A stretch of DNA of 64,000 bases, taken from contig NZ_CAUI01000023.1 of the NCBI RefSeq assembly GCF_000350165.1, positions 434,001 through 498,000 on the forward strand. The letters are read 5' to 3'. Both the position numbers and the translations under genes were made by a program. Shown here piece after piece: positions 1 to 64,000 of the stretch. The stretch comes from Halanaerobium saccharolyticum subsp. saccharolyticum DSM 6643. GTDB taxonomy: Bacteria; Bacillota; Halanaerobiia; Halanaerobiales; Halanaerobiaceae. Each line of letters begins with the position of its first letter. Position 1 is the first letter of the stretch. A model generated the notes under the pieces. That model was given only the letters and a program-made list of their open reading frames with translations. It searched no databases and was not told the origin of the DNA.

Positions 1-884
1 TAGTCTGTAAAATCATTTAATTCCTGTCTATTTTTTTGATTTTGACTGATAAATTCTTTATATTTTTCATTTAATTTATTAATTGTCTGCTGCTCAAAAT
101 TTTTAGAATAATAAGGAAGGTCATTTATCTCTTTGATATACTGATCATTACGGATTATATAATTTAAATTTTCAAGCTCTTTCCCAAAAAATCGATTATC
201 GCCAACTCGGTTGGTATAACCCTGCAGTATTTTATTTCTGATTATCAGAGATAAGCCAATACCTTCACCAATATATAAGACGACTGTAATATTATTTTTG
301 TCTTCTGCTTCCAGTTCATTATAGGCATAGACTCTAACATCTGTTTCTACAAATACTGGTATTTCTAGCTGCTTTTCAATTGCTTGAGCCAGTGCTTTAT
401 CTGTCCAGTTAAGCTGATTGGATCGTTTGACAATTTTATTTTCAAAATCTGTAATCCCAGAAATTGAAATTCCAAGCGCTAATATTTTTTCAATTCCAAT
501 TTCTAAATCAACCAGCAGGGCTTTTGCTACTTTAATAATCTCACTGACATAATTTTTAAAATCATAATTATCAAGGTAATGAATTTTACTTTTAATCAGA
601 TTTGATTTTAAATCAGAGATAAAAATATAAAAATGGCTGTCTTTTAAGTCTAAGGCAATTATATATTTACTTTCAGGGTTGATTTGATAAATAACTGCTC
701 TTCTGCCACCACTGGAATCAGCTTTTTTACGCGGGATGATCCACCCAGATTCTACTAGTTCATTAATATAATCTGAAATAGCAGTCAAAGATAAATCTAA
801 TTTATCAGCTAACTCAGTTTTAGTCAGTGATTCATTTTCTAATAATTTTTTATATAATAATTTTAAACGATCTTTTTTATCCAA
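1..884 (-). CDS. ROK-family transcriptional regulator/sugar kinase (partial, C-terminus outside window)
   Basis: Reading leftward from a TTG start at 884 (an in-frame TAA lies directly upstream, and GAGGTGA at 888-894 is the ribosome site) the frame stays open to the window edge. The first ~65 residues form a winged helix (LTKTELADKLDLSLTAISDY, then a GGRRAV turn), followed by a ROK/ASKHA fold: IALDLKDSHFYIFISDL, ALGISISGITDFENK, and YIGEGIGLSLI, which resembles the ROK signature. This arrangement is that of NagC/XylR-type repressors that bind a sugar through the kinase-like domain. The CxCGxxGC zinc motif, expected further on, is beyond the edge, so whether it is present cannot be seen. A perfect palindrome just upstream suggests autoregulation. 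Its regulon is unknown. Confidence 0.88.
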   Translation of the reverse strand, partial: MDKKDRLKLLYKKLLENESLTKTELADKLDLSLTAISDYINELVESGWIIPRKKADSSGGRRAVIYQINPESKYIIALDLKDSHFYIFISDLKSNLIKSKIHYLDNYDFKNYVSEIIKVAKALLVDLEIGIEKILALGISISGITDFENKIVKRSNQLNWTDKALAQAIEKQLEIPVFVETDVRVYAYNELEAEDKNNITVVLYIGEGIGLSLIIRNKILQGYTNRVGDNRFFGKELENLNYIIRNDQYIKEINDLPYYSKNFEQQTINKLNEKYKEFISQNQKNRQELNDFTD

Positions 885-900
885 TTAAATCACCTCAACT

Positions 901-932
901 TAATAAACTTACTTTATAAAGTAAGTTTATTA
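901..932. promoter_or_regulatory. Perfect 32-bp palindrome, likely operator of the ROK regulator
   Basis: All 32 bases are self-complementary (half-site TAATAAACTTACTTTA). It ends about 16 bases upstream of the ROK start and is not followed by a T-run in the direction of any gene, so it is an operator-like site rather than a terminator. XylR/NagC-type ROK repressors bind long AT-rich palindromes of this kind, so autoregulation is the natural inference. Confidence 0.6.
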
Positions 933-970
933 TATAATATTTGAATTGTCAATAATATTTTCAATATTTT

Positions 971-1026
971 AAAAACAAAAAGGCTCCTTTAGAATAAGCA
1001 CTAAAATGCTTAATTCCAAAAGAGCT
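971..1026 (-). terminator. Rho-independent terminator of the GalE-like gene
   Basis: Imperfect long stem (arms 981-1000 and 1007-1026, loop CTAAAA) followed on the minus strand by a T-rich tail at 971-980. It lies just downstream of the epimerase stop codon. Confidence 0.75.
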
Positions 1027-1060
1027 CATAAAAGCTTTTTATTTATTAAAATTATCTATT

Positions 1061-1969
1061 TTAACTGTAAAATTCGACTGTCTGCTCTAGTCCAGCTTTA
1101 AAATCATAAGCTGGACTCCAGTTAAGAATTTCTTTGGCCTTTGAATTATCTAAGGATGAATGCAAAATATCACCCGGGCGCGCTTCCTCATAGATTGGCT
1201 TTAAATCATAAGCTGAAATCTGATTTAAATTAGCAACCAGATCATTAACACTATCTCGGTTGGCAGTGCTGATATTAAGCAGTGAGTTATCTCCACTTTT
1301 TAAAGCCAGAATATTAGCCTTAACTATATCATAAACATGAATAAAGTCTCTGGTCTGCTGACCATCTCCAAAAATATGCGGTCTTTTTTGAGCCAGCATC
1401 TGGTCAACAAAGATTGAAACAACCCCGCCCTCTCCTTTAGGGTCCTGACGAGGACCATAAGCATTGGCATAACGAAAAATTGTATATTTAAGATTATATA
1501 ATTGACTGTACATTTTTATGTAATGTTCTGGAGTGTGTTTGCTAATTCCATAAGGCGACATTGCTTTGATTGGATGCTCTTCATCTATAGGTAAATATTC
1601 GGGCTCACCATAAACTGCAGCTGATGAAGCATAAATAATCTTTGCTACCTCATGTTCCCGACAGTTTTCTAATAAATTAATTGTCCCTAAAATATTATTT
1701 TGAGCATCAAATGAAGGATCTTTAATTGAATGCTGAACATCTATCTGAGCTGCATGATGAATAACATGAGTAATCTCATTGGCTGCAAAAACTTTTTTTA
1801 ATTCCTCATTCCGAATATCCAATTGATAAAATTCAGCCTGTTGGTTTAAATTTTTCTTTTTCCCGGTACTTAAATTATCTACTACTATTACCTTGTGTCC
1901 TTTTGCTATTAATCCATCGACTAGATTAGAGCCAATAAAACCAGCTCCACCTGTTACTAAAATCTGCAT
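1061..1969 (-). CDS. galE: NAD-dependent nucleotide-sugar epimerase, GalE-like
   Basis: 302-residue extended short-chain dehydrogenase. It has the N-terminal Rossmann motif TGGAGFIGSNL (residues 6-16), the acidic NAD-ribose contact DNLSTG, a HHAAQ segment, the Ser of YASSAAVYGE and the catalytic YGISK (YxxxK). FGDGQQTRDFIHVYDI is typical of UDP-glucose/UDP-GlcNAc 4-epimerases. Length is slightly short for GalE (usually 310-340). AGGAG precedes the ATG. The gene is monocistronic, flanked by its own terminator. It may supply UDP-galactose or UDP-GalNAc to the polysaccharide locus further along; the exact substrate cannot be read from sequence. Confidence 0.85.
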   Translation of the reverse strand: MQILVTGGAGFIGSNLVDGLIAKGHKVIVVDNLSTGKKKNLNQQAEFYQLDIRNEELKKVFAANEITHVIHHAAQIDVQHSIKDPSFDAQNNILGTINLLENCREHEVAKIIYASSAAVYGEPEYLPIDEEHPIKAMSPYGISKHTPEHYIKMYSQLYNLKYTIFRYANAYGPRQDPKGEGGVVSIFVDQMLAQKRPHIFGDGQQTRDFIHVYDIVKANILALKSGDNSLLNISTANRDSVNDLVANLNQISAYDLKPIYEEARPGDILHSSLDNSKAKEILNWSPAYDFKAGLEQTVEFYS

Positions 1970-2057
1970 TTACTTTCAACTCCTGTTAAATTCTTTAGCT
2001 TTAGTATAACATGAATTATTGGCTAAGAAAAAATATTAGCTTAAAAAATAGATTTAA

Positions 2058-2086
2058 TTTACATCTTTTAAAATTTAAATTATAAT
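2058..2086 (+). promoter_or_regulatory. Sigma-70-type promoter of the HD-domain gene
   Basis: TTTACA at 2058-2063, 17-base spacer, TATAAT at 2081-2086. The start codon lies 31 bases further on, leaving a short leader with AAAGGAGG at 2101-2108. Confidence 0.75.
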
Positions 2087-2116
2087 AGTAAGCAGTGACA
2101 AAAGGAGGCATTTTTG

Positions 2117-2881
2117 ATGAAAGATAAATATCTGAAATTAAAAAAATTCTTTGATTTATATACAGCAGAGTTTAATTTAGCCAAGGAAAAAGATCAAAAA
2201 AATATTCAGCTTAAAATTGACCACAGCAAAAGAGTAACTAAAGATATGGAAGCAATAACAGCAGATATGCCGCTGAGTTTAGATGAAAAATATTTAGCCA
2301 AAATTATTGCCCTTTACCATGATATCGGGCGCTTTAAACAGTACAAAAAGTATAAAACTTTTTCAGATTACAAATCCGAAGATCACGGTCAGCTGGGTCT
2401 GGAAGTAATTAAAGAAAATAACTTAATTGATGATTTAAGTGAAAATGAACAGAATATAATCTTGAAAGCGATTAAGCAGCACAACAAAGCTGATCTCAAT
2501 CGAGAAATATTCAATAACGAGCAGGAATTTCTTTTTGCCAGACTGATTCGGGATGCCGACAAACTAGATATTTTCAATATTTTTGTGGAAAGATATAAAA
2601 CAAAAAGTCAAAAAGATTATATTATAAAACTTTCAACTGAGCCAGAAATAACTGCAGAAATCTATAATAAGCTTTTAAATAAAGAGTCAATTAATTATGA
2701 TAAGCTGGAAACCATTAATGATTTAAAATTAATGCAGCTGGGCTGGATCTATGATATTAATTTTAAAGAAAGTCTTGAGCTTATTAAAGAAAGAAAATAT
2801 CTTGAAATAATTTATAATTCAATTGATCAAAATAAAAAAGCAGATCATATTTATCAGCAAGTAAAGAAATATCTCAATTGA
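2117..2881 (+). CDS. HD-domain phosphohydrolase-like protein
   Basis: 254 residues. The ATG at 2117, 8 bases after GGAGG, is preferred over the in-frame TTG immediately before it. The HD motif is visible: an upstream His (DHSKRV), then ALYHDIGRFKQ carrying the His-Asp pair, an AIKQHNK segment with a further His, and RDADKLD with the last Asp. These are the metal ligands of the HD superfamily, which hydrolyses phosphate esters of nucleotides and related compounds. It has no signal peptide or membrane segment, so it is cytoplasmic. The gene has its own promoter and terminator. The substrate is unknown; GGDEF/EAL-like or RelA-like domains are absent. Confidence 0.8.
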   Translation: MKDKYLKLKKFFDLYTAEFNLAKEKDQKNIQLKIDHSKRVTKDMEAITADMPLSLDEKYLAKIIALYHDIGRFKQYKKYKTFSDYKSEDHGQLGLEVIKENNLIDDLSENEQNIILKAIKQHNKADLNREIFNNEQEFLFARLIRDADKLDIFNIFVERYKTKSQKDYIIKLSTEPEITAEIYNKLLNKESINYDKLETINDLKLMQLGWIYDINFKESLELIKERKYLEIIYNSIDQNKKADHIYQQVKKYLN

Positions 2882-2905
2882 ACACTGCAGGTTCAAGTAA
2901 AATAA

Positions 2906-2934
2906 AGCCTCTCCCTTTTTTCATAGGAGAGGCT
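2906..2934. terminator. Bidirectional terminator between the HD and coiled-coil genes
   Basis: AGCCTCTCC / GGAGAGGCT stem (2906-2914 and 2926-2934). On the minus strand it is followed by TTTATTTTA, so it mainly ends the coiled-coil gene; it also sits 25 bases after the HD stop. A related CCTCTCC-type stem ends the paralogous coiled-coil gene near 7.6 kb. Confidence 0.7.
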
Positions 2935-2942
2935 GTTCTGAT

Positions 2943-3425
2943 CTATTTAGCTAGTTTATTTTCTAGTTTATATATTTCTTTTTCATTTTCTATCTGTTTG
3001 CGGGCATAATATGACATATCAGATTCTATATTATCGAGTTGAATTTTAGTTTTTGTTCTGTATTCACTTAAACCACCAACCTGCTCAAAGGTTGCGTTAG
3101 CTCTTTTCTCAATCCGAGATAATGTTTCATTTGTTTGATCTCTGAATTCATAAAATTCTCCCCTGAAATTCGATAGATTAACTTCCAAACCATCCATACG
3201 TGAATCTAGATTATCCATACGGTTGTCTAAGTTATCCATACGGTTGTCTAAGTTATCCATGCGTGAATCTAGTTTATCCATACGGCTGTCTAAGTTATCC
3301 ATGCGTGAATCTAGGTTATCTACTTTAGTATTAAGATCACTAAATTTATTATCTAAATTATCTACTTTGGATCCTAAATCATCTATTTTATTAAGGATAG
3401 TATTTAAAATCTTATCTTCAGACAT
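2943..3425 (-). CDS. Heptad-repeat coiled-coil protein (paralogue A)
   Basis: 160 residues, ATG preceded by AAAGGTGA. It starts MSEDKILNTILNKIDDL and then becomes a near-perfect heptad array: six consecutive units of the form LD[SN]RMD[NKG] at residues 38-79, flanked by more degenerate heptads (VDNLDNK, LNTKVDN). Leu at position a and Met at position e give a continuous parallel coiled coil; the C-terminal part (FEQVGGLSEYRTKTKIQLDNIESDMSYY, given here only in part as a landmark) is also helical. There is no signal peptide, membrane segment or enzymatic motif. A second gene at 7.7-8.1 kb has the same start and architecture. The function is unknown; scaffolding or oligomerisation is a guess from shape only. 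Confidence 0.75.
   Translation of the reverse strand: MSEDKILNTILNKIDDLGSKVDNLDNKFSDLNTKVDNLDSRMDNLDSRMDKLDSRMDNLDNRMDNLDNRMDNLDSRMDGLEVNLSNFRGEFYEFRDQTNETLSRIEKRANATFEQVGGLSEYRTKTKIQLDNIESDMSYYARKQIENEKEIYKLENKLAK
3189..3314 (-). repeat. Six tandem 21-bp units encoding LD[SN]RMD[NKG]
   Basis: Six in-frame 21-bp units within the coiled-coil gene. Because the units are close to identical at DNA level (TTATCCATACGG... pattern on the plus strand) they could expand or contract by slippage in steps of exactly one heptad without breaking the frame. Confidence 0.85.
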
Positions 3426-3732
3426 TTATTTTCACCTTTCTTTCTCCAAATTTTCCCTGGTTTTTAAAATGAATCAAATGTTTATTCACTAATTTAATTA
3501 TATTACTTTGCTTATTTATTAGCAAATTTTTTAATAAACTTTAATTTAAATTATTCTCCCATAAAATTTAAAATTATTCTATTAAATTATTATAAAACAA
3601 AAATTAAAGCAATTGACGACATTGAGATTGCTTAGTCTCAGCATCATTGAGCAAATCAGTGATTTTCTATTATCAGAGCAAGTAAAAAGAAGTTGAATAA
3701 CGCTGAAGCTCAAAAACAGCTGATCTAAGTTC
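3426..3732. other. Non-coding interval between divergent genes
   Basis: AT-rich spacer between the coiled-coil gene (leftward) and the chemoreceptor (rightward). Near the coiled-coil gene it holds that gene's ribosome site. The stretch 3610-3720 is less AT-rich and contains a short GAGA...TCTC stem, but I could not match it to any known riboswitch or RNA family. Confidence 0.5.
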
Positions 3733-3759
3733 TTAATTTTTGTCGATTTTTATCGATAA
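3733..3759 (+). promoter_or_regulatory. Candidate sigma-28 (flagellar/chemotaxis) promoter for the MCP
   Basis: TTAATTTT, 11-base spacer, ATCGATAA. The bacterial sigma-28 consensus is TAAAGTTT-N11-GCCGATAA, so the -10 half matches 6 of 8 and the spacing is exact. Chemoreceptor genes are classic sigma-28 targets. The -35 half is only partly matched. Confidence 0.45.
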
Positions 3760-3808
3760 TAGTATTAATAGCACCAATATATCAAAATAGCCTAAAGGGA
3801 GGAATCAA

Positions 3809-5524
3809 ATGAGAATTAAAAGTTTATCAATTAAATACAAAATATTATTAATAGTCATTGCAGGTATTATTCTCATGACAGGAGGCATAATTTTTAGGAT
3901 CAGAGATGTTTCAACTGAAGAGGCAAAAAAAGCTGCGACCATTAAAGCTGCTGCTGATCTTGCTTCTGGTTATGAAATTATTGATCTGAAATACCCAGGA
4001 GATTGGGAATTAAGAGGAGATCAATTATATAAAGGCGAAACATTGATGAATGGAAATTTTGAAATTGTTGATCGGATAGGGAAACTGGCCCAGGGAAATA
4101 CAGTTACAATTTTTGCTGGAGATACTCGAGTAGCAACTAATGTTATGAAAGAAGGTAAGCGAGCTGTAGGCACCCAAGTTTCTCAGGAAGTAAAAGAAGT
4201 AGTTTTAGAGCAGGGTAATGAATTTTATGGTGAGGCAAATGTAGTAGGAAAGCTCTATCAGACTGCCTACCAGCCAATCCGAGATGCTCAGGGTGAAATA
4301 ATTGGTATCTGGTATGTTGGTACTTCAATGGCCTTTGTTAATCAGATGGTAAATGGAGTTACAATTAATACCGCTCTTTTTGCACTGATTGCTGGTTTAA
4401 TTTTTTCTGTATTTATTTTTGTTTTTGTGCTTAAAATGACAGAACCGCTTAAAGAATTAAGTTTATATGCAGAAGAAATAGCAGCCGGTAATTTAGCTGT
4501 TAAAATTAAAGAAAAATATTTAAAAAAAGAAGATGAAATTGGTCATCTGGCCGAGGCGTTTGAAAAAATGATAGAAAGTCTAAAAAATGTAATCGGCAGT
4601 ATTGATAATACAGTTGATGAATTAAGTAGTTCTAGTCAGGATTTAACTGCTACTGGAGAAGAATTATCAGCATCAGCCGATGAAATTGGCAACTCTGTCC
4701 AGCAAATTGCTTCTGGTGCTGAAGAACAGTCAGCCCAGGTAGAAGAAGTTTCTTCTATAATTGACACTTTAGCTGAAAATATTAATCAGGTGTCCTATAA
4801 TACTGAATCTATGACAGACCAATCAAAAAATGTGATGGAAAATATTAAAGATGGTAACCAGGCTTTAAAAAATTCTGAACAAAGTTTTAAAGAAGTTAGT
4901 GAAAATACACGGATAACTTCCCAGGTTATTGATTCTCTGGGTAAGTCCTCTGAAAAAATTGGAGAAATTGTTAACTTAATTAATAATATTGCTGCCCAGA
5001 CAAATCTATTAGCTCTAAATGCAGCTATTGAAGCCGCTAGAGCAGGTGAAGCCGGCAGAGGTTTTTCTGTTGTAGCAGATGAAATACGAGAACTGGCAGA
5101 ACAGTCTGCTTCTGCAACTGAAGATATATCAAGCTTAATTATTTCTATTCAAAAAGATGTAAAAAACACCGTCACTAAAATGAATGAAAATGAGACTAAG
5201 GTCAAAGAAAGTGTTGATGAAATTAATACTACTGCAAGTCTTTTTACAAAAATAATTAAAGCAGCAGAAAATCTAGATCTTTTAATTCACGAGATTGAAA
5301 AACAGAGTCAAAATATGAATGAAAATAGTGAAGTTGCAAAAGGTGCAGTTAGGGAAATAGCAGTTGTAAGTGAAGAAGCTGCCCATAATGCAGAAAATGT
5401 AGCAGCTGCCAGTGCGGAACAGTCTAATTCAACAAAGATTATTGCTGAAGCATCTGAAGGTCTTGTTGAAACCGCTAATACGCTATCTAAACTTATTAAA
5501 CAGTTTAAAATTAAGGATAACTAA
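3809..5524 (+). CDS. Methyl-accepting chemotaxis protein with single extracellular Cache domain
   Basis: 571 residues. Order: TM1 (~11-29); periplasmic/extracellular sensor (~35-185) of the single-Cache type, with [14 protein letters not shown] and the C-terminal [12 protein letters not shown] strand; TM2 (~187-209); HAMP linker (~210-265); long helical signalling domain. The absolutely conserved hairpin tip is present ([19 protein letters not shown], then [21 protein letters not shown]). Length is normal and there is no obvious C-terminal CheR-binding pentapeptide. GGGAGG precedes the ATG. Such sCache receptors often sense small carboxylates or other metabolites; the ligand is unknown. It is followed by its own terminator and is not in an operon with che genes here. 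Confidence 0.95.
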
Positions 5525-5562
5525 AAAATTTATACTAGCTTAATTAATATTTTTATAAAACT

Positions 5563-5588
5563 GGGACAGCCAAATGGCTGTCCCTTTT
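5563..5588 (+). terminator. Terminator of the MCP gene (also usable from the minus strand)
   Basis: Perfect 10-bp stem GGGACAGCCA / TGGCTGTCCC with an AA loop followed by TTTT. On the other strand it is followed by AGTTTTAT, so it probably also ends the convergent Usp-like gene. Confidence 0.9.
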
Positions 5589-5593
5589 AATTC

Positions 5594-6073
5594 TTATTTA
5601 TTTTTCAGCTTGCCATCATAAAAAATATCCTGTGATAGTTCCAATTTATGCAGCCAAGACTTAACAGTTTCCTCTTCTGCTTGATCAGAAGCAAATTCAT
5701 TTTGAGAAAAGTTAATAATTATTTCATCAAGCTCAGATTTCTTGATTTCTTCTTTTAAATCTTCCAAATTATGATGATCGATTATTTTTTTATCCAGCTG
5801 AAAACCATTTTCTGCTGCTATTTCAGTTATTTCCTCTAAATAATTTTTAGCATTATCTTGATAGTTATCAACAACAGATTCCTCGAGGTCATGAACTACT
5901 TTCTTGCCTAAGACTCCCACCTCAGATATCAGATGTTCAGAAAGTTTTGGTACTTTCTCAAGCATAACTGCTCTAACAAAGAGTTTATCATTTTGATTAA
6001 GCTTTTCTTTTAAGCGTTTGTTAATTTTCTTTAAACCGCAATAACTGAATAAAATCAGCATATATTTTTTCAT
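5594..6073 (-). CDS. Universal-stress-protein-like protein, downstream of DASS carrier
   Basis: 159 residues. The alternating pattern resembles the Usp (Rossmann-like alpha/beta) fold: an early hydrophobic strand, KLFVRAVMLEKVP as second strand, a long helix ending in EEITEIAAENGFQLDKKII, and LDEIIINFS where Usp proteins carry D-x-I-V-I-G. The canonical ATP-binding GxxG-x9-GS motif is not visible, so it is a non-ATP-binding or divergent member if the assignment is right. GGTGAGGG precedes the ATG. It follows the carrier gene by 120 bases on the same strand, an arrangement common for Usp proteins that tune ion-coupled transporters in halophiles. The family assignment is moderate only. Confidence 0.5.
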   Translation of the reverse strand: MKKYMLILFSYCGLKKINKRLKEKLNQNDKLFVRAVMLEKVPKLSEHLISEVGVLGKKVVHDLEESVVDNYQDNAKNYLEEITEIAAENGFQLDKKIIDHHNLEDLKEEIKKSELDEIIINFSQNEFASDQAEEETVKSWLHKLELSQDIFYDGKLKNK

Positions 6074-6193
6074 AATTTATCCCTCACCAGTTTTAATAAC
6101 TTTATTTGAAGTTAAAAGTCTTTATTATTTCATAAGACTAAACAATTCAACATAAAACATTATACCTTGATAACTTCTTTTTTTAAAGTAATA

Positions 6194-7585
6194 TTAAATA
6201 AAAATTTCAAGTCCAATTAGCGGCCAGTAAAATTTAGCCACCAAAATGTAAATTATCCAGCCAATTACTTTAAGCAGCATCCCCCATTTTAAGGCATCCT
6301 TAATCTCATAATAACCAGATGAAAAAGCAATTGCATTTGGTGGTGTTCCCATTGGTAATAAAAAAGCTAGACCACCTGATAAAGCAACTGATAAAGTTAA
6401 TAATATGGGATTGAGACTGTAGGCCTCAGCCGCACTAAAGGCTAGAGGTAAGATTACTGCCACAGAAGCTACATTGCTTACCCCCTCAGTTAAAAGAGAG
6501 GTAAAAATAGCCATTAAAACAACAAATAAAAAGGGTGATATATCTAACTGAGAAAAAAATCTGGCTGCCATCCAGTCTGTTACTCCAGTTTCCACCAGTG
6601 AAGAAGCGACTACAATTGCGCCTCCATACATTAAAATTACTCCCCAGTTCACATATTCCTCTACCTCTTCCCAGCTGATAACTTTAAAAGCAACAATTAA
6701 AATTCCTCCTAAAAGAGCAGTAACTGCTATATCTATCAAATTAGATAATACAAGCCAGCTAACAATTACAGCGACTAAAATAACAATCAATTTCTTTTCC
6801 GAAAAAGATAAGTCTCCCATTGCCTCTGATTTAGCTTTTAACTTAGTAAAAGACTTAGAAGTGTCTTTGATATCAATATCAGCAAATTTGGTAATCATAA
6901 CTGCAAAAACAATTAAAAGCAGAAAAGGAATGGGCCAACTGTATTTAACCCATTCAAAAAATCCAATAGATATTCCATAATGATTTTCCAAAAGGTCAAC
7001 TGCCAGTAAATTGCGAGCACCACCTAGATAGGTTGTAATACCACCAATAACTGCCCCCCAGGCCATTGTTAAAAAGAGCAGTTTACCATAGTTACTCTCT
7101 AATGGTTTTAAATCTAAACTTACCACAACTTCCAGAACAATCGGAAAAAGTAAAGCAGCAACTGCATGTGATGGCATAATTAAAGATAAAAATGCTGCTG
7201 AAAATAATATTCCATATAATAGTTTTAAGGGGCTGCTGCCGCTGGCAGATATGATTTTAAAAGCCAGTCTTGATCCCAGACCGGTCTGATAAATACCGGA
7301 TGCTAAGATTAAAGCTCCCAGAATAAAAAAGATTGCTTTAGATCCAAAAAGTGAAAAAGTGTATTCGAGACTCATTACATTTAATAAGGGCAGTAAAGCA
7401 ATTCCCAAAAGTGAAGTTACTGATAAAGGAAGAAAGTGGCTAATCCAGAAAGTTAAGACCAGCACAAACACTGCCAGTGCTCTCTGTCCTGCTGGAGTTA
7501 AGCCTGCCATAGTTGGCATTACTAAAAGTGTAATGAATAAGGTAATTCCAAGATATTTAATTGCTATTTTAAAATATTTAAACAA
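6194..7585 (-). CDS. DASS/SLC13-family sodium-coupled anion (dicarboxylate/sulfate) transporter
   Basis: 463 residues, almost entirely transmembrane (about 11-12 helices). Family landmarks: FWISHFLPLSVTSLLGIALLP near the N-terminus, the first helical hairpin at ~80-110, a SNVASVAVILPLAF segment at ~370-385, and the C-terminal signature MGTPPNAIAFSSG at ~415-427. These two repeats each carry the Ser-Asn-Thr/Pro-Asn type sodium and substrate site of DASS carriers. The start is TTG, 5 bases after AAAGGAAGTGA. The likely substrate is a di- or tricarboxylate, or sulfate; this cannot be resolved by eye. The gene is followed by the Usp-like gene. Confidence 0.88.
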   Translation of the reverse strand: MFKYFKIAIKYLGITLFITLLVMPTMAGLTPAGQRALAVFVLVLTFWISHFLPLSVTSLLGIALLPLLNVMSLEYTFSLFGSKAIFFILGALILASGIYQTGLGSRLAFKIISASGSSPLKLLYGILFSAAFLSLIMPSHAVAALLFPIVLEVVVSLDLKPLESNYGKLLFLTMAWGAVIGGITTYLGGARNLLAVDLLENHYGISIGFFEWVKYSWPIPFLLLIVFAVMITKFADIDIKDTSKSFTKLKAKSEAMGDLSFSEKKLIVILVAVIVSWLVLSNLIDIAVTALLGGILIVAFKVISWEEVEEYVNWGVILMYGGAIVVASSLVETGVTDWMAARFFSQLDISPFLFVVLMAIFTSLLTEGVSNVASVAVILPLAFSAAEAYSLNPILLTLSVALSGGLAFLLPMGTPPNAIAFSSGYYEIKDALKWGMLLKVIGWIIYILVAKFYWPLIGLEIFI

Positions 7586-7623
7586 AAAATCACTTCCTTT
7601 CGCTTAAACTTTTTTCTGCAAGA

Positions 7624-7660
7624 AGAAAAAAACCTCCCTGATTTTCGAGTACAGGAGAGG
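7624..7660 (-). terminator. Terminator of coiled-coil paralogue B
   Basis: On the minus strand, CCTCTCCTG / CAGGGAGG stem (7652-7660 and 7633-7640) followed by a run of seven T residues. It lies between the DASS start and the coiled-coil stop. Confidence 0.8.
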
Positions 7661-7703
7661 CTGTTAAAACTGTATTTTCTATTAAACAAACCCTAATTAA
7701 AGC

Positions 7704-8096
7704 TTAAAAGCTTTTTATATTTTCATCTTTATTTTCAGGATTAAGTTTGATAAGATTATCAATTTTTTTATTAAACTTAGTTTGATCCAAGCTCAGGCGG
7801 ACAGTTTGATTATGAATCATTTTAGTTGTATAATCTAAATCATCAAGTTGACCGCTGTGTTTTTTGAGTATTTTTTTGATATTATAAAGTTCAATATTTT
7901 GTTCCTCAAAAATACTTTCTACTTTATCAAACCTTTTGTCATGTTCTTTGAGTTTATTCTCAACTTTATCAAAACGATTATCCACTTTATCAAAACGATT
8001 ATCAATTTTACTAAAATAGTTATCCATCTTATCAAAGCGTTTATCTATTTTATCAAAGTTGTTTAAAAGTTCCTTTAGAATTTTAGATTCTGACAT
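7704..8096 (-). CDS. Heptad-repeat coiled-coil protein (paralogue B)
   Basis: 130 residues from the ATG at 8096; this start is chosen because MSESKIL aligns with MSEDKIL of the paralogue at 2943-3425 and both are preceded by a GGTG ribosome site, although the frame is open 42 bases further upstream. The N-terminal half is a degenerate heptad array (RFDKMDN, YFSKIDN, RFDKVDN, RFDKVEN, RFDKVES) with Phe and Val/Met at the core positions; the rest is helical and charged. No enzymatic motif, signal or membrane helix. Same architecture as paralogue A but a different repeat sequence, indicating that the repeat array diverges faster than the ends. Function unknown. Confidence 0.72.
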   Translation of the reverse strand: MSESKILKELLNNFDKIDKRFDKMDNYFSKIDNRFDKVDNRFDKVENKLKEHDKRFDKVESIFEEQNIELYNIKKILKKHSGQLDDLDYTTKMIHNQTVRLSLDQTKFNKKIDNLIKLNPENKDENIKSF

Positions 8097-8215
8097 ATTT
8101 TCCACCTGCCTTCCTCCGTATTCTCCAACTAAATACATTATACCTTATTTTATTGATAATTAGCAAGATATAATACTTTAAAACTGTTCTTTTTTAAAAT
8201 CTAGATAATTTATTT

Positions 8216-9268
8216 CTAAAAAAGTCCTTTTATCCCTTTTTTAAAAGGTGGTTTAATTATTCCTTTTTCAGTAATAATTGCTGTAATATAAGAGGCAGGT
8301 GTTACATCAAAGGCCGGATTATAGACTTTTACAGAATGTGGTGCAGTTCTGCGTCCAAAACCATTTCGGATTTCTTCACCATCTCTTAATTCGATTTCAA
8401 TATCTGCTCCTGTTTTTGTTTGCAGATCAATAGTTGAAGTAGGTGCTAGAAAATAAACAGGTATCTGATATTCTTTGGCTAAAATAGCAACACCTAAAGT
8501 TCCAATCTTATTTGCAGCATCACCATTAGCGGCAATTCGATCGGAGCCAACAAGCACAGCATCAATTTTTCCTTCTTTCATCACTTGAGCTGCCATATTA
8601 TCAGTAATAACTGTTACATCTAAGCCTGCCTTATTTAATTCAAAGGCAGTTAAACGAGAACCCTGCAGCAGAGGTCTTGTTTCATCAGCATAGATTTTGA
8701 AATCATAACCTCTATCAAAACCAAGATACATCGGTGCCTCGGCTGTCCCATAACCAGAAGTTGCAAGCCCACCGGCATTACAGTGAGTTAAAAGTCCCAT
8801 GCCAGGCTTTAATAATTTAAGCGCATGTTCCCCAATAGCCTGATCCATCTTCTGGTCTTCTTTTAAAATATTATTACTTTCTTCTAAAAGAGCTTCTTTT
8901 ATTGCTTTAACACTTTTATCTGCGCTGGCTTCAGCCTCAAATCTTTTTTCCATTCTTTTTAGAGCCCAGAACAAGTTGACTGCAGTTGGTCTGGAAGTTG
9001 CAAGATAATTACTAATTTCTTTTAGTTCTTTTCTTAATTCAGAGACTGAATCTGTCTGATACTGATTGAGACAGACATATAGTCCAAAAGCTGCTGCTAT
9101 CCCTATTGCAGGAGCACCTCTGACTCTTAGATTTTTAATAGCTTCCCAAATATCTTCTCTTTGATCAAGTTCTAAATATTTTTCTTTTTCGGGTAATAAA
9201 GTTTGATCCAGGAGCACCAGCTTATCCTTAGTTTTATTCAATTTTGCTGGTATAATACTTTTAGTCAT
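8216..9268 (-). CDS. mtnA: S-methyl-5-thioribose-1-phosphate isomerase
   Basis: 350 residues, the usual length. It converts methylthioribose-1-phosphate to methylthioribulose-1-phosphate in methionine salvage. Landmarks: RGAPAIG at 50-56, [10 protein letters not shown] with the catalytic Cys163, [17 protein letters not shown] with the catalytic Asp243, and the C-terminal eIF2B-type [10 protein letters not shown]. Both catalytic residues are present, which separates it from the ribose-1,5-bisphosphate isomerase and eIF2B relatives. AAAGGAGG precedes the ATG. It is 19 bases downstream of the YbaY/MliC-like gene and apparently co-transcribed. No other mtn gene is nearby. Confidence 0.93.
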
Positions 9269-9287
9269 TTAAGTGCCCTCCTTTAAG

Positions 9288-10241
9288 TTACTGCAAATCC
9301 GCCCCACCAATATACTTTTGGCCATTGATTTTAACAAAGGCTGTTAAAGGATAAAGTCTACCATTCATTTGGTCAGTATGAATATCTTCTAAAATTTTAA
9401 TTTCAAAGTCTAAAAAACTGGTGTCTATCTTATAAATTAAAGAATTACTTTTTTCTATTCTCTCTATATTTGCTTTTGATATTATAATTTTATTTGTTAA
9501 ATAATCATATTGCAATTCCAGATTATTTTTATCTATTTTAAACTCCCAGTATGGCTCCTGACCCCTGGCTTTAATTACTGATTTTTCAGAATCAAGATCA
9601 GCTAAAGAAACTAAGGCAGCTTGATAATTTTTATTATCTTTTTCAATTAAAAGCTCCCGGCCTTTATTCCAGATACTTAGTTTAGAATTGGCAAATTTAG
9701 CACCTGAAGCTGTTCTCTGCTGAGGCAGTAAGTATTCTTCATTATCGATTATAACCTGGGCCAGAGAATCTAAAAACTTGACTTTTAAATCTTTTTCACC
9801 GCTAAAAGAAATAAATCTGGCTGGTAGTCTTTTAGTTAACAGCTTAATATCTTGTTGCTGCAGCAGTTCAGTACCGTTAAAAGTCTTGCTTGCAGTCCAA
9901 ACCATATCTCTACCTGATTTAATTATTCCAAGCAGCTGATAGCTGCTCTTTAAATCTATTTCCTGTTGAGACAGTTTTAATTTAAAATCAATCGGAATTC
10001 CATTTTTAAGCTTTTTCTTTAAATCACTCAGAATGAGTTCAGTCTCTACTGCAGCCGGATTAACTAACATTAACCGCGCTTCTGCATCAGGCGCTAAAGC
10101 TATCATTTCTCGGTAAGATAAACTTACATTTAAATCTGCTGCCGAAGCCTGAGCATTCCCAAGTGATATTAAAAAGATTGCGATTATAATACTTAAAAGT
10201 ACAAATTTCCAGTTATCCTGTATTTCTTTTAAAATCTCCAT
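9288..10241 (-). CDS. Exported protein with YbaY-like, MliC-like and COG3650-like segments
   Basis: 317 residues from the ATG at 10241 (9 bases after AGAGG; another ATG six bases upstream is too close to it). A signal peptide or anchor covers ~12-35 (FVLLSIIIAIFLISLG then AQASA). Next a YbaY-type segment (~40-130), then an MliC (lysozyme-inhibitor) -like segment with the family signature ASGAKF and WNKGRELL (family form ASGARY ... WxKG), then a segment starting ARGQEPYWEFKI that resembles COG3650 proteins. MliC proteins bind C-type lysozyme in the envelope. No lipobox Cys is seen. The combination suggests an envelope stress/protection role, but that is inference from segments identified by eye. 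It probably forms an operon with mtnA. Confidence 0.6.
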   Translation of the reverse strand: MEILKEIQDNWKFVLLSIIIAIFLISLGNAQASAADLNVSLSYREMIALAPDAEARLMLVNPAAVETELILSDLKKKLKNGIPIDFKLKLSQQEIDLKSSYQLLGIIKSGRDMVWTASKTFNGTELLQQQDIKLLTKRLPARFISFSGEKDLKVKFLDSLAQVIIDNEEYLLPQQRTASGAKFANSKLSIWNKGRELLIEKDNKNYQAALVSLADLDSEKSVIKARGQEPYWEFKIDKNNLELQYDYLTNKIIISKANIERIEKSNSLIYKIDTSFLDFEIKILEDIHTDQMNGRLYPLTAFVKINGQKYIGGADLQ

Positions 10242-10406
10242 TTTCATCTTCCTCTCGTAGTTTATATTTTTATTAAAAGGGATGAGCTTTATTATAATTA
10301 TATAATAACATTTTCTTATTAAAAACAATTTAAAAAGAGATTAGAAAGAAATTAAGCAGATTAATTATTAATATATTTTTATAATATCAACTATAAGTTA
10401 AAGCTT

Positions 10407-12281
10407 TTAGGAAGACTTTTTATCTTTTTTAAAATCTACCTTTTTAACATTATCTCTTCTTGGTTGATAAGTATTAACCAGATCAACTAAAGCAGAAATA
10501 ATGTCTCGTTCAGCTGCTTTTTCTGCAAGTTCTGATAAACGCTCAAGATGTTTATTCAGAAAATCTTGATCTACAGCTTCCAGATTATTAATAAAGATTC
10601 TTTCGTGTTCTGTTGCAATATTATCTTCTGTATCACATAAAAGCTCTTCGTAAAGCTTTTCTCCAGGACGAAGTCCAATCACATCGATATCTATATCTTC
10701 ATAAGGAGTTAAACCTGAAAGTGAAATTAAATCCTCAGCAAGCTCCATGATTTTAACCGGTTCTCCCATATCAAGAACAAAAACCTCTCCTCCCTGACCA
10801 AGAGCACCAGCTTGAATAACCAACTGTGAGGCTTCAGGGATAGTCATAAAATAGCGGGTTATATCCTTGTGAGTAACTGTTATAGGTCCACCATCAGCAA
10901 TTTGTTTTTTAAATAAAGGAATTACACTACCCTGGCTGCCTAAAACATTACCAAAGCGTACTGCCATAAATTTAGCCTTAGAATTTTTGTTTATAGTCTG
11001 AACAACCATCTCAGCTGCTCTTTTGGAAGCTCCCATCACATTAGTAGGATTTACTGCTTTATCGGTTGAAATTAAAACAAAACGATCAATTTCAGATTCT
11101 GCAGCAGTTTCAGCTAAATTTTTGGTTCCTAAAATATTATTCTTAACTGCCTCTTCTGGACTGGTCTCCATTAATGGTACGTGTTTATGAGCTGCTGCAT
11201 GGAAAACCACATCTGGAGAATGTTTCTTAAATACCTGTTCAAGTTTATTTTTATCTCTGATACTACCGATGATAGAGATTAAATCTAGTTCTGGATATTG
11301 ATTTTTTAACTCTCTCTCTAAAAAATAAGTAGTGTTTTCATTTATATCTAAAATAATAATTTTTTTAGGGTTGAATTTTGCTACTTGACGACAGATCTCT
11401 GAACCAATTGATCCTCCACCACCACTGACTAAAACAGTTTTTCTTGCCAGATAAGCAGAAATTTCATCGGAAATTAAATCAACTTGATCTCTACGTAAAA
11501 GGTCTTCTACTTTAACCTCTCTAATCTGGTTTAGAGAAACATCGCCTTTTAAGATTTCATAAACTCCAGGTACAATTTCTACTGTTACATCTTTTTTATT
11601 ACTTAATTCATAAAATCTTTTAATTGTTTTACCCTCTGCAGAAGGAACTGCAATGATTACTTCATCAACAGAATACTCTTCAATCAACTGTGGTATGTTC
11701 TCACTTTTACCTAAAACCTTATTGCCGTGAATCTCTAAAGACTGCTTATTAGGGTCATCATCTACCAAACCGATTATTCTTTTTCCTATTTCAGGATGTT
11801 TTTGAATCTCTCTAGTAATTATTTCTGCGGCATCACCTGCACCAATGATTAAAACTCTACTTTTTAACTTCATATTCTGATTACGGTTTAAATAATCTTT
11901 TAATACTCTCAAACCAAAGCGCATTCCACCCAGCAGAAAGATATCTGTCATTAAATTAATCGCAATAATGCTGCGGGGAAAACCAACTCTGAAGAAATAT
12001 ATATATATTACAAATAGAGTGTTAATTATAATAGTTGCTTTAAAAATAGAATAAAGCTCTGACATGCTGGCATACTGCCACATCTTGTTATAAAGTGAGG
12101 AAAAATATAAAACCAAAAATGAAATAACCGTTATTGCAACTAAGTAGTTAATCTGAAAGTATTGCATCCAGCCGTCGTCAAAGCGGAGGATAAAAGAAAA
12201 TAGTACTGCCAGATTGATTAACACAAGATCAATAATAATTAACCTCGGCTTTTTGTATAATTTTAATAGATATTCAATCAT
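10407..12281 (-). CDS. Membrane UDP-GlcNAc 4,6-dehydratase, WbpM/PglF/CapD type
   Basis: 624 residues. Four N-terminal membrane helices (~12-32, 45-62, 80-98, 105-122), a first Rossmann domain (VLIIGAGDAAEI at 143-154) and a catalytic SDR domain (VLVSGGGGSIGSEI at 283-296). The catalytic STDK is at 405-408 and the usual YxxxK is replaced by Met416-x3-Lys420, as in the long FlaA1/WbpM group, which makes UDP-4-keto-6-deoxy-GlcNAc for bacillosamine, QuiNAc or FucNAc. GGGAG precedes the ATG. It would normally neighbour the sugar transferase (27.1-27.6 kb) and the SDR at 35.7 kb; here the sugar-acid island separates them. Whether the final sugar is QuiNAc, FucNAc or bacillosamine is not decided here; no PglE/PglD-like genes are visible. 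Confidence 0.93.
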   Translation of the reverse strand: MIEYLLKLYKKPRLIIIDLVLINLAVLFSFILRFDDGWMQYFQINYLVAITVISFLVLYFSSLYNKMWQYASMSELYSIFKATIIINTLFVIYIYFFRVGFPRSIIAINLMTDIFLLGGMRFGLRVLKDYLNRNQNMKLKSRVLIIGAGDAAEIITREIQKHPEIGKRIIGLVDDDPNKQSLEIHGNKVLGKSENIPQLIEEYSVDEVIIAVPSAEGKTIKRFYELSNKKDVTVEIVPGVYEILKGDVSLNQIREVKVEDLLRRDQVDLISDEISAYLARKTVLVSGGGGSIGSEICRQVAKFNPKKIIILDINENTTYFLERELKNQYPELDLISIIGSIRDKNKLEQVFKKHSPDVVFHAAAHKHVPLMETSPEEAVKNNILGTKNLAETAAESEIDRFVLISTDKAVNPTNVMGASKRAAEMVVQTINKNSKAKFMAVRFGNVLGSQGSVIPLFKKQIADGGPITVTHKDITRYFMTIPEASQLVIQAGALGQGGEVFVLDMGEPVKIMELAEDLISLSGLTPYEDIDIDVIGLRPGEKLYEELLCDTEDNIATEHERIFINNLEAVDQDFLNKHLERLSELAEKAAERDIISALVDLVNTYQPRRDNVKKVDFKKDKKSS

Positions 12282-12430
12282 TTATAACTCAACTCCCAAT
12301 AAAATAAATTACTCCCTGTGAATAGCTATCTATATTATATTGTAATATCTTCCATAATTCAATTGTTTCGACACAGTTCGGCATTAAAAATTTCTATTCA
12401 AATAATATGTTATGTAGCATACCATAAGAA

Positions 12431-12455
12431 AAAACCTGACTAGTTGTCAGGTTTT
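12431..12455 (-). terminator. Terminator of the 30-residue peptide gene
   Basis: Perfect 10-bp stem AAAACCTGAC / GTCAGGTTTT with a 5-base loop; on the minus strand the stem runs into a TTTTTT tail. It is symmetrical enough to act in both directions, but the only gene ending here is the small peptide gene to its right. Confidence 0.85.
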
Positions 12456-12479
12456 ACAATCAAGCTTTATTTTCGTTTA

Positions 12480-12572
12480 TTATCCCCAAACTTTCAAAAG
12501 AAATGAGGTATATGCAGTCACAGTACCTGCAGCAACTCCGACTTTTGCAACATTTTTCATTACTTTTTTCAT
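12480..12572 (-). CDS. Small cationic hydrophobic peptide (30 residues)
   Basis: ATG at 12572 with AAAGGATG 10 bases upstream, stop TAA at 12480, and a strong terminator 25 bases later: a complete minimal gene. The peptide starts MKKVMKNVAKVGVAAGTV and ends SFLLKVWG. Four Lys in the first half, then a hydrophobic stretch long enough for one membrane helix, with no Asp or Glu. This shape fits small membrane peptides, type I toxin-like peptides or leaderless bacteriocins, but no family is recognised and no export or immunity gene is adjacent. Upstream (12573-12695) there is only AT-rich DNA before the GntR stop. Reality as a gene is supported by ribosome site plus terminator; the role is unknown. 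Confidence 0.55.
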   Translation of the reverse strand: MKKVMKNVAKVGVAAGTVTAYTSFLLKVWG

Positions 12573-12695
12573 TAATGATCATCCTTTCTTATTTTCTTAT
12601 AAAGTTATAAAGTGATCTTATAATAAGTTTATTATATATTATTTTTTTAATTTGTCAATTAAGACAGTTATAAAACAAATTATCTATAATTTATT

Positions 12696-13385
12696 TTAAG
12701 AAACAAAATAAGCAGGGAATTTTCCCTTTAATACTTCTAGATCTTTATAAACATATTCAATATGATTTTTAACCATTTTTGTAGCCTTTTCAATATCTCT
12801 TTCTTCAATAGCTTTTATTAATTTTTTATGTTCATCTAAAGTATCTCTAGTTCTTAAATCTAAATCAAGTTTTAATTTTCTAATTCTATGATAATCAAAA
12901 CTGAAATCATTTATTAGTTCCCAAGTATATTTAAAACCATTTCCCAAAAAGAAATATTCGTGTAGCTTATTATCATGATAGCTAAATTCCTTTAATCGCT
13001 CATTGTCTACCGCTAATTTTTGATTTTTAAAATTAGAATCTAAAAAAATAAAATCTTTTTCAGTAAAATTATTACAAGCTCTTTTTACCGCCTCAGTTTC
13101 TATAGTTGAACGAAGAAAAACAGATTCTTTTACTCGTTCTAAATCTATTTTTGATATATATGTTCCACTCTGAGGATAAACATCAATTGAACCTTCACTG
13201 GTTAATCTAGATATTGCATCTCTAATTGGGGTTCTACTCATTTTTAATTTTTCTTCTAATTCTGATTCTTTAATACGTAATCCTGGTTCTAAGTTTAAAT
13301 CTAAAATATTACTTTTAATAACTTTATAAGCTGTTTCTTTTGCATTAAACTTTTTTAAATCTTCATTAATCATTAATTCATCCAT
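12696..13385 (-). CDS. GntR/FadR-type (FCD) transcriptional regulator
   Basis: 229 residues. The N-terminal winged helix includes the GntR recognition region (KMSRTPIRDAISRLTSEGSI at ~48-67, then the YPQSGTYISKI wing), followed by an all-helical FCD effector domain (~85-225) with the metal-binding pattern Asp/His/His (HDNKLHEYFFLGN, DTLDEHKKLIKAIEERD, MVKNHIEYV). FCD regulators typically bind hexuronates or related acids and repress catabolic genes. AAAGGA precedes the ATG. It lies at the distal end of the sugar-acid island, behind the GldA-like gene, with an AT-rich 130-base spacer that could hold its own promoter. It is a paralogue of the regulator at 23.8 kb. Confidence 0.92.
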   Translation of the reverse strand: MDELMINEDLKKFNAKETAYKVIKSNILDLNLEPGLRIKESELEEKLKMSRTPIRDAISRLTSEGSIDVYPQSGTYISKIDLERVKESVFLRSTIETEAVKRACNNFTEKDFIFLDSNFKNQKLAVDNERLKEFSYHDNKLHEYFFLGNGFKYTWELINDFSFDYHRIRKLKLDLDLRTRDTLDEHKKLIKAIEERDIEKATKMVKNHIEYVYKDLEVLKGKFPAYFVS

Positions 13386-13515
13386 AAAATTTTCCTTTCT
13401 TTAAATCTAAAATAATATTTTGATTTTAATCGTCTTATATTAATTATATAATAAGAATCAGCATTATTTCAAAAAATTTGATGATTTATTTTAACTTTTT
13501 AATATTGATCTAAAC

Positions 13516-14619
13516 TTATCCTTTTTCAACTTCATTCATAGCTTCAATTATCATCTCTTCAGTTACTTTAATCGGCATCTTGAGCATTACTGTATCATTG
13601 ACCGATTTAGCTGCTATTTTTTTAAGGTTTTTTTCTGTAAAGGGTAGTCCTAAACCTTTAAAAGATGGAACTAACCCCAGTTGATTAAAGAAGTCAATAA
13701 CATCATCTATATATTCCTGAGATTTATCTTCTAAATAGAGCTGGACAATAATTCCATAACCAACTTTTAAACCGTGTAAAAGTTCGTGCGACTCTGAGAT
13801 TGCAGTCATCCCATTATGAATTCCATGTGCAGCTGCTCCCCGAGAAGTATTCTGACCCAAACTCTGAATAATTGTGGTCAGATAAATATTTAAATCAATA
13901 ATCTCTTTTAATTCCAACCCTAATTCATTATTCTCACACTGTTCAACTGCGGTAGTTGCCTGATTTCGCATCTTATTATACAAAATTTCAGCCAAATTCA
14001 TGGCAACAACTGTTTCCAAACTCGGATTTTCTATTCCGCTTTCTACAGCCTTACCCTCATACCATTTGGCAAGTGAATCTAAAATACCAGACTTTAAATA
14101 TTTAGCCGGTGCCTCCGCAATGATCTTAGGATCAACCATTACCAGCCTCGGGTTTTGAGTCATAAAATAATCTCGTTCAAATTGACCATCTTCTGTATAA
14201 ACAACCGCAAAAGCTGAACCTGCAGCACAGGTAGCGGCAATTGTTGGTACTGCTGCAACAGGAAGTCTAAGATCTTCAGCAGCTGCTTTAGCAGTATCAA
14301 TTGCTTTTCCACCACCAACTCCAATGATCAGATCAGCATTCATCTCCTCCGCTTTTTCCTTTATAATATTTATATTTGACTGGGAAACCTCACCTTTAAA
14401 AACATTTTTCTCCCAGTAAATTCCGTATTCATCTAAGGAGTCAGTTAACTCTTTTTCTGCTGCTTTAAGTGCCCTAACACCACCACTGATTAAAACCCTT
14501 TCTCCCCATTCACTGACATAGGCTCCGGCCTTTTTTAAAATATCTTTTTCATTGATATACTGTGCTGGTGCAGCCTGCAGATAGGCAGTCTGAGGATCTA
14601 AATAAGCTTTTTTAGTCAT
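13516..14619 (-). CDS. Iron-containing alcohol dehydrogenase, glycerol-dehydrogenase-like
   Basis: 367 residues from the ATG at 14619, with GAGGTG just upstream (an in-frame GTG inside the ribosome site is rejected). The NAD-binding motif GVGGGKAIDTAKA is at ~100-112 and the metal ligands correspond to GldA: Asp181 (GILDSLAKWYEG), His265 (RGAAAHGIHNG) and His282 (LLHGLKVGYG). Family members oxidise glycerol or related polyols, or reduce sugar-derived ketones. In this setting, beside two zinc dehydrogenases and a TRAP transporter, a polyol or aldonate substrate is more likely than glycerol, but this is inference. The 21-base gap to the upstream zinc dehydrogenase indicates one operon. Confidence 0.85.
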   Translation of the reverse strand: MTKKAYLDPQTAYLQAAPAQYINEKDILKKAGAYVSEWGERVLISGGVRALKAAEKELTDSLDEYGIYWEKNVFKGEVSQSNINIIKEKAEEMNADLIIGVGGGKAIDTAKAAAEDLRLPVAAVPTIAATCAAGSAFAVVYTEDGQFERDYFMTQNPRLVMVDPKIIAEAPAKYLKSGILDSLAKWYEGKAVESGIENPSLETVVAMNLAEILYNKMRNQATTAVEQCENNELGLELKEIIDLNIYLTTIIQSLGQNTSRGAAAHGIHNGMTAISESHELLHGLKVGYGIIVQLYLEDKSQEYIDDVIDFFNQLGLVPSFKGLGLPFTEKNLKKIAAKSVNDTVMLKMPIKVTEEMIIEAMNEVEKG

Positions 14620-14640
14620 TTTTTTCACCTCTAATATTTT

Positions 14641-15654
14641 TTATAGTCTTACATTAACCTTTAAATAGTTTCCTGGATTTTTTTCAATATCTTTAATGGT
14701 TTTAGGAATTTCATCTAAATCAATTATTTTTGTTAAAACAGCTCTTGCATTAATTTTATTATTATAAATCAAATCAATAGCCTCTTCAAATTCATTGACA
14801 CTTGTCCTTCCACCTCGAATATCTAATTCTTTTTTTGTTATCATTCCAGTTGGTAGAAGAGTGCTTTCTTTAGGCCAACCAGTGAAAACAATTCTCCCAG
14901 CAAATGAAACTTGTTCTATAGTATTTTTTATAGCTTGATTTGAACCTGATGCTTCTAGGACAACTTCAGCCATTCTCCCATCTGTAATTTTAGAAATTTC
15001 TTCTAATTCATTTTTTTTAGTTATGTTAATAATATGTTCAATTCCAATTTTTTTAGCAAAATCAAGTCTATCTTGAACAACATCTAATAATATTGGAGTT
15101 GCATCATATTGCTGTGCTGCCATAGCCGCTAATAATCCAATAGTTCCTGCTCCATTTATCACAATATGCTCTCCTGCTTTTAAACCACCTCTATGTAAAC
15201 CATGTAAAGAAATTGTTAATGGTTCAGCTATGGGTATTAAATCCCACTCCATATCATTTGGTACCTTTTTAAGCATATCTGCTGGATGAGTTAAATATTC
15301 GACCATTCCTCCATCAGTTTGAACCCCTAAAACTTCTAGATTTTCGCAAGAGTTAGTTCTTCCAATTTTACATGGATAACATTCTCCACAATATAAGTAA
15401 GGATCAACTATTACTTTATCTCCTACTTCTATACCTTCATTATTTTCTGGTATGGAAAGCACTTCTCCTGCTAGTTCATGGCCTATAATTCTAGGGTATG
15501 ATACAAGTTGGTTTGCTCCTCTAAAAGCTCCAATATCAGATCCACAAATTCCAGCAGATTTAATTTTCAAAAGAGCTTCACCTTCTTTTGGTTCTTTTCT
15601 ATCAATATTTACTATATCAATTTCATATGGTTTATTAATTTTGACTGCTTTCAT
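14641..15654 (-). CDS. Zinc-dependent medium-chain dehydrogenase (sorbitol/gulonate-dehydrogenase type) 1
   Basis: 337 residues from the ATG at 15654; GAGGTGG is the ribosome site, so the in-frame GTG within it is not used. Catalytic zinc site: Cys of GICGSD and the IIGHE pair. Structural zinc lobe: four Cys in CGECYPCKIGRTNSCENL (given partly). Rossmann motif GAGTIGLLAAMAA. This is the MDR polyol dehydrogenase group that includes L-threonine, sorbitol and RspB/L-gulonate 5-dehydrogenases. Beside UxuA/UxuB an aldonate or polyol substrate entering as fructuronate or a keto acid is plausible. About 40 bases separate it from the second paralogue. Confidence 0.88.
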   Translation of the reverse strand: MKAVKINKPYEIDIVNIDRKEPKEGEALLKIKSAGICGSDIGAFRGANQLVSYPRIIGHELAGEVLSIPENNEGIEVGDKVIVDPYLYCGECYPCKIGRTNSCENLEVLGVQTDGGMVEYLTHPADMLKKVPNDMEWDLIPIAEPLTISLHGLHRGGLKAGEHIVINGAGTIGLLAAMAAQQYDATPILLDVVQDRLDFAKKIGIEHIINITKKNELEEISKITDGRMAEVVLEASGSNQAIKNTIEQVSFAGRIVFTGWPKESTLLPTGMITKKELDIRGGRTSVNEFEEAIDLIYNNKINARAVLTKIIDLDEIPKTIKDIEKNPGNYLKVNVRL

Positions 15655-15695
15655 TTTTACCACCTCATTATTAATAATTGAATTAAATTATAATA

Positions 15696-16709
15696 CTAAT
15701 TAAATTTTATTAAAGATTTTAAACTAATGTCCGGATTCTTTAATTTATCTTCAAAAGCTTTTTTAGCTTCATCAATTTCATATACTTTAATTTCTTTCAA
15801 TAAAGAACTTAAATCAACCTCTTCTAATAGTTTGGCAACTTTACCAAACATATAATTATTCAAACGAGAACCTAAAAAATCAACTTCTTTTTTAATTAAT
15901 TGAGATATTGATATTGGAACATCTTTATCAACAATCCCTAATATAACAACTCTTCCAGCTGCAGATGAATAATAAATAGCTTCCTTAATAGTCTGTGGCA
16001 AGCCAGCAGCTTCAATAACTACTGAAGCTCCTTCATTATTTGTTAGTTCATTTATTTTCTTAGCTAAATCTTCTTTTTGGCTGTTAATAACATGATCTGC
16101 ACCCATCTTTTTTGCTAATTCTAGTTTAGAATCATCTATGTCTGTTGCTATCACCGTAGCTCCTTTATATTTAGCTACAATAGTTACCATTAAGCCTATA
16201 GTACCTGTACCAATAACTAATACAGTGTCATCAGAACTTACATTTGCTCTATAAGTTGATTCAAACCCAACAGAAAGTGGCTCTCCTAATGCAGCCAGTC
16301 TGGGATCAACCCCTTCTGGTACTTTATAAACATTGTTTTTAGGAACAGAAATATATTCTTGAAAACCTCCATCTGTATGCGCTCCAAATACTTTAACGTC
16401 TTTACAAACATTATGTCTGTCATTTCTACAAGCATAGCATTTACCACAGTTTAAAACGGGATCGATTAAAACCATATCTCCTTTTTGAAAAGCTTTTGAA
16501 CCATTATTGTCTTCTATATATCCAACTAATTCATGTCCTAAAGTAATTGGGAATTGTACAAAAGGTGACTCTCCTTTATAGGCATGTAAATCAGATCCGC
16601 ACACTCCCCCATATTTTATTTTAATTAATAGTTCATCATCCTTAACATTAGGAACTTCTTTATTTTTAATTAGTAATTTATTTGGCTCTTTAAGTACAAT
16701 TGATTTCAT
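15696..16709 (-). CDS. Zinc-dependent medium-chain dehydrogenase 2
   Basis: 337 residues, GGAGGG ribosome site. Catalytic zinc ligands in GVCGSDLHAY and LGHELVGY; structural zinc Cys cluster in CGKCYACRNDRHNVCK; Rossmann motif GTGTIGLMVTIV at ~170. Paralogous to the neighbouring dehydrogenase but clearly diverged, so the two probably act on different sugar acids or polyols of one pathway rather than being a recent duplication. It lies 29 bases after the TRAP large subunit gene, suggesting the same transcript as the transporter. Substrate unknown; gulonate, galactonate or idonate dehydrogenases are the closest functional models in my knowledge of the family. Confidence 0.88.
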   Translation of the reverse strand: MKSIVLKEPNKLLIKNKEVPNVKDDELLIKIKYGGVCGSDLHAYKGESPFVQFPITLGHELVGYIEDNNGSKAFQKGDMVLIDPVLNCGKCYACRNDRHNVCKDVKVFGAHTDGGFQEYISVPKNNVYKVPEGVDPRLAALGEPLSVGFESTYRANVSSDDTVLVIGTGTIGLMVTIVAKYKGATVIATDIDDSKLELAKKMGADHVINSQKEDLAKKINELTNNEGASVVIEAAGLPQTIKEAIYYSSAAGRVVILGIVDKDVPISISQLIKKEVDFLGSRLNNYMFGKVAKLLEEVDLSSLLKEIKVYEIDEAKKAFEDKLKNPDISLKSLIKFN

Positions 16710-16738
16710 TATTTTCCCTCCAGGTATTATTTATAAGA

Positions 16739-18010
16739 CTAATAAAATACTGACGGCAGCCATAAAGAAATTTGTGGAACAAATGCTACCAACAATAATA
16801 CTAATAAAATAGTAATCAAATAAGGCATATTTGCCCTTGCAATTTTAATAATTGACACTTTAGAAATACTTGATGCGACAAACAAACAAACACCTAATGG
16901 TGGAGTAATTAATCCTACCATTAAAGCTAAAACAGCCATAACTCCAAAATGTACTGGATCCATACCGATTAATGTAGAAATTTGGAACACAATTGGGAAG
17001 ATTACTAAAATAGCAGCTACTGTTTCCATAAATGTCCCAATAAAAAGAAGTAATAAGTTAATTAAAATAATAATTAAAATTCTATTTTCAGTAACTGACA
17101 AAATTAAATTAGCAACCATTTGCGGCACATGCTCTATTGATAAAATCCAAGCAAATAAAGAAGCTAAGCCAACTAAAACCATTACAGAAGCAGTAGATAC
17201 TGCTGAATCTAAAAATGTTTGAACCAATTTTTTAAAAGATATTGTTTTATATACAAAGACTCCTAAAATCAAAGCTATAACTGCTCCAATTGAAGCTGCT
17301 TCAGTTGGTGTAAATATACCAAAAACAATTCCTCCAACCATTATTATCGGTAAAATCAAAGGTAGTATAGCCCCTCTTAAACTTGTTAAAATTTCATCAA
17401 ATGTTGCCTTTTCTCCGCTAGGATAATCTCTTTTAACTGATAAATAATAAGTCATCCCCATTAACGCAATCCCTAATATTATACCCGGTATAGCACCAGC
17501 TATAAATAATTTACCTATTGAAATACCTAATAAACTACCAGTTAATATCATTGGCATACTTGGTGGAATAATTGGGCCTACAATTGACGAAGAAACTGTA
17601 ACCGAAGAAGCAAACTCAGCATCATAACCATCCTCCTGCATTGCAGGGATCATGATTGCACCAATACTGGCAGTATCCGCTAAGGCAGTGCCAGATATAC
17701 CAGCAAATAACATACTTACCCCAACATTGGCTAATCCAAGTCCTCCTTTAATATGACCTAGAATACTATCTACTAGTTTGATTAATTTATTAGTTATTCC
17801 ACCATTATTCATCAGTGCTCCTACTAATAAAAATAACGGTATACTTAGTAAAGACCAACTGTCTATTCCAGCAAATACTTTTTGTGCTACTACTGAAAGT
17901 GGAAAGGGGCTGGAAGTAACTAACCAGGCGAGAGAAGAAATTCCTATTGTAAAAGCAATCGGCATTCCAATTAACATTAAGATCATCATTGTTCCAAATA
18001 ATATTAGCAT
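16739..18010 (-). CDS. dctM: TRAP transporter large membrane subunit (DctM type)
   Basis: 423 residues, about 12 membrane helices, no soluble domain. Family motifs: GMPIAFTIGISSLAWL at the start, LFLLVGALMNNGGI, the highly conserved SAGISGTALADTASIGAIMIPAM-like region (here MLFAGISGTALADTASIG), SSSIVGPIIPPSMPMI and, near the C-terminus, LMVGLITPPLGVCLFVASSI. It forms the sodium-driven translocation channel with the DctQ-like subunit. GGAGG ribosome site overlaps the DctQ stop region, one base apart, which is strong translational coupling. Confidence 0.95.
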   Translation of the reverse strand: MLILFGTMMILMLIGMPIAFTIGISSLAWLVTSSPFPLSVVAQKVFAGIDSWSLLSIPLFLLVGALMNNGGITNKLIKLVDSILGHIKGGLGLANVGVSMLFAGISGTALADTASIGAIMIPAMQEDGYDAEFASSVTVSSSIVGPIIPPSMPMILTGSLLGISIGKLFIAGAIPGIILGIALMGMTYYLSVKRDYPSGEKATFDEILTSLRGAILPLILPIIMVGGIVFGIFTPTEAASIGAVIALILGVFVYKTISFKKLVQTFLDSAVSTASVMVLVGLASLFAWILSIEHVPQMVANLILSVTENRILIIILINLLLLFIGTFMETVAAILVIFPIVFQISTLIGMDPVHFGVMAVLALMVGLITPPLGVCLFVASSISKVSIIKIARANMPYLITILLVLLLVAFVPQISLWLPSVFY

Positions 18011-18011
18011 C

Positions 18012-18623
18012 TTAGATATCCTCCTTCCCAGTTTTATTTTTGTGCATCAATTCATCTGCTTTTTCTTCTTCTAATTTTCTTATTTTTTCTTCTTCAGATA
18101 CATAATAAATCAAATGTTCATCAGGAGTTGAAACCATTACTTCTTCATTCTTTATTAATGATTTTATTGTTGCTAAACTATCCAAAATAATAAATAAAAG
18201 CACCAAAAAACCTAATAGAGGTAAAGAAAAGTAGATATAGCTCATAGAAATTCTCATTGCAGGTGTTAGTTGGATTTTAACTTTCAACATTAAATCATAA
18301 CCATATTTTAAAATTATATAAAATAAATAGCCAGTCATTATATTAAACAATAAATCTAAAACTTTTTTTCCTCTAAAAGGTAACATCATATAAAAACTAT
18401 CCATTCCAACATAAGCTTTTTTTTCAATTGCTAATCCACCAGCAAAAGCAATGATATAGATAAGAATAAATCTAGCTAATTCTTCTGTCCATGAAGGAAT
18501 AGTCATATTAGGCATATACCTTGCTATAACCTGATATGTTACTACTACTAACATTGCAAACAAACTAAATGCTGCTAATGATTCTGTAGTATAAAACAGA
18601 ATCTTTTTAAGCCGTTTCAACAT
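18012..18623 (-). CDS. dctQ: TRAP transporter small membrane subunit (DctQ type)
   Basis: 203 residues from the ATG at 18623, 9 bases after AAGGAG; an in-frame TTG next to the ribosome site is rejected. Four membrane helices (~15-35, 48-65, 85-105, 125-148), with the conserved W-x-EE-x-AR (SWTEELARFILI) of DctQ proteins. The C-terminal ~45 residues are hydrophilic and rich in Glu/Lys, longer than usual. It is the small partner of the large subunit, to which it is coupled. Confidence 0.92.
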   Translation of the reverse strand: MLKRLKKILFYTTESLAAFSLFAMLVVVTYQVIARYMPNMTIPSWTEELARFILIYIIAFAGGLAIEKKAYVGMDSFYMMLPFRGKKVLDLLFNIMTGYLFYIILKYGYDLMLKVKIQLTPAMRISMSYIYFSLPLLGFLVLLFIILDSLATIKSLIKNEEVMVSTPDEHLIYYVSEEEKIRKLEEEKADELMHKNKTGKEDI

Positions 18624-18647
18624 ATTTCCCAACTCCTTATGTAATTA

Positions 18648-18673
18648 CAAAGTGGGGAATTACCCCCACTTTG
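18648..18673 (-). promoter_or_regulatory. Intra-operon hairpin between binding-protein and membrane-subunit genes
   Basis: Perfect 10-bp stem CAAAGTGGGG / CCCCACTTTG with a 6-base loop, between dctP and dctQ, without a T-run. Such hairpins behind solute-binding-protein genes commonly stabilise the upstream mRNA or attenuate read-through, giving an excess of binding protein over membrane subunits. Confidence 0.65.
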
Positions 18674-18689
18674 TAAAATAAATTCAGTT

Positions 18690-19661
18690 TTATTCTACTG
18701 CTTCAATTCTTTCATATAAGTCAATATACTCTGGAAACTCATCATAAACTAAATCACTAACTTTACTTCTAAAGGCATCATTGTCTACTTCAATAAATTC
18801 CATACCTTTTTCTTCTAAGCTAGCACGCAATTCATCTTGCTGCTCAAAAAATAACTCTTGATGATAATCATGAGCTATATCAGCAGCAGTTAGTACTGCT
18901 TCTTGCTGAGCTTCAGTTAAATTTTGGAATTGATCTTCTCCAATTACAAAATAAATCCACTGACGAATATGACCAGTTAAATTTACATAATCTTGTACTT
19001 CATAAAACTTAGCACTATCAATTAATGCTAATGGATTTTCTTGTGCATCCATTACACCCTGCTGTAAAGCTGTAAATACTTCAGAGAAAGCCATTGGTGC
19101 TGGGTTAGCTCCGATTTCTTGCCATCCTTTAATAAACCAAGGCACATTAGGTACTCTCATTTTTAAGCCTTCAGCATCTTCAGGGGTTCTAATAGGTCTA
19201 TTAGTGGTTAGATATCTCGGACCTCTTTCGAACCAAGTTAAAACTCTAATATTAGATTTATCCAAAATATCTTGCTCAATTTCCTCACCAATTGGTCCAT
19301 CTGCAACTTTTTTAATATGTTCACTATCTCTAAATAAATACATTGCACCTAAAATACCTACCTTAGGAGCCCAGTTACCAAGAGTTTCACCAGTAATTGT
19401 CATATCTGCAATAGTTCCTGTTCTGATTCCTTCTAAAGTTTCTCTTTCAGAACCAAGAATTTCATTTGGAAAGACCTCAACTTGCACCTCACCATCAGTT
19501 CTTTCCGCTACCTCTTCCGCAAATTTTTCAGAAGCTTTATGCCACAAATGATCAGTATTTGCTAGATGGCCAATTCTTAAAGTGGTTTGAGCCATAGCAG
19601 GAACAGCCACCATCATCATAATTAAGGATAACAATACTATACTTTTAATAGATTTTCGCAT
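18690..19661 (-). CDS. dctP: TRAP transporter solute-binding protein (DctP type)
   Basis: 323 residues. Signal peptide at 1-24 (MRKSIKSIVLLSLIMMMV then AMAQ), with no lipobox Cys, so it is secreted freely. DctP landmarks: LRIGHLANTDHLWHKASEKFAEEV, the conserved substrate-carboxylate Arg region (LKMRVPNVPWF, with Arg of the RVP motif), and the GVMDAQENPLALIDS helix. The Arg that anchors a carboxylate in this family is consistent with a sugar acid ligand. It is the first transporter gene of the block, 111 bases after the LarA-like gene. AGGGGG precedes the ATG. Confidence 0.94.
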   Translation of the reverse strand: MRKSIKSIVLLSLIMMMVAVPAMAQTTLRIGHLANTDHLWHKASEKFAEEVAERTDGEVQVEVFPNEILGSERETLEGIRTGTIADMTITGETLGNWAPKVGILGAMYLFRDSEHIKKVADGPIGEEIEQDILDKSNIRVLTWFERGPRYLTTNRPIRTPEDAEGLKMRVPNVPWFIKGWQEIGANPAPMAFSEVFTALQQGVMDAQENPLALIDSAKFYEVQDYVNLTGHIRQWIYFVIGEDQFQNLTEAQQEAVLTAADIAHDYHQELFFEQQDELRASLEEKGMEFIEVDNDAFRSKVSDLVYDEFPEYIDLYERIEAVE

Positions 19662-19772
19662 TAATTTTTTCCCCCTAAATTTTAATTAATTAATTTTTGA
19701 TTTCAAATAAATATCTACCGAACTGACTATTCTTAAAATTCACCTCCTTCAAAACATAATAGTATTAATATA

Positions 19773-21044
19773 TTAAACAACCCATAATCCAGTTGTTGGA
19801 TTATCAATATAAAATATTTTCTCTCCAGAATCTAATTTATTAAAACCGTAATCAAATTCTTTAATTTTATATTTTTCTAAAGCCTCTTGTAAAGGTAAAT
19901 AATTAAAATTAGCTTTTTTAACTTCCGCTTCAGTTAAATATTTTGTAGAAAAAGTTATTTTAAATCTATTTTCTGATGAACCATGAATCAAATGTGCTGC
20001 TGCAGATAAATTATCTTGAAGTTCCTTGTTTTCTCTAACACTTTCTAATGTATTTTCAGTACCTTGATAACCATACTTTCTAATCAATCTATCGAATTCT
20101 TTATCTTCTCCAAATTTTTCTATTCCGGGAGCAATTATTATTAATTCTCCATCATCAGCAATTGCTTTTCTAGTCCTATAAATAGCCTTACATCCAATCC
20201 AGGTACTGTGAAATTTTTTTTCATCTAAATATACTACAACTTTTTTTAGTGGTTTCCCTGCTTTAATAATATTTTCTTTTTGGCTTAATTTTACTGCTTT
20301 TTCATAGACATCACGTTCTTTTCCTATAAAAATACCTTTTATATCGGTCAAAGATGTTTTTGGATTGATTTCAGTTGAATTTACAGTAAGCATATATATA
20401 ATTGGTGCATCGCTTAAATATTTTTTTTGACAATGGTCATATAGTTTTCTTACAGAAGTATTTCCTTTTCCTAGTACTTTTTCTATTCCTGTAAGTGCTC
20501 CCAAAAAATGAGATTTGTTTATTATCTCTTCTCCTCCACAACCAACCACAATATTTTTAGTATAATTAGCCATTCCAACTACTCCATGTGGAATTACCTG
20601 ACCTATAGATAAAATAATATCATATTTATCATCAAAGATTATTTTATTTATTCTAACCGGTATTGCATCAGTCATTTTATCATTAGACAATTCTCTAATT
20701 AGAGATTCTGATATCTCACCTACTTTTATAGTATCTTCTCTCCATTTATGTACAATAAATCTGTCTAATGGAATTTCATTTCCAAACATTTCTATAAGAT
20801 CTTGCTCTTTCATTTCATCATGTGTCCCGAGTGCAGGCATTATATCAATATTATTAATATAATCTTTAATCATTTTATATAACTTAGAGGTTATATTTCC
20901 AATTCCAGAATGTTTTCTTGTAATATCCGGTGGAATAATTAAAATATTATCGTACTTTTTTAATTTTTCAGATAGTTCAATTAATATTTTATCTATTTCT
21001 TCTTCGGTTAGATATCCAGATTCTTTTATTAAAGGTTTAACCAT
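19773..21044 (-). CDS. LarA-superfamily nickel-dependent hydroxyacid racemase/epimerase
   Basis: 423 residues. All key LarA positions are present: Asp40/Arg43 in PPDITRKHSG, His75 in ALGTHDE, His153 in IPHGVVG, Lys163 in NYTKN (the Lys that binds the NPN pincer cofactor in lactate racemase) and His179 in INKSH (nickel ligand). It is therefore likely an active pincer-nickel enzyme that moves hydride at C2 of a 2-hydroxyacid. The superfamily includes lactate and malate racemases and a D-gluconate 2-epimerase. Sitting between uxuB and a TRAP transporter, epimerisation of gluconate to mannonate (the UxuA substrate) or of a related aldonate is the best inference. No larB/larC/larE cofactor genes are in the window. 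GAGGTG precedes the ATG. Confidence 0.88.
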   Translation of the reverse strand: MVKPLIKESGYLTEEEIDKILIELSEKLKKYDNILIIPPDITRKHSGIGNITSKLYKMIKDYINNIDIMPALGTHDEMKEQDLIEMFGNEIPLDRFIVHKWREDTIKVGEISESLIRELSNDKMTDAIPVRINKIIFDDKYDIILSIGQVIPHGVVGMANYTKNIVVGCGGEEIINKSHFLGALTGIEKVLGKGNTSVRKLYDHCQKKYLSDAPIIYMLTVNSTEINPKTSLTDIKGIFIGKERDVYEKAVKLSQKENIIKAGKPLKKVVVYLDEKKFHSTWIGCKAIYRTRKAIADDGELIIIAPGIEKFGEDKEFDRLIRKYGYQGTENTLESVRENKELQDNLSAAAHLIHGSSENRFKITFSTKYLTEAEVKKANFNYLPLQEALEKYKIKEFDYGFNKLDSGEKIFYIDNPTTGLWVV

Positions 21045-21086
21045 TTAAAAATTCACCTCAATCACTTTTATATTTAACTTATCTTT

Positions 21087-22709
21087 CTAATTCAAGAGAT
21101 ATTTTTTCAAAGTAGCTCTAACTGCTCCCTCTTCTGCTATCATTTCTTTAAAATAGCCCTCTATTTTTTCTCCAAGCCCTATTTCATAAAGATCAACTGC
21201 CATTAATTTATCATTAGCTAAAATAGGCTTTAATTTATCTCCTACAGAATCTATATTAGCTAGCTCAATTCCTTCTAACTGAGATGTTAGTTCATCCAAC
21301 ATTGGGTCTGAGCTTAAAGGCATCTCAATACCCTGGTCATCTACTGCAAGTAGATATCTCAGCCAACCAGCTATTGCCAGGGGAACTACAACTAAATCGG
21401 CTGGATTTAAATCATCAGCATCACGGTAAGATTTAATTGTTTCTCCAAAACGAATTGCAACTTTTTGTGAAGTATCTTTGGCTATTCTCTGTGGTGTGTC
21501 TGGAATATATGGGTTAACCAATCTTTCTTTTACCACCTCATCGATAAAGGACTTTGGATCAAGTACTCCTGGATTTACAACAACCGGCAGTCCTTCTTTG
21601 TAACCAATCTGCTCTACTAAAGCTCTAATCTCCTGATCTTCCATCTCTTCAGCAATTGAAGTATGACCTAAGAGACAACCATAAACTGCCATCGCAGTGT
21701 GCAGCGGATTTAAACAGGTAGTTACTTTCATAGTCTCAACCTGATTTACAGTATCCCGGTCTGTATAAATTGCTCCTACCTTATCAAGTGCAATTTTACC
21801 ATTGGGAAAATTATCTTCAATAACTAAATATTCTGGGGCCTCTGCATTAACAAAAGCTGCTATTTCTGTGTTTTTATTTGTTTTTACAATTTCTGTATTT
21901 TTAAAGCCAATGTCCTCCAATTTCTGCTTAACCTCTGGAGCTGGTCCCGGAGTAATTTTGTCAATCATAGACCAAGGAAAAGCAACCTTGGATTCATTAC
22001 CTAGATAAGCTATGAATTCTTTTTCTACAAGTCCATTTTCTATCCACTTCTCGGCTACAGTTAAAACTGCATCTTTAAGTTTTTGACCGTTATGAGAGCA
22101 GTTATCCATACTGACAAAAGCGAAAGGATAAGCTCCTGCTTGATAACGCTCATATGCCAGAGCAGTTACTTTAGCCATTAAGTGGTTTAAATCTCCTTCA
22201 GGCCCAGCTTCAAAATCTTCTAAAACAAAGGAGAAGAACTCGCCATCCATATTGTCCAGGGCATAACCTTTTTCAGTTACTGTAAAGCTAACCATCTTTA
22301 AGCTTGGCTTTTTAAAAATTTCTTTTAGTTCTTCCCAGTCTTTTTCAAAGCTGGAATCAGCTTTTAAAGCTTCTGTGATACTTGCCAGCAGTGTTTTATT
22401 CATATTACCATCTGCAGACATCTTAACAACCAGACTTAAATTTTCAGCAGGCTGGTAAACTTTATCTATAATCTCATAGTCAAAACCCTCCGCTGCTATA
22501 ATACCTGTTTCTACCTTTCCTGTATTTAATAGCTCCTGCTGTAAACGAGCAATAAATGCTCTGAAAATGTTACCTGCTCCAAAGTGTACCCATTCAGGAT
22601 TTGCTTTTGTTTTATCAATTAAGTTCTGGTAGTCAAATTCTGGTGGTTCTATTCCTGCTTCAGTCCACTGTGTTTTATCTTTTAATTCTTTCTTAGCTAG
22701 TTTGAGCAT
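21087..22709 (-). CDS. uxuB: Fructuronate reductase / mannitol-dehydrogenase family (UxuB)
   Basis: 540 residues, the typical length of polyol-specific long-chain dehydrogenases. Landmarks: HFGAGNIFRAFIA (NAD-binding loop in this family, ~42-54), VSMDNCSHNG (~200-209), FPWSMIDKITPGP, and CLNPLHTAMAVYGCLLG (~335-350) with the conserved His. The active-site Lys region is present around LLAVDDQG after WLRYL. With UxuA immediately upstream, reduction of D-fructuronate to D-mannonate is the expected reaction. Overlap with tagaturonate reductase or mannitol dehydrogenase cannot be excluded from motifs alone. 14 bases separate it from uxuA. Confidence 0.9.
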   Translation of the reverse strand: MLKLAKKELKDKTQWTEAGIEPPEFDYQNLIDKTKANPEWVHFGAGNIFRAFIARLQQELLNTGKVETGIIAAEGFDYEIIDKVYQPAENLSLVVKMSADGNMNKTLLASITEALKADSSFEKDWEELKEIFKKPSLKMVSFTVTEKGYALDNMDGEFFSFVLEDFEAGPEGDLNHLMAKVTALAYERYQAGAYPFAFVSMDNCSHNGQKLKDAVLTVAEKWIENGLVEKEFIAYLGNESKVAFPWSMIDKITPGPAPEVKQKLEDIGFKNTEIVKTNKNTEIAAFVNAEAPEYLVIEDNFPNGKIALDKVGAIYTDRDTVNQVETMKVTTCLNPLHTAMAVYGCLLGHTSIAEEMEDQEIRALVEQIGYKEGLPVVVNPGVLDPKSFIDEVVKERLVNPYIPDTPQRIAKDTSQKVAIRFGETIKSYRDADDLNPADLVVVPLAIAGWLRYLLAVDDQGIEMPLSSDPMLDELTSQLEGIELANIDSVGDKLKPILANDKLMAVDLYEIGLGEKIEGYFKEMIAEEGAVRATLKKYLLN

Positions 22710-22723
22710 TATTATACCATCCT

Positions 22724-23797
22724 TTAATTATTTTTATTCATTTTATCAATTGCTTCCCACAAACCATTAATATATGTAGCTCCTAGTGCTCTATCATATA
22801 ATCCATAACCTGGGCGAGCTTTTTCTTCCCAAATCATTCTACCATGATCTGGTCTTATATACCCTCCGAAACCACTATCATATAAGGCTTTTACTATTTC
22901 AAATAAATCTAAAGAACCATCACTAGATAAATGAGAAGTTTCATGAAATTTACCTTCTCCATCAAATTTTAAATTCCTTACATGTGCAAAATGAATTCTA
23001 CTCCCAAATTCTCTAATTATTTCAGGTACATTATTTTCAGGATTTGAACCTAAAGAACCACTACATAAAGTGAGTCCATTATATGGATTATCTACCATTT
23101 TTAATAGTTTTTTCATGTTTTCTTTACCTATCATTATTCTGGGCAGCCCATAAATTGGCCATGGTGGATCATCAGGATGAATTGCCATCTTAATATCATT
23201 TTCTTCACATGTCGCCATTATGTTTTCTAAAAAATATTTTAAATTATCAAAAAGATCATCTGCGGTAACATCATTATATTTCTTCATAATACCTTTTAAT
23301 TCTGCTAAACGTTCAGGCTCCCAACCAGGTAATGTAAATTCTTTTGATCCACTGCCTATTTCTTCTACAAGTTTTATAGGATCAGTTTTTTCAATGTCTT
23401 TTTCATCATAGGACATCGTATTAGAACCGTCTTTTAATTCTTCTGCTAAATCAGATCTTAACCAATCAAAAACTGGCATAAAATTATAACAAACAACTTT
23501 TATTCCTTCATTTGCTAAATTAACAAGTGTTTTTTTATAATTATCAATATACTTGTCACGAGAGGGTAATCCTAATTTAATATCTTCATGAATGTTAACA
23601 CTTTCTATAACTTCTAATTCTAATCCTGCATCATTAATATCTTTTTTAAGATCTTTGATTCTACTAACAGGCCATTCTTCTCCTACAGGAATATCTTGAA
23701 GTGCACTTACAACTCCAGTCATACCTGGTATTTGTCTTATTTCTTTCAAACTAATACTATCATCATCTTTGCCAAACCACCTAAATATCATTTTCAT
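22724..23797 (-). CDS. uxuA: Mannonate dehydratase (UxuA)
   Basis: 357 residues. The N-terminus (MKMIFRWFGKDDDSISL then ALQDIPVGEEW) matches the UxuA start, followed by a TIM-barrel with ligands in MAIHPDDPPWPIYGLPR (His/Asp), LTLCSGSLGSNPENN, IHFAHVRNLK and YIRPDHGRMIWEE. It dehydrates D-mannonate to 2-keto-3-deoxygluconate using Mn2+/Fe2+. GGGTGA is the ribosome site; the gene starts 5 bases after the GntR gene, which precedes it in one operon. KDG kinase and aldolase are not in the window. Confidence 0.95.
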   Translation of the reverse strand: MKMIFRWFGKDDDSISLKEIRQIPGMTGVVSALQDIPVGEEWPVSRIKDLKKDINDAGLELEVIESVNIHEDIKLGLPSRDKYIDNYKKTLVNLANEGIKVVCYNFMPVFDWLRSDLAEELKDGSNTMSYDEKDIEKTDPIKLVEEIGSGSKEFTLPGWEPERLAELKGIMKKYNDVTADDLFDNLKYFLENIMATCEENDIKMAIHPDDPPWPIYGLPRIMIGKENMKKLLKMVDNPYNGLTLCSGSLGSNPENNVPEIIREFGSRIHFAHVRNLKFDGEGKFHETSHLSSDGSLDLFEIVKALYDSGFGGYIRPDHGRMIWEEKARPGYGLYDRALGATYINGLWEAIDKMNKNN

Positions 23798-23802
23798 TTA
23801 GT

Positions 23803-24504
23803 TCACCCACTTTTATTTAGTTTAAAATAGTTCTTATAATCATTTACCATTTTTTCAGTATCAAATACTATCCTATCCATATGGGCCTTCATTGCTTTCT
23901 CACTATTTTTAATATTTCTGCTTTTAACAGCTTCTAAAATTTCTTTATGATCAGATAGTACATCTGGCCTATTAAAGTTGGTATATAAACTGAGAATCCT
24001 CATTCGATTTAAATCCATACTTGATTTATTTATTGTTTCCCAAACATCAGCCCTCCCTGAACAATTAAATAACATTTTATGAAATTCATTATCATATTTA
24101 TAAAAGCATACATGATCATCTCTTTTTAAACATATTTCCTGCATCTCAATATTCGTTTGTAGTTCCAATATATCTTTTTGGTTTAACATTTCACAACTTT
24201 TTATTAAATTTGATATTTCCAGCTTTTCTCTAACAAATTTAAAGTTTTCTACTGAATTAATATCAATTAACGAAACAAAAGTTCCCCTTTGAGGATATAT
24301 GTTTATAAGCTTTTCTTCTTCCAGTTTAGCAAATGCTTCTCTGATAGGAGTTCTACTTACATTAAATTCTTTTATAAAAACACTTTTTTTTAACTTTTTT
24401 CCTGGTTTTAAATTAAAATAAAGAATGTTTTCTTTTAAAATATTATAAATATAATTTTTCATATTCATATTTTCTTTTTTATGATCCGTTATTTTAATTA
24501 ACAT
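23803..24504 (-). CDS. GntR/FadR-type (FCD) regulator of the uronate operon
   Basis: 233 residues. GntR winged helix with FNVSRTPIREAFAKLEEEKL and the YPQRGTFVSLI wing (~45-85), then an FCD domain with the His/Asp ligands (YDNEFHKMLFNCSG, DVLSDHKEILEAVKSRN, AMKAHMDRIV). First gene of the gntR-uxuA-uxuB-larA-TRAP series. The start at 24504 has GGAG 9 bases upstream. A 22-bp inverted repeat 35 bases upstream is a candidate operator. By analogy with UxuR/ExuR-type control the effector is probably a hexuronate or an aldonate; this is not readable from sequence. Confidence 0.92.
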   Translation of the reverse strand: MLIKITDHKKENMNMKNYIYNILKENILYFNLKPGKKLKKSVFIKEFNVSRTPIREAFAKLEEEKLINIYPQRGTFVSLIDINSVENFKFVREKLEISNLIKSCEMLNQKDILELQTNIEMQEICLKRDDHVCFYKYDNEFHKMLFNCSGRADVWETINKSSMDLNRMRILSLYTNFNRPDVLSDHKEILEAVKSRNIKNSEKAMKAHMDRIVFDTEKMVNDYKNYFKLNKSG

Positions 24505-24538
24505 AATTTACAACTCCAAATCAAATTTTGTATGCATT

Positions 24539-24560
24539 ATTGAAATATTAGAATTTCAAT
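24539..24560. promoter_or_regulatory. Inverted repeat upstream of gntR-uxuA, candidate operator
   Basis: ATTGAAAT - 6 bases - ATTTCAAT, 35 bases before the GntR start. Perfect 8-bp arms. The rest of the 24505-24807 spacer shows only AT-rich DNA and the terminator of the next gene. Confidence 0.45.
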
Positions 24561-24718
24561 TTTGATAAAAAATAATTTTCTGAACTATTTGATTAATCTA
24601 TACTAAAATACTAACATACTAATTTTTAATAGTCAAACAATTTATAAAGTTATTTTTTTCACTATTTTTTCGCTTCAAATATCTGGGTCACCTAAACCTT
24701 TTATAAACTATGTTGCAT

Positions 24719-24752
24719 AAAAAAATCCCAGCAGCTTTTTTGCCACCAGGAA
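24719..24752 (-). terminator. Terminator of the PIN-domain gene
   Basis: Minus-strand stem TTCCTGGTGGC / GCTGCTGGGA with an AAAAAA loop, followed by a T7 tail at 24725-24719. It lies 56 bases after the PIN-gene stop. Confidence 0.8.
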
Positions 24753-24807
24753 TCATCACTAACTTTTTAAATTCATTATTGTTTTAATGATTCTTCTAAT
24801 TCTTTAT

Positions 24808-26811
24808 TTAGCCGACTTTTAATATCTCCTCTTCTAGTTTCGCTAATTCTTCTTCTAGTTCTGTCTTTTTATCTAACAATTTATCTTCTCTTTCTGAACA
24901 GCAATCAAATTTATTATACGAAATATCCAAATAATGATTATTTTCTGCTTCTGACATAAAAAATTTCTTAAAAAAATCAGTTTCTTTTAAAATTATTACA
25001 GAAACAGGGATAAGTATTGTAAGAAGTGTTAGATAGTGAGATGTTTTAATTATTCCAATTTGATCATTTAGATATACTGTTCCAGCAATTAAAATAAATA
25101 CTATCGGTACCAAACAAAAATTCCTTCTGCACTTAGATTTAATAAAACCATCAGCCTTATCTTTTCTATTATAAAAATCATTTAATAAATCATAAACTTC
25201 TTCTGTTCTTTCTTTGATTGATTTTCTTCTTTTTTTCTTCTCCTGCAGCAGTAATTGATCTTTTTCTGCAATTTTTTTATTTTTAACCTCATATTTTTGT
25301 TCTTCTCTTTTCTTTAATTTACCCATTATATTATCAAAGTTAGTGGCAAATTCATAATCAGATATTTTAGCAGAAATGTTTAATTTTTTTACTTCACTCT
25401 GCAATACGGACTTACTAGAAATTGATTGTGCTAAAAATACTAACTCATTATCGTCAATAACTTCTCCCTGATACTTAATCACATTATCCCTTAACTCATT
25501 TATTTGAGAAACCTCTGGTAGCACTTCAGCTAAATTAATTTGTACTAATTCTAATAAGTTAACTCTTGCAAAACTATCAATATTAGAACTTTTGGCTGGA
25601 TTAGCAAGCCATAAGATATTTAATAATAAACTGGCAGTAATTTTAACTTTTAATTCTCCATAATGATTATATATGCTTCTTTTATTTCCCCGCTGATCTT
25701 GTAAAAACCAGGAAGCTGCTTCTTCAAATTTTTCTACTTTTTCTTTTCTCATTTTTTTAGTATACAGTATTGCTACTGCATCATGTTCTGCTCCATCCTG
25801 ATTATGTTTCCTCTGTTTTAAATCTCTATAAAGTTCAGTTTTTTTAGCTTCTATTTTTAAACTTTTTTCGACTTTAACAATCTTTAAAAGAAATTCTTTT
25901 TCGAGTATTGATTTCAAATTTCTTGCCTTTCTCTGTAGATCTGTTTTAGTTATTTCTTTTTCTAAACAATTATTTAAAAAATCGTCCTGAACAAAGCCTT
26001 GTATTTTAATTTCTCCTAGTTCTCTTGCTTTCTTTAATAACAAATTTTTAGTTTCTGCGATTGTTATATCAAGTACTATAAATTCAAAACCAAAATCATT
26101 GGCGATTTCATATAATTGTTTACAGGTTATATTGGATTCTTTAGAATGCAAACCCATTAAACTAACAATAAAATTGGTATCTAAAACCAATTTGACTTTT
26201 TTATCAATTTTTTGTTCAGAAATATCGGTACTGATATAACAAGATATTATTGATCCTAAAAATATTTCCTGAATTATCTTAAATTTATCTTGATTATTTT
26301 TTATTTGATTTATGTATCTGGCAACTGGGATATATTCGCCATTAGCATTTTTACAGTTTTCTCCATTTATAAGCTGGCAGAATAATTTTTTGTTATTTTC
26401 TATAAAATCCAAAATTGCTGGTGCTGACTCAATCCCTTCACTTATTAAAAAATTATTATAATCTTCATCAATGGCCTCAATTTCTTTTTGTTTTTCTTCT
26501 AAAATGCTGTCATATTCAAATACTATTCTCTCTGTAATTTTGATATAACTATCATTGTATAAACAGATTCGGCTATCTTCAATCTGCATTAATTCTATCA
26601 TTCTTTTAAGCATTCTTATTGGGATATCAAGTTTAAATTCTTCTTTAATTGATCTTTTAACCTCATTTAAGTCACCATAGTATTTGTTATTACTTTTCTC
26701 AAATTTTAAAAATGCTTTTTTAATTAAGGGAATAAAAACTCTCATAATGTCTTTATTTTGGTTGTTATGATAGGCCAAAAAACTGTAAGTTAAAGATTTA
26801 TTAAAATTCAT
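24808..26811 (-). CDS. PIN-like domain protein with two C-terminal membrane helices
   Basis: 667 residues from the ATG at 26811 (AAAGG 9 bases upstream; the GTG three codons earlier lies too close to it). No homologous family named with certainty. The middle (~205-355) is a PIN-type nuclease domain: VKLVLDTNFIVSLMG with the first Asp and Asn, a later acidic residue in DITIAETKNLL, and GAEHDAVAILY with the conserved Asp. PIN domains are metal-dependent RNases. The ~200-residue N-terminal part is helical. The C-terminus carries a charged coiled coil, two membrane helices (~569-588 and ~596-614) and a final coiled coil. Membrane-tethered RNase, possibly stress or defence related, is inference. 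It is a single gene with its own terminator. Confidence 0.6.
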   Translation of the reverse strand: MNFNKSLTYSFLAYHNNQNKDIMRVFIPLIKKAFLKFEKSNNKYYGDLNEVKRSIKEEFKLDIPIRMLKRMIELMQIEDSRICLYNDSYIKITERIVFEYDSILEEKQKEIEAIDEDYNNFLISEGIESAPAILDFIENNKKLFCQLINGENCKNANGEYIPVARYINQIKNNQDKFKIIQEIFLGSIISCYISTDISEQKIDKKVKLVLDTNFIVSLMGLHSKESNITCKQLYEIANDFGFEFIVLDITIAETKNLLLKKARELGEIKIQGFVQDDFLNNCLEKEITKTDLQRKARNLKSILEKEFLLKIVKVEKSLKIEAKKTELYRDLKQRKHNQDGAEHDAVAILYTKKMRKEKVEKFEEAASWFLQDQRGNKRSIYNHYGELKVKITASLLLNILWLANPAKSSNIDSFARVNLLELVQINLAEVLPEVSQINELRDNVIKYQGEVIDDNELVFLAQSISSKSVLQSEVKKLNISAKISDYEFATNFDNIMGKLKKREEQKYEVKNKKIAEKDQLLLQEKKKRRKSIKERTEEVYDLLNDFYNRKDKADGFIKSKCRRNFCLVPIVFILIAGTVYLNDQIGIIKTSHYLTLLTILIPVSVIILKETDFFKKFFMSEAENNHYLDISYNKFDCCSEREDKLLDKKTELEEELAKLEEEILKVG

Positions 26812-26963
26812 CTGCCACACCCTTTATACTAATTTTTTATTGATTATAGATTATAATTCTTTATTAGTATAATTTTCCCTGCAATTTATTGAGATTTTAT
26901 TACATTTATTTCTTTTTTATTTATTTATTAATTAGATTTGAAGTCTATTAGATTTTATAAACA

Positions 26964-27007
26964 AAAATCCTCTTTCTGAACGAAGATCAATTTAGTTCAA
27001 AAAGAGG
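26964..27007 (-). terminator. Terminator of the sugar transferase gene
   Basis: Minus-strand stem CCTCTTTTTGAAC / GTTCAGAAAGAGG followed by ATTTTTGTTT, 48 bases after the sugar-transferase stop. The rest of 26812-27054 holds only the PIN-gene leader. Confidence 0.8.
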
Positions 27008-27054
27008 AAGAGTGTTTTGTAATTATTTTATTATAAATAAATGTTAAAATTATC

Positions 27055-27630
27055 TTAGTCACCGTTCTCGATTAAGCCTTCCTGTTTAATTACCTGTAGA
27101 AAGGTTATCAACACTATTTTAAAGTCCAAAATTAGCGAATGATTTTGCTTATAGTAGAGATCATACTCAAATTTCTGCTCATCATCTATATCATCTCGAC
27201 CATTAATTTGAGCCCAGCCAGTAATTCCTGGTTTGAATTTATCTACTCCGTGTTCTTTACGATTAGCTACCAGCTCTGACTGAGAAAAAAGTGGAGGTCT
27301 CGGTCCAACAAAGCTCATATCACCTTTTATAATATTAAAAAGCTGTGGTAGTTCATCTAAACTGGTTACCCTGAGAAACTTCCCCATCTTAGTTATATAC
27401 TTATCTCTATCATTAAATTCATTTGTAGGCACATCTGGGGTATCAATACGCATTGTTCTAAATTTGTAAATAGTAAAAGACTTGCTGTGCTGCCCGACCC
27501 TTTTTTGAGCAAATATGGGGCTTCCTTTGGACTCCACCCTTATCAATAGAGCAATTATAAATAAAAATGGTGCTAATAAAACTGTTAAAATTAATGAAAA
27601 TATGATATCAAGTAATCTTTTAAAAAACAA
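27055..27630 (-). CDS. Initiating sugar-phosphate transferase (PglC/WbaP-like, undecaprenyl-phosphate)
   Basis: 191 residues, the size of minimal monotopic transferases such as PglC. One N-terminal re-entrant membrane helix (LLDIIFSLILTVLLAPFLFII), the basic KRVGQ motif, KFRTMR, the SLDELPQLFNIIKGDMSFVGPRP core with the catalytic Asp-Glu pair, and the KPGITGWAQ signature. It transfers a sugar 1-phosphate (often a 2,4-diNAc-bacillosamine or QuiNAc type) from its UDP form to the lipid carrier. TTG start, 7 bases after AGGAGG. It belongs functionally with the 4,6-dehydratase at 10.4 kb and the SDR at 35.7 kb but is now isolated from both. Confidence 0.95.
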   Translation of the reverse strand: MFFKRLLDIIFSLILTVLLAPFLFIIALLIRVESKGSPIFAQKRVGQHSKSFTIYKFRTMRIDTPDVPTNEFNDRDKYITKMGKFLRVTSLDELPQLFNIIKGDMSFVGPRPPLFSQSELVANRKEHGVDKFKPGITGWAQINGRDDIDDEQKFEYDLYYKQNHSLILDFKIVLITFLQVIKQEGLIENGD

Positions 27631-27760
27631 TGAAAGTCCTCCTGCCGTAATAGATAGTTATTATCTTAAACATTAGAAACATTAATCAGTTTAATTATAC
27701 TCTAAAATCCAAGTGCTTTCAAACACTCGACAAAATATGAGTTTTTACTTTATAATAAAT

Positions 27761-27840
27761 ATTTGTTGTATGATAAAATTATCTAGAATTGCAAAGTAGT
27801 ATTCCCTAAAGTTGCAAACTGAAATTCCCTATAATTACAG
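27761..27840. repeat. Intergenic repeat copy A (mobile-element-end-like)
   Basis: Contains ATTTGTTGTAT, then two direct sub-repeats of the type A[AG]TTGCAAA[GC]T...TTCCC spaced ~24 bases. The same arrangement occurs at 30871-31000 and 34945-35063. No transposase is adjacent. Arrays of short direct repeats are a feature of IS21-type ends, which is only a suggestion. Confidence 0.6.
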
Positions 27841-27884
27841 TCTGAAATCCTTGATCTCAACAAAGTGTGAACTATGTTGAAGAT

Positions 27885-27918
27885 TAAAAAATACCCCTGG
27901 GACTTAAAAAAGCCCCAG
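27885..27918 (-). terminator. Terminator of the DUF6765-like gene
   Basis: CTGGGGC / GTCCCAG stem on the minus strand (27918-27912 and 27903-27897) followed by a T-rich tail; 38 bases after the gene's stop codon. Nothing else is seen in the 27631-27956 spacer besides the repeat. Confidence 0.65.
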
Positions 27919-27956
27919 AAGCTTCCATTAATTAAAAAATTAAGATTATTGACTAA

Positions 27957-28967
27957 TTACCACTTTTCTGTACTTACTATCTCAAGATTTGAGCTTAATA
28001 TTCCTTCCATTTTATTCTGATGAAATTTTACAGCCTCTTGAAACTTAAACCAATGGGTATCGTTGTAATTTTCAGGATCATCCCAGGTATAATCACCAAA
28101 AAATATGTGTTTTAAATTAATAGTTAATTTAACATCAATATCATACTTTTCTGGATAGTCTTCTTTAATTGCCTCATTAAACCAGTAATATTCATCATAA
28201 TCTTCAATTTCCTGGCCACCATATTCATCTTTTAAAGCAAGTTCTTTATATAGACCTATTCTTTCTTCCTTAACAGATCCTTCCTCAATTATCTCATCTA
28301 TATCAGCTATCAGTTCTTGCTTTTCTGACGGCAGTTTAGATAATTTGTCATTATCATTCTTATATTTAAATAGCTTTTCAAATAGTCGACCTATTGCTAC
28401 TAGAAAACGCTCTTTATTATTTACAGTTGCATTTTTTAAACGAGAATCATCCCAGACTCTGTCAGGAATATCAGGATCATGACCTGCATCAGCATGGCCT
28501 ATATTAGGTAAAATATGGTCCAATCCATTATAATCATTTTCCATCCCAACAAAATTTTGATGGGACCAGGTATCTAAATATGCATGACAGGCAATACCTA
28601 TTTCATATAAATTATTACCTGCCAGAGCCTTATCTATCATTTTATTAGCATTTAAATTATCGGGAATAGTGTTTAAAGGTGGCATTTCATCTTTGTTAAT
28701 TTTCTCAGAATAATTACTATCTTCTCCTGGAATAAAGTGAAAGAAAGGATAAATACGCAGCAAATCTTTTTGTGGCTTTGTAATATCTAAGGTCTGGCTT
28801 ATATAATTTTCATAATATAGTTCCTTTGAATCTTTGTTGATTTCAAAAAGTATGTCATTGTTATCAACATATTGAGAAGAATAAGCTAAAACATTTGCAT
28901 CTTTAGGCTTAAAGCCTGCTCTTGTAGCCGTTAAGTAAGTAACATAATAATGAAACTCTATGTCCAT
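27957..28967 (-). CDS. DUF6765-like protein, phospholipase-C/nuclease-type fold suspected
   Basis: 336 residues from the ATG at 28967, with GGGAG about 9 bases upstream (an ATG six codons earlier has no ribosome site). It opens MDIEFHYYVTYLTATRAGF and has YSSQYVDNND, then the zinc-type ACHAYLDTWSHQNF motif (His-x3-Asp-x3-His) and GHADAGHDPD. This set of His/Asp residues resembles the metal site of zinc phospholipase C and S1/P1-like enzymes and is what DUF6765 proteins show. No signal peptide, so it is cytoplasmic. Substrate unknown. Own promoter and terminator, so an independent unit between the sugar transferase and the broken SMC gene. Confidence 0.75.
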   Translation of the reverse strand: MDIEFHYYVTYLTATRAGFKPKDANVLAYSSQYVDNNDILFEINKDSKELYYENYISQTLDITKPQKDLLRIYPFFHFIPGEDSNYSEKINKDEMPPLNTIPDNLNANKMIDKALAGNNLYEIGIACHAYLDTWSHQNFVGMENDYNGLDHILPNIGHADAGHDPDIPDRVWDDSRLKNATVNNKERFLVAIGRLFEKLFKYKNDNDKLSKLPSEKQELIADIDEIIEEGSVKEERIGLYKELALKDEYGGQEIEDYDEYYWFNEAIKEDYPEKYDIDVKLTINLKHIFFGDYTWDDPENYNDTHWFKFQEAVKFHQNKMEGILSSNLEIVSTEKW

Positions 28968-29094
28968 AATTAAACACTCCCTCATTATATTATTAAGGCT
29001 AATTGTAAAATGAACATTTGGATTAACCCATTCCTGAGAACAAAGTTACTGATTGAAATAGCCTAATTTTTAGATAATTTTCAAATCTAATTAA

Positions 29095-29123
29095 ATTATA
29101 ATACAAGTGTTTGTTAAATGCAA
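29095..29123 (-). promoter_or_regulatory. Promoter of the DUF6765-like gene
   Basis: Minus-strand TTGCAT, 17-base spacer, TATAAT. It overlaps the gap just after the SMC-like remnant and is ~130 bases before the start codon, giving an unusually long leader. Confidence 0.65.
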
Positions 29124-29145
29124 ATTTTTACATTCATAGAAATAA

Positions 29146-30870
29146 TCAATCCATCCCCCAGCTCCTCACCCCGGGCACATCCTCATCATAAGTCTCAAAA
29201 TAATAGCCCACAGCAGAAGGAAAACGAAACTTCTTTAAAAGCAGCCGGTAAAACTTATCATCATGAGTCGAAAGCACCAGCTGCTTATTTAAGTCTCCAC
29301 CCTCCATTGAACAGCTCCGCAGCACATCAATAAAAGAAATAATATTTAAGTCATCCATACTCTGCATTGGATCATCAAGCAGAATAGTATTTAATTTTGT
29401 GCACTGCTGTCTTAAAGCCATAGAAAGAAAAATACTGATTGCAACTATATTAACCTGAGCCTTACTGAAAGTAAAAGCTGGATTGACAATTGTTTTTCCA
29501 CTTTTGTTTTTACATTCAATCAAAAGAGAATTACTTCCCTGACGGCTGACAGTAGTCTTTAGATTGATCTGCCTGAAAAAAAGATGAGGATAAATGCGCT
29601 TAAAAATCTTATTTATAAACTCCTCCTGCTCCTTAAGAATCTGATCATTTAGATCTGCAACTACATCCCGCACAGCCAGTTTAAGCTTTTCCGCTCTCTC
29701 CAGTCCTCTTTTGATTTTTTCACTTTCAACTGCAGCTTTTTTAAATTCATTCTCTACCTCTTTTAACTGTTTTCTCACTTTGTTTTGCTGCAGCAACTCC
29801 TGCTGTTTCTCCAGTTCTGATTCCAGATTCCTGACCCTTGACTGAGCCCGTTTACAATCTGCCAGCATATTTTTACTTTCTTTTTCCCGCTGCAGAATTT
29901 CCTGATAACAGGAATCAGCCTTCAGATTATATTTTTAAACTCGGCTGCCAGGCTATCTTTCCTTTCCAGGAGCTCAGATATCTCTTTTTCTAACTCCTCA
30001 GTATTTTTGATCTCCAGAAATGAATTATTGATCATTAAATTTTTCAGCCTGTTAATTCTTCTAGCTAAATTATCTTTTAATTCCCGTTCCTCGATCTGAT
30101 AGTGGTCAATAATTCTAACTGCACTCTGATTTAAGTAATCCAACTCATTTAACTTACTCTGCAACACTTTAATCTCATTTTCTATTTTCAAAATTCTGTC
30201 CTTAGTCACTGACATTTTTATAGTAAAGCTTTCTTTTTCAGCCTCCAGTTCAGAAATCATTTTATCTACTGCCTCAGCAAATTGACCACTCAACTCCTGC
30301 AGCTCGGCTTTTATTGTGTCTTCTTTTTGATTCTCCAATAAGAGTTTCTTTTTAAATTCTTTTACCTTTTTACTGCCCTGAGTTAACTTCCTTTCTATTT
30401 TTCCCAGCAGAGCCTTTCGCTCATGAGAATCACCACAGACAGGACAGTCTACTTCTCTCAGATAAGGATCACCAGTTTCTTTGAGGTAGGAAAGTGATTT
30501 TTCTAAAATATCAAAGATATCATCATTAAAATTATTTATTTGATAGTGCCTATCCCGCAGACTATCCCTATTTCTTTTTTTATCTGCCAGCCTGTCTTCG
30601 AGAGCAAAAGCCTCATTTTGAAAATAGTTCTGCCTGAGTTTAAATTCCATAAAACTCTTAGTTTTCAAACTCATTGTTACAATTGCTGATTTAATATTTA
30701 AGATTTTATCAGAAAGATCTCTCTTTTCTTCACTTTGAGTTTTAATAAAATCCAGCCAGAAATTAAGTTCTTCCTCTTTTTGAATCAACTCTTCTCTTTT
30801 ATTTTTTATTTCTTCAATTGTTTCTTCTTTAGTTTTAATTTGACCTCTATACTGACTTTTATAAACTCTG
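29146..30870 (-). pseudogene. Broken SMC/Rad50-like ATPase (N-terminus lost, one frameshift)
   Basis: Two frames on the minus strand form one protein. The upstream part has long coiled coil flanking a Rad50-type zinc hook (DCPVCGDSHE). The downstream part has coiled coil, then the ABC-ATPase C-lobe: KAQVNIVAISIFLSMALRQQ, Walker B ILLDDPMQSMDD and the switch LSTHDDKFYRLL. Frames are joined by restoring one A in the A5 run at 29932-29936, after which EFKKYNLKADSCYQ reads through. The Walker A lobe is missing: the frame is open only back to ~30870, exactly where the intergenic repeat begins, and no start codon is there. It is related to ATPases in DNA repair or defence. Non-functional as it stands. 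Confidence 0.85.
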
Positions 30871-31000
30871 TACTTTAAATTATTTGTTGTATACTAAAAT
30901 TACTGGGAATTGTAAAGTAGTGTTCCCGAAAGTTGCAAACTAAAATTCCCTATTATTGCAGCAAACACAATTAGAAAATTTAGTAAACCCGTAAAATCTT
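30871..31000. repeat. Intergenic repeat copy B, truncating the SMC-like gene
   Basis: Shares ACTTTAAATTATTTGTTGTA, the paired TTGCAAA/TTCCC sub-repeats and, with copy C, a further ~45 bases ending GTAAAATCTT. It abuts the truncated 5' end of the SMC-like gene, so it (or the element it came from) probably removed the missing part. Confidence 0.65.
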
Positions 31001-31112
31001 AATTGACCAAAAATATAAAATATTATTTGATATTTATAAAAATTCTCTGCCAAGATTTCCCGACAGCCCCGGTACTAAGGTTTATGAAATCATTCGACTT
31101 TCCTAGACTAAT

Positions 31113-31152
31113 AAAAAAACTCCCACCAGAATTTTAAAAATCCAGTGAGAGT
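31113..31152 (-). terminator. Terminator of the metallophosphoesterase/NTPase gene
   Basis: Minus-strand ACTCTCACTGGA / TTCTGGTGGGAGT stem followed by TTTTTTT, 70 bases after the stop. A closely related stem lies at 35225-35259, so the two are copies. Confidence 0.8.
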
Positions 31153-31221
31153 AACAACCTAAACTAATATTCAATTCTACAAATCACTTTATATTTCAAA
31201 AAGCAGGCGATAGTTGTTCAT

Positions 31222-34200
31222 TTACAATAACTTTTTTTGGGTAGATTTATTAGCTATGAAATGTGATGTTTTAATTGGTATATTTAACAAGTCGAATATT
31301 TTTTGTTTCTGTTTATAGTCTAAATCATCAAACATGTAAAAGTAATTAATAATAAACCTCTTAAGTAAGGATTTAGGTAATAAATTATTCTCCACTTCAT
31401 TATATAATTTTTTTACATCTTCAAATGGAAATCCCTGATAATAGTCTAACTTTATTGAAACATTTATAAGTTCAACTGAAATATAATCAAACTCCTCAGC
31501 AACTTCTGCAAAAGTTTCATTTAATTTTTGATTTCCAACCGAATTACTTACTTTTTTTATAACAAAATAAGAAATAAACTCAGCAAAGTGAAACAAGAAA
31601 TTACCAATCATTTTTCTGATTTCATCTTTTTCTTTAAGATTATTTTTTTCTGCTTTTTTATTAATTGATTTCACAAAATAATCTTTGCTGGTTGCTAGTT
31701 GCTCAAAAAGAAAATTTAAGGTCCTTAATGATAAATCAAAAACTTCTTTAACTAAATCATACTTTTGCTTCCCCTTCATCGAACCATAATAATTTTTAAG
31801 AATCTGACCTAGAATCTCTATATTTTTAAAAGCAAGATTTAATTCAAATAATTCATTTGACTCTTCATCTTTTTCTTTTACTTTTTTATTATTAAATTCA
31901 GCCTTATCTTTTTTTCTTGCCTCATCTTCTCTGTGTTCAATTACATCAACTTCTTTATAAATCATTTCTGGTAATTTCCCAAGAAGCCCATTTATAGATT
32001 CAATATCAGTATTAAATTCTAATAGTTGATATTCTTTAAATAGTTCTTTTGCATTATTTAATAGCTCATTAATAATAAATGGATCTTTAGAATGATGGGT
32101 CAAAAACATAATAATATTAGCATTTTCTTCTAAATTTATATCAGAACATAATTCTTGTGTTAAGGTTTTAATGTCTTTATTGGATATGTTATTCGATAAA
32201 TAATTACCAATAAAGAAATAGTAAACATATTTATATTTTATTTTAAAACTGTTATTGAATTCCTCAATTAATGATGATTTTATTAAATTATTTTTTATTT
32301 CATTAAAAGACATGCTTATACTATATTCATCACAGAAGTAATTATGAAATTCATTTTTGAATTTTTCTTTTGTTAAAATTTTTATTTCGTTCTTAAACAT
32401 AAAGTAAGATAACTCAGATAAATAATTATAATAAAAATCTAAGTCTTCAGGTTGAATATTAATTTGACCTAAAGAGTTAGTTATCAAAAAAGAATAATAA
32501 TGGCCATATGTACTTTCTTTTAATCGATGAGGGTTGCCTGCCTGTTCAGTTTGTAGTATAGTTAAAAGATAAATTGGATAAGACGGGATGTAATTACTAC
32601 CAATAATTCTATTGAATAGTTTACTGGATTTATCTAATTTTCTGATTAAATTATCTTTCTCCAAAAATCTTTCTTGACCGATTTTATGCCACTTTTTAAT
32701 TAAATTTTCTCTTTTTAAATGACCAAATTCTTTTATGTTATATCTGGTAAAGTGTTCCATTTCTAATCCATCATCTTCTAAAATTTCTTCAATTTTAAAT
32801 AATGAATTTGTAGTAATTATAATATTAGAAAAACACTTAGCTAGCATATTAAAAAACTTCTTCTTAAATTCTGGTGCTAATTTATTATCATGAAAATCAT
32901 CAATTATAATAACCTTTTTATTATTTTTTAATTGACTAAACTTCTCTAATTCTTTCGAATTATACTGTTCTTTAAATCTTTTTAGAAGTAATTTTTGAAA
33001 ATCCTCATATTTTTCTGATTTTATGTTTGAAGCATCAAAATAAATTGGAGTAAAACCAAAATTAAAATATTTTTTAAAGATCATTTTACATAAAGTAGTT
33101 TTACCAGAAGATTCTTCTCCAATTAAAAATAATTTTCGAGCACCTTCTTTATTTTCAATCAATAATTTGCCATCAAATATACTCTCTTCATAATTAGATT
33201 CTTCATCGTTTTTATCTAACTCTAAATCTGGCCAAACGAAAATATCTTCAAGTATCAAATTATTTTTATTAGAATGAACAAAAGTTGCCCCTGGATCATT
33301 TAGCCAATCATCTTTAAACTTATCGTTTATTTTAAAATGACCTTTTCTATTTTTTTTATATTTCTTAAAAGAATTCCACTCACTGTTAGAACCTTTTCTG
33401 GTATATATATCATCATCAAATACAATTTTTTGAGTCTTATACTTTTCTTCATCTAAATCAAAAGTTATTAAATTAAAACCACTATTATCATCATTATCAT
33501 GAGATTGCAAAACATTTCCATGAATATAACCTGTAGATTTACCAGAAAGATCATTTCTTTCAATCTGTTCAGGTGTATGCTCATGTCCTGTTAAAATTAT
33601 ATCTGAATTTTTTTCAAGATGTTTTTTAAAACTAAATCCATTATTATTTAACTGCCAATTTAATGGGTGATGAAGAAAACTTATTACTAAATCAGCTTTT
33701 TTATCAAATAATTCTTCACCAAAATAATCATAAGGAAAATACAAATTCCCATACTGTTCATTCTTTCTTGAAAACCAGGAAGTATTATACTGGTAAAATA
33801 ATATATTATAATCATCATACTTAACTTCAGAAATTTGAAGAAGTTTATGATTATGGATAATTTTTTCTTTGTTAGAAATAGAATTGTAAAAATCAAACCA
33901 ATCTTCTTGAACTTGGCAACAATTGTCAATAAGTCCTTCATCAATTTTGTTATCTTTCTTACTATTACCACTAATTGAATCTAATATTATATCTCTTATT
34001 TTACCATCAGAATTATCATAATCACAGTCATGATTCCCAGGTATTACAATTATTTTTATTGAATTCCCAGTATATTCTTCTAAATCATTTTTGATATCCA
34101 TAATAAAATCATAAGCAATAAGGTACTGATCTAATTTTCCAGAAAAAGAAATATCACCAGTTATAACTAAAAATATATCATCATATTCCAGGCAAACATT

Positions 34201-34296
34201 TTGAACTGCGGATATTATTTTATCAGACTTTTTAATTATAAAATCATTTTCTTTTTTTAAATGAATATCGCTCAAATGAATCATTAATATTTTCAA
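31222..34296 (-). CDS. Metallophosphoesterase fused to a STAND-like P-loop NTPase
   Basis: 1024 residues, TTG start after AGGTGGG. Residues 1-300 are a calcineurin-type phosphoesterase with complete metal ligands: SDIH (Asp10, His12), GD at 47-48, GNHD at 87-90, His209/210 and GHEH (His238, His240). Residues ~380-600 are a P-loop NTPase: LIGEESSGKTT (Walker A, 391-401), KVIIIDDFHD (Walker B, ~461-470) and NIIITTNS, resembling STAND/NACHT proteins. The C-terminal ~400 residues are helical with a charged linker near 785-810 and could be a sensor. An effector-NTPase-sensor order is typical of anti-phage STAND proteins; the phosphoesterase would be the effector (nucleotide or nucleic-acid hydrolysis). 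Function is inferred, not known. Own promoter. Confidence 0.8.
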   Translation of the reverse strand: MKILMIHLSDIHLKKENDFIIKKSDKIISAVQNVCLEYDDIFLVITGDISFSGKLDQYLIAYDFIMDIKNDLEEYTGNSIKIIVIPGNHDCDYDNSDGKIRDIILDSISGNSKKDNKIDEGLIDNCCQVQEDWFDFYNSISNKEKIIHNHKLLQISEVKYDDYNILFYQYNTSWFSRKNEQYGNLYFPYDYFGEELFDKKADLVISFLHHPLNWQLNNNGFSFKKHLEKNSDIILTGHEHTPEQIERNDLSGKSTGYIHGNVLQSHDNDDNSGFNLITFDLDEEKYKTQKIVFDDDIYTRKGSNSEWNSFKKYKKNRKGHFKINDKFKDDWLNDPGATFVHSNKNNLILEDIFVWPDLELDKNDEESNYEESIFDGKLLIENKEGARKLFLIGEESSGKTTLCKMIFKKYFNFGFTPIYFDASNIKSEKYEDFQKLLLKRFKEQYNSKELEKFSQLKNNKKVIIIDDFHDNKLAPEFKKKFFNMLAKCFSNIIITTNSLFKIEEILEDDGLEMEHFTRYNIKEFGHLKRENLIKKWHKIGQERFLEKDNLIRKLDKSSKLFNRIIGSNYIPSYPIYLLTILQTEQAGNPHRLKESTYGHYYSFLITNSLGQINIQPEDLDFYYNYLSELSYFMFKNEIKILTKEKFKNEFHNYFCDEYSISMSFNEIKNNLIKSSLIEEFNNSFKIKYKYVYYFFIGNYLSNNISNKDIKTLTQELCSDINLEENANIIMFLTHHSKDPFIINELLNNAKELFKEYQLLEFNTDIESINGLLGKLPEMIYKEVDVIEHREDEARKKDKAEFNNKKVKEKDEESNELFELNLAFKNIEILGQILKNYYGSMKGKQKYDLVKEVFDLSLRTLNFLFEQLATSKDYFVKSINKKAEKNNLKEKDEIRKMIGNFLFHFAEFISYFVIKKVSNSVGNQKLNETFAEVAEEFDYISVELINVSIKLDYYQGFPFEDVKKLYNEVENNLLPKSLLKRFIINYFYMFDDLDYKQKQKIFDLLNIPIKTSHFIANKSTQKKLL

Positions 34297-34343
34297 ATTA
34301 GACCCACCTTCTAATTTTTTCTAATTAAGTAATTTATACCATA

Positions 34344-34372
34344 ATTATAATACAAATGTTCGAAAAAATCAA
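34344..34372 (-). promoter_or_regulatory. Promoter of the metallophosphoesterase/NTPase gene
   Basis: Minus-strand TTGATT, 17-base spacer, TATAAT, about 48 bases before the TTG start, in the 94-base gap after the small membrane-protein gene. Confidence 0.65.
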
Positions 34373-34390
34373 GAATTTTCACTTGAGAAA

Positions 34391-34900
34391 TTAATATACT
34401 TTAATATACACTTTATTTCTCCTAGAATCAAAACCAACAAGTCTATTAGGATATATTTTATCATTATCTATCTTTTTCAGATCTTCTTTAGTTATCTCAA
34501 TATAAAACTTTCCTTTTTTTGACTCTTTAGAATCTAATGAAATAAAATTGTCTCCGTTATAATCTTTTCCTTTAACTTCTATATTGATTACTTCACCTAT
34601 TATTATTTTATTTCTCCATGAAAATTTTATTTTATCAATTATTACTTTTTTAGGTAAGCGGGCATCATTTAAAATTTCAATATTTAACGCTCCACCTCCA
34701 CAAAAGGCATCATCTACATTATTAATATTAACATAACTCTTCCCCTTATCATCCAATCTATCTCCTTTAGGATTAATATTAACTTTATCATCATGTAAAA
34801 AAGCATATACTTCTCCTTTTTCTCGTAATCCCCTCAAAATAAAACCAATTATCACTCCAATAATTCCTTGAATGCTTATTAAAAATTCAAAAAAGGTCAT
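34391..34900 (-). CDS. Small membrane-anchored protein upstream of the NTPase gene
   Basis: 169 residues, AGGTGA ribosome site. One N-terminal membrane helix (~7-23, ISIQGIIGVIIGFILRG) then a hydrophilic, beta-rich domain with VNINPKGD, AFCGGGALNIEILNDARLPKK and YIEITKEDLKKI. No family is recognised. The domain has the alternating pattern of a beta-sandwich. It is upstream of and on the same strand as the metallophosphoesterase/NTPase, from which it is separated by 94 bases with a promoter, and both are bracketed by copies B and C of the intergenic repeat. A membrane partner or effector for the NTPase is a guess from position. Confidence 0.55.
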   Translation of the reverse strand: MTFFEFLISIQGIIGVIIGFILRGLREKGEVYAFLHDDKVNINPKGDRLDDKGKSYVNINNVDDAFCGGGALNIEILNDARLPKKVIIDKIKFSWRNKIIIGEVINIEVKGKDYNGDNFISLDSKESKKGKFYIEITKEDLKKIDNDKIYPNRLVGFDSRRNKVYIKVY

Positions 34901-34944
34901 TACTTTTTCACCTACTCTCGTTTCTTATTCCTTATAAGCATAAA

Positions 34945-35063
34945 TGCATATACTAAAATTACTGGGAATTGCAAAGTTAAAATCCCGGAAGTTGCAAACT
35001 AAAATTTTCTGGTATTATTGCAGTAAACATAATTACAAACTTTAGCAAAAACTGTAAAATCTT
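34945..35063. repeat. Intergenic repeat copy C
   Basis: TATACTAAAATTACTGGGAA, then the two TTGCAAA sub-repeats, then a segment ending GTAAAATCTT matching copy B. The following 150 bases (35070-35220) hold no gene that I can support. Confidence 0.65.
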
Positions 35064-35224
35064 ATTTATCACCACCTACTGGTACACATTTCAATTAGCA
35101 GAGCAGCAACTTTTGCTGCTGGCACTTTAGCATTAGCTAGAAAAATGAGCGGCTTCTCTGCAGGAATCTCCCCGCAGCTTCCTGCAGTTAAAATTAATGA
35201 AAGCTTCGACTTACTCCAAATAAA

Positions 35225-35259
35225 CAAAAAACTCCCACCTAAAAAATTCTGGTGAGAGT
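35225..35259 (-). terminator. Terminator ending the polysaccharide operon
   Basis: Minus-strand ACTCTCACC / GGTGGGAGT stem followed by TTTTTGTTT, the first strong terminator downstream of the polysaccharide genes on this strand, 115 bases after the TIGR04076-type gene. Confidence 0.75.
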
Positions 35260-35375
35260 AGTAGTGTAATGGTAACTGCATCTAATATTTAATTCTAGAG
35301 ATCATGACATATTTGTATTTTGCAAGGTTTTTAGTTTGCGATATTAAGTAGTAAGTATTGGCATAACAAAAGATT

Positions 35376-35663
35376 TTATTTTCTAATTTCCATTGTCACA
35401 GTACCTCCACCTGTATAATCACAGGGATCCAGACACTGAAGATAAGCCACTTCCTCATTATCTTTTGTCAGCCCAAGCTCTTCTGGACTCACTCCACGAG
35501 ATAAAGCATTATAATAAGGAAGTATACTTGCTAAAGAATGCATACAAATTTCCTTTTCAGAATCTAATTTATATCCCTCTTTAATCTCAAAACTATCACC
35601 TTTTTTATAAACCGGACAGTGTCCTTTAACTTCAACTATCTCAACCACTAAATCAGCTGCCAT
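35376..35663 (-). CDS. TIGR04076-type small protein
   Basis: 95 residues, AAGGTG before the ATG. Pattern of the TIGR04076 family: an early GHCPVYKKGDSFEI (Cys then GD), an ICMHSLASILPYY segment with a second Cys, and a YLQCLDPCDYTGGGTVTMEI end. The Cys pairs suggest metal or cofactor binding, but the family has no known function. It lies 18 bases after the (frame-restored) SDR stop and thus is the last gene of the polysaccharide operon, where it is likely a passenger. Confidence 0.75.
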   Translation of the reverse strand: MAADLVVEIVEVKGHCPVYKKGDSFEIKEGYKLDSEKEICMHSLASILPYYNALSRGVSPEELGLTKDNEEVAYLQCLDPCDYTGGGTVTMEIRK

Positions 35664-35681
35664 TTTAGATCACCTTATAGA

Positions 35682-36556
35682 TTAAATTAAGCCTAATTTT
35701 TTAGCTCTATTTACTTCCCTTGATATACCTTCAGAAAAACCAATTGCCTCATAATCAAGTTCTTCTTTCGCTTTTTTATAGAAAAATCCTTATTTTCATT
35801 TAAACGCTCTACCTGCTCTGCTTTTAAGACTGGATTAGGAAATACTTTTTCGTAAACAGACATCAGAAAGATAGATAACTTATATGGAATATGTAATTTA
35901 AAAACTTTTTTACCCAATGCATCAGCAGTACTTTCAATAACCTGATTGTAGGTTAGAGGTTTTTCGCCAGGGATATTATAATCATTATTAATACTGGCAT
36001 CTACTGCAAGAGTTTTAACAATCACCCGGGCAAGGTCCTTAACATAGACTGGCTGCAGCAAATAAGTACCAGGTCCAAAGATCGGCATCACAGGTATTTT
36101 ATTAAGAAACTTAACTAAACGAAACATATTCCGATCATTTTCGGTTCCATAAATCATAGTAGGTCTCAGTATTGTATAATCCAGATTACTATTTTTAATG
36201 GTCTCTTCTGCTGCAGTTCTTACTTTCTTACTTTCCGCATTTAAATTAGTAAAAATAGCCGTTGTACTAATAAAAATTCCGCGCTTAACATCCATAGCTT
36301 CACAGGCATCTATTATATTTGGAGCATGACCAAAACCTAAAGATGCAATATTAACTAGAGTATCTACACCCTTTAAAGCCTTTTTTACACTCTCTAAATC
36401 ATCTAAATCACCATATCGTAACTCTATGTCATTTTCTTTCAGTATTTCTACATCGCTAGCTTCTCTAACAAAACAGCAAAAATCATAATTTTTATCTAGT
36501 AATTCTTTAACTACAAATTCTCCTAAAAATCCAGTTGCGCCTGTAACAAGAATCAT
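35682..36556 (-). pseudogene. NAD-dependent sugar epimerase/reductase (SDR) with one frameshift near the end
   Basis: The frame from 36556 (ATG) reads a complete extended SDR core: VTGATGFLGEFV, NIASLGF, the Ser/Thr of ISTTAIF and an IYGTENDRN loop; the classical YxxxK is not obvious. At the A6 run 35772-35777 one A is missing: restoring it changes the non-conserved tail into KKAKEELDYEAIGFSEGI and a stop at 35684. Without it the protein ends after 281 residues with an unrelated tail. Such SDRs beside WbpM and a sugar transferase reduce UDP-4-keto-6-deoxy-GlcNAc to QuiNAc or FucNAc. It could be a sequencing error, since the only damage is one base in a homopolymer. It is 4 bases after the GT4 gene. 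Confidence 0.8.
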
Positions 36557-36560
36557 ATTT

Positions 36561-37790
36561 TTATTTCCCTTCTATTGCTTGATTCATCACATTTAAATAT
36601 TTATCTGCCAGTGAACTTCTGCTATAATTCTCAACAACAAATTCACGACCGTTTTTCCCCATTTCTTCTACTTTTTGAGGATTGTTTTTGATTTCTAATA
36701 TTGCTGCAGCTATTTGATCAATATTTTCTGGCTCAACTGTGACTGCACTTTGAGCCTCATCTAAAATATTTTTTGTTTCTCCTGATAAACTGGCAACTAT
36801 CGGTTTTTCACAGGCCATAATCTCGAATATTTTTGATGGGATAAAAGTTTCAAATAACTCAACATCTTTTAGAGGAACAAGACAGATATCTGCAATATTA
36901 TAAAATTTGGGCATCATTTCTTTAGGTTTTTGAGAAATAAAGGTTATATTATTTAATTCCAGTTCTTCTGAGAGATCCATTATTTTTTCTTTTTCCGCAC
37001 CTTCACCCACAAAAACAAAATGAATATCCTCATATTCTTTAAGCTTTTCAGCAGCATAAATTATTTTATCCAGTGCCTGTGATAAACCATGAGCACCAAT
37101 ATATTCTACAATGAATTTATCTTCTAAATTATATTTTTCTAAAAGCTCTTGATTTTGAGATTTGTTTTTGAAAAAATTAATATCAACACCATTTGTAATT
37201 ACTTCTATCTTTTCTGCTTCAATTCCTCTAGAGATCAGATTTTCTTTAAAAGATCTGGTCACAACTACAATTTTATCAGCGCTACGATAGAAAAATAATT
37301 CAATAGCTTCTAAAACAGAGATAATAAATTTATTTTTTAAAACACCCAGCTCTACAATTGCAGCCGGCCACAGATCTCTTATTTCCAGAATAAAAGGGGT
37401 TCTCTTAATTAGACTAAATAAATAGCCAGAAAATATGGAAAAAAAGGTTGGTGAACTAACTACAGTAATATCTATCTCCCCAATTTTTCTTAAGCTAAAT
37501 AAGACTGAAGAAAACATAAAGGAAAGGTGATTAAAAACTTTTTTTATAAATCCTTTATTAGGAGTTGCATAAACATAATTTCTATAAACTTCAATACCAT
37601 CCATTTCTTCTTTTTTAAATTTTAAGCCTTCATACTCTTCTGGTATCTCTCCTGTAGGGTGGTTAGGAAAACAGGTTACTGCTTTAACTTGATGTCCACT
37701 TTTTACCCAATTTTTCGCCATCTCATATATCCTAGCAGAAGGAGCTCCAATTTCTGGAGGAAAGTAATGTGTTAAAAATCCAATTTTCAC
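36561..37790 (-). CDS. Glycosyltransferase family 4 (WbuB/WcaI-like)
   Basis: 409 residues, GTG start after AAGGAGG, overlapping the preceding heparinase-like stop by 4 bases (GTGA). Start KIGFLTHYFPPEIGAPSARIYEMA is typical of the WbuB group; the C-terminal GT-B lobe has the UDP/GDP-sugar site EFVGEGAEKEKI-like region and the E-x7-E element in PSKIFEIMACEKPIVAS. It is an inverting/retaining transferase on the cytoplasmic face that extends the lipid-linked oligosaccharide. WbuB-type enzymes often add fucosamine or QuiNAc-type sugars, agreeing with the dehydratase and SDR genes. Confidence 0.92.
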   Translation of the reverse strand: MKIGFLTHYFPPEIGAPSARIYEMAKNWVKSGHQVKAVTCFPNHPTGEIPEEYEGLKFKKEEMDGIEVYRNYVYATPNKGFIKKVFNHLSFMFSSVLFSLRKIGEIDITVVSSPTFFSIFSGYLFSLIKRTPFILEIRDLWPAAIVELGVLKNKFIISVLEAIELFFYRSADKIVVVTRSFKENLISRGIEAEKIEVITNGVDINFFKNKSQNQELLEKYNLEDKFIVEYIGAHGLSQALDKIIYAAEKLKEYEDIHFVFVGEGAEKEKIMDLSEELELNNITFISQKPKEMMPKFYNIADICLVPLKDVELFETFIPSKIFEIMACEKPIVASLSGETKNILDEAQSAVTVEPENIDQIAAAILEIKNNPQKVEEMGKNGREFVVENYSRSSLADKYLNVMNQAIEGK

Positions 37791-39667
37791 TTTTTTACCT
37801 CCTTCAGGTCAATTTTATTATTTTCTTCTTTCAGGTTATATTCTTGTTTATTGTAATTAAAAGTGATTGTAAAATTCTTAGATTCAAAATTTATATTTTC
37901 AAGATTTACTTTTGAACTATCAGAATAAATAAAATAGCCAAAAATATGCTCTTTTTTATTATCACTCTGCAGTTCTAAAACATAATTTTTATATTTTTTA
38001 CCAAACTCAGGTGAATACCATCCCTGCAGCTGATCTTTTTCTCCAAAATAGATTTCTGTATTATCAGTGTTAAATGGTAATAATCTAAATGAATTATTTT
38101 GTCCATCTGTAAGTTGAAATAAATTATTTTCTTCTATTAATTTAAATCCATTATCAAAATGAATAAAGCTTTTAGCCTTTTTTGGTTTATTGCTTTTAAC
38201 TTTATCAATAATTAAATAAAGTTCAGCTTTTAGATTAATAAAATATCTCTGGTGACTGTAAGTTTTATTGAAATTATTATATCCCCCGGTAAAACATTTA
38301 TAATCTCCACATTTTTTCAAACTGCAATCAGTAATTTTAGCTCTTTCTGCAATTCTAAAATTACCCCACATCTCAGACTGCTCGACTGAATCTATCTGAG
38401 CAGTATTGTGAGCTCTTGTACTTCTATTGTAATCTCTCCATTTACCCTTAGTGTATTCATAAACTCCGGTATCTACAATTACTCTTTTGCCATTTAAAGA
38501 TAATTCATAACTTAATAAATCATTGTGACCGTGAGCAGGCAGATATTCAGGACAGACTTTACCGCAGTCTATAATCAGAAAATCTTTTTGCTTATTTTTC
38601 ATAATAAAATATCCGGAGTCATTGAAATTATTTTCTGATTTTAGCTCAAGTTCATATCCTAAATTATCAGCTATTTTAAATAGTGATTTGGGCTCTTTAG
38701 CTATATCAAAAGTAGAATCGTTAAATAAAGGTATTTTCTTATCCGGATGAAGAATATTTTCTAGAAATTGAAGCATCTGAATTATTTTTCTATCAAGTAA
38801 TTCATTATAATTAATATCATGATTATTTAACCAGAATGATATCTCTAAGAGATCATATAAAACAATTGAATGATACATTGGAGAGCGCTCAAAATGTCCC
38901 CCATCATTTAATATTTGTTCATTCAACTGCTCCTCAAGCAGCTCCAAGACCTGATCAAGCCAGCTTTTTTTATCTAAAAAAATTGAAGCTGAAGCTAAGG
39001 CTCTAATATTTTCTAATAGATGATTACCCCTAACATCAAATTCCAGGTTCCTTTTTATGTAGAGAGCCTGGATTACTATATATTCAAGAAATTGCTGTTT
39101 AAATTCCAGATCAGATTCCAATTGATTTTTAAAATAATAATAGGATTTTATCCAGTTAATTAATCTTAAAGAAACTGTATAGGGATGCCAGGCATCTCCA
39201 ATTCCGATAGGATTATTATCAATCCAGCTTTTAATAATTTCTTGATACTTATTGCAGTACTTTTTATCGCCCTCTATTTCAAAGGCTAAAGCTAAGTTAA
39301 TTAGATAATCAAAATAATGCAGGTTATAGTTCCAGAGCTGACTTACTTCCTGATCATTCCAGTTGATTTTTAAATCAAACTCTTTTGTAGAGTTCAAAAA
39401 AGAAAATTTGTTCTGCATTAAATTATTAAGCACTTCTTCATCAATCTGACTGCTTTCATTTTTTAATAAGATTTCTGTATTAAAATTTTTATCACTTATT
39501 TTTGCATCAAGCAGTATCTTTTCACTATTGCTTTTATATTTTTTTTCAGTGAGATTACTGAATTTTTGATAAAAAAATTTTTTAGACCGAAATTTAAGTC
39601 TAAAAAATAATTGATCTTTGCGCATATATTTAATTGTATTATAATAAAGCTTTAAGTTAGATTTCAT
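37787..39667 (-). CDS. Heparinase II/III-family polysaccharide-active protein
   Basis: 626 residues. N-terminal (alpha/alpha) toroid part (~60-330) with NWNDQEVSQLWNYNLHYFDYL and LRLINWIKSYYYF, then a HeparinaseII_III C-terminal beta-sandwich with HGHNDLLSYELSLNGKRVIVDTG and YNRSTRAHNTAQIDSVEQSEMW, the His/Tyr catalytic region of this family. No signal peptide is seen, so it may be cytoplasmic or use another route. Homologues often stand in exopolysaccharide clusters beside two-domain oxidoreductases. Function (lyase or synthesis-associated) is unsettled. It overlaps wecB by 11 bases. Confidence 0.88.
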   Translation of the reverse strand: MKSNLKLYYNTIKYMRKDQLFFRLKFRSKKFFYQKFSNLTEKKYKSNSEKILLDAKISDKNFNTEILLKNESSQIDEEVLNNLMQNKFSFLNSTKEFDLKINWNDQEVSQLWNYNLHYFDYLINLALAFEIEGDKKYCNKYQEIIKSWIDNNPIGIGDAWHPYTVSLRLINWIKSYYYFKNQLESDLEFKQQFLEYIVIQALYIKRNLEFDVRGNHLLENIRALASASIFLDKKSWLDQVLELLEEQLNEQILNDGGHFERSPMYHSIVLYDLLEISFWLNNHDINYNELLDRKIIQMLQFLENILHPDKKIPLFNDSTFDIAKEPKSLFKIADNLGYELELKSENNFNDSGYFIMKNKQKDFLIIDCGKVCPEYLPAHGHNDLLSYELSLNGKRVIVDTGVYEYTKGKWRDYNRSTRAHNTAQIDSVEQSEMWGNFRIAERAKITDCSLKKCGDYKCFTGGYNNFNKTYSHQRYFINLKAELYLIIDKVKSNKPKKAKSFIHFDNGFKLIEENNLFQLTDGQNNSFRLLPFNTDNTEIYFGEKDQLQGWYSPEFGKKYKNYVLELQSDNKKEHIFGYFIYSDSSKVNLENINFESKNFTITFNYNKQEYNLKEENNKIDLKEVKK

Positions 39668-40793
39668 TATTTTTTTTCCTGTTATTAAAATCCCTTAATA
39701 TTCTTTTTACTATTCTATCACTTGCCTGACCATCACCATAAGGATTAGAAGCCTGTGACATTTTAAGATAAGCCTGATCATCATTTAATAATTCATTGGC
39801 TGTATTGTAGATAGCTTCTTTATCTGTACCTACTTTTTTTACAGTTCCAGCATTAACAGCTTCTGGTCTTTCAGTAGTATCTCTTAAAACTAAGACAGGT
39901 TTACCTAAGGAAGGTGCTTCTTCCTGGATTCCACCTGAGTCTGTTAAGATTAAATATGATTTATTCATCAGATTAATGAAAGGCTCGTAATCAAGGGGTT
40001 CAATTAAATGTACTCGAGCTGCATCTTCAAATTTTTCAGCAGCCAGTTCCCTGATTACTGGATTTAAATGAACTGGAAAAACAACTTCTGCTTCATCATT
40101 TTCTTTTAAGACATCATTAATTGCATCAAAAATATTTTCCATAGGCTTACCCAGATTTTCTCTACGGTGAGCTGTTAATAAGATAATCTTTTTATTTTCA
40201 AAATCAATACTTTTTAACAATTCATCTTCAAACTGATAAGTATCATCTACCACATCTAATAAAGCATCAATAACTGTATTACCTGTCACAGTTATTTTTT
40301 CTGAATCAACATTTTCTTTTAAAAGATTATCTTTTGCTAATTCAGTTGGAGCAAAGTGCAGATCTGCAATAACTCCGGTGAGATGCCTGTTCATTTCCTC
40401 AGGAAAAGGAGAGTATTTGTTATGGGTTCTAAGACCTGCTTCAACATGCCCCACCTTTATCTGCTGATATAAGGCTCCCAGAGAGGAAACAAAGGTTGTA
40501 GAAGTATCTCCGTGAACTAATACTAGATCTGGATTTTCTTTTTCATATACTTCTTTTATCCCCATTAAGACTCTGGCAGTTACTCCACTTAAAGTCTGTT
40601 TATCCTGCATAATATCTAAATCATAATCAGGTGTGATCTCAAATAATTCTAAAACCTGATCCAGCATTTCTCTGTGCTGTGCAGTTACTGTTACAATTGT
40701 TTCTATACTATCTTCTTTTTTTAAGGCTTTAACTACTGGTGCCATTTTTATTGATTCTGGTCTGGTGCCAAAAACAGTCATTACTTTAATCAT
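39657..40793 (-). CDS. wecB: UDP-N-acetylglucosamine 2-epimerase (non-hydrolysing)
   Basis: 378 residues. Landmarks: VFGTRPESIKMAPVVKAL at the start, VTAQHREMLDQ, HGDTSTTFVSSLGA, GHVEAGLRT, LTAHRRENLG, LTDSGGIQEEAPSLGKPVLV and RDTTERPEAV (~315-325). It interconverts UDP-GlcNAc and UDP-ManNAc, feeding the dehydrogenase WecC in the next gene upstream. GGAGG before the ATG. Both ends overlap or nearly touch neighbours, so it is inside one transcript. Confidence 0.95.
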   Translation of the reverse strand: MIKVMTVFGTRPESIKMAPVVKALKKEDSIETIVTVTAQHREMLDQVLELFEITPDYDLDIMQDKQTLSGVTARVLMGIKEVYEKENPDLVLVHGDTSTTFVSSLGALYQQIKVGHVEAGLRTHNKYSPFPEEMNRHLTGVIADLHFAPTELAKDNLLKENVDSEKITVTGNTVIDALLDVVDDTYQFEDELLKSIDFENKKIILLTAHRRENLGKPMENIFDAINDVLKENDEAEVVFPVHLNPVIRELAAEKFEDAARVHLIEPLDYEPFINLMNKSYLILTDSGGIQEEAPSLGKPVLVLRDTTERPEAVNAGTVKKVGTDKEAIYNTANELLNDDQAYLKMSQASNPYGDGQASDRIVKRILRDFNNRKKNNEI

Positions 40794-40821
40794 TATTAAC
40801 CTCCATTACAATAGCGAATAT

Positions 40822-42138
40822 TTATTTATCGAGTTCAGCTACCCCATATTCTTTATGCCAGGCATAATCAGAATAATCTCCTATTTTAATAACTTTAAAA
40901 CCCGCTTTTTCCCATTTTTCTTTATCTAAGATATTTTTAGTATCATAAACTTTAGTGTTTCTCATTTTAGGAGCAATCTTGGCTGGATCTATGTCTTCAA
41001 ATTCATTATGATCAGCTCCGATGATAATGATATCTGATCCAGAAACTGATTCTTCTAATTCACTTAGACCATATTCGCTTTTTTGAGGTTCTGAAATATG
41101 AGGATCATAAATACCCAGGTCAATGTTTTCTGATTCAAGTATTTCTATTATTTCAAGTACCGGACTTTCTCTTAAGTCATCTACATTACCCTTATAGGTT
41201 ATACCAAAGATAGATATCTTGGGATCACCAATGCCAAATAATATTTCTTTGACATTTCTAACTACAAATTCAGGCATACTATCATTTATATTTCGAGAAA
41301 GTTCAATCATTTTAGCTTTATCTGGTGAGCTTTCTACTATAAACCAGGGATCAACTGCCAGGCAGTGACCACCAACACCAGGTCCTGGTAGATGAACATT
41401 CACTCTTGGGTGTTTATTTGCCAGAGCTATTGCTTCCCAGATATCAATTTTATTTTCTTCTGAAATTTTAGCTAGTTCATTTGCCAGAGCTATATTAACA
41501 TCACGATATGTGTTTTCCATCAGTTTTACCATCTCAGCTGTTGTTGCATCTGTTATATACATATTAGCCTGAACAAAACTTTTATAAATTCTTCTTGCTT
41601 TTAAAGCTGATTTTTCATTAATTCCGCCAATGATCCGGTTGTTATTTACCAGCTCCTGAATAATCTGACCGGGTAATACTCTTTCCGGACAGTGAGCTAC
41701 AAAAAGCTCTTCTCCTAATTCTAGATTAGATTTTTCTAAAATAGGTAAAACCACATCTTCTGTAGTTCTAGGAGCTATGGTAGATTCGATTATAACCAGA
41801 TTATCTTTTTTAAGGTAAGGTAGAATACTTTCGGTTGCATCTTTTACATATTCTAGATTTGCAGTTTTATTTTCAGTTAACGGTGTAGGTACTGCAATAA
41901 TAAATACATCTGCTTCTACTGGTTCTAAAGAAGCACTTAAGTTACCTTCCATTACTGCACCCCTAACCATTTCTTTTAATCCCGGTTCTTCTATATGAAT
42001 ATCTCCATCATTGATTGTATCTATCACATGGTCCTGTACATCTACTCCAACTACCTCGTGACCATTTACCGCAAACATGGTTGCAGTTGGTAGTCCTATA
42101 TATCCAAGTCCAACACAGCATATTTTTTCTTTATTCAT
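40822..42138 (-). CDS. wecC: UDP-N-acetyl-D-mannosamine dehydrogenase
   Basis: 438 residues from the ATG at 42138 (8 bases after GGAG; an in-frame GTG adjoining the ribosome site is less likely). CVGLGYIGLPTATMFAVNGH (Rossmann), FIIAVPTP, ESTIAPRT, the AEMVKLMENTYRDVNIALANE segment and GPGVGGHCLAVDPWF with the catalytic Cys are all present. It oxidises UDP-ManNAc twice to UDP-ManNAcA. Adjacent to WecB, so the pair supplies N-acetylmannosaminuronate, a likely acidic residue of the polysaccharide. Confidence 0.95.
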   Translation of the reverse strand: MNKEKICCVGLGYIGLPTATMFAVNGHEVVGVDVQDHVIDTINDGDIHIEEPGLKEMVRGAVMEGNLSASLEPVEADVFIIAVPTPLTENKTANLEYVKDATESILPYLKKDNLVIIESTIAPRTTEDVVLPILEKSNLELGEELFVAHCPERVLPGQIIQELVNNNRIIGGINEKSALKARRIYKSFVQANMYITDATTAEMVKLMENTYRDVNIALANELAKISEENKIDIWEAIALANKHPRVNVHLPGPGVGGHCLAVDPWFIVESSPDKAKMIELSRNINDSMPEFVVRNVKEILFGIGDPKISIFGITYKGNVDDLRESPVLEIIEILESENIDLGIYDPHISEPQKSEYGLSELEESVSGSDIIIIGADHNEFEDIDPAKIAPKMRNTKVYDTKNILDKEKWEKAGFKVIKIGDYSDYAWHKEYGVAELDK

Positions 42139-42162
42139 TTTATCCACTCCGCCTTATCGATT

Positions 42163-44346
42163 CTAGTAATCTAAAGCATTATTTATAAATTGATCAACAT
42201 TTACTTCTACAGGTTTCCCTTGTTCCATAGACTCAATTATTTTTAAAGTTGCTAGAGATGAAGCTATTAACGATTTAAAGTTAATGGGAGATTCTTTTCC
42301 CTTTTCAATAGAATCAGCAAAAGCTTCCAGTTCTTCTTTAAAACCTTTTTGCTGGCTGAACTTTTTACTTGTATCAGATTTATTATTGCTATGAGTTGTT
42401 AAACTATTAAAGTTATCAAGAATAGCTGCAGCAGAATCTGCAAAAGCTTCAATTCTTTCCTTAGGATAAGAAGAATCTCCTAAAGCAGTATATGTAATAT
42501 TTCCAACAGAACCGTCTGCAAAATAAATACTAACCAGTAAATTATCATCATTAAAAATATGTTCAGTATTAGCAGAAATTGGCTGGGCATAAACACTTAC
42601 AGGTTCACTATCTGCTATGTAAGATAACAAATCAAGAAAGTGACATACTTCTCCTTTAATTCTTCCTCCACCTATTTCTGGATCTTGTGTCCAGTGATCT
42701 CCAGGAATATAACCAGCATTGACTGTATAATTCATTACTAAAGGTGTGTTTCGGTTTTGATAAAACTCTTTCAGTTCTTTTGTGAAAGGAGAAAATCTTC
42801 TATTGAACCCTACCATTAATTTACCTTCCGATTTATCCCAGGCTTTAATAATATTTTCTAAATCAGCTTCATATAATCCAAGCGGTTTTTCTACATATAC
42901 ATTTTTATTATTTTCAAGTCCCTTAATTACTGAATCAGCATGAAGATTATGTCTTGTTGTTATAAAAACTGTGTTAACTTCATTATCTTTATAAACTTCA
43001 TTTTCATCAGTTGTGCAGTAATTAAAATCAAATTTCTTTGCTGTGTTTTTAGCACTTGCACCAGTAGCAGTAACTAAGGTATTGAAATTAATATTGTTTA
43101 TTTTTGCTAAATTCGGTATCAATACTCCTTTAGCAAAGTTACCTGCCCCAACCATTGCTAAATTAATTTTATCTCCTCTGGAAGTATTTTCTTTAACCTG
43201 AATTTTAGCAGGTAATGATTTTTCAGTATCATATTCCAGCAGCACACCTAAATATGATTCTTTGTTTTCAAGAATCATATCATAAGCTTCTTTAGCTTTT
43301 TCTATTTTAAATTTATGGGTGATAATTTTATCTAAATCTATCTTTTGATCAGCAAGTAAATTTAAAAAAGCCTGCATATTTCTCTGTTCTGTCCAACGAA
43401 CATAACCAATTGGATAATCATAACCTTTTTCTTCATAATCAGTATCATAACGACCTGGACCATAAGATCTTGATAATCTCAAATCTAATTCCTTTTCATA
43501 ATATAAATTACGGGGTATATCTAATCCTACCATACCTACTGCAACTACTTTTGCTCTATCTCTTGCAATTTCACCAGCAAATTCAACAGGATCATTACTG
43601 TCAGCCGAAGCTGTAATTAATATAGAATCAACACCCTGTCCATTTGTTAAATTATTAACTTTTGATTTTAAATTTTCTTTACCTCTTAAAAATGAATTTT
43701 GATGCCCTAGTTTTTTAGCATTACTCACTGCAAATTCACTAACATCTATCCCAATAACATTACAGCCATTAGCTTTAAGCATCTCAGCAGTTAATAAACC
43801 GATTAATCCTAATCCAATAACAGCAACATTTTCACCCAGTTTCGGTTCTGCCTGTCGAATTCCCTGTAGAGCAATAGAAGCTACTGTGGAAAAAGAAGCT
43901 TCTTCATAAGAAACACCTTCTGGAATTTTTGCTGTTAAGTTTCTCGGGGCATAAATCATTTCAGCATGATTGGCATAACCAGCTCCAGCACAGGCAACTC
44001 TATCGCCTACTTTTAAGTCTTTAACATCAGAAGCAACTGCAACAACTTCTCCAGCACAGCTGTAGCCAACAGACATTGGACTATCAAGTTTACCCATTAC
44101 TTTCTTAAAGGTATTTATTAAACCTTCCTGTTTTACTTTCTCTAAAACCTGTTTTACTAAATCCGGTCTCTGTTTAGCTTTACTGACTATAGAACTCTGA
44201 GCTAAGTTTATTATTGATTTCTCTGTTCCTGCACTAATTAAAGAATTATGATTTTTTACTAAGACTCCACCTGGTTGTAATACTGGTGATGGAACCTCTT
44301 CTACTCTTAAATCTCCGCCCTTATAATTTTGCATGACTTGTAGCAT
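42163..44346 (-). CDS. Two-domain oxidoreductase: zinc-ADH-like domain fused to Gfo/Idh/MocA domain
   Basis: 727 residues, about the sum of the two families. N-terminal MDR part (~1-360): GVLVKNHNSLISAGTEKS, VIGLGLIGLLTAEMLKANG Rossmann motif; it lacks an obvious Cys-rich structural zinc lobe. C-terminal Gfo/Idh part (~375-720): AMVGAGNFAKGVLIPNL, YVEKPLGLYEADL with the EKP Lys. Such fusions recur next to heparinase II/III and PaaK-like genes in polysaccharide clusters and are thought to modify a sugar nucleotide or a bound glycan, substrate unknown. GGGGG ribosome site. Confidence 0.9.
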   Translation of the reverse strand: MLQVMQNYKGGDLRVEEVPSPVLQPGGVLVKNHNSLISAGTEKSIINLAQSSIVSKAKQRPDLVKQVLEKVKQEGLINTFKKVMGKLDSPMSVGYSCAGEVVAVASDVKDLKVGDRVACAGAGYANHAEMIYAPRNLTAKIPEGVSYEEASFSTVASIALQGIRQAEPKLGENVAVIGLGLIGLLTAEMLKANGCNVIGIDVSEFAVSNAKKLGHQNSFLRGKENLKSKVNNLTNGQGVDSILITASADSNDPVEFAGEIARDRAKVVAVGMVGLDIPRNLYYEKELDLRLSRSYGPGRYDTDYEEKGYDYPIGYVRWTEQRNMQAFLNLLADQKIDLDKIITHKFKIEKAKEAYDMILENKESYLGVLLEYDTEKSLPAKIQVKENTSRGDKINLAMVGAGNFAKGVLIPNLAKINNINFNTLVTATGASAKNTAKKFDFNYCTTDENEVYKDNEVNTVFITTRHNLHADSVIKGLENNKNVYVEKPLGLYEADLENIIKAWDKSEGKLMVGFNRRFSPFTKELKEFYQNRNTPLVMNYTVNAGYIPGDHWTQDPEIGGGRIKGEVCHFLDLLSYIADSEPVSVYAQPISANTEHIFNDDNLLVSIYFADGSVGNITYTALGDSSYPKERIEAFADSAAAILDNFNSLTTHSNNKSDTSKKFSQQKGFKEELEAFADSIEKGKESPINFKSLIASSLATLKIIESMEQGKPVEVNVDQFINNALDY

Positions 44347-44365
44347 AATTTAACCCCCACTTGAT

Positions 44366-45736
44366 TTATATATTATATATTCTTAAAGGAACTTTTCCTG
44401 ACTCAGTTTTTATAGGATCGTTTCTTAATATAATCTCAAAATCTATATCCACATTTGTTAAGTCCATATCTTCTTTTATTTTACTTTTATTAATTCTTTG
44501 TTCTTTATCTAAACTAATAATTATAGTTGCCTTACCAGGTTTGTCCTGATATATCTGAACAAATTTAACATACTCAAATATCTTGTGATGACGGCCAAAA
44601 ATCAAAGCAGTAAGACTAATTTTATTCTCATATTTATCAGAAATAAAGTTTCCAATTCTTCCTGTTTCTATTTCAAATTTCTTTAAAATTCCATTATCTT
44701 CCAACACAGGTTCTATAATATCTTCTGTATCATATCTAATAAATGGTGATGCAGTATTATAATATGATGTTCCAACTAAATGAAACTTACCATTTTCATC
44801 TTTAACAGATTCACAATATCCATAAGTCTGCATAGGCTCATATATATATTTATCGCTTTTTTCATATGCCAAGATTGCCATTTCACTATGTCCATACCAG
44901 GAAATTGTAGGCGCTTCAAATACATCCTCAATTAAATCTCTATATATAGGTGGTGGATATTCAGAACCAAAAAATATACCTTGTAAACTTTCTTTTAACT
45001 TATCAACTAAACTTTTATTTTTTAAACAAAAGTTCGCAAAGTTATATATTTCACTTGGATAACCATGAATATACTTTATATTTTTTTTCGATAGTATATT
45101 TAATAAATCACTTTTTATTTCTTCTAATGATTTATATGTATTGACTATATATTCATTATGTACAGCATTATATTTAATTGACTTACTACCTAAATTTTTA
45201 CCTCTAAAAGTTAACTTTAAGTCCGTCTTTTTATAACCCAACTTCTTCCAGATCGTATGCATATGAGCCCATTCCCGAGCAAATGAATTATTATCTACAT
45301 AAAAAACCAGTGGTTTACCTGACGTTCCACCGGAGTTTATTTTTATCCTTCCAGGCTGCTCATTTGATCTTACTTCAAGTGCATATTTTTGTAAATCGGA
45401 TTTGGTAACTATAGGAATATATTTAATATCTTCAAATGATTTTAATTTATCAATTTCAAAATTATTTTTGTTATAAAATTTATTATAAAATTTATTATTT
45501 TTATAAGCATAAGTTACTATTTTCTTTGTCTTTTTATAAATGATTTCCTTTTGACTTTTAGTATTTAATAAATTGAATTTATTTATTTTTTTTTGACTTT
45601 TAGTATATGTTTTACCTAAACGCCAGGAAAAAGGGATATAAACTAATAACTTGCTTACTGGTTCTGGTAGATTTTCTGTAATTTTTTTTAATCTCACGAT
45701 AATCTTTGTTTTAATCTTTTTGAAAATCACAGACAT
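44366..45736 (-). CDS. Adenylate-forming enzyme, CapK/PaaK-like
   Basis: 456 residues. Adenylation signature INSGGTSGKPLVFY (~134-147) corresponds to the P-loop of phenylacetate-CoA-ligase-like proteins; SWYGHSEMAILA and the FIRYDTEDI region follow. The acyl-CoA-binding C-lobe is shortened, as in CapK of capsule loci. It probably activates an acyl or amino acid that decorates the glycan. RBS AAAGGA is 8 bases upstream of the ATG. Its start overlaps the CapA-like stop by 26 bases, showing tight coupling. Confidence 0.85.
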   Translation of the reverse strand: MSVIFKKIKTKIIVRLKKITENLPEPVSKLLVYIPFSWRLGKTYTKSQKKINKFNLLNTKSQKEIIYKKTKKIVTYAYKNNKFYNKFYNKNNFEIDKLKSFEDIKYIPIVTKSDLQKYALEVRSNEQPGRIKINSGGTSGKPLVFYVDNNSFAREWAHMHTIWKKLGYKKTDLKLTFRGKNLGSKSIKYNAVHNEYIVNTYKSLEEIKSDLLNILSKKNIKYIHGYPSEIYNFANFCLKNKSLVDKLKESLQGIFFGSEYPPPIYRDLIEDVFEAPTISWYGHSEMAILAYEKSDKYIYEPMQTYGYCESVKDENGKFHLVGTSYYNTASPFIRYDTEDIIEPVLEDNGILKKFEIETGRIGNFISDKYENKISLTALIFGRHHKIFEYVKFVQIYQDKPGKATIIISLDKEQRINKSKIKEDMDLTNVDIDFEIILRNDPIKTESGKVPLRIYNI

Positions 45737-46814
45737 TCTCCTTTTCCTTTTCTATTAACGAAATCAAAAAATGATAATATAATAAAAGATTAAATGGTCT
45801 TAGTAGCCAGATACAACTTTTTAAAAATTCCTTAATACCATATTTTTTTATCCTAATTTTCCAGCTATTTAAATTTCCTCTCATGTAATTTTCAAATAAA
45901 GTACTATACCAAAATCTCCATGTAAAAGAATCATCGATTATTTTATTAGATAAACAATCAAGATAGTTAAAAAATTCGCTTTTCATTTTTTTGTCATTAA
46001 TAACTTCAGGTTGGTAATTATCATTAATTTTTATTGGAATTATTTCATATTCAATCTCTTTATCATTATTTGATTTCCTTAATTCAAGTTCAACAATACA
46101 TGATAAATCATTATAAATTGAATTTTTAATATCATAATGATGGAAGTTAAAATTTCCGAGTGAATAAAAAATTATTCCATCTTTATACTCCTCAATCCCC
46201 TGTAAATAATGGGAATGATGACCTATTATAATATCTACTCCCATTTCAATTAGTTCATGTGCTATTTTTTTCTGCTCCGGAGAAGGATAAGCAATATTTT
46301 CATGCCCCCAATGTAAAGATAATATTACAAAATCAACTTCACCTCTTATTTTATTAATTTCATTTTTAAAATTATCTAAATCAATATCTATAGAATTTGT
46401 TAATTTTGTATTTTGTAGATAAACATTAGCTAGAGCAAAAGTAATATTATTCTTTTTATAAAAACTAAACTCAATTTCACTAATTTGAGTTCCTTCAACT
46501 TTTATATTGCTTTTATTCAAATTTTTTATAGTTTCCTGATAGCCATTATCACCAAAATCATATATATGATTATTTGCAACACAAGCAATATTTATCTCTG
46601 ATAAGTTGAGATATCTTAAATTGTTTTTATCAGTTGATAAATTTACTGATTTATGAGAAACATTATAATTACTCTCATCTTCTATCACTACAGTTTCCAA
46701 ATTAAATAATAGAAAATCATCCACCAATTTTCCTTTAATATTTATAAAAGGATTCTTATTGTTTGAAGTTTTAAGGAAAATATCTCCTACACTCTTAATA
46801 CCAAGTTTATTCAT
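45711..46814 (-). CDS. CapA-family protein (PGA capsule/metallophosphatase-like)
   Basis: 367 residues. CapA landmarks: NIACVANNHIYDFGDNGYQET, then VDFVILSLHWGHEN (His-trp-gly-x-glu) and DIIIGHHSHYLQG plus FYSLGNFNF. These form the dinuclear-metal site of CapA proteins, which resemble calcineurin phosphoesterases. CapA acts in poly-gamma-glutamate or capsule retention and modification. Here no PGA synthase genes are near, so it probably serves in glycan modification together with the CapK-like enzyme. GGTG ribosome site 8 bases before the ATG. No signal peptide is evident. Confidence 0.85.
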   Translation of the reverse strand: MNKLGIKSVGDIFLKTSNNKNPFINIKGKLVDDFLLFNLETVVIEDESNYNVSHKSVNLSTDKNNLRYLNLSEINIACVANNHIYDFGDNGYQETIKNLNKSNIKVEGTQISEIEFSFYKKNNITFALANVYLQNTKLTNSIDIDLDNFKNEINKIRGEVDFVILSLHWGHENIAYPSPEQKKIAHELIEMGVDIIIGHHSHYLQGIEEYKDGIIFYSLGNFNFHHYDIKNSIYNDLSCIVELELRKSNNDKEIEYEIIPIKINDNYQPEVINDKKMKSEFFNYLDCLSNKIIDDSFTWRFWYSTLFENYMRGNLNSWKIRIKKYGIKEFLKSCIWLLRPFNLLLYYHFLISLIEKEKENVCDFQKD

Positions 46815-46837
46815 ATTACCAACACCTGATTCATAAA

Positions 46838-48004
46838 TTATTTATCACTTAAGGCTTTATAAAATAATTGTTTATTAGTTTCAATCATTTTTTTATTAAA
46901 GATTATTTTTTTACTATAATCATAAGCAGATTTTTTTAAATTATTGATCTCAGAATTACTCAAATTAATACATTTTTTAATAACATTTTGAAATTCCATT
47001 TTATTATCTAAATCTAATGCCCAACCAGCATTATTTGATTCTAATTGATCCCAGGGGGTTTGATCACTTATCAATACAGGACAACCAGACATTAGAGCTT
47101 CAATAATGACATGACCATAATTTTCTCCATGAGTTGGAAAAAAAAATAAATCATATTTAGCTAATGTCTGTTGAACTTTATTATGTTTTATACTCCCCAA
47201 ATACCTGGCATTAATGTTTTTAGGTAACTCAGTAATGATATTCTGACATTTTTTCCAATAATCCTTATCATCAACTGGTCCATAAATATCAAAATTTATC
47301 CTAGCTTCTAATTGATTTAATAATTTTAGTGCTCCATCCAAATTTTTTTTAGGTGAAACCCTAGACAAATAAACCATACTAATTTCTCCAGATTTTTTAT
47401 TTGATTTTTTAGGTTTAGCTAATTGAGGTATGGATGGCAAATTAATTGCTTCATGTATCTCAATATCATTTTTGAATTCTCTTTTAATGTCATTACTTTC
47501 ATAACTACTCGAACTATGCCATAGCGCATTTTTGTATATACTAGATAATTTAGCAGCTTTAATAAAATATTTTTTCTTTGTTTTCCTTATATTAATAGCA
47601 CCTTCAGAAAATTCACCCCTTGGAGCAATTATTATTGGTGTCGCCTGAATCAAATTCATTTTTCTAAGAAACAATGGATATATAGTAAAACAAAAAGAAA
47701 AGAAGCTATTAAAATACATCACATCATAATTAATAGAATCAATAGCTTTTTTTATGTTTTTAAATCTTTTATCAGGAGATAAATAGAATACTTGAGCTCC
47801 CTTAACTTCATTCCAATCATTTATACATATATTTTCATAAGGAGTTTCATCCTCAAAATCTCTATCTTGTGTTATTATATAAAAATCAAATTCATCTTTT
47901 AAATAATATACTAAGTTAGAAATACTTCTGATTGGTCCCCCAGCTTTATGTCCTGGAAGATAATAATTAACAAAAATTAATATTTTATTTTTTTTAGATT
48001 TCAT
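46838..48004 (-). CDS. Glycosyltransferase family 4
   Basis: 388 residues of GT-B type. N-terminal VNYYLPGHKAGGPIRSISNLVYYLKD is the acceptor lobe; the donor lobe carries YLSRVSPKKNLDGALKLL, IYGPVDDKDYW and the HGENYGHVIIEALMSGCPVLISD motif with the E-x7-E pattern. GGAGTG before ATG. Sugar specificity is unknown. Amino-acid use is Asn/Lys/Ile-rich, as in the whole variable block. Confidence 0.88.
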   Translation of the reverse strand: MKSKKNKILIFVNYYLPGHKAGGPIRSISNLVYYLKDEFDFYIITQDRDFEDETPYENICINDWNEVKGAQVFYLSPDKRFKNIKKAIDSINYDVMYFNSFFSFCFTIYPLFLRKMNLIQATPIIIAPRGEFSEGAINIRKTKKKYFIKAAKLSSIYKNALWHSSSSYESNDIKREFKNDIEIHEAINLPSIPQLAKPKKSNKKSGEISMVYLSRVSPKKNLDGALKLLNQLEARINFDIYGPVDDKDYWKKCQNIITELPKNINARYLGSIKHNKVQQTLAKYDLFFFPTHGENYGHVIIEALMSGCPVLISDQTPWDQLESNNAGWALDLDNKMEFQNVIKKCINLSNSEINNLKKSAYDYSKKIIFNKKMIETNKQLFYKALSDK

Positions 48005-48062
48005 TCTAACACTCCAAACTTAATCCCTTTAATTCTATATATTATTCATTAAACTAATTTGC

Positions 48063-49139
48063 TTATAAACAATCTTCCAGCCCTTCGTCTGTCAAAATAT
48101 TTCTGATCTCTTTAACTTCCTGAGCTCGCTTTTTATCACAGATTAAAATAGCATCTTCTGTATCAACTATCACTACATCATCAAGTCCAATAGTAGTTAC
48201 TACTTTATTAGGACTATGAATAATAGAGTTAGTGGTATCTATACCGTAATGTTTACCAATGACTACATTACCATCAGCATCTACTTTTTTTACTCTCTCT
48301 AAAGCCGGCCAACTGCCGAGATCATCCCAACCAAAAGAACCAGGAATAACAAAAATACCATCTGCTTTTTCCATAATTCCATAGTCAATGGAAACGCTCT
48401 GCATGTTTTCGAACTCATCTCTAATTACTTTTTCAGCTAAATTCGTTCCTAAAGCACCTTTTATTCTCTGTAAAGACTCATACATCTCAGGTAAATGAAT
48501 CTCTATATTAGATAGAATACTGCTTAACCGCCAGATAAACATCCCGCTGTTCCACAGATATGTCCCTTCTTCTAAAAACTCTTTTGCAGTGTTTAAATCA
48601 GGTTTTTCGGTAAAGTTCTTAACCTCAAATACCTGATCACCATCTATAGTATGTAATTTATCCCCAAAATGAATATAGCCATAACCTGTTTCTGGATGAG
48701 TAGGTTCTATACCAATAGTAACTAAATTATTACCTGTAGCTGCAGTCATAATTGACTTTCTTAAAATATCTAAAAATCTTTTTTGATCTTTTATTAAATG
48801 ATCAGCTGGTAAAACAATCATTGTTGAACCAGGATATTTATCTTCAATCATTACTGAAGATAAACCTATACAGGCAGCTGTATTTCTTTTCATTGGCTCT
48901 ACTATTATATTTTCTTCTGGTATACCATCCAACTGTTTTTTGATTGCTTTTTGATAGGCTTTATTAGTTGCAATAAAGATCTGTTCTAAAGGGACAAGTT
49001 CATTGATTCTTTCTACAGTCTCCTGCAACATTGTTTTTTGATCATCATTTAACTTTAAAAACTGTTTGGGATGATCTTTTCTACTTAAAGGCCAGAATCT
49101 AGTTCCTTCTCCTCCAGCCATTATTAATGCTGTTATCAT
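48063..49139 (-). CDS. manC: Mannose-1-phosphate guanylyltransferase
   Basis: 358 residues, guanylyltransferase domain only (no C-terminal phosphomannose isomerase cupin, unlike long AlgA/ManC). GGEGTRFWPLSRKDHPKQF at the N-terminus is the nucleotide-binding pyrophosphorylase signature; VLPADHLI, EKPD, YLWNSGMFIWRL and FGWDDLGSW are all present. It makes GDP-mannose from mannose-1-phosphate and GTP. Its sequence is less AT-rich than its neighbours, and it is preceded by a 74-base spacer, so it may be an older core gene inside the cluster. Confidence 0.95.
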   Translation of the reverse strand: MITALIMAGGEGTRFWPLSRKDHPKQFLKLNDDQKTMLQETVERINELVPLEQIFIATNKAYQKAIKKQLDGIPEENIIVEPMKRNTAACIGLSSVMIEDKYPGSTMIVLPADHLIKDQKRFLDILRKSIMTAATGNNLVTIGIEPTHPETGYGYIHFGDKLHTIDGDQVFEVKNFTEKPDLNTAKEFLEEGTYLWNSGMFIWRLSSILSNIEIHLPEMYESLQRIKGALGTNLAEKVIRDEFENMQSVSIDYGIMEKADGIFVIPGSFGWDDLGSWPALERVKKVDADGNVVIGKHYGIDTTNSIIHSPNKVVTTIGLDDVVIVDTEDAILICDKKRAQEVKEIRNILTDEGLEDCL

Positions 49140-49213
49140 TTAAAATCAACTCCGGGTTGAAAACTTACTTTTCTATAATTATAAATTATTACTGATAATG
49201 CTATTCAAAGCGA

Positions 49214-50293
49214 TTATAAAATATCATTTATATAATTATTTAATTTTCTAATATATATACTAATATCATGTTCTTTAGCCCATTTAATACAATTCTTTTC
49301 ATATTGATATTTGTTATTATATGAATCAAAAAAATAAATAACTCTATCTGCTATAGCATTAGGATTCTTACCATCAACTAAAAACCCTGTTTTCCCAGGT
49401 ATTATAGCATCCGTAACCCCTCCGGAATTTCCTCCGATCACAAATTTTCCATACATATTCGCCTCTAAATAAACTATCCCAAACCCTTCAACACTATTTT
49501 CATCTTCAACTTCATAACTAGGCATTACAAATAAATCCATTTCTTTTAAATAATAGTCTTTTTCTTCTTCAGTAATAAAACCTAAAAATTCAACAGCATT
49601 TTCTAGATTAAGTTCTTTAGTTAATCTTACTAAAGTATTTTTATAATTACCCTTACCGGCAATTTTATATTTTAAATTAGGATATTTTTTTAATATTTTT
49701 GGCAAAGACTCTATAACTTTATGTATTCCCTTTCTTTGTTCTAATCTAGAAACTGTAAATAAAATTTTTTTGTTTTTATTAATCTCAGTATCATATTGGA
49801 TCTCTTTATAATTAATAGGAGGATTAATAATTGATATATTAAGATTGTCCCCATAATTTTGTTTGCATTTTTCTTTAGTATATGAACTATTAGAAATGAT
49901 TAATGAAGCATTTTTCAATAAAATTCTTTTTACAAAATACTTCAAATTTTTCTTATCACTATAAACTTGATTTCCATGGATGAAAACAATATAAGGGGTT
50001 CTATTTTTTTTCTTTAATAAATAAGGTATTACAGCAGTTGAAGGAGTTAAAGAAATATTTAAATCATTCCTAAATCTTAAAGACTTTTTTAATAAAGTAT
50101 ATTTCCTACTTATAAAATTTTCTTTTGAAGAAGCATAAAAAATACAATCGTCTTTTAAATTTTTATTTTCTATCTCAGAAAAGCATTTAATGTTATAGTC
50201 TTCTTTTAATTTATTATAAATGTTATAAGCCATATTTTGTATTCCACCAGAACTTTCAGAAATTTCTCCAGTGAAAATTGATATATTCTTCAA
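49214..50293 (-). CDS. Glycosyltransferase family 4
   Basis: 359 residues; TTG start with GGAGG 10 bases upstream. GT-B donor lobe: LFTVSRLEQRKGIHKVIESL, KIAGKGNY, FLGFITEEEKDYY, VEDENSVEGFGIVYLEANMYGKFVIGG (E-x7-E-type). It follows the Wzy-like gene by 23 bases. Donor and linkage unknown. Confidence 0.88.
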   Translation of the reverse strand: MKNISIFTGEISESSGGIQNMAYNIYNKLKEDYNIKCFSEIENKNLKDDCIFYASSKENFISRKYTLLKKSLRFRNDLNISLTPSTAVIPYLLKKKNRTPYIVFIHGNQVYSDKKNLKYFVKRILLKNASLIISNSSYTKEKCKQNYGDNLNISIINPPINYKEIQYDTEINKNKKILFTVSRLEQRKGIHKVIESLPKILKKYPNLKYKIAGKGNYKNTLVRLTKELNLENAVEFLGFITEEEKDYYLKEMDLFVMPSYEVEDENSVEGFGIVYLEANMYGKFVIGGNSGGVTDAIIPGKTGFLVDGKNPNAIADRVIYFFDSYNNKYQYEKNCIKWAKEHDISIYIRKLNNYINDIL

Positions 50294-50316
50294 AATATTA
50301 TAACCTCCAAAAAAAC

Positions 50317-51405
50317 CTAAAATAAAATGTTAGAGTATGAATTTACAGAATTAATATAAATAATAAATGATAAAAACAAAAAAACAATTATTAAAATTTT
50401 CCCAAATAATTCAATTTCATTTTTTGCCTTTTGTTCAAAAACAAAAATTAGTGGTAAAATATAAAATAATGAAAAAAAATCTGAGACCCTATTTAAAATT
50501 TTCATGTTTAATATATATTCGAAGCCAAATAAAAAAATACCGAAATTAAATAATTTATTTTTATGTTGTGTTTTTTTCTTATAAACTATTATTGCATATA
50601 ACATTATCAAAAACACCCCTAAAACCCTCAAGCCTAAACCAGTTTGAATAGGAATATTATATTTAGAATTTATATAACTACTATACACAGGTATATAATT
50701 CAAAATTATATTTAAAGCATTATAACTAGCATTTGAAACAAATACAATATAAGAAAAAATAATATACATAAATAGAAATTTCCTAGATAAATTCAGTTCA
50801 GAAATTTTCAAAAACAATATATAAACTAATATCACAAAAATACTAGAAATATGAATAAATGGAGTTATAATTATATAAAATAATCCTCTTATCTTTCTAT
50901 TATCAACACAAAATAATAAAATTCCATAACAAAGCAGTATTCCTGCAGTTACTGATCTAATAGTATTCATCTGCCGTATAAATAAAAATGAAAATGTAAA
51001 AAAAACATAGAAATATATATAATGATTTTTTATTATTTTTTTCTTTTTCAATATAGAAACAACTTTTAATATATAAGTAATCTGTATTAATGAAATAATA
51101 ATGAAAATATGTTTAGGTGAAAGTTTAAAATATTTTAACACACTAATAAAATAATAAAATAACAATTCACCTTTTTGAAAATATTGATTTAATAAATTTT
51201 GTGAATTAAAAATTTTTATATAATTTGAATAATCAGTAGCGACATTATCTTGAAACCCGGTAAATAAAAACCAAATTATAAATACTATAAATAAAAATAT
51301 TTTATTAAAATAAATTTTAGAATTACTTATTTTTAAATATATTTTTCTGAAATCTATAAAAAAACTCATAATTATTAATAATAAAAAAACAAATAAATAA
51401 ATCAT
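50317..51405 (-). CDS. Polysaccharide polymerase, Wzy/EpsG-like membrane protein
   Basis: 362 residues with about ten membrane helices and few soluble residues. Typical EpsG-type traits: an early FTGFQDNVATDYSNYIKIF loop, the FFTFSFLFIRQMNTIRSVTAG motif (Arg-Gln before the helix is characteristic of EpsG/Wzy), and short periplasmic loops. Sequence identity between such proteins is low, so naming is by topology, motif and context. It joins repeat units, working with the flippase at 54.7 kb. Very AT-rich codon use. Confidence 0.8.
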   Translation of the reverse strand: MIYLFVFLLLIIMSFFIDFRKIYLKISNSKIYFNKIFLFIVFIIWFLFTGFQDNVATDYSNYIKIFNSQNLLNQYFQKGELLFYYFISVLKYFKLSPKHIFIIISLIQITYILKVVSILKKKKIIKNHYIYFYVFFTFSFLFIRQMNTIRSVTAGILLCYGILLFCVDNRKIRGLFYIIITPFIHISSIFVILVYILFLKISELNLSRKFLFMYIIFSYIVFVSNASYNALNIILNYIPVYSSYINSKYNIPIQTGLGLRVLGVFLIMLYAIIVYKKKTQHKNKLFNFGIFLFGFEYILNMKILNRVSDFFSLFYILPLIFVFEQKAKNEIELFGKILIIVFLFLSFIIYINSVNSYSNILF

Positions 51406-51525
51406 ATTTTAATCATCCCAAGTAACGTTAAGTATTTTGTGTAAATAAATTTATATCTTATTTTAATATATTTAAATTAAGTTTTCTTGAAAATCAAATA
51501 ATTCTTTTTTCTAGCTACGTAAAGT

Positions 51526-51955
51526 TGATCCCCCCCAATTTGTAGGACACTGAGTTAAAATATATAACAAGCTCAGGATGTGCCCAAATAGGAGAAAGAA
51601 GAACTTACACTGAGTAATTCAAAAGAGATGCTGTTGAACTAAGTCTCAATTCTGATAAATCTGTCAAAGAAATTGTTGAAGATCTAGGTATTAATTATGG
51701 TAATCTCACTCACTGGCGTAGAGAATATAGAAACAAAGGAAAACACGCCTTTCCTGGTAACGGCAATCAGAAATTAACACCTGAACAAAAAAAGAACTTG
51801 AAGATGAACTAAGAGAAACTAAATTAGAGCGTGATATATTAAAAAAAGCAGTAAGCACCTTTTCTAAAAAACCGAAGTAATCTATGGTTTTATCCGGAAC
51901 CACAGAGATCAATTCCTGTGACTAAAATGTGCCAGGTATTAGCAGTTTCCCGGTT
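51526..51955 (+). mobile_element. IS3-family insertion sequence remnant
   Basis: A left-end-like TGATCCCCCCCAATTTGTAG at 51526, followed by a plus-strand transposase gene (orfA) and the first ~75 bases of orfB, then it breaks off near 51953. It is the only plus-strand coding material in this part and interrupts an intergenic gap between the polymerase and the pyruvyltransferase. There is no right end, so it is a decayed solitary copy. Confidence 0.85.
51588..51879 (+). pseudogene. IS3-family orfA (transposase HTH protein), degenerate
   Basis: Reconstructed product: RRTYTE-[stop][10 protein letters not shown], [19 protein letters not shown] helix-turn-helix, and KLERDILKKAVSTFSKK end typical of IS3 orfA. 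Defects: ATA at the expected start (51588-51590), in-frame TAA at 51615-51617 and one missing A in the A7 run at 51787-51793. The start of orfB (YGFIRNHRDQF) follows directly and is frame-shifted near 51912. Confidence 0.85.
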
Positions 51956-52044
51956 ACAAAACTTATTGTGCATTACTTAAGTACTTAGACAAATTTTAGA
52001 TATGAGAAGTAACTAAAAATTATAGAAAAAATATACATTGAAAT

Positions 52045-53211
52045 TTAAACATCAGAGTTTTTAATTCTTAATTTTAATCCATTTAAAATTTTATATGGAA
52101 TTTCAACAAGATTAATGAGCTTAACTATTAAATAATTTTTTAATTTTATATTATTATCTTTTTTTAAATTAAAAATAGGTAGTTCATACTTCTGGGTTTT
52201 ATTAATATTTATAAAATCATATTTGTATTTCCCATTATTTAATTCTGAAATAGTAAGAGGTTCAAACCCAGAATCTTCATAAAATCTTGTTACCTTTGGA
52301 GCATAAGTTACTGGTAAAACTGGAATATTATATTTTTGCCATAATATGTTTGCATGATATCTCATTGCTATTGCTTTAGAAACTTGAAGAAATTTATCAA
52401 AAAATAAATCTAATTCATTTTCTCTATAACAATATATTTGTATTTCCAACTCTTCTCTACTTAACTCTTTTGATAATTTTTGAGCAAATTTATATTCCTT
52501 AATATTTTCGACAGTGTGTTCAAAAACAAAAAAATAAATTTTATCAATTTTTTCTTTCTCTATTATTTCATCTATAAAATTAACCATTTTAATAAACTTG
52601 AGTGTTGGCCATGGTCTAATAGAACAACCTAAAATATTATCATATTTATTGTTTTTGAAATCAAACGCCTCTTGCAAATCAGCACCTTCAACCACATCAC
52701 ATGCAACATCTGAATTAATATTCAAATTTGTTAATAAGTCTTTTGACCCATGATCCCTAACTTGTATACAATTAAATATACTTAGGTTATGATTCAAATA
52801 CCATTTTGAAAAAGAATTGTTTAAAGGGCCAACTCCTATACTCGCAGTTATTAAACTTATATTAGTATTATTAGTTTCGATTATATATTTCAACCATTTA
52901 TGTATAGTAAAAAAATAATGACTATCTTGTAATAACCCCCCTCCACCTAATATAATAATATCAGTCTTTTTTAATGTTTTGATTATCTCTTTTCTCTTAT
53001 TTAAATATTTTAATCCCTCACTCATTTTAGGAATTTCTAATAAATCTATTTTACTATTTTCAGGATATCCAAATTCATTTTTATATTTTCCGGTAATAAT
53101 GTTCAATTTAGCTTTTGGCCATTTCTCTAAAACTTTATTAATTAATAAGAACGCGATTAAATCATCTCCTAAATTACCACATCCAGACATACCAATGATA
53201 GCTATATTCAT
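52045..53211 (-). CDS. Polysaccharide pyruvyl transferase family protein
   Basis: 388 residues, GGAGGATGTT before the ATG. Start IIGMSGCGNLGDDLIAFLL is the conserved N-terminal of the CsaB/PssK-type pyruvyltransferase fold; ILGGGGLLQDSH, VGPLNNSFSKW, IQVRDHGSKDLLTNL and AIAMRYHANILWQ are the other landmarks. It adds a pyruvate ketal to a sugar, introducing acidity. It follows the IS3 remnant gap and is 23 bases before the next GT gene upstream. Confidence 0.9.
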   Translation of the reverse strand: MNIAIIGMSGCGNLGDDLIAFLLINKVLEKWPKAKLNIITGKYKNEFGYPENSKIDLLEIPKMSEGLKYLNKRKEIIKTLKKTDIIILGGGGLLQDSHYFFTIHKWLKYIIETNNTNISLITASIGVGPLNNSFSKWYLNHNLSIFNCIQVRDHGSKDLLTNLNINSDVACDVVEGADLQEAFDFKNNKYDNILGCSIRPWPTLKFIKMVNFIDEIIEKEKIDKIYFFVFEHTVENIKEYKFAQKLSKELSREELEIQIYCYRENELDLFFDKFLQVSKAIAMRYHANILWQKYNIPVLPVTYAPKVTRFYEDSGFEPLTISELNNGKYKYDFININKTQKYELPIFNLKKDNNIKLKNYLIVKLINLVEIPYKILNGLKLRIKNSDV

Positions 53212-53234
53212 AACATCCTCCTAACAAAAAATAT

Positions 53235-54407
53235 CTAATCTTCAAGAAATAATTCAAACACTTTTTCATACTTTTGGGTTATTTTCTCTATATCGAATTT
53301 TTGAGCATATGTATAGCCATTTTTTTTAATAAAATTATATGATTCTTTGTCATTTAAAAGTGATTTTGTTGACTCGAATAACTTTTTAGCTGTATATGGA
53401 AATTTAACTAAAATACCATTATATTTATGTTCAATCATCTCTTTAGGACCTCCATCAGTATCTAAAGCTATTACTGGACAATTACATAACATAGCTTCTA
53501 TTAAAACATAACCAAAGCCTTCTTCTTCGGAGGGCAAAATAAACAAACTTGCCTTTTGCATAAAATAATATGGGTTTTCTATATATCCAGTCAAATAAAT
53601 ATATGATTCCAAATTATATTTTTTAATCTTGTTTTTTAAAAAATTATATTCGTCACCACTTCCAATAATAACCCATTTTATGTCTATTCTATTTTCATAA
53701 GCAATTTTAGCGGTTTCAACTAATAAATCTACATTCTTTCTTTTCATCAACCTTCCAACATACAAAATGAAATCTCCATTACTATCTATATAGTCATCCA
53801 AATGTTTTATTCCAGTTCTTTGTTTTTTAAAAGATTTCTTTTTTATATTATTAATATCAACAGGATTATAAATTTTAGTAATTTTATTTTCGGTAATATT
53901 CATTTTTTTATTAACAATATCTTTAACCATTTGACTAGGAGTTACAATATGATTTGGCATTTTATAAACTAATTTATATAATTTTTTTTCAAAAAAACTT
54001 TTCCCTAGTTCCAAAGTCCCTTTTCTAGCTATCCAATAACTACCAAATTTTTTAGGTATAAAAAATTTAATAATAGATAAAATATACATTAAGATATGTG
54101 AGTTCATATTTTCGCTTAATATAATTCGAGGTTTTTTAGCAAAATATAATTTTAAAAACCCAAAAACAGTTCTCATTTTTTCAATAAAATTTAATTTTCC
54201 TATTTTTTGATTTAAATATATTATATTAATATCTTCAGAAATTTCATTTCTTATATCAAAATTTGTCTTATTTATTAAAACTAAATGTATTTTATATTTA
54301 TTAGAATTAATATTTTTCAATAAATTTAATAAAACTCTAGTCCCTCCAGCATAATTTAAACCACCAGTCAAAACAAAAATACTCTTATTATTAGTCTTGA
54401 TATCCAT
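53235..54407 (-). CDS. Glycosyltransferase family 4
   Basis: 390 residues. N-terminal VLTGGLNYAGGTRVLLNLLKNIN is the acceptor-side glycine loop; donor lobe has ILYVGRLMKRKNVDLLVETAK, YLTGYIENPYYFMQKASLFILP and SEEEGFGYVLIEAMLCNCPVIALD (E-x7-E). GAAGGAGA before the ATG. Upstream there is a 257-base gap in which I see only AT-rich DNA, so a promoter could lie there but no clear one is visible. Confidence 0.88.
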   Translation of the reverse strand: MDIKTNNKSIFVLTGGLNYAGGTRVLLNLLKNINSNKYKIHLVLINKTNFDIRNEISEDINIIYLNQKIGKLNFIEKMRTVFGFLKLYFAKKPRIILSENMNSHILMYILSIIKFFIPKKFGSYWIARKGTLELGKSFFEKKLYKLVYKMPNHIVTPSQMVKDIVNKKMNITENKITKIYNPVDINNIKKKSFKKQRTGIKHLDDYIDSNGDFILYVGRLMKRKNVDLLVETAKIAYENRIDIKWVIIGSGDEYNFLKNKIKKYNLESYIYLTGYIENPYYFMQKASLFILPSEEEGFGYVLIEAMLCNCPVIALDTDGGPKEMIEHKYNGILVKFPYTAKKLFESTKSLLNDKESYNFIKKNGYTYAQKFDIEKITQKYEKVFELFLED

Positions 54408-54664
54408 TTGTTCTCCTTCACTAAACTAATATTATTTTCTAAAATAAAAATATTATTTTTAAATTTAAAATCATTAACATTTCATAAACTATCTAAAGTA
54501 TGTGTCTAATTTAATGGGGAAACCTCACGTTCTTGAATATAAAAAATGAACAAGCAAATATTTATTAGTTTTAATTTTTTAAAACAATTATTAGTTTAGA
54601 AAATTTTTGCATCTACTTAACCTAAATCCATTATTTCATTTGTAATTAACTAGAAGTATTATTA

Positions 54665-56131
54665 CTACTTAATTAAGTTTTTAAAAAATTCATATTCTTG
54701 CTTGGTAAATAATCCGAATAAATAACCCAATATAATAAATGATATTAACCCTGCAAAAGACATTATCAAAATAGCAATTAAACTTTGACCGCCAAACAAA
54801 AAATTTAAAGAATAATGAACACCAAAAAAAGAAAAAGTTAAACCAGTCATTTTAATAAAATTATATTGGACTAAAAATTTAAGGTCATTATTAAAATAAT
54901 AAAATAATGCTAAAACCAACATTAAAAAATAAGTAAAACTTGTCGCTATAGCAGCGCCAATTATGCCATAAAGAGGTATAAAAACGAAGTTTAATATAAT
55001 GTTTATTATAGCCACCACTATAGTAATAATTTGCGAAACTCGTAACCATGATGTAGCAGAATATGTGCTAAGAAAGATTCTTGCTAAACCAAAAGCAAAA
55101 GTCCCAATTATCAATATTTGTAATGACGATACCGCTAAAGCATAATCATTACCAAAAACTAAAATAATAAATGGCTCGGCTAATACAAATAAACCTACAC
55201 CAAATAAAATCAAAAATAAATTTGTATATTTTAAAGACTCATTAAATATTTTTGATAACTCTTTAAATTTATTTTGACCCCACAGCTCTGATGAATTATG
55301 AAAGATTACACTTTGAACAGCTTTAGGCACCATCCACAATTTTTCTGCAAGAGTTAAAGCTACTTTATATACACCTGTATAACTACTACCCAAAAAATAA
55401 TCAATTAACAAAATATCTGATTTATATAATATTTGTGCAGATAAAATACCTGGCACACTCATAATTCCGAACCTAAGTATCTTTTTACTATAAAGTAAAC
55501 TTTGAGGGTTAAGTATTTTTTTAAAGTTAAAATCAACTTTAATAATTTTTTTCCATAAAACAATAGTGAAAATAATTTTAATTAATCCAGTTATTAAAAA
55601 AGCATAAGCAAGAGAATATATATTAAAATTCAAAATAACAAAAATCAATATAAGAATATTATTCGTTATTTTTATAGCTATATCAAATTTAACAACTGAA
55701 TCTTCTTTGTGATAACTATATAGAATAGCTCTAACACCAGTCCACATGTTTGCAAATATTAAACTCAAACCTAGAATATAAAAAAGATTTTTATACTCAT
55801 TAATAAAACCAAAAAAATCAAATAAGTTTAAAATTACCACCATTAATAAATAAAAAAAACTAGCAACTATAATAGGCATAAATAAAGAAATAATTAGTAT
55901 ATTATTGTTATCTTCATTTATTTGATCAGATACATACTTTCTTATAGCATCGAACATTCCTAAACCAAATACCGTTCTTAAAATACCATACCAAGCTAAT
56001 AGAGCAGCAATTTCACCATACAACTCTAGCCCAGCCAACCTTGCTAATAATGGTTGATAAATTAAACCAATTACTAGAGTAGATACTGAGCTAAACAAAA
56101 CAGACATTATTCCCTTTACAATCTTACCCAT
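54665..56131 (-). CDS. Oligosaccharide flippase, Wzx/MATE-like
   Basis: 488 residues, about 12-14 membrane helices. N-terminal VKGIMSVLFSSVSTLVIGLIYQPLLARLAG is typical of the polysaccharide-transport MOP superfamily; a central YKSDILLIDYFLGSSYTGVYKVALTLAEKLW and the late IIGAAIATSFTYFLMLVL repeat the pattern. It flips the lipid-linked repeat unit across the membrane. Its ATG follows the preceding gene's stop with no gap and the ribosome site (AGGTGA) lies inside that gene. Confidence 0.92.
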   Translation of the reverse strand: MGKIVKGIMSVLFSSVSTLVIGLIYQPLLARLAGLELYGEIAALLAWYGILRTVFGLGMFDAIRKYVSDQINEDNNNILIISLFMPIIVASFFYLLMVVILNLFDFFGFINEYKNLFYILGLSLIFANMWTGVRAILYSYHKEDSVVKFDIAIKITNNILILIFVILNFNIYSLAYAFLITGLIKIIFTIVLWKKIIKVDFNFKKILNPQSLLYSKKILRFGIMSVPGILSAQILYKSDILLIDYFLGSSYTGVYKVALTLAEKLWMVPKAVQSVIFHNSSELWGQNKFKELSKIFNESLKYTNLFLILFGVGLFVLAEPFIILVFGNDYALAVSSLQILIIGTFAFGLARIFLSTYSATSWLRVSQIITIVVAIINIILNFVFIPLYGIIGAAIATSFTYFLMLVLALFYYFNNDLKFLVQYNFIKMTGLTFSFFGVHYSLNFLFGGQSLIAILIMSFAGLISFIILGYLFGLFTKQEYEFFKNLIK

Positions 56132-57244
56132 TTAATCACCTAAAGTTTCTTTGATAAAATCAAAATATTTTTCAACTGTAAAAAATTGTTCATATTTTTT
56201 ATAGGCATTATCCGTTTTATTTTTTCTTACCAATGTGGATTCCCTATAAATATCAATTATTTTATTAGACATAATTTTAGGTTCATTTTTACATGTATAA
56301 ATATCATCTTTAACATTAAAAAATTCATATAAAGAAGGTTTTTCCATAGTCAAAACGGGGATTTTCATATTTATAGCATCAACAACTTTATTTGTTAATA
56401 CATTATGAGCTTTTTGAGAATCACCAAAAATTCCTAAAGCTAAATCACAATTTTTCACTAAGAAGCTTTCTAATTTGCCATTTGAAAAAGTGTAATCATT
56501 TCTGATTTCTATATAATCATTTAAATTAGCTTTATTAACCATAATTTTATATTTCAAACTCTTTTCTTCATTATTTCCAAACAAATAAATTTTAAATGAA
56601 ATATCATCTTTCAAATAATTAGCCATATCAATAATCTTATCTAAACCATGCAATGGTATATATGATCCCCACCAGCATAAAATCATCTTATTATCAATTT
56701 CAAAATTACTTTTCTTTAATTTTTCATCATTAGTTAAAGGTATAATCTTATAATTAACTTCACTTAAGTCAATAGACAACAATTCAGATATATACTTCAA
56801 TTCATATTCATTTGGATGAATCAGAACATCTGAAAACTTTAACAATATACTATCAAATAATTTAACTTTCTTAGCTCTCAGTGAATTAACTTTAATTTTT
56901 TTTCTATCAAAAACTGCTGTATCATATACAGAAATATATAAATCAGTAACAACTTTTTTTCTAAATAATTTTGCGATTATGATAAAAGGTGCATTCTCAT
57001 GGTTCATCGCTGGAATATACACTATATTCACAAATGGAATTAATAAAAATAAAATAAGTATATTCAGCAAATAATAAAATAAACGTGCTATTATCTTAAT
57101 TAAAATGTTGTTTGCTTTTATAAAAAAAAAGCTTGGATCATAACTCATAAATTCATATTTTTTTTGATTATTAAATAAAAATTTATAGAAATTTTGAGTT
57201 CTATATGCCCCTTTTATTTTTCCTAATATTAATAATTTAGTCAT
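56132..57244 (-). CDS. Glycosyltransferase (GT-B type, divergent)
   Basis: 370 residues from the ATG at 57244 (AGGAG 6 bases upstream; the TTG one codon earlier is rejected). Hydrophobic stretch at ~50-75 (LLNILILFLLIPFVNIVYIP) before MNHENAPFIIIAKLFRKKV, then a donor lobe with ILCWWGSYIPLHGLDKIIDMA and LALGIFGDSQKAHNVLTNKVVDAINMKIPVLT, which replaces the usual E-x7-E with a K-x-D region. The family number is not certain, but the fold is that of GT4/GT1 enzymes. Confidence 0.75.
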   Translation of the reverse strand: MTKLLILGKIKGAYRTQNFYKFLFNNQKKYEFMSYDPSFFFIKANNILIKIIARLFYYLLNILILFLLIPFVNIVYIPAMNHENAPFIIIAKLFRKKVVTDLYISVYDTAVFDRKKIKVNSLRAKKVKLFDSILLKFSDVLIHPNEYELKYISELLSIDLSEVNYKIIPLTNDEKLKKSNFEIDNKMILCWWGSYIPLHGLDKIIDMANYLKDDISFKIYLFGNNEEKSLKYKIMVNKANLNDYIEIRNDYTFSNGKLESFLVKNCDLALGIFGDSQKAHNVLTNKVVDAINMKIPVLTMEKPSLYEFFNVKDDIYTCKNEPKIMSNKIIDIYRESTLVRKNKTDNAYKKYEQFFTVEKYFDFIKETLGD

Positions 57245-57266
57245 CAAAAAACTCCTATAAAAAAAT

Positions 57267-58145
57267 TTATAATCTTTTCAACCCATCTTTTAGTGATGTT
57301 TTTGGTTCCCAATTAGGAAGTCTGTTAAAATCACTCCAAAGCTCCATAACTTCTCTTTCCCGATATGGTCTTCCACCCCATTCTACCAAAACTTCAATGC
57401 CGGTTACTTTTTCATATAATTCAATTAAGTCTTTTAATTTGATCTGCTGACCTGAACTAACCGCATATTTGTTATGACTTATTTTCTTTTCTTTTATTAA
57501 ATCATAAGCAGAAATAAAAGCATCCACAACATCATCAACATGAACTAAGTCAATCTTTTGTTCTCCAGGTGACATTTTAAGTTTCTTCTTTTCTTTAGAA
57601 AACTTACCTAGCAAATTAATTAATTTACCTCTATTATCATCCTCAGCATATGTATCAAATAATTTTAAAGTTATAACATTAAAATTCAATGCATTCACAT
57701 AATATTCAATAACATCCTCAAAAGCCTGCTTAGTCGCTGCATATAAATTTACAGGGTTATAATCTTCATTTTTATAATGCTGCCAGGAAGTACCAGTATT
57801 AATAAAATTATAGGTGTTTGCTTTAGACATAGCTTCCAAAACATGAGTACCAAATTTAATATTACTATTAATTAGATTATCTATTTCATCTGATTTATGT
57901 TCTGAGATAAATAAGGAGGCTAAATGAAAAACTATATCAGCTTCAACTTCTTTAAAGTAATTGATTAACTCAGTTATATTCTGGTTATATTCAAAGATAT
58001 CAATCTTACTTTTAACTGATTCTAAATTTTTGTAAGTTGAAGATGGTCTGCTTATAATATGAACATTATATCCGAGCTCTACAAGTTTTTTACTCAAGTG
58101 TGAACCTACAAATCCAGTTGCTCCAGTTACAATAATATTTTTCAT
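57267..58145 (-). CDS. CDP-3,6-dideoxyhexulose reductase/epimerase-like SDR (AscF/RfbJ-like)
   Basis: 292 residues. GATGFVGSHLSKKLVELGY Rossmann motif, FHLASLF, TGTSWQHYKNED and NLYAATKQAFED (YxxxK). Last gene of the CDP-dideoxyhexose block. In the CDP-ascarylose, abequose or paratose pathways a final SDR reduces the 4-keto group; this protein is in that position. The specific sugar is inferred from the preceding 3,5-epimerase-like gene, which favours ascarylose. GAGGTG ribosome site. Confidence 0.78.
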   Translation of the reverse strand: MKNIIVTGATGFVGSHLSKKLVELGYNVHIISRPSSTYKNLESVKSKIDIFEYNQNITELINYFKEVEADIVFHLASLFISEHKSDEIDNLINSNIKFGTHVLEAMSKANTYNFINTGTSWQHYKNEDYNPVNLYAATKQAFEDVIEYYVNALNFNVITLKLFDTYAEDDNRGKLINLLGKFSKEKKKLKMSPGEQKIDLVHVDDVVDAFISAYDLIKEKKISHNKYAVSSGQQIKLKDLIELYEKVTGIEVLVEWGGRPYREREVMELWSDFNRLPNWEPKTSLKDGLKRL

Positions 58146-58161
58146 TTATAAACACCTCAGC

Positions 58162-58698
58162 TTAAAAAGGACTATTAAAATTATTAAATTTAATTAATTT
58201 TTGATCTTTTTCAGAAATTATGGGGTTATTGACATTCCAATCAAGACCAAAAGAATTCCAATGAACTCCACTATCACTATTTTCATTATAAACAGTCGAA
58301 ACATTATAAACAGTAATTGTGTTATTCTTTAATGCTTTAAATCCATGTGCTAAACCTTTTGGTATATATATTGAGTTTCTATTTTCTGCAGACAAATTAA
58401 CATTGATATATTCACCATAAGTATCAGAGTTTTTTCTTAAATCAAGTATAACATCCATTACTTCTCCATAGGGGACACAAACTAATTTATGATGGTCGTG
58501 TGGAGGTAACTGAAAATGCATTCCTCTAATCACATCTTTTTGTGATATAGAATAGTAACTTTCTTTAAAACTATTACATAAGTCATTTTCAGAAAACATT
58601 TCTGTATTAAAAGTTTTACAAAAAGTTCCTCGCTGATCTTCAAAGACCAAATTTTTTATTATATATACTTCATCAAGCTTTGTATCAATCAATTCCAT
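58162..58698 (-). CDS. RmlC-like cupin, probable CDP-3,6-dideoxyhexulose 5-epimerase (AscE-like)
   Basis: 178 residues, the size of RmlC enzymes. Cupin landmarks: FEDQRGTFCKTFN, RGMHFQLPPHDHHKLV with the catalytic His, VPYGEVMDVILDLRKNSDTYGE, and IYIPKGLAHGFKAL, then a Tyr-containing TVYNVSTVYNEN. In dTDP-rhamnose synthesis this fold epimerises C3 and C5. There are no rmlA/B/D genes here, while all neighbours are CDP-dideoxyhexose genes, so C5 epimerisation toward L-ascarylose is the best reading. Stop and start share one base with rfbG. Confidence 0.8.
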   Translation of the reverse strand: MELIDTKLDEVYIIKNLVFEDQRGTFCKTFNTEMFSENDLCNSFKESYYSISQKDVIRGMHFQLPPHDHHKLVCVPYGEVMDVILDLRKNSDTYGEYINVNLSAENRNSIYIPKGLAHGFKALKNNTITVYNVSTVYNENSDSGVHWNSFGLDWNVNNPIISEKDQKLIKFNNFNSPF

Positions 58699-59762
58699 TA
58701 TTTATCAACTCTCATATACTCTTTAATCTGTTCTACATCAAAATCATAATCAACATTATCATTCTGATACCAGTCAACTACTAAATCAATTGTCTGGTCA
58801 AAACTAAGTTTTGGTTCCCAGTTTAAGTGTTGTCTAGCTTTACTGATATCTAGTTTCAATAATTTTGCTTCATGTGGTTCATTACTATTAGAAGTATCAA
58901 TCCATTCACCTGAACCCCATTTATTAACCAATTTATCAACAAGTTCTCCAACTGTAACAATTGAAGCTTCATCAGGACCAAAATTCCAGGCACCTGTATA
59001 TTTTTCAGGGTTTTGATATAGTTTTGAAGCTAATAATAAATAACCCCGCAAAGGCTCTAAAACATGCTGCCAGGGTCTAATAGCTTTTGGACTTCTAATC
59101 TCAATAGCTTTATCTCTTTTTAGATAACTAATACAATCAGTTATCAATCTATCTGCTGCCCAGTCTCCACCACCAATAACATTACCGGCTCTAACTGAAG
59201 CCACAGCTATATCAGAATCTTCATTATCAAAAAATGATCTTGTATAAGCAGAAGTAACCAATTCAGCACAGCCTTTACTGGAACTATAAGGGTCATATCC
59301 GCCCATAGGATCATTTTCTCTATAACCCCAGATCCATTCATTATTCTCATAACATTTGTCACTGGTGATTATAATTACAGTTTTAACACTGTCACTCTGC
59401 CTGGCTGCTTCTAGAACATTTACAGTTCCCATTACATTTACTTCATAGGTCTCTCTTGGTTCTTTATATGATAATCTAACCAGCGGCTGAGCTGCCAGAT
59501 GGAAGACAATCTCTGGTTTTTCTTCTTTAAAAGTTCTTAAAAGATTATCATAATCTCTTATTTCGCCTCTAAGATCAGTGATCTTTTCACTTAAATTAGT
59601 AACAACAAAATTGTCCTGATCAGTATAAGGATCTAAGGCATAACCAATCACATTGGCTCCCAGCTCATTTAACCAGATAGATAACCAGGATCCTTTAAAT
59701 CCTGTATGACCTGTCACTAATACATTTTTATTATTATATATCCCATCAAATAATTCTTCCAT
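58698..59762 (-). CDS. rfbG: CDP-glucose 4,6-dehydratase
   Basis: 354 residues. TGHTGFKGSWLSIWLNELGA is characteristic of RfbG/DdhB (the KGSW segment distinguishes it from RmlB), followed by FHLAAQPLVRLSYKEP, ITSDKCYEN, the YSSSK catalytic motif, and GNVIGGGDWAADRLI. It converts CDP-glucose to CDP-4-keto-6-deoxyglucose. One base overlaps with rfbF upstream, so translation is coupled. Confidence 0.95.
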   Translation of the reverse strand: MEELFDGIYNNKNVLVTGHTGFKGSWLSIWLNELGANVIGYALDPYTDQDNFVVTNLSEKITDLRGEIRDYDNLLRTFKEEKPEIVFHLAAQPLVRLSYKEPRETYEVNVMGTVNVLEAARQSDSVKTVIIITSDKCYENNEWIWGYRENDPMGGYDPYSSSKGCAELVTSAYTRSFFDNEDSDIAVASVRAGNVIGGGDWAADRLITDCISYLKRDKAIEIRSPKAIRPWQHVLEPLRGYLLLASKLYQNPEKYTGAWNFGPDEASIVTVGELVDKLVNKWGSGEWIDTSNSNEPHEAKLLKLDISKARQHLNWEPKLSFDQTIDLVVDWYQNDNVDYDFDVEQIKEYMRVDK

Positions 59763-60538
59763 TACTCCCAGACCTTCCAGAAAGCCTTATCTTCATTCCA
59801 GAGTTTATTTAAATGTTTAACATCACGTTCATGGTCCATACATTCCCAGTTACCATCATGCTTATAAACCATAACTCTACCCTGTTTAGATAATTTTTCT
59901 AAAGGACCAACCTCAAAATCACAATCTTCTGCAGGAGATAAATGATCAAGCATTTCTCTTTCAAAAACCATATAACCACCATTAATCAAACCCATAGAAG
60001 TTTGTGGTTTTTCTTCAAAAGATTGAACTACATTATCTTCTTCCAGAAGTTCTCCAAATCTGGCTGGTGGATGTACACCTGAAATTGTAACCACTTTATT
60101 ATGTTCTTTATGGAAACGAACTAAATCATTAATATCGATATCAGCAACTCCATCACCATATGTAAGTAGATTTATACCGTCATCTAAATACTTTTCAATT
60201 CTCTTTATCCTACCACCCTTAAGAGTATTTAAACCTGTATCAACCAGAGTTACATTCCAATCAGTTTCGTTGTGATTATTGTGGAATGTTATATCAGAGT
60301 TACTTAAATCTATAGTAAAATCATTATTTTTAGCTTCATAATGCAGAAAATAATCCTTAATTACATCACCTTTATAACCAAGACAGATAATAAAATCAGT
60401 TACTCCATAATTAGCATAAGTCTTCATGATATGCCAGAGAACAGGTTTCTGGCCAATCTTAACCATAGGTTTTGGAATTAAATTTGTTCTGTTCCCAAGT
60501 CTAGTTCCAAACCCTCCTGCAAGTATTACTGCTTTCAT
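59762..60538 (-). CDS. rfbF: Glucose-1-phosphate cytidylyltransferase
   Basis: 258 residues, the normal length. ILAGGFGTRLGNRTNLIPKP is the pyrophosphorylase signature (GGxGTR...KPM), followed by MKTYANYGVTDFIICLGYKG, LTYGDGVADID, INGGYMVFE and WECMDHERDV. It makes CDP-glucose from glucose-1-phosphate and CTP, the first committed step. GGGGG before the ATG. Confidence 0.95.
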   Translation of the reverse strand: MKAVILAGGFGTRLGNRTNLIPKPMVKIGQKPVLWHIMKTYANYGVTDFIICLGYKGDVIKDYFLHYEAKNNDFTIDLSNSDITFHNNHNETDWNVTLVDTGLNTLKGGRIKRIEKYLDDGINLLTYGDGVADIDINDLVRFHKEHNKVVTISGVHPPARFGELLEEDNVVQSFEEKPQTSMGLINGGYMVFEREMLDHLSPAEDCDFEVGPLEKLSKQGRVMVYKHDGNWECMDHERDVKHLNKLWNEDKAFWKVWE

Positions 60539-60560
60539 AAAAATTTAACCCCCTATTTTT

Positions 60561-61259
60561 TTATTCCCACTGATCTAAATAAATATTTTTTAAGTTTTCA
60601 GCTTCAAGTTTTTCTTTGAAATCTAAATTAAAATCAGTTGTACCACAGATATAGTAATGAGCATCTTGATAATTAGAAGCTGAATTTACTACATCTTCTT
60701 TGGATATTCTTCTATTTATAGTTTCTTTATTTTCTTCTTGGGTTGTAAATAATAATAGTTGATCATTATTTAATTTCTCTTTTAAATAGTCAAGTCTTAT
60801 AAAATCCTCATATTTTTTAGCTGAATAAAGAAGTTTTAATCGATCTAGCTCATTTTGTTCTTCCAGAGCCTCTATAAAACTAAAAAATGGAGTTACTCCA
60901 GTTCCACCAGCCAGACAGACAATATCATTTTTTTGATCAAAAACTGGTAAAATAAAATCTCCATAAGCATATTTAATTGTAACTTCACTACCTTGTTTAA
61001 CTTCATTAAAAATTCTTGTAGTATATCGCCCAACTTTTTTTATTACCAGTCTAATTACTTTTTCTTCATTATAATAAGAAGCTAAGCTAAATGTTCTTGA
61101 TTCAGGCCAGTAATCAGAAGAATCAACCTCTTCTAAAGACAGCTGCAGAAACATTCCAGCTTCAAATCTTCTATATTTATCAGGTTTTAAGATATATTCT
61201 CTAATTTCTGCTGTATGTTCAATTACAGACAGGATCTCTGCCTGGGTTACAACTGCCAT
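60561..61259 (-). CDS. CDP-6-deoxy-glucoseen reductase-like flavoprotein without ferredoxin domain (RfbI/DdhD-like)
   Basis: 232 residues. Ferredoxin-NADP-reductase fold: FEAGMFLQLSLEE, RTFSLASYY (flavin-binding RxxS), CLAGGTGVTPFFSFIE (nucleotide-binding) and YYICGTTDF at the end. Known E3 enzymes (DdhD/AscD) are ~330 residues with an N-terminal plant-type 2Fe-2S domain (four Cys); this protein lacks it. It begins directly with the flavin-binding barrel. If it serves rfbH, its electron carrier must be a separate ferredoxin. Start follows the rfbH stop by 3 bases. Confidence 0.82.
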   Translation of the reverse strand: MAVVTQAEILSVIEHTAEIREYILKPDKYRRFEAGMFLQLSLEEVDSSDYWPESRTFSLASYYNEEKVIRLVIKKVGRYTTRIFNEVKQGSEVTIKYAYGDFILPVFDQKNDIVCLAGGTGVTPFFSFIEALEEQNELDRLKLLYSAKKYEDFIRLDYLKEKLNNDQLLLFTTQEENKETINRRISKEDVVNSASNYQDAHYYICGTTDFNLDFKEKLEAENLKNIYLDQWE

Positions 61260-61262
61260 TTT

Positions 61263-62582
61263 TTATAACCTTTCATCAAAGAAATCAGCAAACTGCTGAA
61301 TAATGTATTCAATCTTCTGATCATCAAGCCCAGGATAAACTCCTATAAAGAAAGTATTATTCATTATATAATCAGTATTTGCAAGATCCCCAACAACTCT
61401 GTATTCAACATTTTGATAGGCGGGTTGTCTGGTTAAGTTGCCTGCAAATAATTGTCTAGTCATTACCTTGTGTTCCTCTAAGTAATTAACAAGTTCATTT
61501 TTTGTGAATTCATCATTTTCTTTAACTGATAATGGAAAAGCAAACCAGGAAGGATCAGAATTTTCTTCTGCTTCAGGTAAGATTAAATATTCCTCAAATT
61601 CCTTAATACCTTTATATAGCTTTTCGAAATTTTCTTTTCTTGCTTTTATAAAATCAGGAAGCTTTTTTAACTGTTCTACTCCAACTGCTGCCTGCATATC
61701 AGTAACTTTCAAATTATAACCCACATGACTGTAAACATATTTATGATCATAGCCATATGGAAGATCTCCAAACTGCATAGAAAATCTTCGGCCACAGGTA
61801 TTATTCGCACCTGGTTCACAGTAGCAATCTCGACCCCAGTCTCTAAAAGAAACTGCTAGCTTCTTATATACAGGGTTATTAGTTAAAACTGCTCCACCTT
61901 CTCCCATTGTCATATGGTGAGCAGGATAAAAACTAACAGTAGCAAAATCGCCAAAATTTCCGACCATTTTACCATCATAAGTAGTTCCAACTGCGTCACA
62001 GCAATCTTCAATTAAATATAAGTTATGTTCTTCAGCAAATTCTGTTACAGCTTTTAAATTAAATGGATTACCCAGAGTATGAGCGAGCATAATAGCCTTA
62101 GTCTTATCAGACAGTGCTTTTTCTAATTCTGAAACTTTTATATTATAGGTACCAAGTTCTACATCTACAAATACAGGAACAAACTTATTTTGAACAATTG
62201 GATTAACTGTTGTTGGAAAACCAGCAGCAACAGTGATTACTTCATCACCAGCTTTTAATTTTCTTTCTTCTAATTTATCTGAAGTTAAGGCTGATAAAGC
62301 AACTAAATTAGCAGAGGAACCAGAATTAACCAGAGAACAATATCGCTGATCCATAAAATCTGCAAATTCTGCTTCAAATTCTTCAGCATATCTTCCAGTC
62401 GTTAGCCAAAAATCAAGACTGGAATCAACTAAAGATACTTTTTCTTTTTCATCAAAAACTCTAGCTGCAAAAGGTATAGTATCTTTACCCAATTCAAAAC
62501 TTTCTTCTTTTTGTTCTTCTCTATGCAATTCTTTTACTTTTTCAAGTATTTCTTTTCGTAATTTATCAGTTTTTTTACTCAA
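61263..62582 (-). CDS. rfbH: CDP-4-keto-6-deoxyglucose 3-dehydrase (E1), PMP/2Fe-2S enzyme
   Basis: 439 residues; TTG start after GGAGTGA. Member of the DegT/AHBA aminotransferase fold that has lost the Lys: [16 protein letters not shown] places His222 where aminotransferases have Lys, which is diagnostic of E1. The 2Fe-2S Cys set fits C-x57-C-x-C-x7-C with Cys195, Cys253, Cys255 and Cys263 ([12 protein letters not shown]). It removes the 3-OH to give 3,6-dideoxy sugars. First gene of the block; upstream is the SMEK-domain gene with an 18-base gap. Confidence 0.95.
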
Positions 62583-62600
62583 TTAAATCACTCCAAAATA

Positions 62601-63698
62601 TCAATTTGTAAGTCCAGCATCTTTTCTTGCAGTTAGCTTTTTTGCGAATTGATTAAAATCTAGATTAACAAAAACAATTTTAAACCTAACATCATTTTTT
62701 TCTAAAAATTTTTTAAGATAATGATAAAAATATTCTTTTTCCATTATTCCATCAAAACAAATATAATAAGAGTAGTTAATTTCTTCAAAATAAATTAATC
62801 TTTCCTCTTCTAATAAATTAAGTTCCTCATTAATAATATTTTGAGATAAACTGAAAAACCTTTTGATCTTAGCATAATTTATTTTATAATAACTGTCATC
62901 AGCACTACTTGTACTCTCTTTAAGTAGAACAGAGTAAAATTCTCTCGTAATACGTGGTAAGCTTTTTAGTTTATTATAAAATTTAATCATATCTTTATGA
63001 AATTCTACTTCATCTAAGAAGTCTTCTATACCAGGCCAATAATGGCCTTTCTTAGGGAAGTCCCCCATTAAAAAGTTAAATAACTTAATTGAATTTTTAG
63101 GTTTAGAATAAGTTCGCTTTTCTAAATATTTAAAGATTTCATTTTCATAATTATTATTTACATCTGGAATCTCTAATTCTGCTTGAACTCTCATCAAATC
63201 TCTTTTTATTAAGGTATATACTTTTTCCAAATTATCTAATGATAAACTAGTAGTTTTTTTATAAATATAATTCAAATCTATTATATTATCCTTTTTGTCA
63301 AAGTTAATTTCATTAGCAATTTCTAAATATTTATTTTTTAATGTATATTGTCCCTGTTTTTCACCAATTATAAATATATAAAAATCATCATATAATTCTT
63401 TATCTTTTGATGAAATATTAGTTAAAGTTTCTTTAACTTTGGAAGTGGATTTATCTGTAGTAATTTGATATGCAACTCTTGCATTTTTATCTCCTAAATC
63501 TATACCTGGATAATTTGGTTTTTCTTGGTTTAAGTTAATTAAATTAATTTCTTCAATGATATTTATTATTTCTTTAAAGAAATCTTCACAATAAATATTT
63601 AAGTTAGTATATCCTAATTTGTTTCTAGGAGTAATTGATAATCTTAATTGACTTAGAGAATCTATTATTTCTCCAATCATTTTGCCTCTTGTTAGCAT
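62601..63698 (-). CDS. SMEK-domain protein, nuclease-like
   Basis: 365 residues from the ATG at 63698 with GAAAGGA 5 bases upstream; the frame is open earlier, but no better start precedes it. N-terminal MLTRGKMIGEIIDSLSQLRLSI and the PGIDLGDKNARVAYQITTDKSTSKVKETL region have the D-x...(Q)IT-K layout of restriction-like PD-(D/E)xK folds found in SMEK proteins. C-terminal ~150 residues contain a possible winged helix (NEELNLLEEERLIYFEEIN). SMEK proteins often occur with defence genes. It abuts the rfbH operon, but its promoter region is outside it. Function is inferred. Confidence 0.65.
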   Translation of the reverse strand: MLTRGKMIGEIIDSLSQLRLSITPRNKLGYTNLNIYCEDFFKEIINIIEEINLINLNQEKPNYPGIDLGDKNARVAYQITTDKSTSKVKETLTNISSKDKELYDDFYIFIIGEKQGQYTLKNKYLEIANEINFDKKDNIIDLNYIYKKTTSLSLDNLEKVYTLIKRDLMRVQAELEIPDVNNNYENEIFKYLEKRTYSKPKNSIKLFNFLMGDFPKKGHYWPGIEDFLDEVEFHKDMIKFYNKLKSLPRITREFYSVLLKESTSSADDSYYKINYAKIKRFFSLSQNIINEELNLLEEERLIYFEEINYSYYICFDGIMEKEYFYHYLKKFLEKNDVRFKIVFVNLDFNQFAKKLTARKDAGLTN

Positions 63699-63788
63699 AA
63701 AAATCCTTTCTATGATGCCAAAAAAATGATAAAATTCTCTACACATAAAAAAATAGTTTTTTACATATAAACTCAATCCCTTAAGTTC

Positions 63789-63808
63789 ATATACAAAAAA
63801 CTGTATAT
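63789..63808. promoter_or_regulatory. Inverted repeat upstream of the SMEK-domain gene
   Basis: ATATACA - 6 bases - TGTATAT, 91 bases before the start codon. Perfect 7-bp arms. A candidate operator; no regulator is adjacent inside the window. Confidence 0.35.
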
Positions 63809-63852
63809 TCTTTATCTATATTTTTTTCTCTACCCCTATTCAACACTATGTC

Positions 63853-63873
63853 CACTTTGTTGAAATCAAAGTG
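63853..63873. other. Short hairpin of unknown role
   Basis: CACTTTG - 7 bases - CAAAGTG, not followed by a T-run. A related CAACA...TGTTG segment occurs, inverted, near 27860-27881. The rest of 63699-64000 shows no supported gene. Confidence 0.3.
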
Positions 63874-64000
63874 TATTGCTAAAAAAATAACCTGACCCTT
63901 GACCTTATATCATAGTTTTTTAAACCTCTAACTCAGTTCATTTTACTCATATGAAAACCCCGGTTCCAAAGATTTTCATACATATTCAGTTGTCAACGTA

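Follow-up and report, generated by a model that had tools for sequence, protein, structure and literature searches.

What does a short stretch of the minus strand encode between a gene that we take, from its translation, to be a GntR-type regulator (12696–13385, minus strand) and one that, also from its translation, is presumably a CapD/FlaA1-like nucleotide-sugar epimerase (10407–12281, minus strand), and how might its expression be controlled? The window, by which we mean the whole 64,000-nucleotide stretch of DNA analysed here, had been described at this place, in a sequence-only reading, as containing a tiny but complete gene whose product is a cationic, membrane-like peptide.

A complete transcription unit on the minus strand

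The ribosome site, ATG, stop codon and terminator claimed for the gene were all located on the minus strand, where positions 12658–12431 form a complete monocistronic unit consisting of promoter, leader, Shine-Dalgarno (SD) sequence, 30 codons and terminator. Its features are as follows.

12631–12658, minus strand: sigma-A type promoter, TTGACA-16-TATAAT, 12/12 match
12609–12617, minus strand: 5′ arm GAUCACUUU, complementary to the SD (AAGG-A-UGAUC), 9 predicted pairs (MFE fold, covariation test)
12576–12616, minus strand: shared leader, comprising the 5′ arm, three AUAA(G/C) repeats 8 nt apart and the SD (model match, E 1.4e-8 in this genome)
12577–12589, minus strand: SD region AGAAAGGATGATC, from sequence a strong ribosome site
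12480–12572, minus strand: 30-codon gene, MKKVMKNVAKVGVAAGTVTAYTSFLLKVWG, with ATG at 12572–12570 and TAA at 12482–12480
12431–12455, minus strand: intrinsic terminator, from sequence, AAAACCTGAC-AACTA-GTCAGGTTTT followed by a T tract

The promoter is an addition to the earlier reading, which had overlooked it, and promoters matching at 11–12 of 12 positions with a spacing of 16–17 bp are found upstream of most of the other members described below. The terminator at 12455–12431 has 10 counted pairs, a 5-nt loop and a T-rich tail, and a stem-loop with a T-rich tail was found by script at 7 of the 10 family loci.

The 30-residue peptide is conserved in Halanaerobiaceae

Protein and profile searches turned up eight homologues in related genomes and, at G000:C22:704069-704158, a second copy of the gene in the window's own genome; every one is exactly 30 aa long. 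The family thus comprises ten 30-aa loci in Halanaerobium and two other genera of Halanaerobiaceae, with profile E-values of 7.5e-7 to 1.6e-17 in one genome. Its consensus is MKKVMKKxAGAGAAVGxxxAYGAFLVxxWS, in which M1, L25 and W29 are invariant and G12 and G16 nearly so. Substitutions are biased toward silent sites, with a pooled pN/pS of 0.43 over the eight genus members and values of 0.17–0.30 for close pairs (0.17 for the closest), and by this pattern the family is under purifying selection. A chance ORF can be rejected because exactly 30 codons are kept at all ten loci, as the profile E-values and pN/pS also indicate; the search for conserved homologues that had been proposed as a check on the gene therefore came out in its favour.

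The peptide has a positively charged N terminus and a hydrophobic stretch at about residues 10–26, its net charge ranges from +1 to +5 across the family, and AlphaFold2 predicts a single helix over residues 2–29 (mean pLDDT 88). These features, together with the conserved homologues, bear out the description of a cationic membrane-like peptide. The accompanying remark that acidic residues are absent is true of the window copy, but elsewhere in the family two members have one or two Glu. Judged by its conservation, the 30-residue peptide is a real gene product of membrane-like character, and it is predicted to insert into the membrane.

No match at the curated cut-off was found for the 30-aa peptides in Pfam, NCBIfam or PHROGs, no convincing match outside Halanaerobiaceae among 398 genomes of the phylum, and no relatives among the plasmids and phages searched. 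The flanking ORFs vary from locus to locus and we recognised none of them as an immunity or export gene, for which reason we disfavour the bacteriocin-like role that was one of three originally suggested.

A leader with AUAAG repeats precedes unrelated tiny genes

Comparison of upstream sequences places the identical leader type upstream of the genus copies of the 30-aa gene, and a pattern search of these genomes finds it also before tiny genes unrelated to the 30-aa one, some of them in tandem pairs. The leader is about 45 nt long and reads roughly (AUAAGNNN)x2-AUAAG-AAAGGRUGAU, with a consensus near ACCTTT-ATAAGACT-ATAAGAAA-ATAA-GAAAGGGTGATT in which the repeats are 8 nt apart in most members. 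An earlier leader model scores 34.1 bits in the window. Sequence models of the leader give strong matches in many Halanaerobiales genomes and in the sister family f11 of class Halanaerobiia and no matches in families f8, f9 and f10, and in a 299-genome sample of the phylum the matches fall in Halanaerobiia members only. The SD alone was considered as the common feature and rejected: a short SD-only pattern has 1–11 matches per genome, many of them before tiny genes, but it also matches ordinary genes, where the full repeats are absent. None of the leaders searched matches an Rfam 15 family at that family's gathering score, and the library of papers searched yielded nothing relevant.

Among the loci fetched, all 41 distinct leader matches of at least 22 bits preceded ORFs of 28–57 aa. 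Because the model was trained on tiny-gene leaders, part of this association arises by construction, yet 9 of these 41 are in no training set and still stand before ORFs of 28–52 aa. Matches scoring under 21 bits are a mixture in which ordinary genes also occur. At L031 the script chose a later ATG, the true ORF being the 30-aa one, and L208, among the 41, has a TTG start. The ORFs behind the leader are of at least four unrelated kinds.

Kind A: the 30-aa peptide of the window
Kinds B, C and D: amphipathic peptides of 31–42 aa
Kind E: membrane peptides of 28–29 aa with an invariant D and an invariant PQL motif (L202, L207, L234, L176, L177)
Kind Z: single zinc-ribbon proteins of 50–57 aa, CxxC...CxxC (L170, L172, L173, L178, L180, L208, L222)
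Singletons: 36–50 aa
Tandem pairs of tiny genes (42 aa + 32 aa): L090 9677–10000; L093 10326–10640 (reverse-complement coordinates); L071 1531–1845

In reverse protein searches, all six full-length homologues of the kind E peptide sit behind the leader, as do nearly all homologues of the amphipathic kinds B, C and D; one leader-poor homologue, at L266, was examined. A protein search found no kind E peptide in the window's genome, and the one zinc-ribbon member scanned matched general zinc-ribbon Pfam models only weakly, below cut-off. In each of the three tandem pairs, both tiny genes have a separate leader copy.

Two further observations concern these loci. At L266 (H. salsuginis), around 1390–1625, most AUAAG repeats are lost and the SD-side complementarity is kept (TCACTAAAAGGAGTGA), making it a natural leader variant. 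The tandem pairs at L090 and L093 lie directly upstream of a purine nucleoside phosphorylase-like gene.

The leader has a noncoding relative in family f7, where six loci in five genomes (L182, L187, L230, L231, L236 and L237; genomes G035, G025, G019 twice, G031 and G028) begin with its module in the form AACCCCUUAUAAGANCAUAA...AUAAGAAAGG, or in one close to it, and have no comparable ORF. In this RNA a 5′ CCCCUUAUAA pairs with a conserved downstream UUAUAAGGGG, giving a long stem, and the 3′ end is T-rich. In some loci it is apparently convergent with a histidine-kinase-like gene.

The 5′ arm covaries with the ribosome site

The arm at the 5′ end of the leader is complementary to the SD, and the two change together. 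Kind A has arm CAUCU with GGAUG, kind B has AAUCAU with AUGAUU, kinds C and D have AAUCACU with GGUGAUU, and one zinc-ribbon gene has CGUAACC with GGUUACG. True arm-SD pairs are predicted to be more stable than swapped ones, at –6.9 versus –5.8 kcal/mol in 28 leaders (p 5e-5) and –5.9 versus –5.1 in 37 leaders (p 5e-5); in the 37-leader test, the script shortened the SD of A_L031, an error that counts against the effect. When swaps are confined within peptide families, p is 0.015, with kinds A and B significant and kinds C, D, E and Z not significant. Arm-SD complementarity is thus covarying, while the pairing register slides between members.

Predicted SD accessibility in 24 leaders is lower than in shuffled leaders (0.48 versus 0.56, Wilcoxon p 0.009), with 16 of the 24 lowered and 8 showing no drop; for the gene in the window it is 0.32, compared with 0.62 for shuffled leaders. 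If the window leader is folded with the first codons, the SD hairpin is the MFE fold and an outer stem also covers the AUG, but when the full-length transcript is folded a different structure has the lowest energy. The stem that hides the SD closes a long A/U loop and is weak; being the MFE fold in the leader with first codons but not in the whole transcript, the hairpin is best seen as weak and tunable. We found an RNA thermometer unconvincing, since warming from 15 °C to 50 °C raises the predicted SD accessibility only from 0.25 to 0.40.

The repeats could in principle be read in DNA or in RNA. In every member tabulated, the last repeat is 18–22 nt before the ATG, whereas the distance from the –10 box to the ATG, where a consensus promoter is present, ranges from 53 to 89 nt. 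The second genes of tandem pairs have their own leader, mostly without a good promoter. A DNA operator acting at the promoter is disfavoured by the first of these findings, as it is the spacing to the ATG that the repeats hold constant, while that to the –10 box varies, and both together point to a leader that acts on the mRNA.

A candidate regulon for tiny proteins

The gene, its conservation, the leader, the link of the leader to tiny genes at good scores and the covarying complementarity were computed directly. The explanation that we prefer, and to which we give an even chance of being right, is a tiny-protein regulon common to Halanaerobiia in which translation of a single-helix membrane peptide is gated by its leader. 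The small chromosomal gene would be strongly transcribed as its own unit, and its product would be a 30-residue single-helix membrane peptide with a basic N terminus and a Trp near the C terminus. The 5′ arm of the mRNA would pair weakly with the ribosome-binding site across the loop of AUAAG repeats and thereby partly hide that site, and a putative trans-acting factor (an RNA-binding protein or sRNA) reading the repeats would shift the balance of pairing. One leader would govern tiny proteins of unrelated sequence across Halanaerobiia and, since it is common to them, the peptide would be one output of a shared translational response, perhaps with a role in stress or adaptation.

Because the leader is common to several unrelated kinds of tiny gene across the class, this may be an undescribed system for the control of small proteins. 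Its most specific form, in which an undescribed post-transcriptional regulon of Halanaerobiia uses a putative RNA-binding factor to read (AUAAG)3 leaders in which the ribosome site is hidden, with the f7 noncoding RNA as its decoy, we advance tentatively and with somewhat less than even confidence; the decoy role itself is only a suggestion.

The same leader might instead be a constitutive module for high expression, with a 5′ stem-loop that protects the mRNA and a strong SD but no switch, and the tiny proteins would then be abundant small structural proteins. The mostly 11–12/12 promoters, the long SD and a weak hairpin that reduces SD accessibility only moderately are what such a module would be expected to have. 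We nevertheless think it unlikely, because covariation maintains base pairing over the SD, whereas constitutive translation would require the opposite, because the conserved AUAAG repeats at fixed spacing are left without a role, and because the leader also occurs inside the second cistrons of tandem pairs, where it would not lie at a 5′ end. Tandem pairs, along with the differing genomic neighbourhoods of the 30-aa gene, would suit a leader and promoter that duplicate as a cassette whose coding parts have diverged or been replaced and share no regulatory function; conservation of the leader at class level and compensatory changes in the arm are unexpected for a neutral remnant, however, and the coding kinds too are conserved from genus to genus, so we give this reading little chance.

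Similarly improbable, in our view, is a type I toxin-antitoxin pair in which the peptide is the toxin, its SD is hidden and an antisense RNA is the antitoxin; a toxin was another of the roles first suggested. The size of the peptide, its hydropathy and its one predicted helix are those of such a toxin, and the hidden SD and the second copy in the same genome also fit. A simple consensus scan for the antisense RNA that had been proposed as a check did return promoter matches of at least 10/12 at six of the ten loci, but their positions are unrelated and the other four loci have none; the antitoxin might in principle be encoded in trans. It is this lack of a conserved antisense promoter over the gene, and the occurrence of the identical leader type before zinc-ribbon and amphipathic proteins, which are not toxin-like, that make the toxin less likely, and the lack of plasmid or phage relatives also counts against it. 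Among the three roles first suggested, a small membrane regulator fits best.

Annotation usually overlooks tiny proteins, and it is rare to have a handle on how they are regulated. Since, at good scores, the leader picks out nothing but genes of 28–57 codons across the whole class, it can serve to find unannotated small proteins, and it also hints at a control circuit that they have in common. Two questions follow: which molecule binds to the AUAAG repeats, and in what conditions are the tiny proteins produced?

Comparison with known systems

Small membrane regulators of bacteria include those of the KdpF, CydX and AcrZ kinds. The peptide of the window resembles them in having about 30 residues and one predicted helix and in being chromosomal and conserved in a lineage, but its gene stands alone and has no Pfam or NCBIfam match. 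Synteny gives no hint of a partner complex, since the peptide is encoded by a stand-alone unit in varying neighbourhoods.

With type I toxin mRNAs of the TisB, Hok and Fst kinds (PMC8309996), the locus has in common a tiny hydrophobic single-helix peptide and an occluded SD. It differs from them in that the consensus scan shows no conserved antisense RNA signal and that there is no link to mobile elements, and in that its leader is common to proteins that are not toxin-like.

The closest working analogy is with Csr/Rsm-type translational regulons that have a decoy sRNA (CsrA/CsrB; PMC7652899), and we draw it as an analogy, claiming no membership for the Halanaerobiia leader. The motif there is GGA, whereas here GGA or GGG occurs in the leader only within the SD itself and what is conserved is an AUAAG repeat spaced at 8 nt. 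The Halanaerobiia leader targets tiny genes only, its trans-acting factor is putative, and the noncoding RNA with repeats is present in one family (f7) only. What the two would share is a short motif repeated beside the SD in many leaders, together with a noncoding RNA that carries the same repeats.

Follow-up and report, generated by a model that had tools for sequence, protein, structure and literature searches.

A short FNR-type reductase without a ferredoxin domain is linked to rfbH in Halanaerobium saccharolyticum and in other bacteria

The rfbH operon and its short reductase gene

The window, i.e. the whole stretch of 64,000 nucleotides from Halanaerobium saccharolyticum subsp. saccharolyticum DSM 6643 that was analysed, carries the following features around rfbH.

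57267..58145, reverse strand: SDR family protein (PF01370, 127 bits)
58162..58698, reverse strand: RmlC-type epimerase (TIGR01221, 176 bits vs 156)
58698..59762, reverse strand: RfbG, CDP-glucose 4,6-dehydratase (TIGR02622, 507 bits vs 278)
59762..60538, reverse strand: RfbF, glucose-1-phosphate cytidylyltransferase (TIGR02623, 332 bits vs 300)
60561..61259, reverse strand: short RfbH-coupled reductase, 232 aa, ATG start (from ORF, Pfam and model)
61257..61265, reverse strand: rfbH/reductase junction, with TAA stop, 3-bp gap AAA and ATG in one shared frame
61263..62582, reverse strand: RfbH (E1), the PMP/[2Fe-2S] CDP-4-keto-6-deoxyglucose 3-dehydrase (NF011936, 735.4 bits vs cut-off 423)

RfbH possesses the cysteines C195, C253, C255 and C263, i.e. 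the pattern C-x57-C-x-C-x7-C, a cluster-ligand spacing that we take to be the [2Fe-2S] signature, as well as the active-site motif YPAHH, with His in place of Lys. Among 127 aligned RfbH rows, the exact x57 spacing is found in 111, a spacing of x50-70 in 126 and YPxHH in 124, and the best PDB sequence matches of the protein are the 3-dehydrases 3bcx and 3bb8. The order of the genes behind the reductase (rfbF, rfbG, RmlC-type epimerase, SDR) would fit the formation of a CDP-3,6-dideoxyhexose, perhaps one of the ascarylose type. The RmlC-type protein may act as C5-epimerase in an ascarylose-type branch, and the SDR protein is the probable 4-ketoreductase of the 3,6-dideoxyhexose. Directly upstream of rfbH, a reverse-strand ORF (62604-63776) encodes a SMEK_N protein (PF21941, 136.6 bits), which is unexpected next to sugar genes.

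Since the codons before the reductase ATG are, in frame, the rfbH stop TAA and AAA, the reductase has no in-frame N-terminal extension. A C-x3-5-C-x2-C motif is absent from the three reverse-strand frames of 61201-61800. An alternative upstream start with a Fer2 segment was thus ruled out by the in-frame rfbH stop and the missing motif, as the initial annotation had maintained. The only stops in the joined rfbH and reductase frame are those of the two genes, and the frame is likewise shared in two congeners (L133, L135) and in a verrucomicrobial locus (L068). A read-through fusion was nevertheless rejected, because in the third congener (L134) the genes are 2 bp apart and open in different frames, which argues for two proteins. 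The short reductase is encoded in an intact frame in all three congeners (91-94% identity); the gene is therefore not broken.

Pfam assigned NAD_binding_1 (PF00175) with 42.3 bits (cut-off 22), whereas FAD_binding_6 (PF00970) stayed below its threshold (15.4 vs 21.1 bits), as did FAD_binding_8. No Fer2 domain was detected at E<=1, although the control protein L218 gave a Fer2 score of 54 bits. The whole protein holds two cysteines, too few for a [2Fe-2S] site with four Cys ligands. An AlphaFold2 model (13-row alignment, mean pLDDT 85.9, pTM 0.80) shows, by structure comparison, a two-domain FNR fold over the entire length (residues 1-232). According to DSSP of the model and the Pfam ranges, the FAD barrel spans residues ~1-105 and the NAD(P) domain ~112-232. 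The same fold is seen in the reductase domains of flavohaemoglobin, BenC, GcoB, Fre, Fpr and SpNOX (Z 22.7-25.4 over 208-226 residues, 16-23% identity in the structural alignments), with near-equal scores for Fe-S-free and Fe-S-linked relatives. The top PDB sequence match is the SpNOX DH domain (E 2.5e-10). The protein does not reach the NCBIfam cut-offs for Fpr (NF008178, 31.4 bits vs 390) or Fre (NF005963, 56.6 bits vs 230).

The classical E3 (AscD/RfbI, of the Yersinia/Salmonella type) was compared via WP_044337078.1 of Sphingomonas hengshuiensis (L218), a protein of 329 aa annotated only as FAD-binding oxidoreductase, with Fer2, FAD_binding_6 and NAD_binding_1 domains, encoded in an E3-rfbF-rfbG-rfbH cluster. 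Like the classical E3, the short reductase combines FAD and NAD(P) modules of the FNR type and is linked to rfbH in a presumed CDP-3,6-dideoxyhexose operon. Unlike L218, it lacks the N-terminal Fer2 domain and is 97 residues shorter, its gene follows rfbH, and its C-terminus reads D-x-W instead of D-A-F. The initial annotation, which described a protein about 100 residues shorter than known E3 proteins, devoid of a 2Fe-2S domain and starting at the flavin barrel, was accurate on each of these points.

A reductase family that accompanies rfbH

Thirteen distinct members of the short form were found: the window protein, those of the congeners (L133-L135), five from MAGs of Prevotella (L029), Marinilabiliaceae (L030), Verrucomicrobia (L068), Aminicenantes (L085) and Bacteriovoracaceae (L103, Bdellovibrionota), and four from further genomes of a Bacteroidota draw (L182-L185). 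The window and MAG members were sought in the neighbourhood of rfbH, and the linkage of these six is a consequence of that approach. Profile searches yielded the other seven, in 59 genomes of the class and in the 395 genomes of the Bacteroidota draw (the latter with an E cut of 1e-40). Members score 1.0e-64 or better; the next-best FNR proteins score 1.7e-28 in one search and, among the matches listed, 3.7e-31 or weaker in two others. None of the 13 members has the Fer2 cysteine motif, and eight have fewer than four cysteines.

All 13 share the motif WP[ED]SRxFS and the C-terminus D-x-W, which is followed by E in ten. Other FNR domains differ: when 71 of them were aligned, W51 and P52 were matched in none and W231 in one, many rows being gapped at these positions (69 of 71 at P52). 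W231 aligns with the C-terminal aromatic position, F397 in SpNOX as judged from the aligned ranges, which presumably shields the flavin.

In all 13 cases the short gene lies directly downstream of rfbH, with a gap of -1 to 83 bp (-1 to 13 bp in 11). It is important to note that this also holds for each of the seven members found independently of rfbH. This bears out the initial annotation in its view that the enzyme adjoining rfbH is the likely partner of RfbH. Conversely, rfbH was seen in the fetched flanks of none of 13 inspected non-member FNR loci. Within the genus, four of 12 genomes have rfbH, and it is these four that have the short gene. In the Bacteroidota draw, the centre of which was chosen for having the rfbH/reductase pair and the loci of which were taken with 1.5-kb flanks, 29 of 395 genomes carry rfbH and five the short gene, all five within the 29. 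With the centre left out, four of four fall among 28 of 394 (p 2e-5, kinship ignored). A plasmid search with the short protein gave seven weak matches (<60% identity). By profile, none of seven inspected plasmid records, out of 34 bearing RfbH, encodes the short reductase, and one carries a long E3 (Sphingomonas).

RfbH and its neighbour also diverge together. The correlation between their pairwise distances is 0.976 over 13 pairs and 0.935 over ten, values that were reached in 0 of 20000 permutations. In an RfbH tree of 127 rows (quick search), the 13 partnered RfbHs lie within a set of 16 (SH-aLRT 88, unstarred), and the partner label requires three changes, as few as in 0 of 500 shuffles. 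The remaining three rows of the set (L018, L031, L075) have no detected partner. The simplest reading would be a single association that has travelled with RfbH and has been lost at least once. In L018, which belongs to the same class, the order of the rfbH, rfbF, rfbG, epimerase and SDR genes is unchanged, but rfbF follows rfbH after 27 bp and the short gene is missing; RfbH may thus manage without it. Altogether, this looks like a conserved, inherited family of RfbH-coupled, Fe-S-free reductases and not like a damaged or anaerobe-only copy. The open-access literature, to which our search was mostly confined, yielded no description of a Fer2-less RfbH reductase.

Loci without a linked reductase and origin of the short form

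A nearby FNR reductase was detected in five of 89 rfbH loci (L016-L024, L029-L108), and all five are of the short kind. The 89 comprise nine from the phylum (one of which, L024, holds a partial RfbH) and, out of at least 590 confirmed loci, the 80 with the best match to the RfbH alignment, some on short contigs. The reductase profile (A2, E<=1e-12) matches the classical E3 L218 at E 8e-13 and is therefore able to detect such proteins, though at this threshold long E3 proteins may escape it. Within this sample, few RfbHs have a dedicated linked reductase. In the other 84 loci, no FNR reductase appears in the fetched flanks, and the donor is not seen beside rfbH. Other RfbHs presumably draw on the general electron pool, by analogy with SpnQ.

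In eight rfbH-bearing relatives from the phylum, all PF00175 frames measure 264-649 aa and none is of ~230 aa, which, judged by frame length and for these eight relatives only, suggests that the genomes have no short reductase. Two of these frames, the NqrF-like L115 and L118, have an N-terminal Fer2 motif. L118 (G028, 649 aa) groups with FNR proteins of 270-290 aa in the tree described below. A candidate long E3 in G039, a 364-aa Fer2-FNR protein, was discarded since its gene adjoins an NqrE-like gene and it looks, by eye, like NqrF. In the survey of the 89 loci, a looser motif also matched L022 and L063, which were judged chance hits.

Several RfbH frames are unusual in other respects. In seven loci (L226, L227, L229, L232, L233, L237, L252), the open frame of RfbH is longer at its N-terminal end by about 105-135 residues. 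Fusion of RfbH to a ferredoxin domain in such Bacteroidota frames of 540-565 aa was considered and rejected, as the extra part is N-terminal and neither L226 nor L232 has a Fer2 or Fer4 match; the stretch of L232 is PemK/MazF-like (PF02452, 42.6 bits) and that of L226 matches no family. The rfbH matches of L007 (G087) and L223 (G479) contain one internal stop each, TAA and TGA, respectively, which could reflect an assembly error, decay, or a match that runs past the gene end.

Where does the short reductase come from? By stating that the enzyme lacks its ferredoxin domain, the initial annotation implied a loss. In that case the short protein would be the FNR half of a classical E3 of the AscD/RfbI type whose Fer2 domain was lost once in this lineage, an origin that would fit either electron route. 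The same operon type and the presumed same role speak for such a truncation, and three members obtain their best NCBIfam scores, narrowly, with Fer2-bearing families: the window protein with BenC (64.0 bits vs 63.3 for flavohaemoprotein), L030 with BenC (60.0 vs 58.6) and L103 with MmoC (67.5). In the best tree of 84 FNR domains (quick search), however, the 13 short proteins form one clade (97) that is placed among Fer2-less FNR proteins, including the ferric-reductase/NOX-like L153 and L154, and apart from the main group with N-terminal Fer2. This tree sampled, among the matches listed, those fetched as loci, leaving out matches of <170 residues, identical rows, and 17 listed prefixes (weak, partial or distant rows, and L141 and L208 for their very long branches). 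When the short family was held with L218 alone, the AU test gave p 0.004, whereas grouping with ten or seven N-Fer2 rows was not rejected (p 0.105 and 0.059, quick trees); the value for all 11 such rows (p 1.4e-15) is unfair, as they include L118, which sits elsewhere on the tree. Gene order differs as well, the reductase gene following rfbH here and preceding rfbF in the Sphingomonas cluster. These trees and tests neither support the implied loss as such nor reject it, and we regard truncation of a classical E3 as rather unlikely.

Instead, we tentatively propose, with somewhat less than even confidence, that the short proteins are a second, independently recruited class of Fe-S-free RfbH reductases, kin to FNR domains of the NOX/flavohaemoglobin type. 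Such an enzyme would reduce a PMP/[2Fe-2S] dehydrase straight from FAD, would have been inherited together with one clade of RfbH, as a unit of two genes, across about five phyla, and may have been lost where the general electron pool suffices.

Electron transfer to RfbH

According to the initial annotation, electrons must reach RfbH through a separate ferredoxin, an adaptation plausible in a ferredoxin-rich anaerobe. Both readings are weakened by the present data. As a dedicated RfbH reductase, the short protein would accept electrons from NAD(P)H on its FAD and hand them on singly and directly to the [2Fe-2S] cluster of RfbH, which would in turn reduce the PMP-bound glucoseen intermediate. 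The cluster of RfbH itself would thus stand in for the ferredoxin domain of the classical E3. Among the close folds of the short reductase are domains of flavohaemoglobin, SpNOX, Fre and b5-reductase, in which electrons go from flavin to partner with no intervening Fe-S centre. We favour direct transfer over a separate ferredoxin, if only with evenly divided confidence, because RfbH already holds a one-electron [2Fe-2S] acceptor, so that the ferredoxin route is not forced; direct transfer is at least as economical. The Fer2-less FNR-type protein, its linkage to and co-divergence with RfbH and the retained cluster ligands of RfbH are observed, and from these we infer that it reduces RfbH, that it would do so with no intermediate carrier, and which cofactors it would use. 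The studied E1/E3 pair counts against a direct FAD route: there, the iron-sulfur cluster of E3 passes the electrons to that of E1 (PMC8987622).

The short protein could instead be an NAD(P)H:ferredoxin (or flavodoxin) reductase, with a separate soluble carrier feeding RfbH. SpnQ provides a precedent, since this enzyme works with ferredoxin/reductase and flavodoxin/reductase pairs (PMC8987622). Like RfbH, SpnQ is a PMP 3-dehydratase of the E1 type with a [2Fe-2S] cluster, reduced without an E1-specific E3 (PMC8987622). Its pairs are not E1-specific, whereas coupling to rfbH and joint divergence mark the short reductase gene. The top structure matches include Fpr-type folds, and, as a linked reductase was detected in few of the rfbH loci surveyed, a general pool is presumably usable. 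On the other hand, custom motifs for 4Fe-4S ferredoxins and flavodoxins found nothing in the ORFs of 90 rfbH loci. A 2Fe-2S pattern, reported for the window and five short-form loci, matched one reverse-strand ORF of L029, judged spurious. In the host genome, PF00111, which covers Fer2 domains and not 4Fe-4S ferredoxins, matched nothing at E<=1 but two [FeFe]-hydrogenases, and thus no stand-alone Fer2 ferredoxin. Moreover, joint inheritance with rfbH would presumably be unnecessary for a general ferredoxin reductase.

The distribution of hosts also bears on the carrier model. The initial annotation suggested a look at homologues of this length in other anaerobes. The hosts of the short form speak against an anaerobe-only role: six of the 13 host genomes, that of the window included and some of them MAGs that may be incomplete, contain a gene of the haem-copper oxidase family (PF00115), a family model that may also catch NO reductases. 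The same pair thus occurs with differing electron pools. Loss of the gene does not track this marker either, as of the relatives without the short reductase G039 has a PF00115 match (6.9e-62) and G176 and G220 have none. On balance, we consider a separate carrier somewhat unlikely, though an unlinked 4Fe-4S ferredoxin could act as one. The host genome (L002, G000:C5:556546-557184) also encodes a protein of 491 aa in which Fer4 domains precede an FNR module and which may serve in electron transfer at the membrane.

That the short protein does not serve RfbH at all, but acts as a free-flavin or other reductase in another step of the operon, appears quite improbable. The fold alone does not fix the partner, and the NAD(P)H:flavin reductase 1qfj is one of the top structure matches. 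Yet the linkage is to rfbH itself, and the gene behind can differ, being, by eye, not sugar-like in L103.

Among the enzyme couples for C-3 deoxygenation of sugar nucleotides, E1/E3 has been studied best. Our survey of 89 loci suggests that most rfbH genes have no linked reductase, which raises the question of their electron source. A natural coupled partner that has no Fe-S cluster of its own allows the need for the E3 cluster to be addressed directly, and might also offer a practical way of making CDP-3,6-dideoxy sugars.
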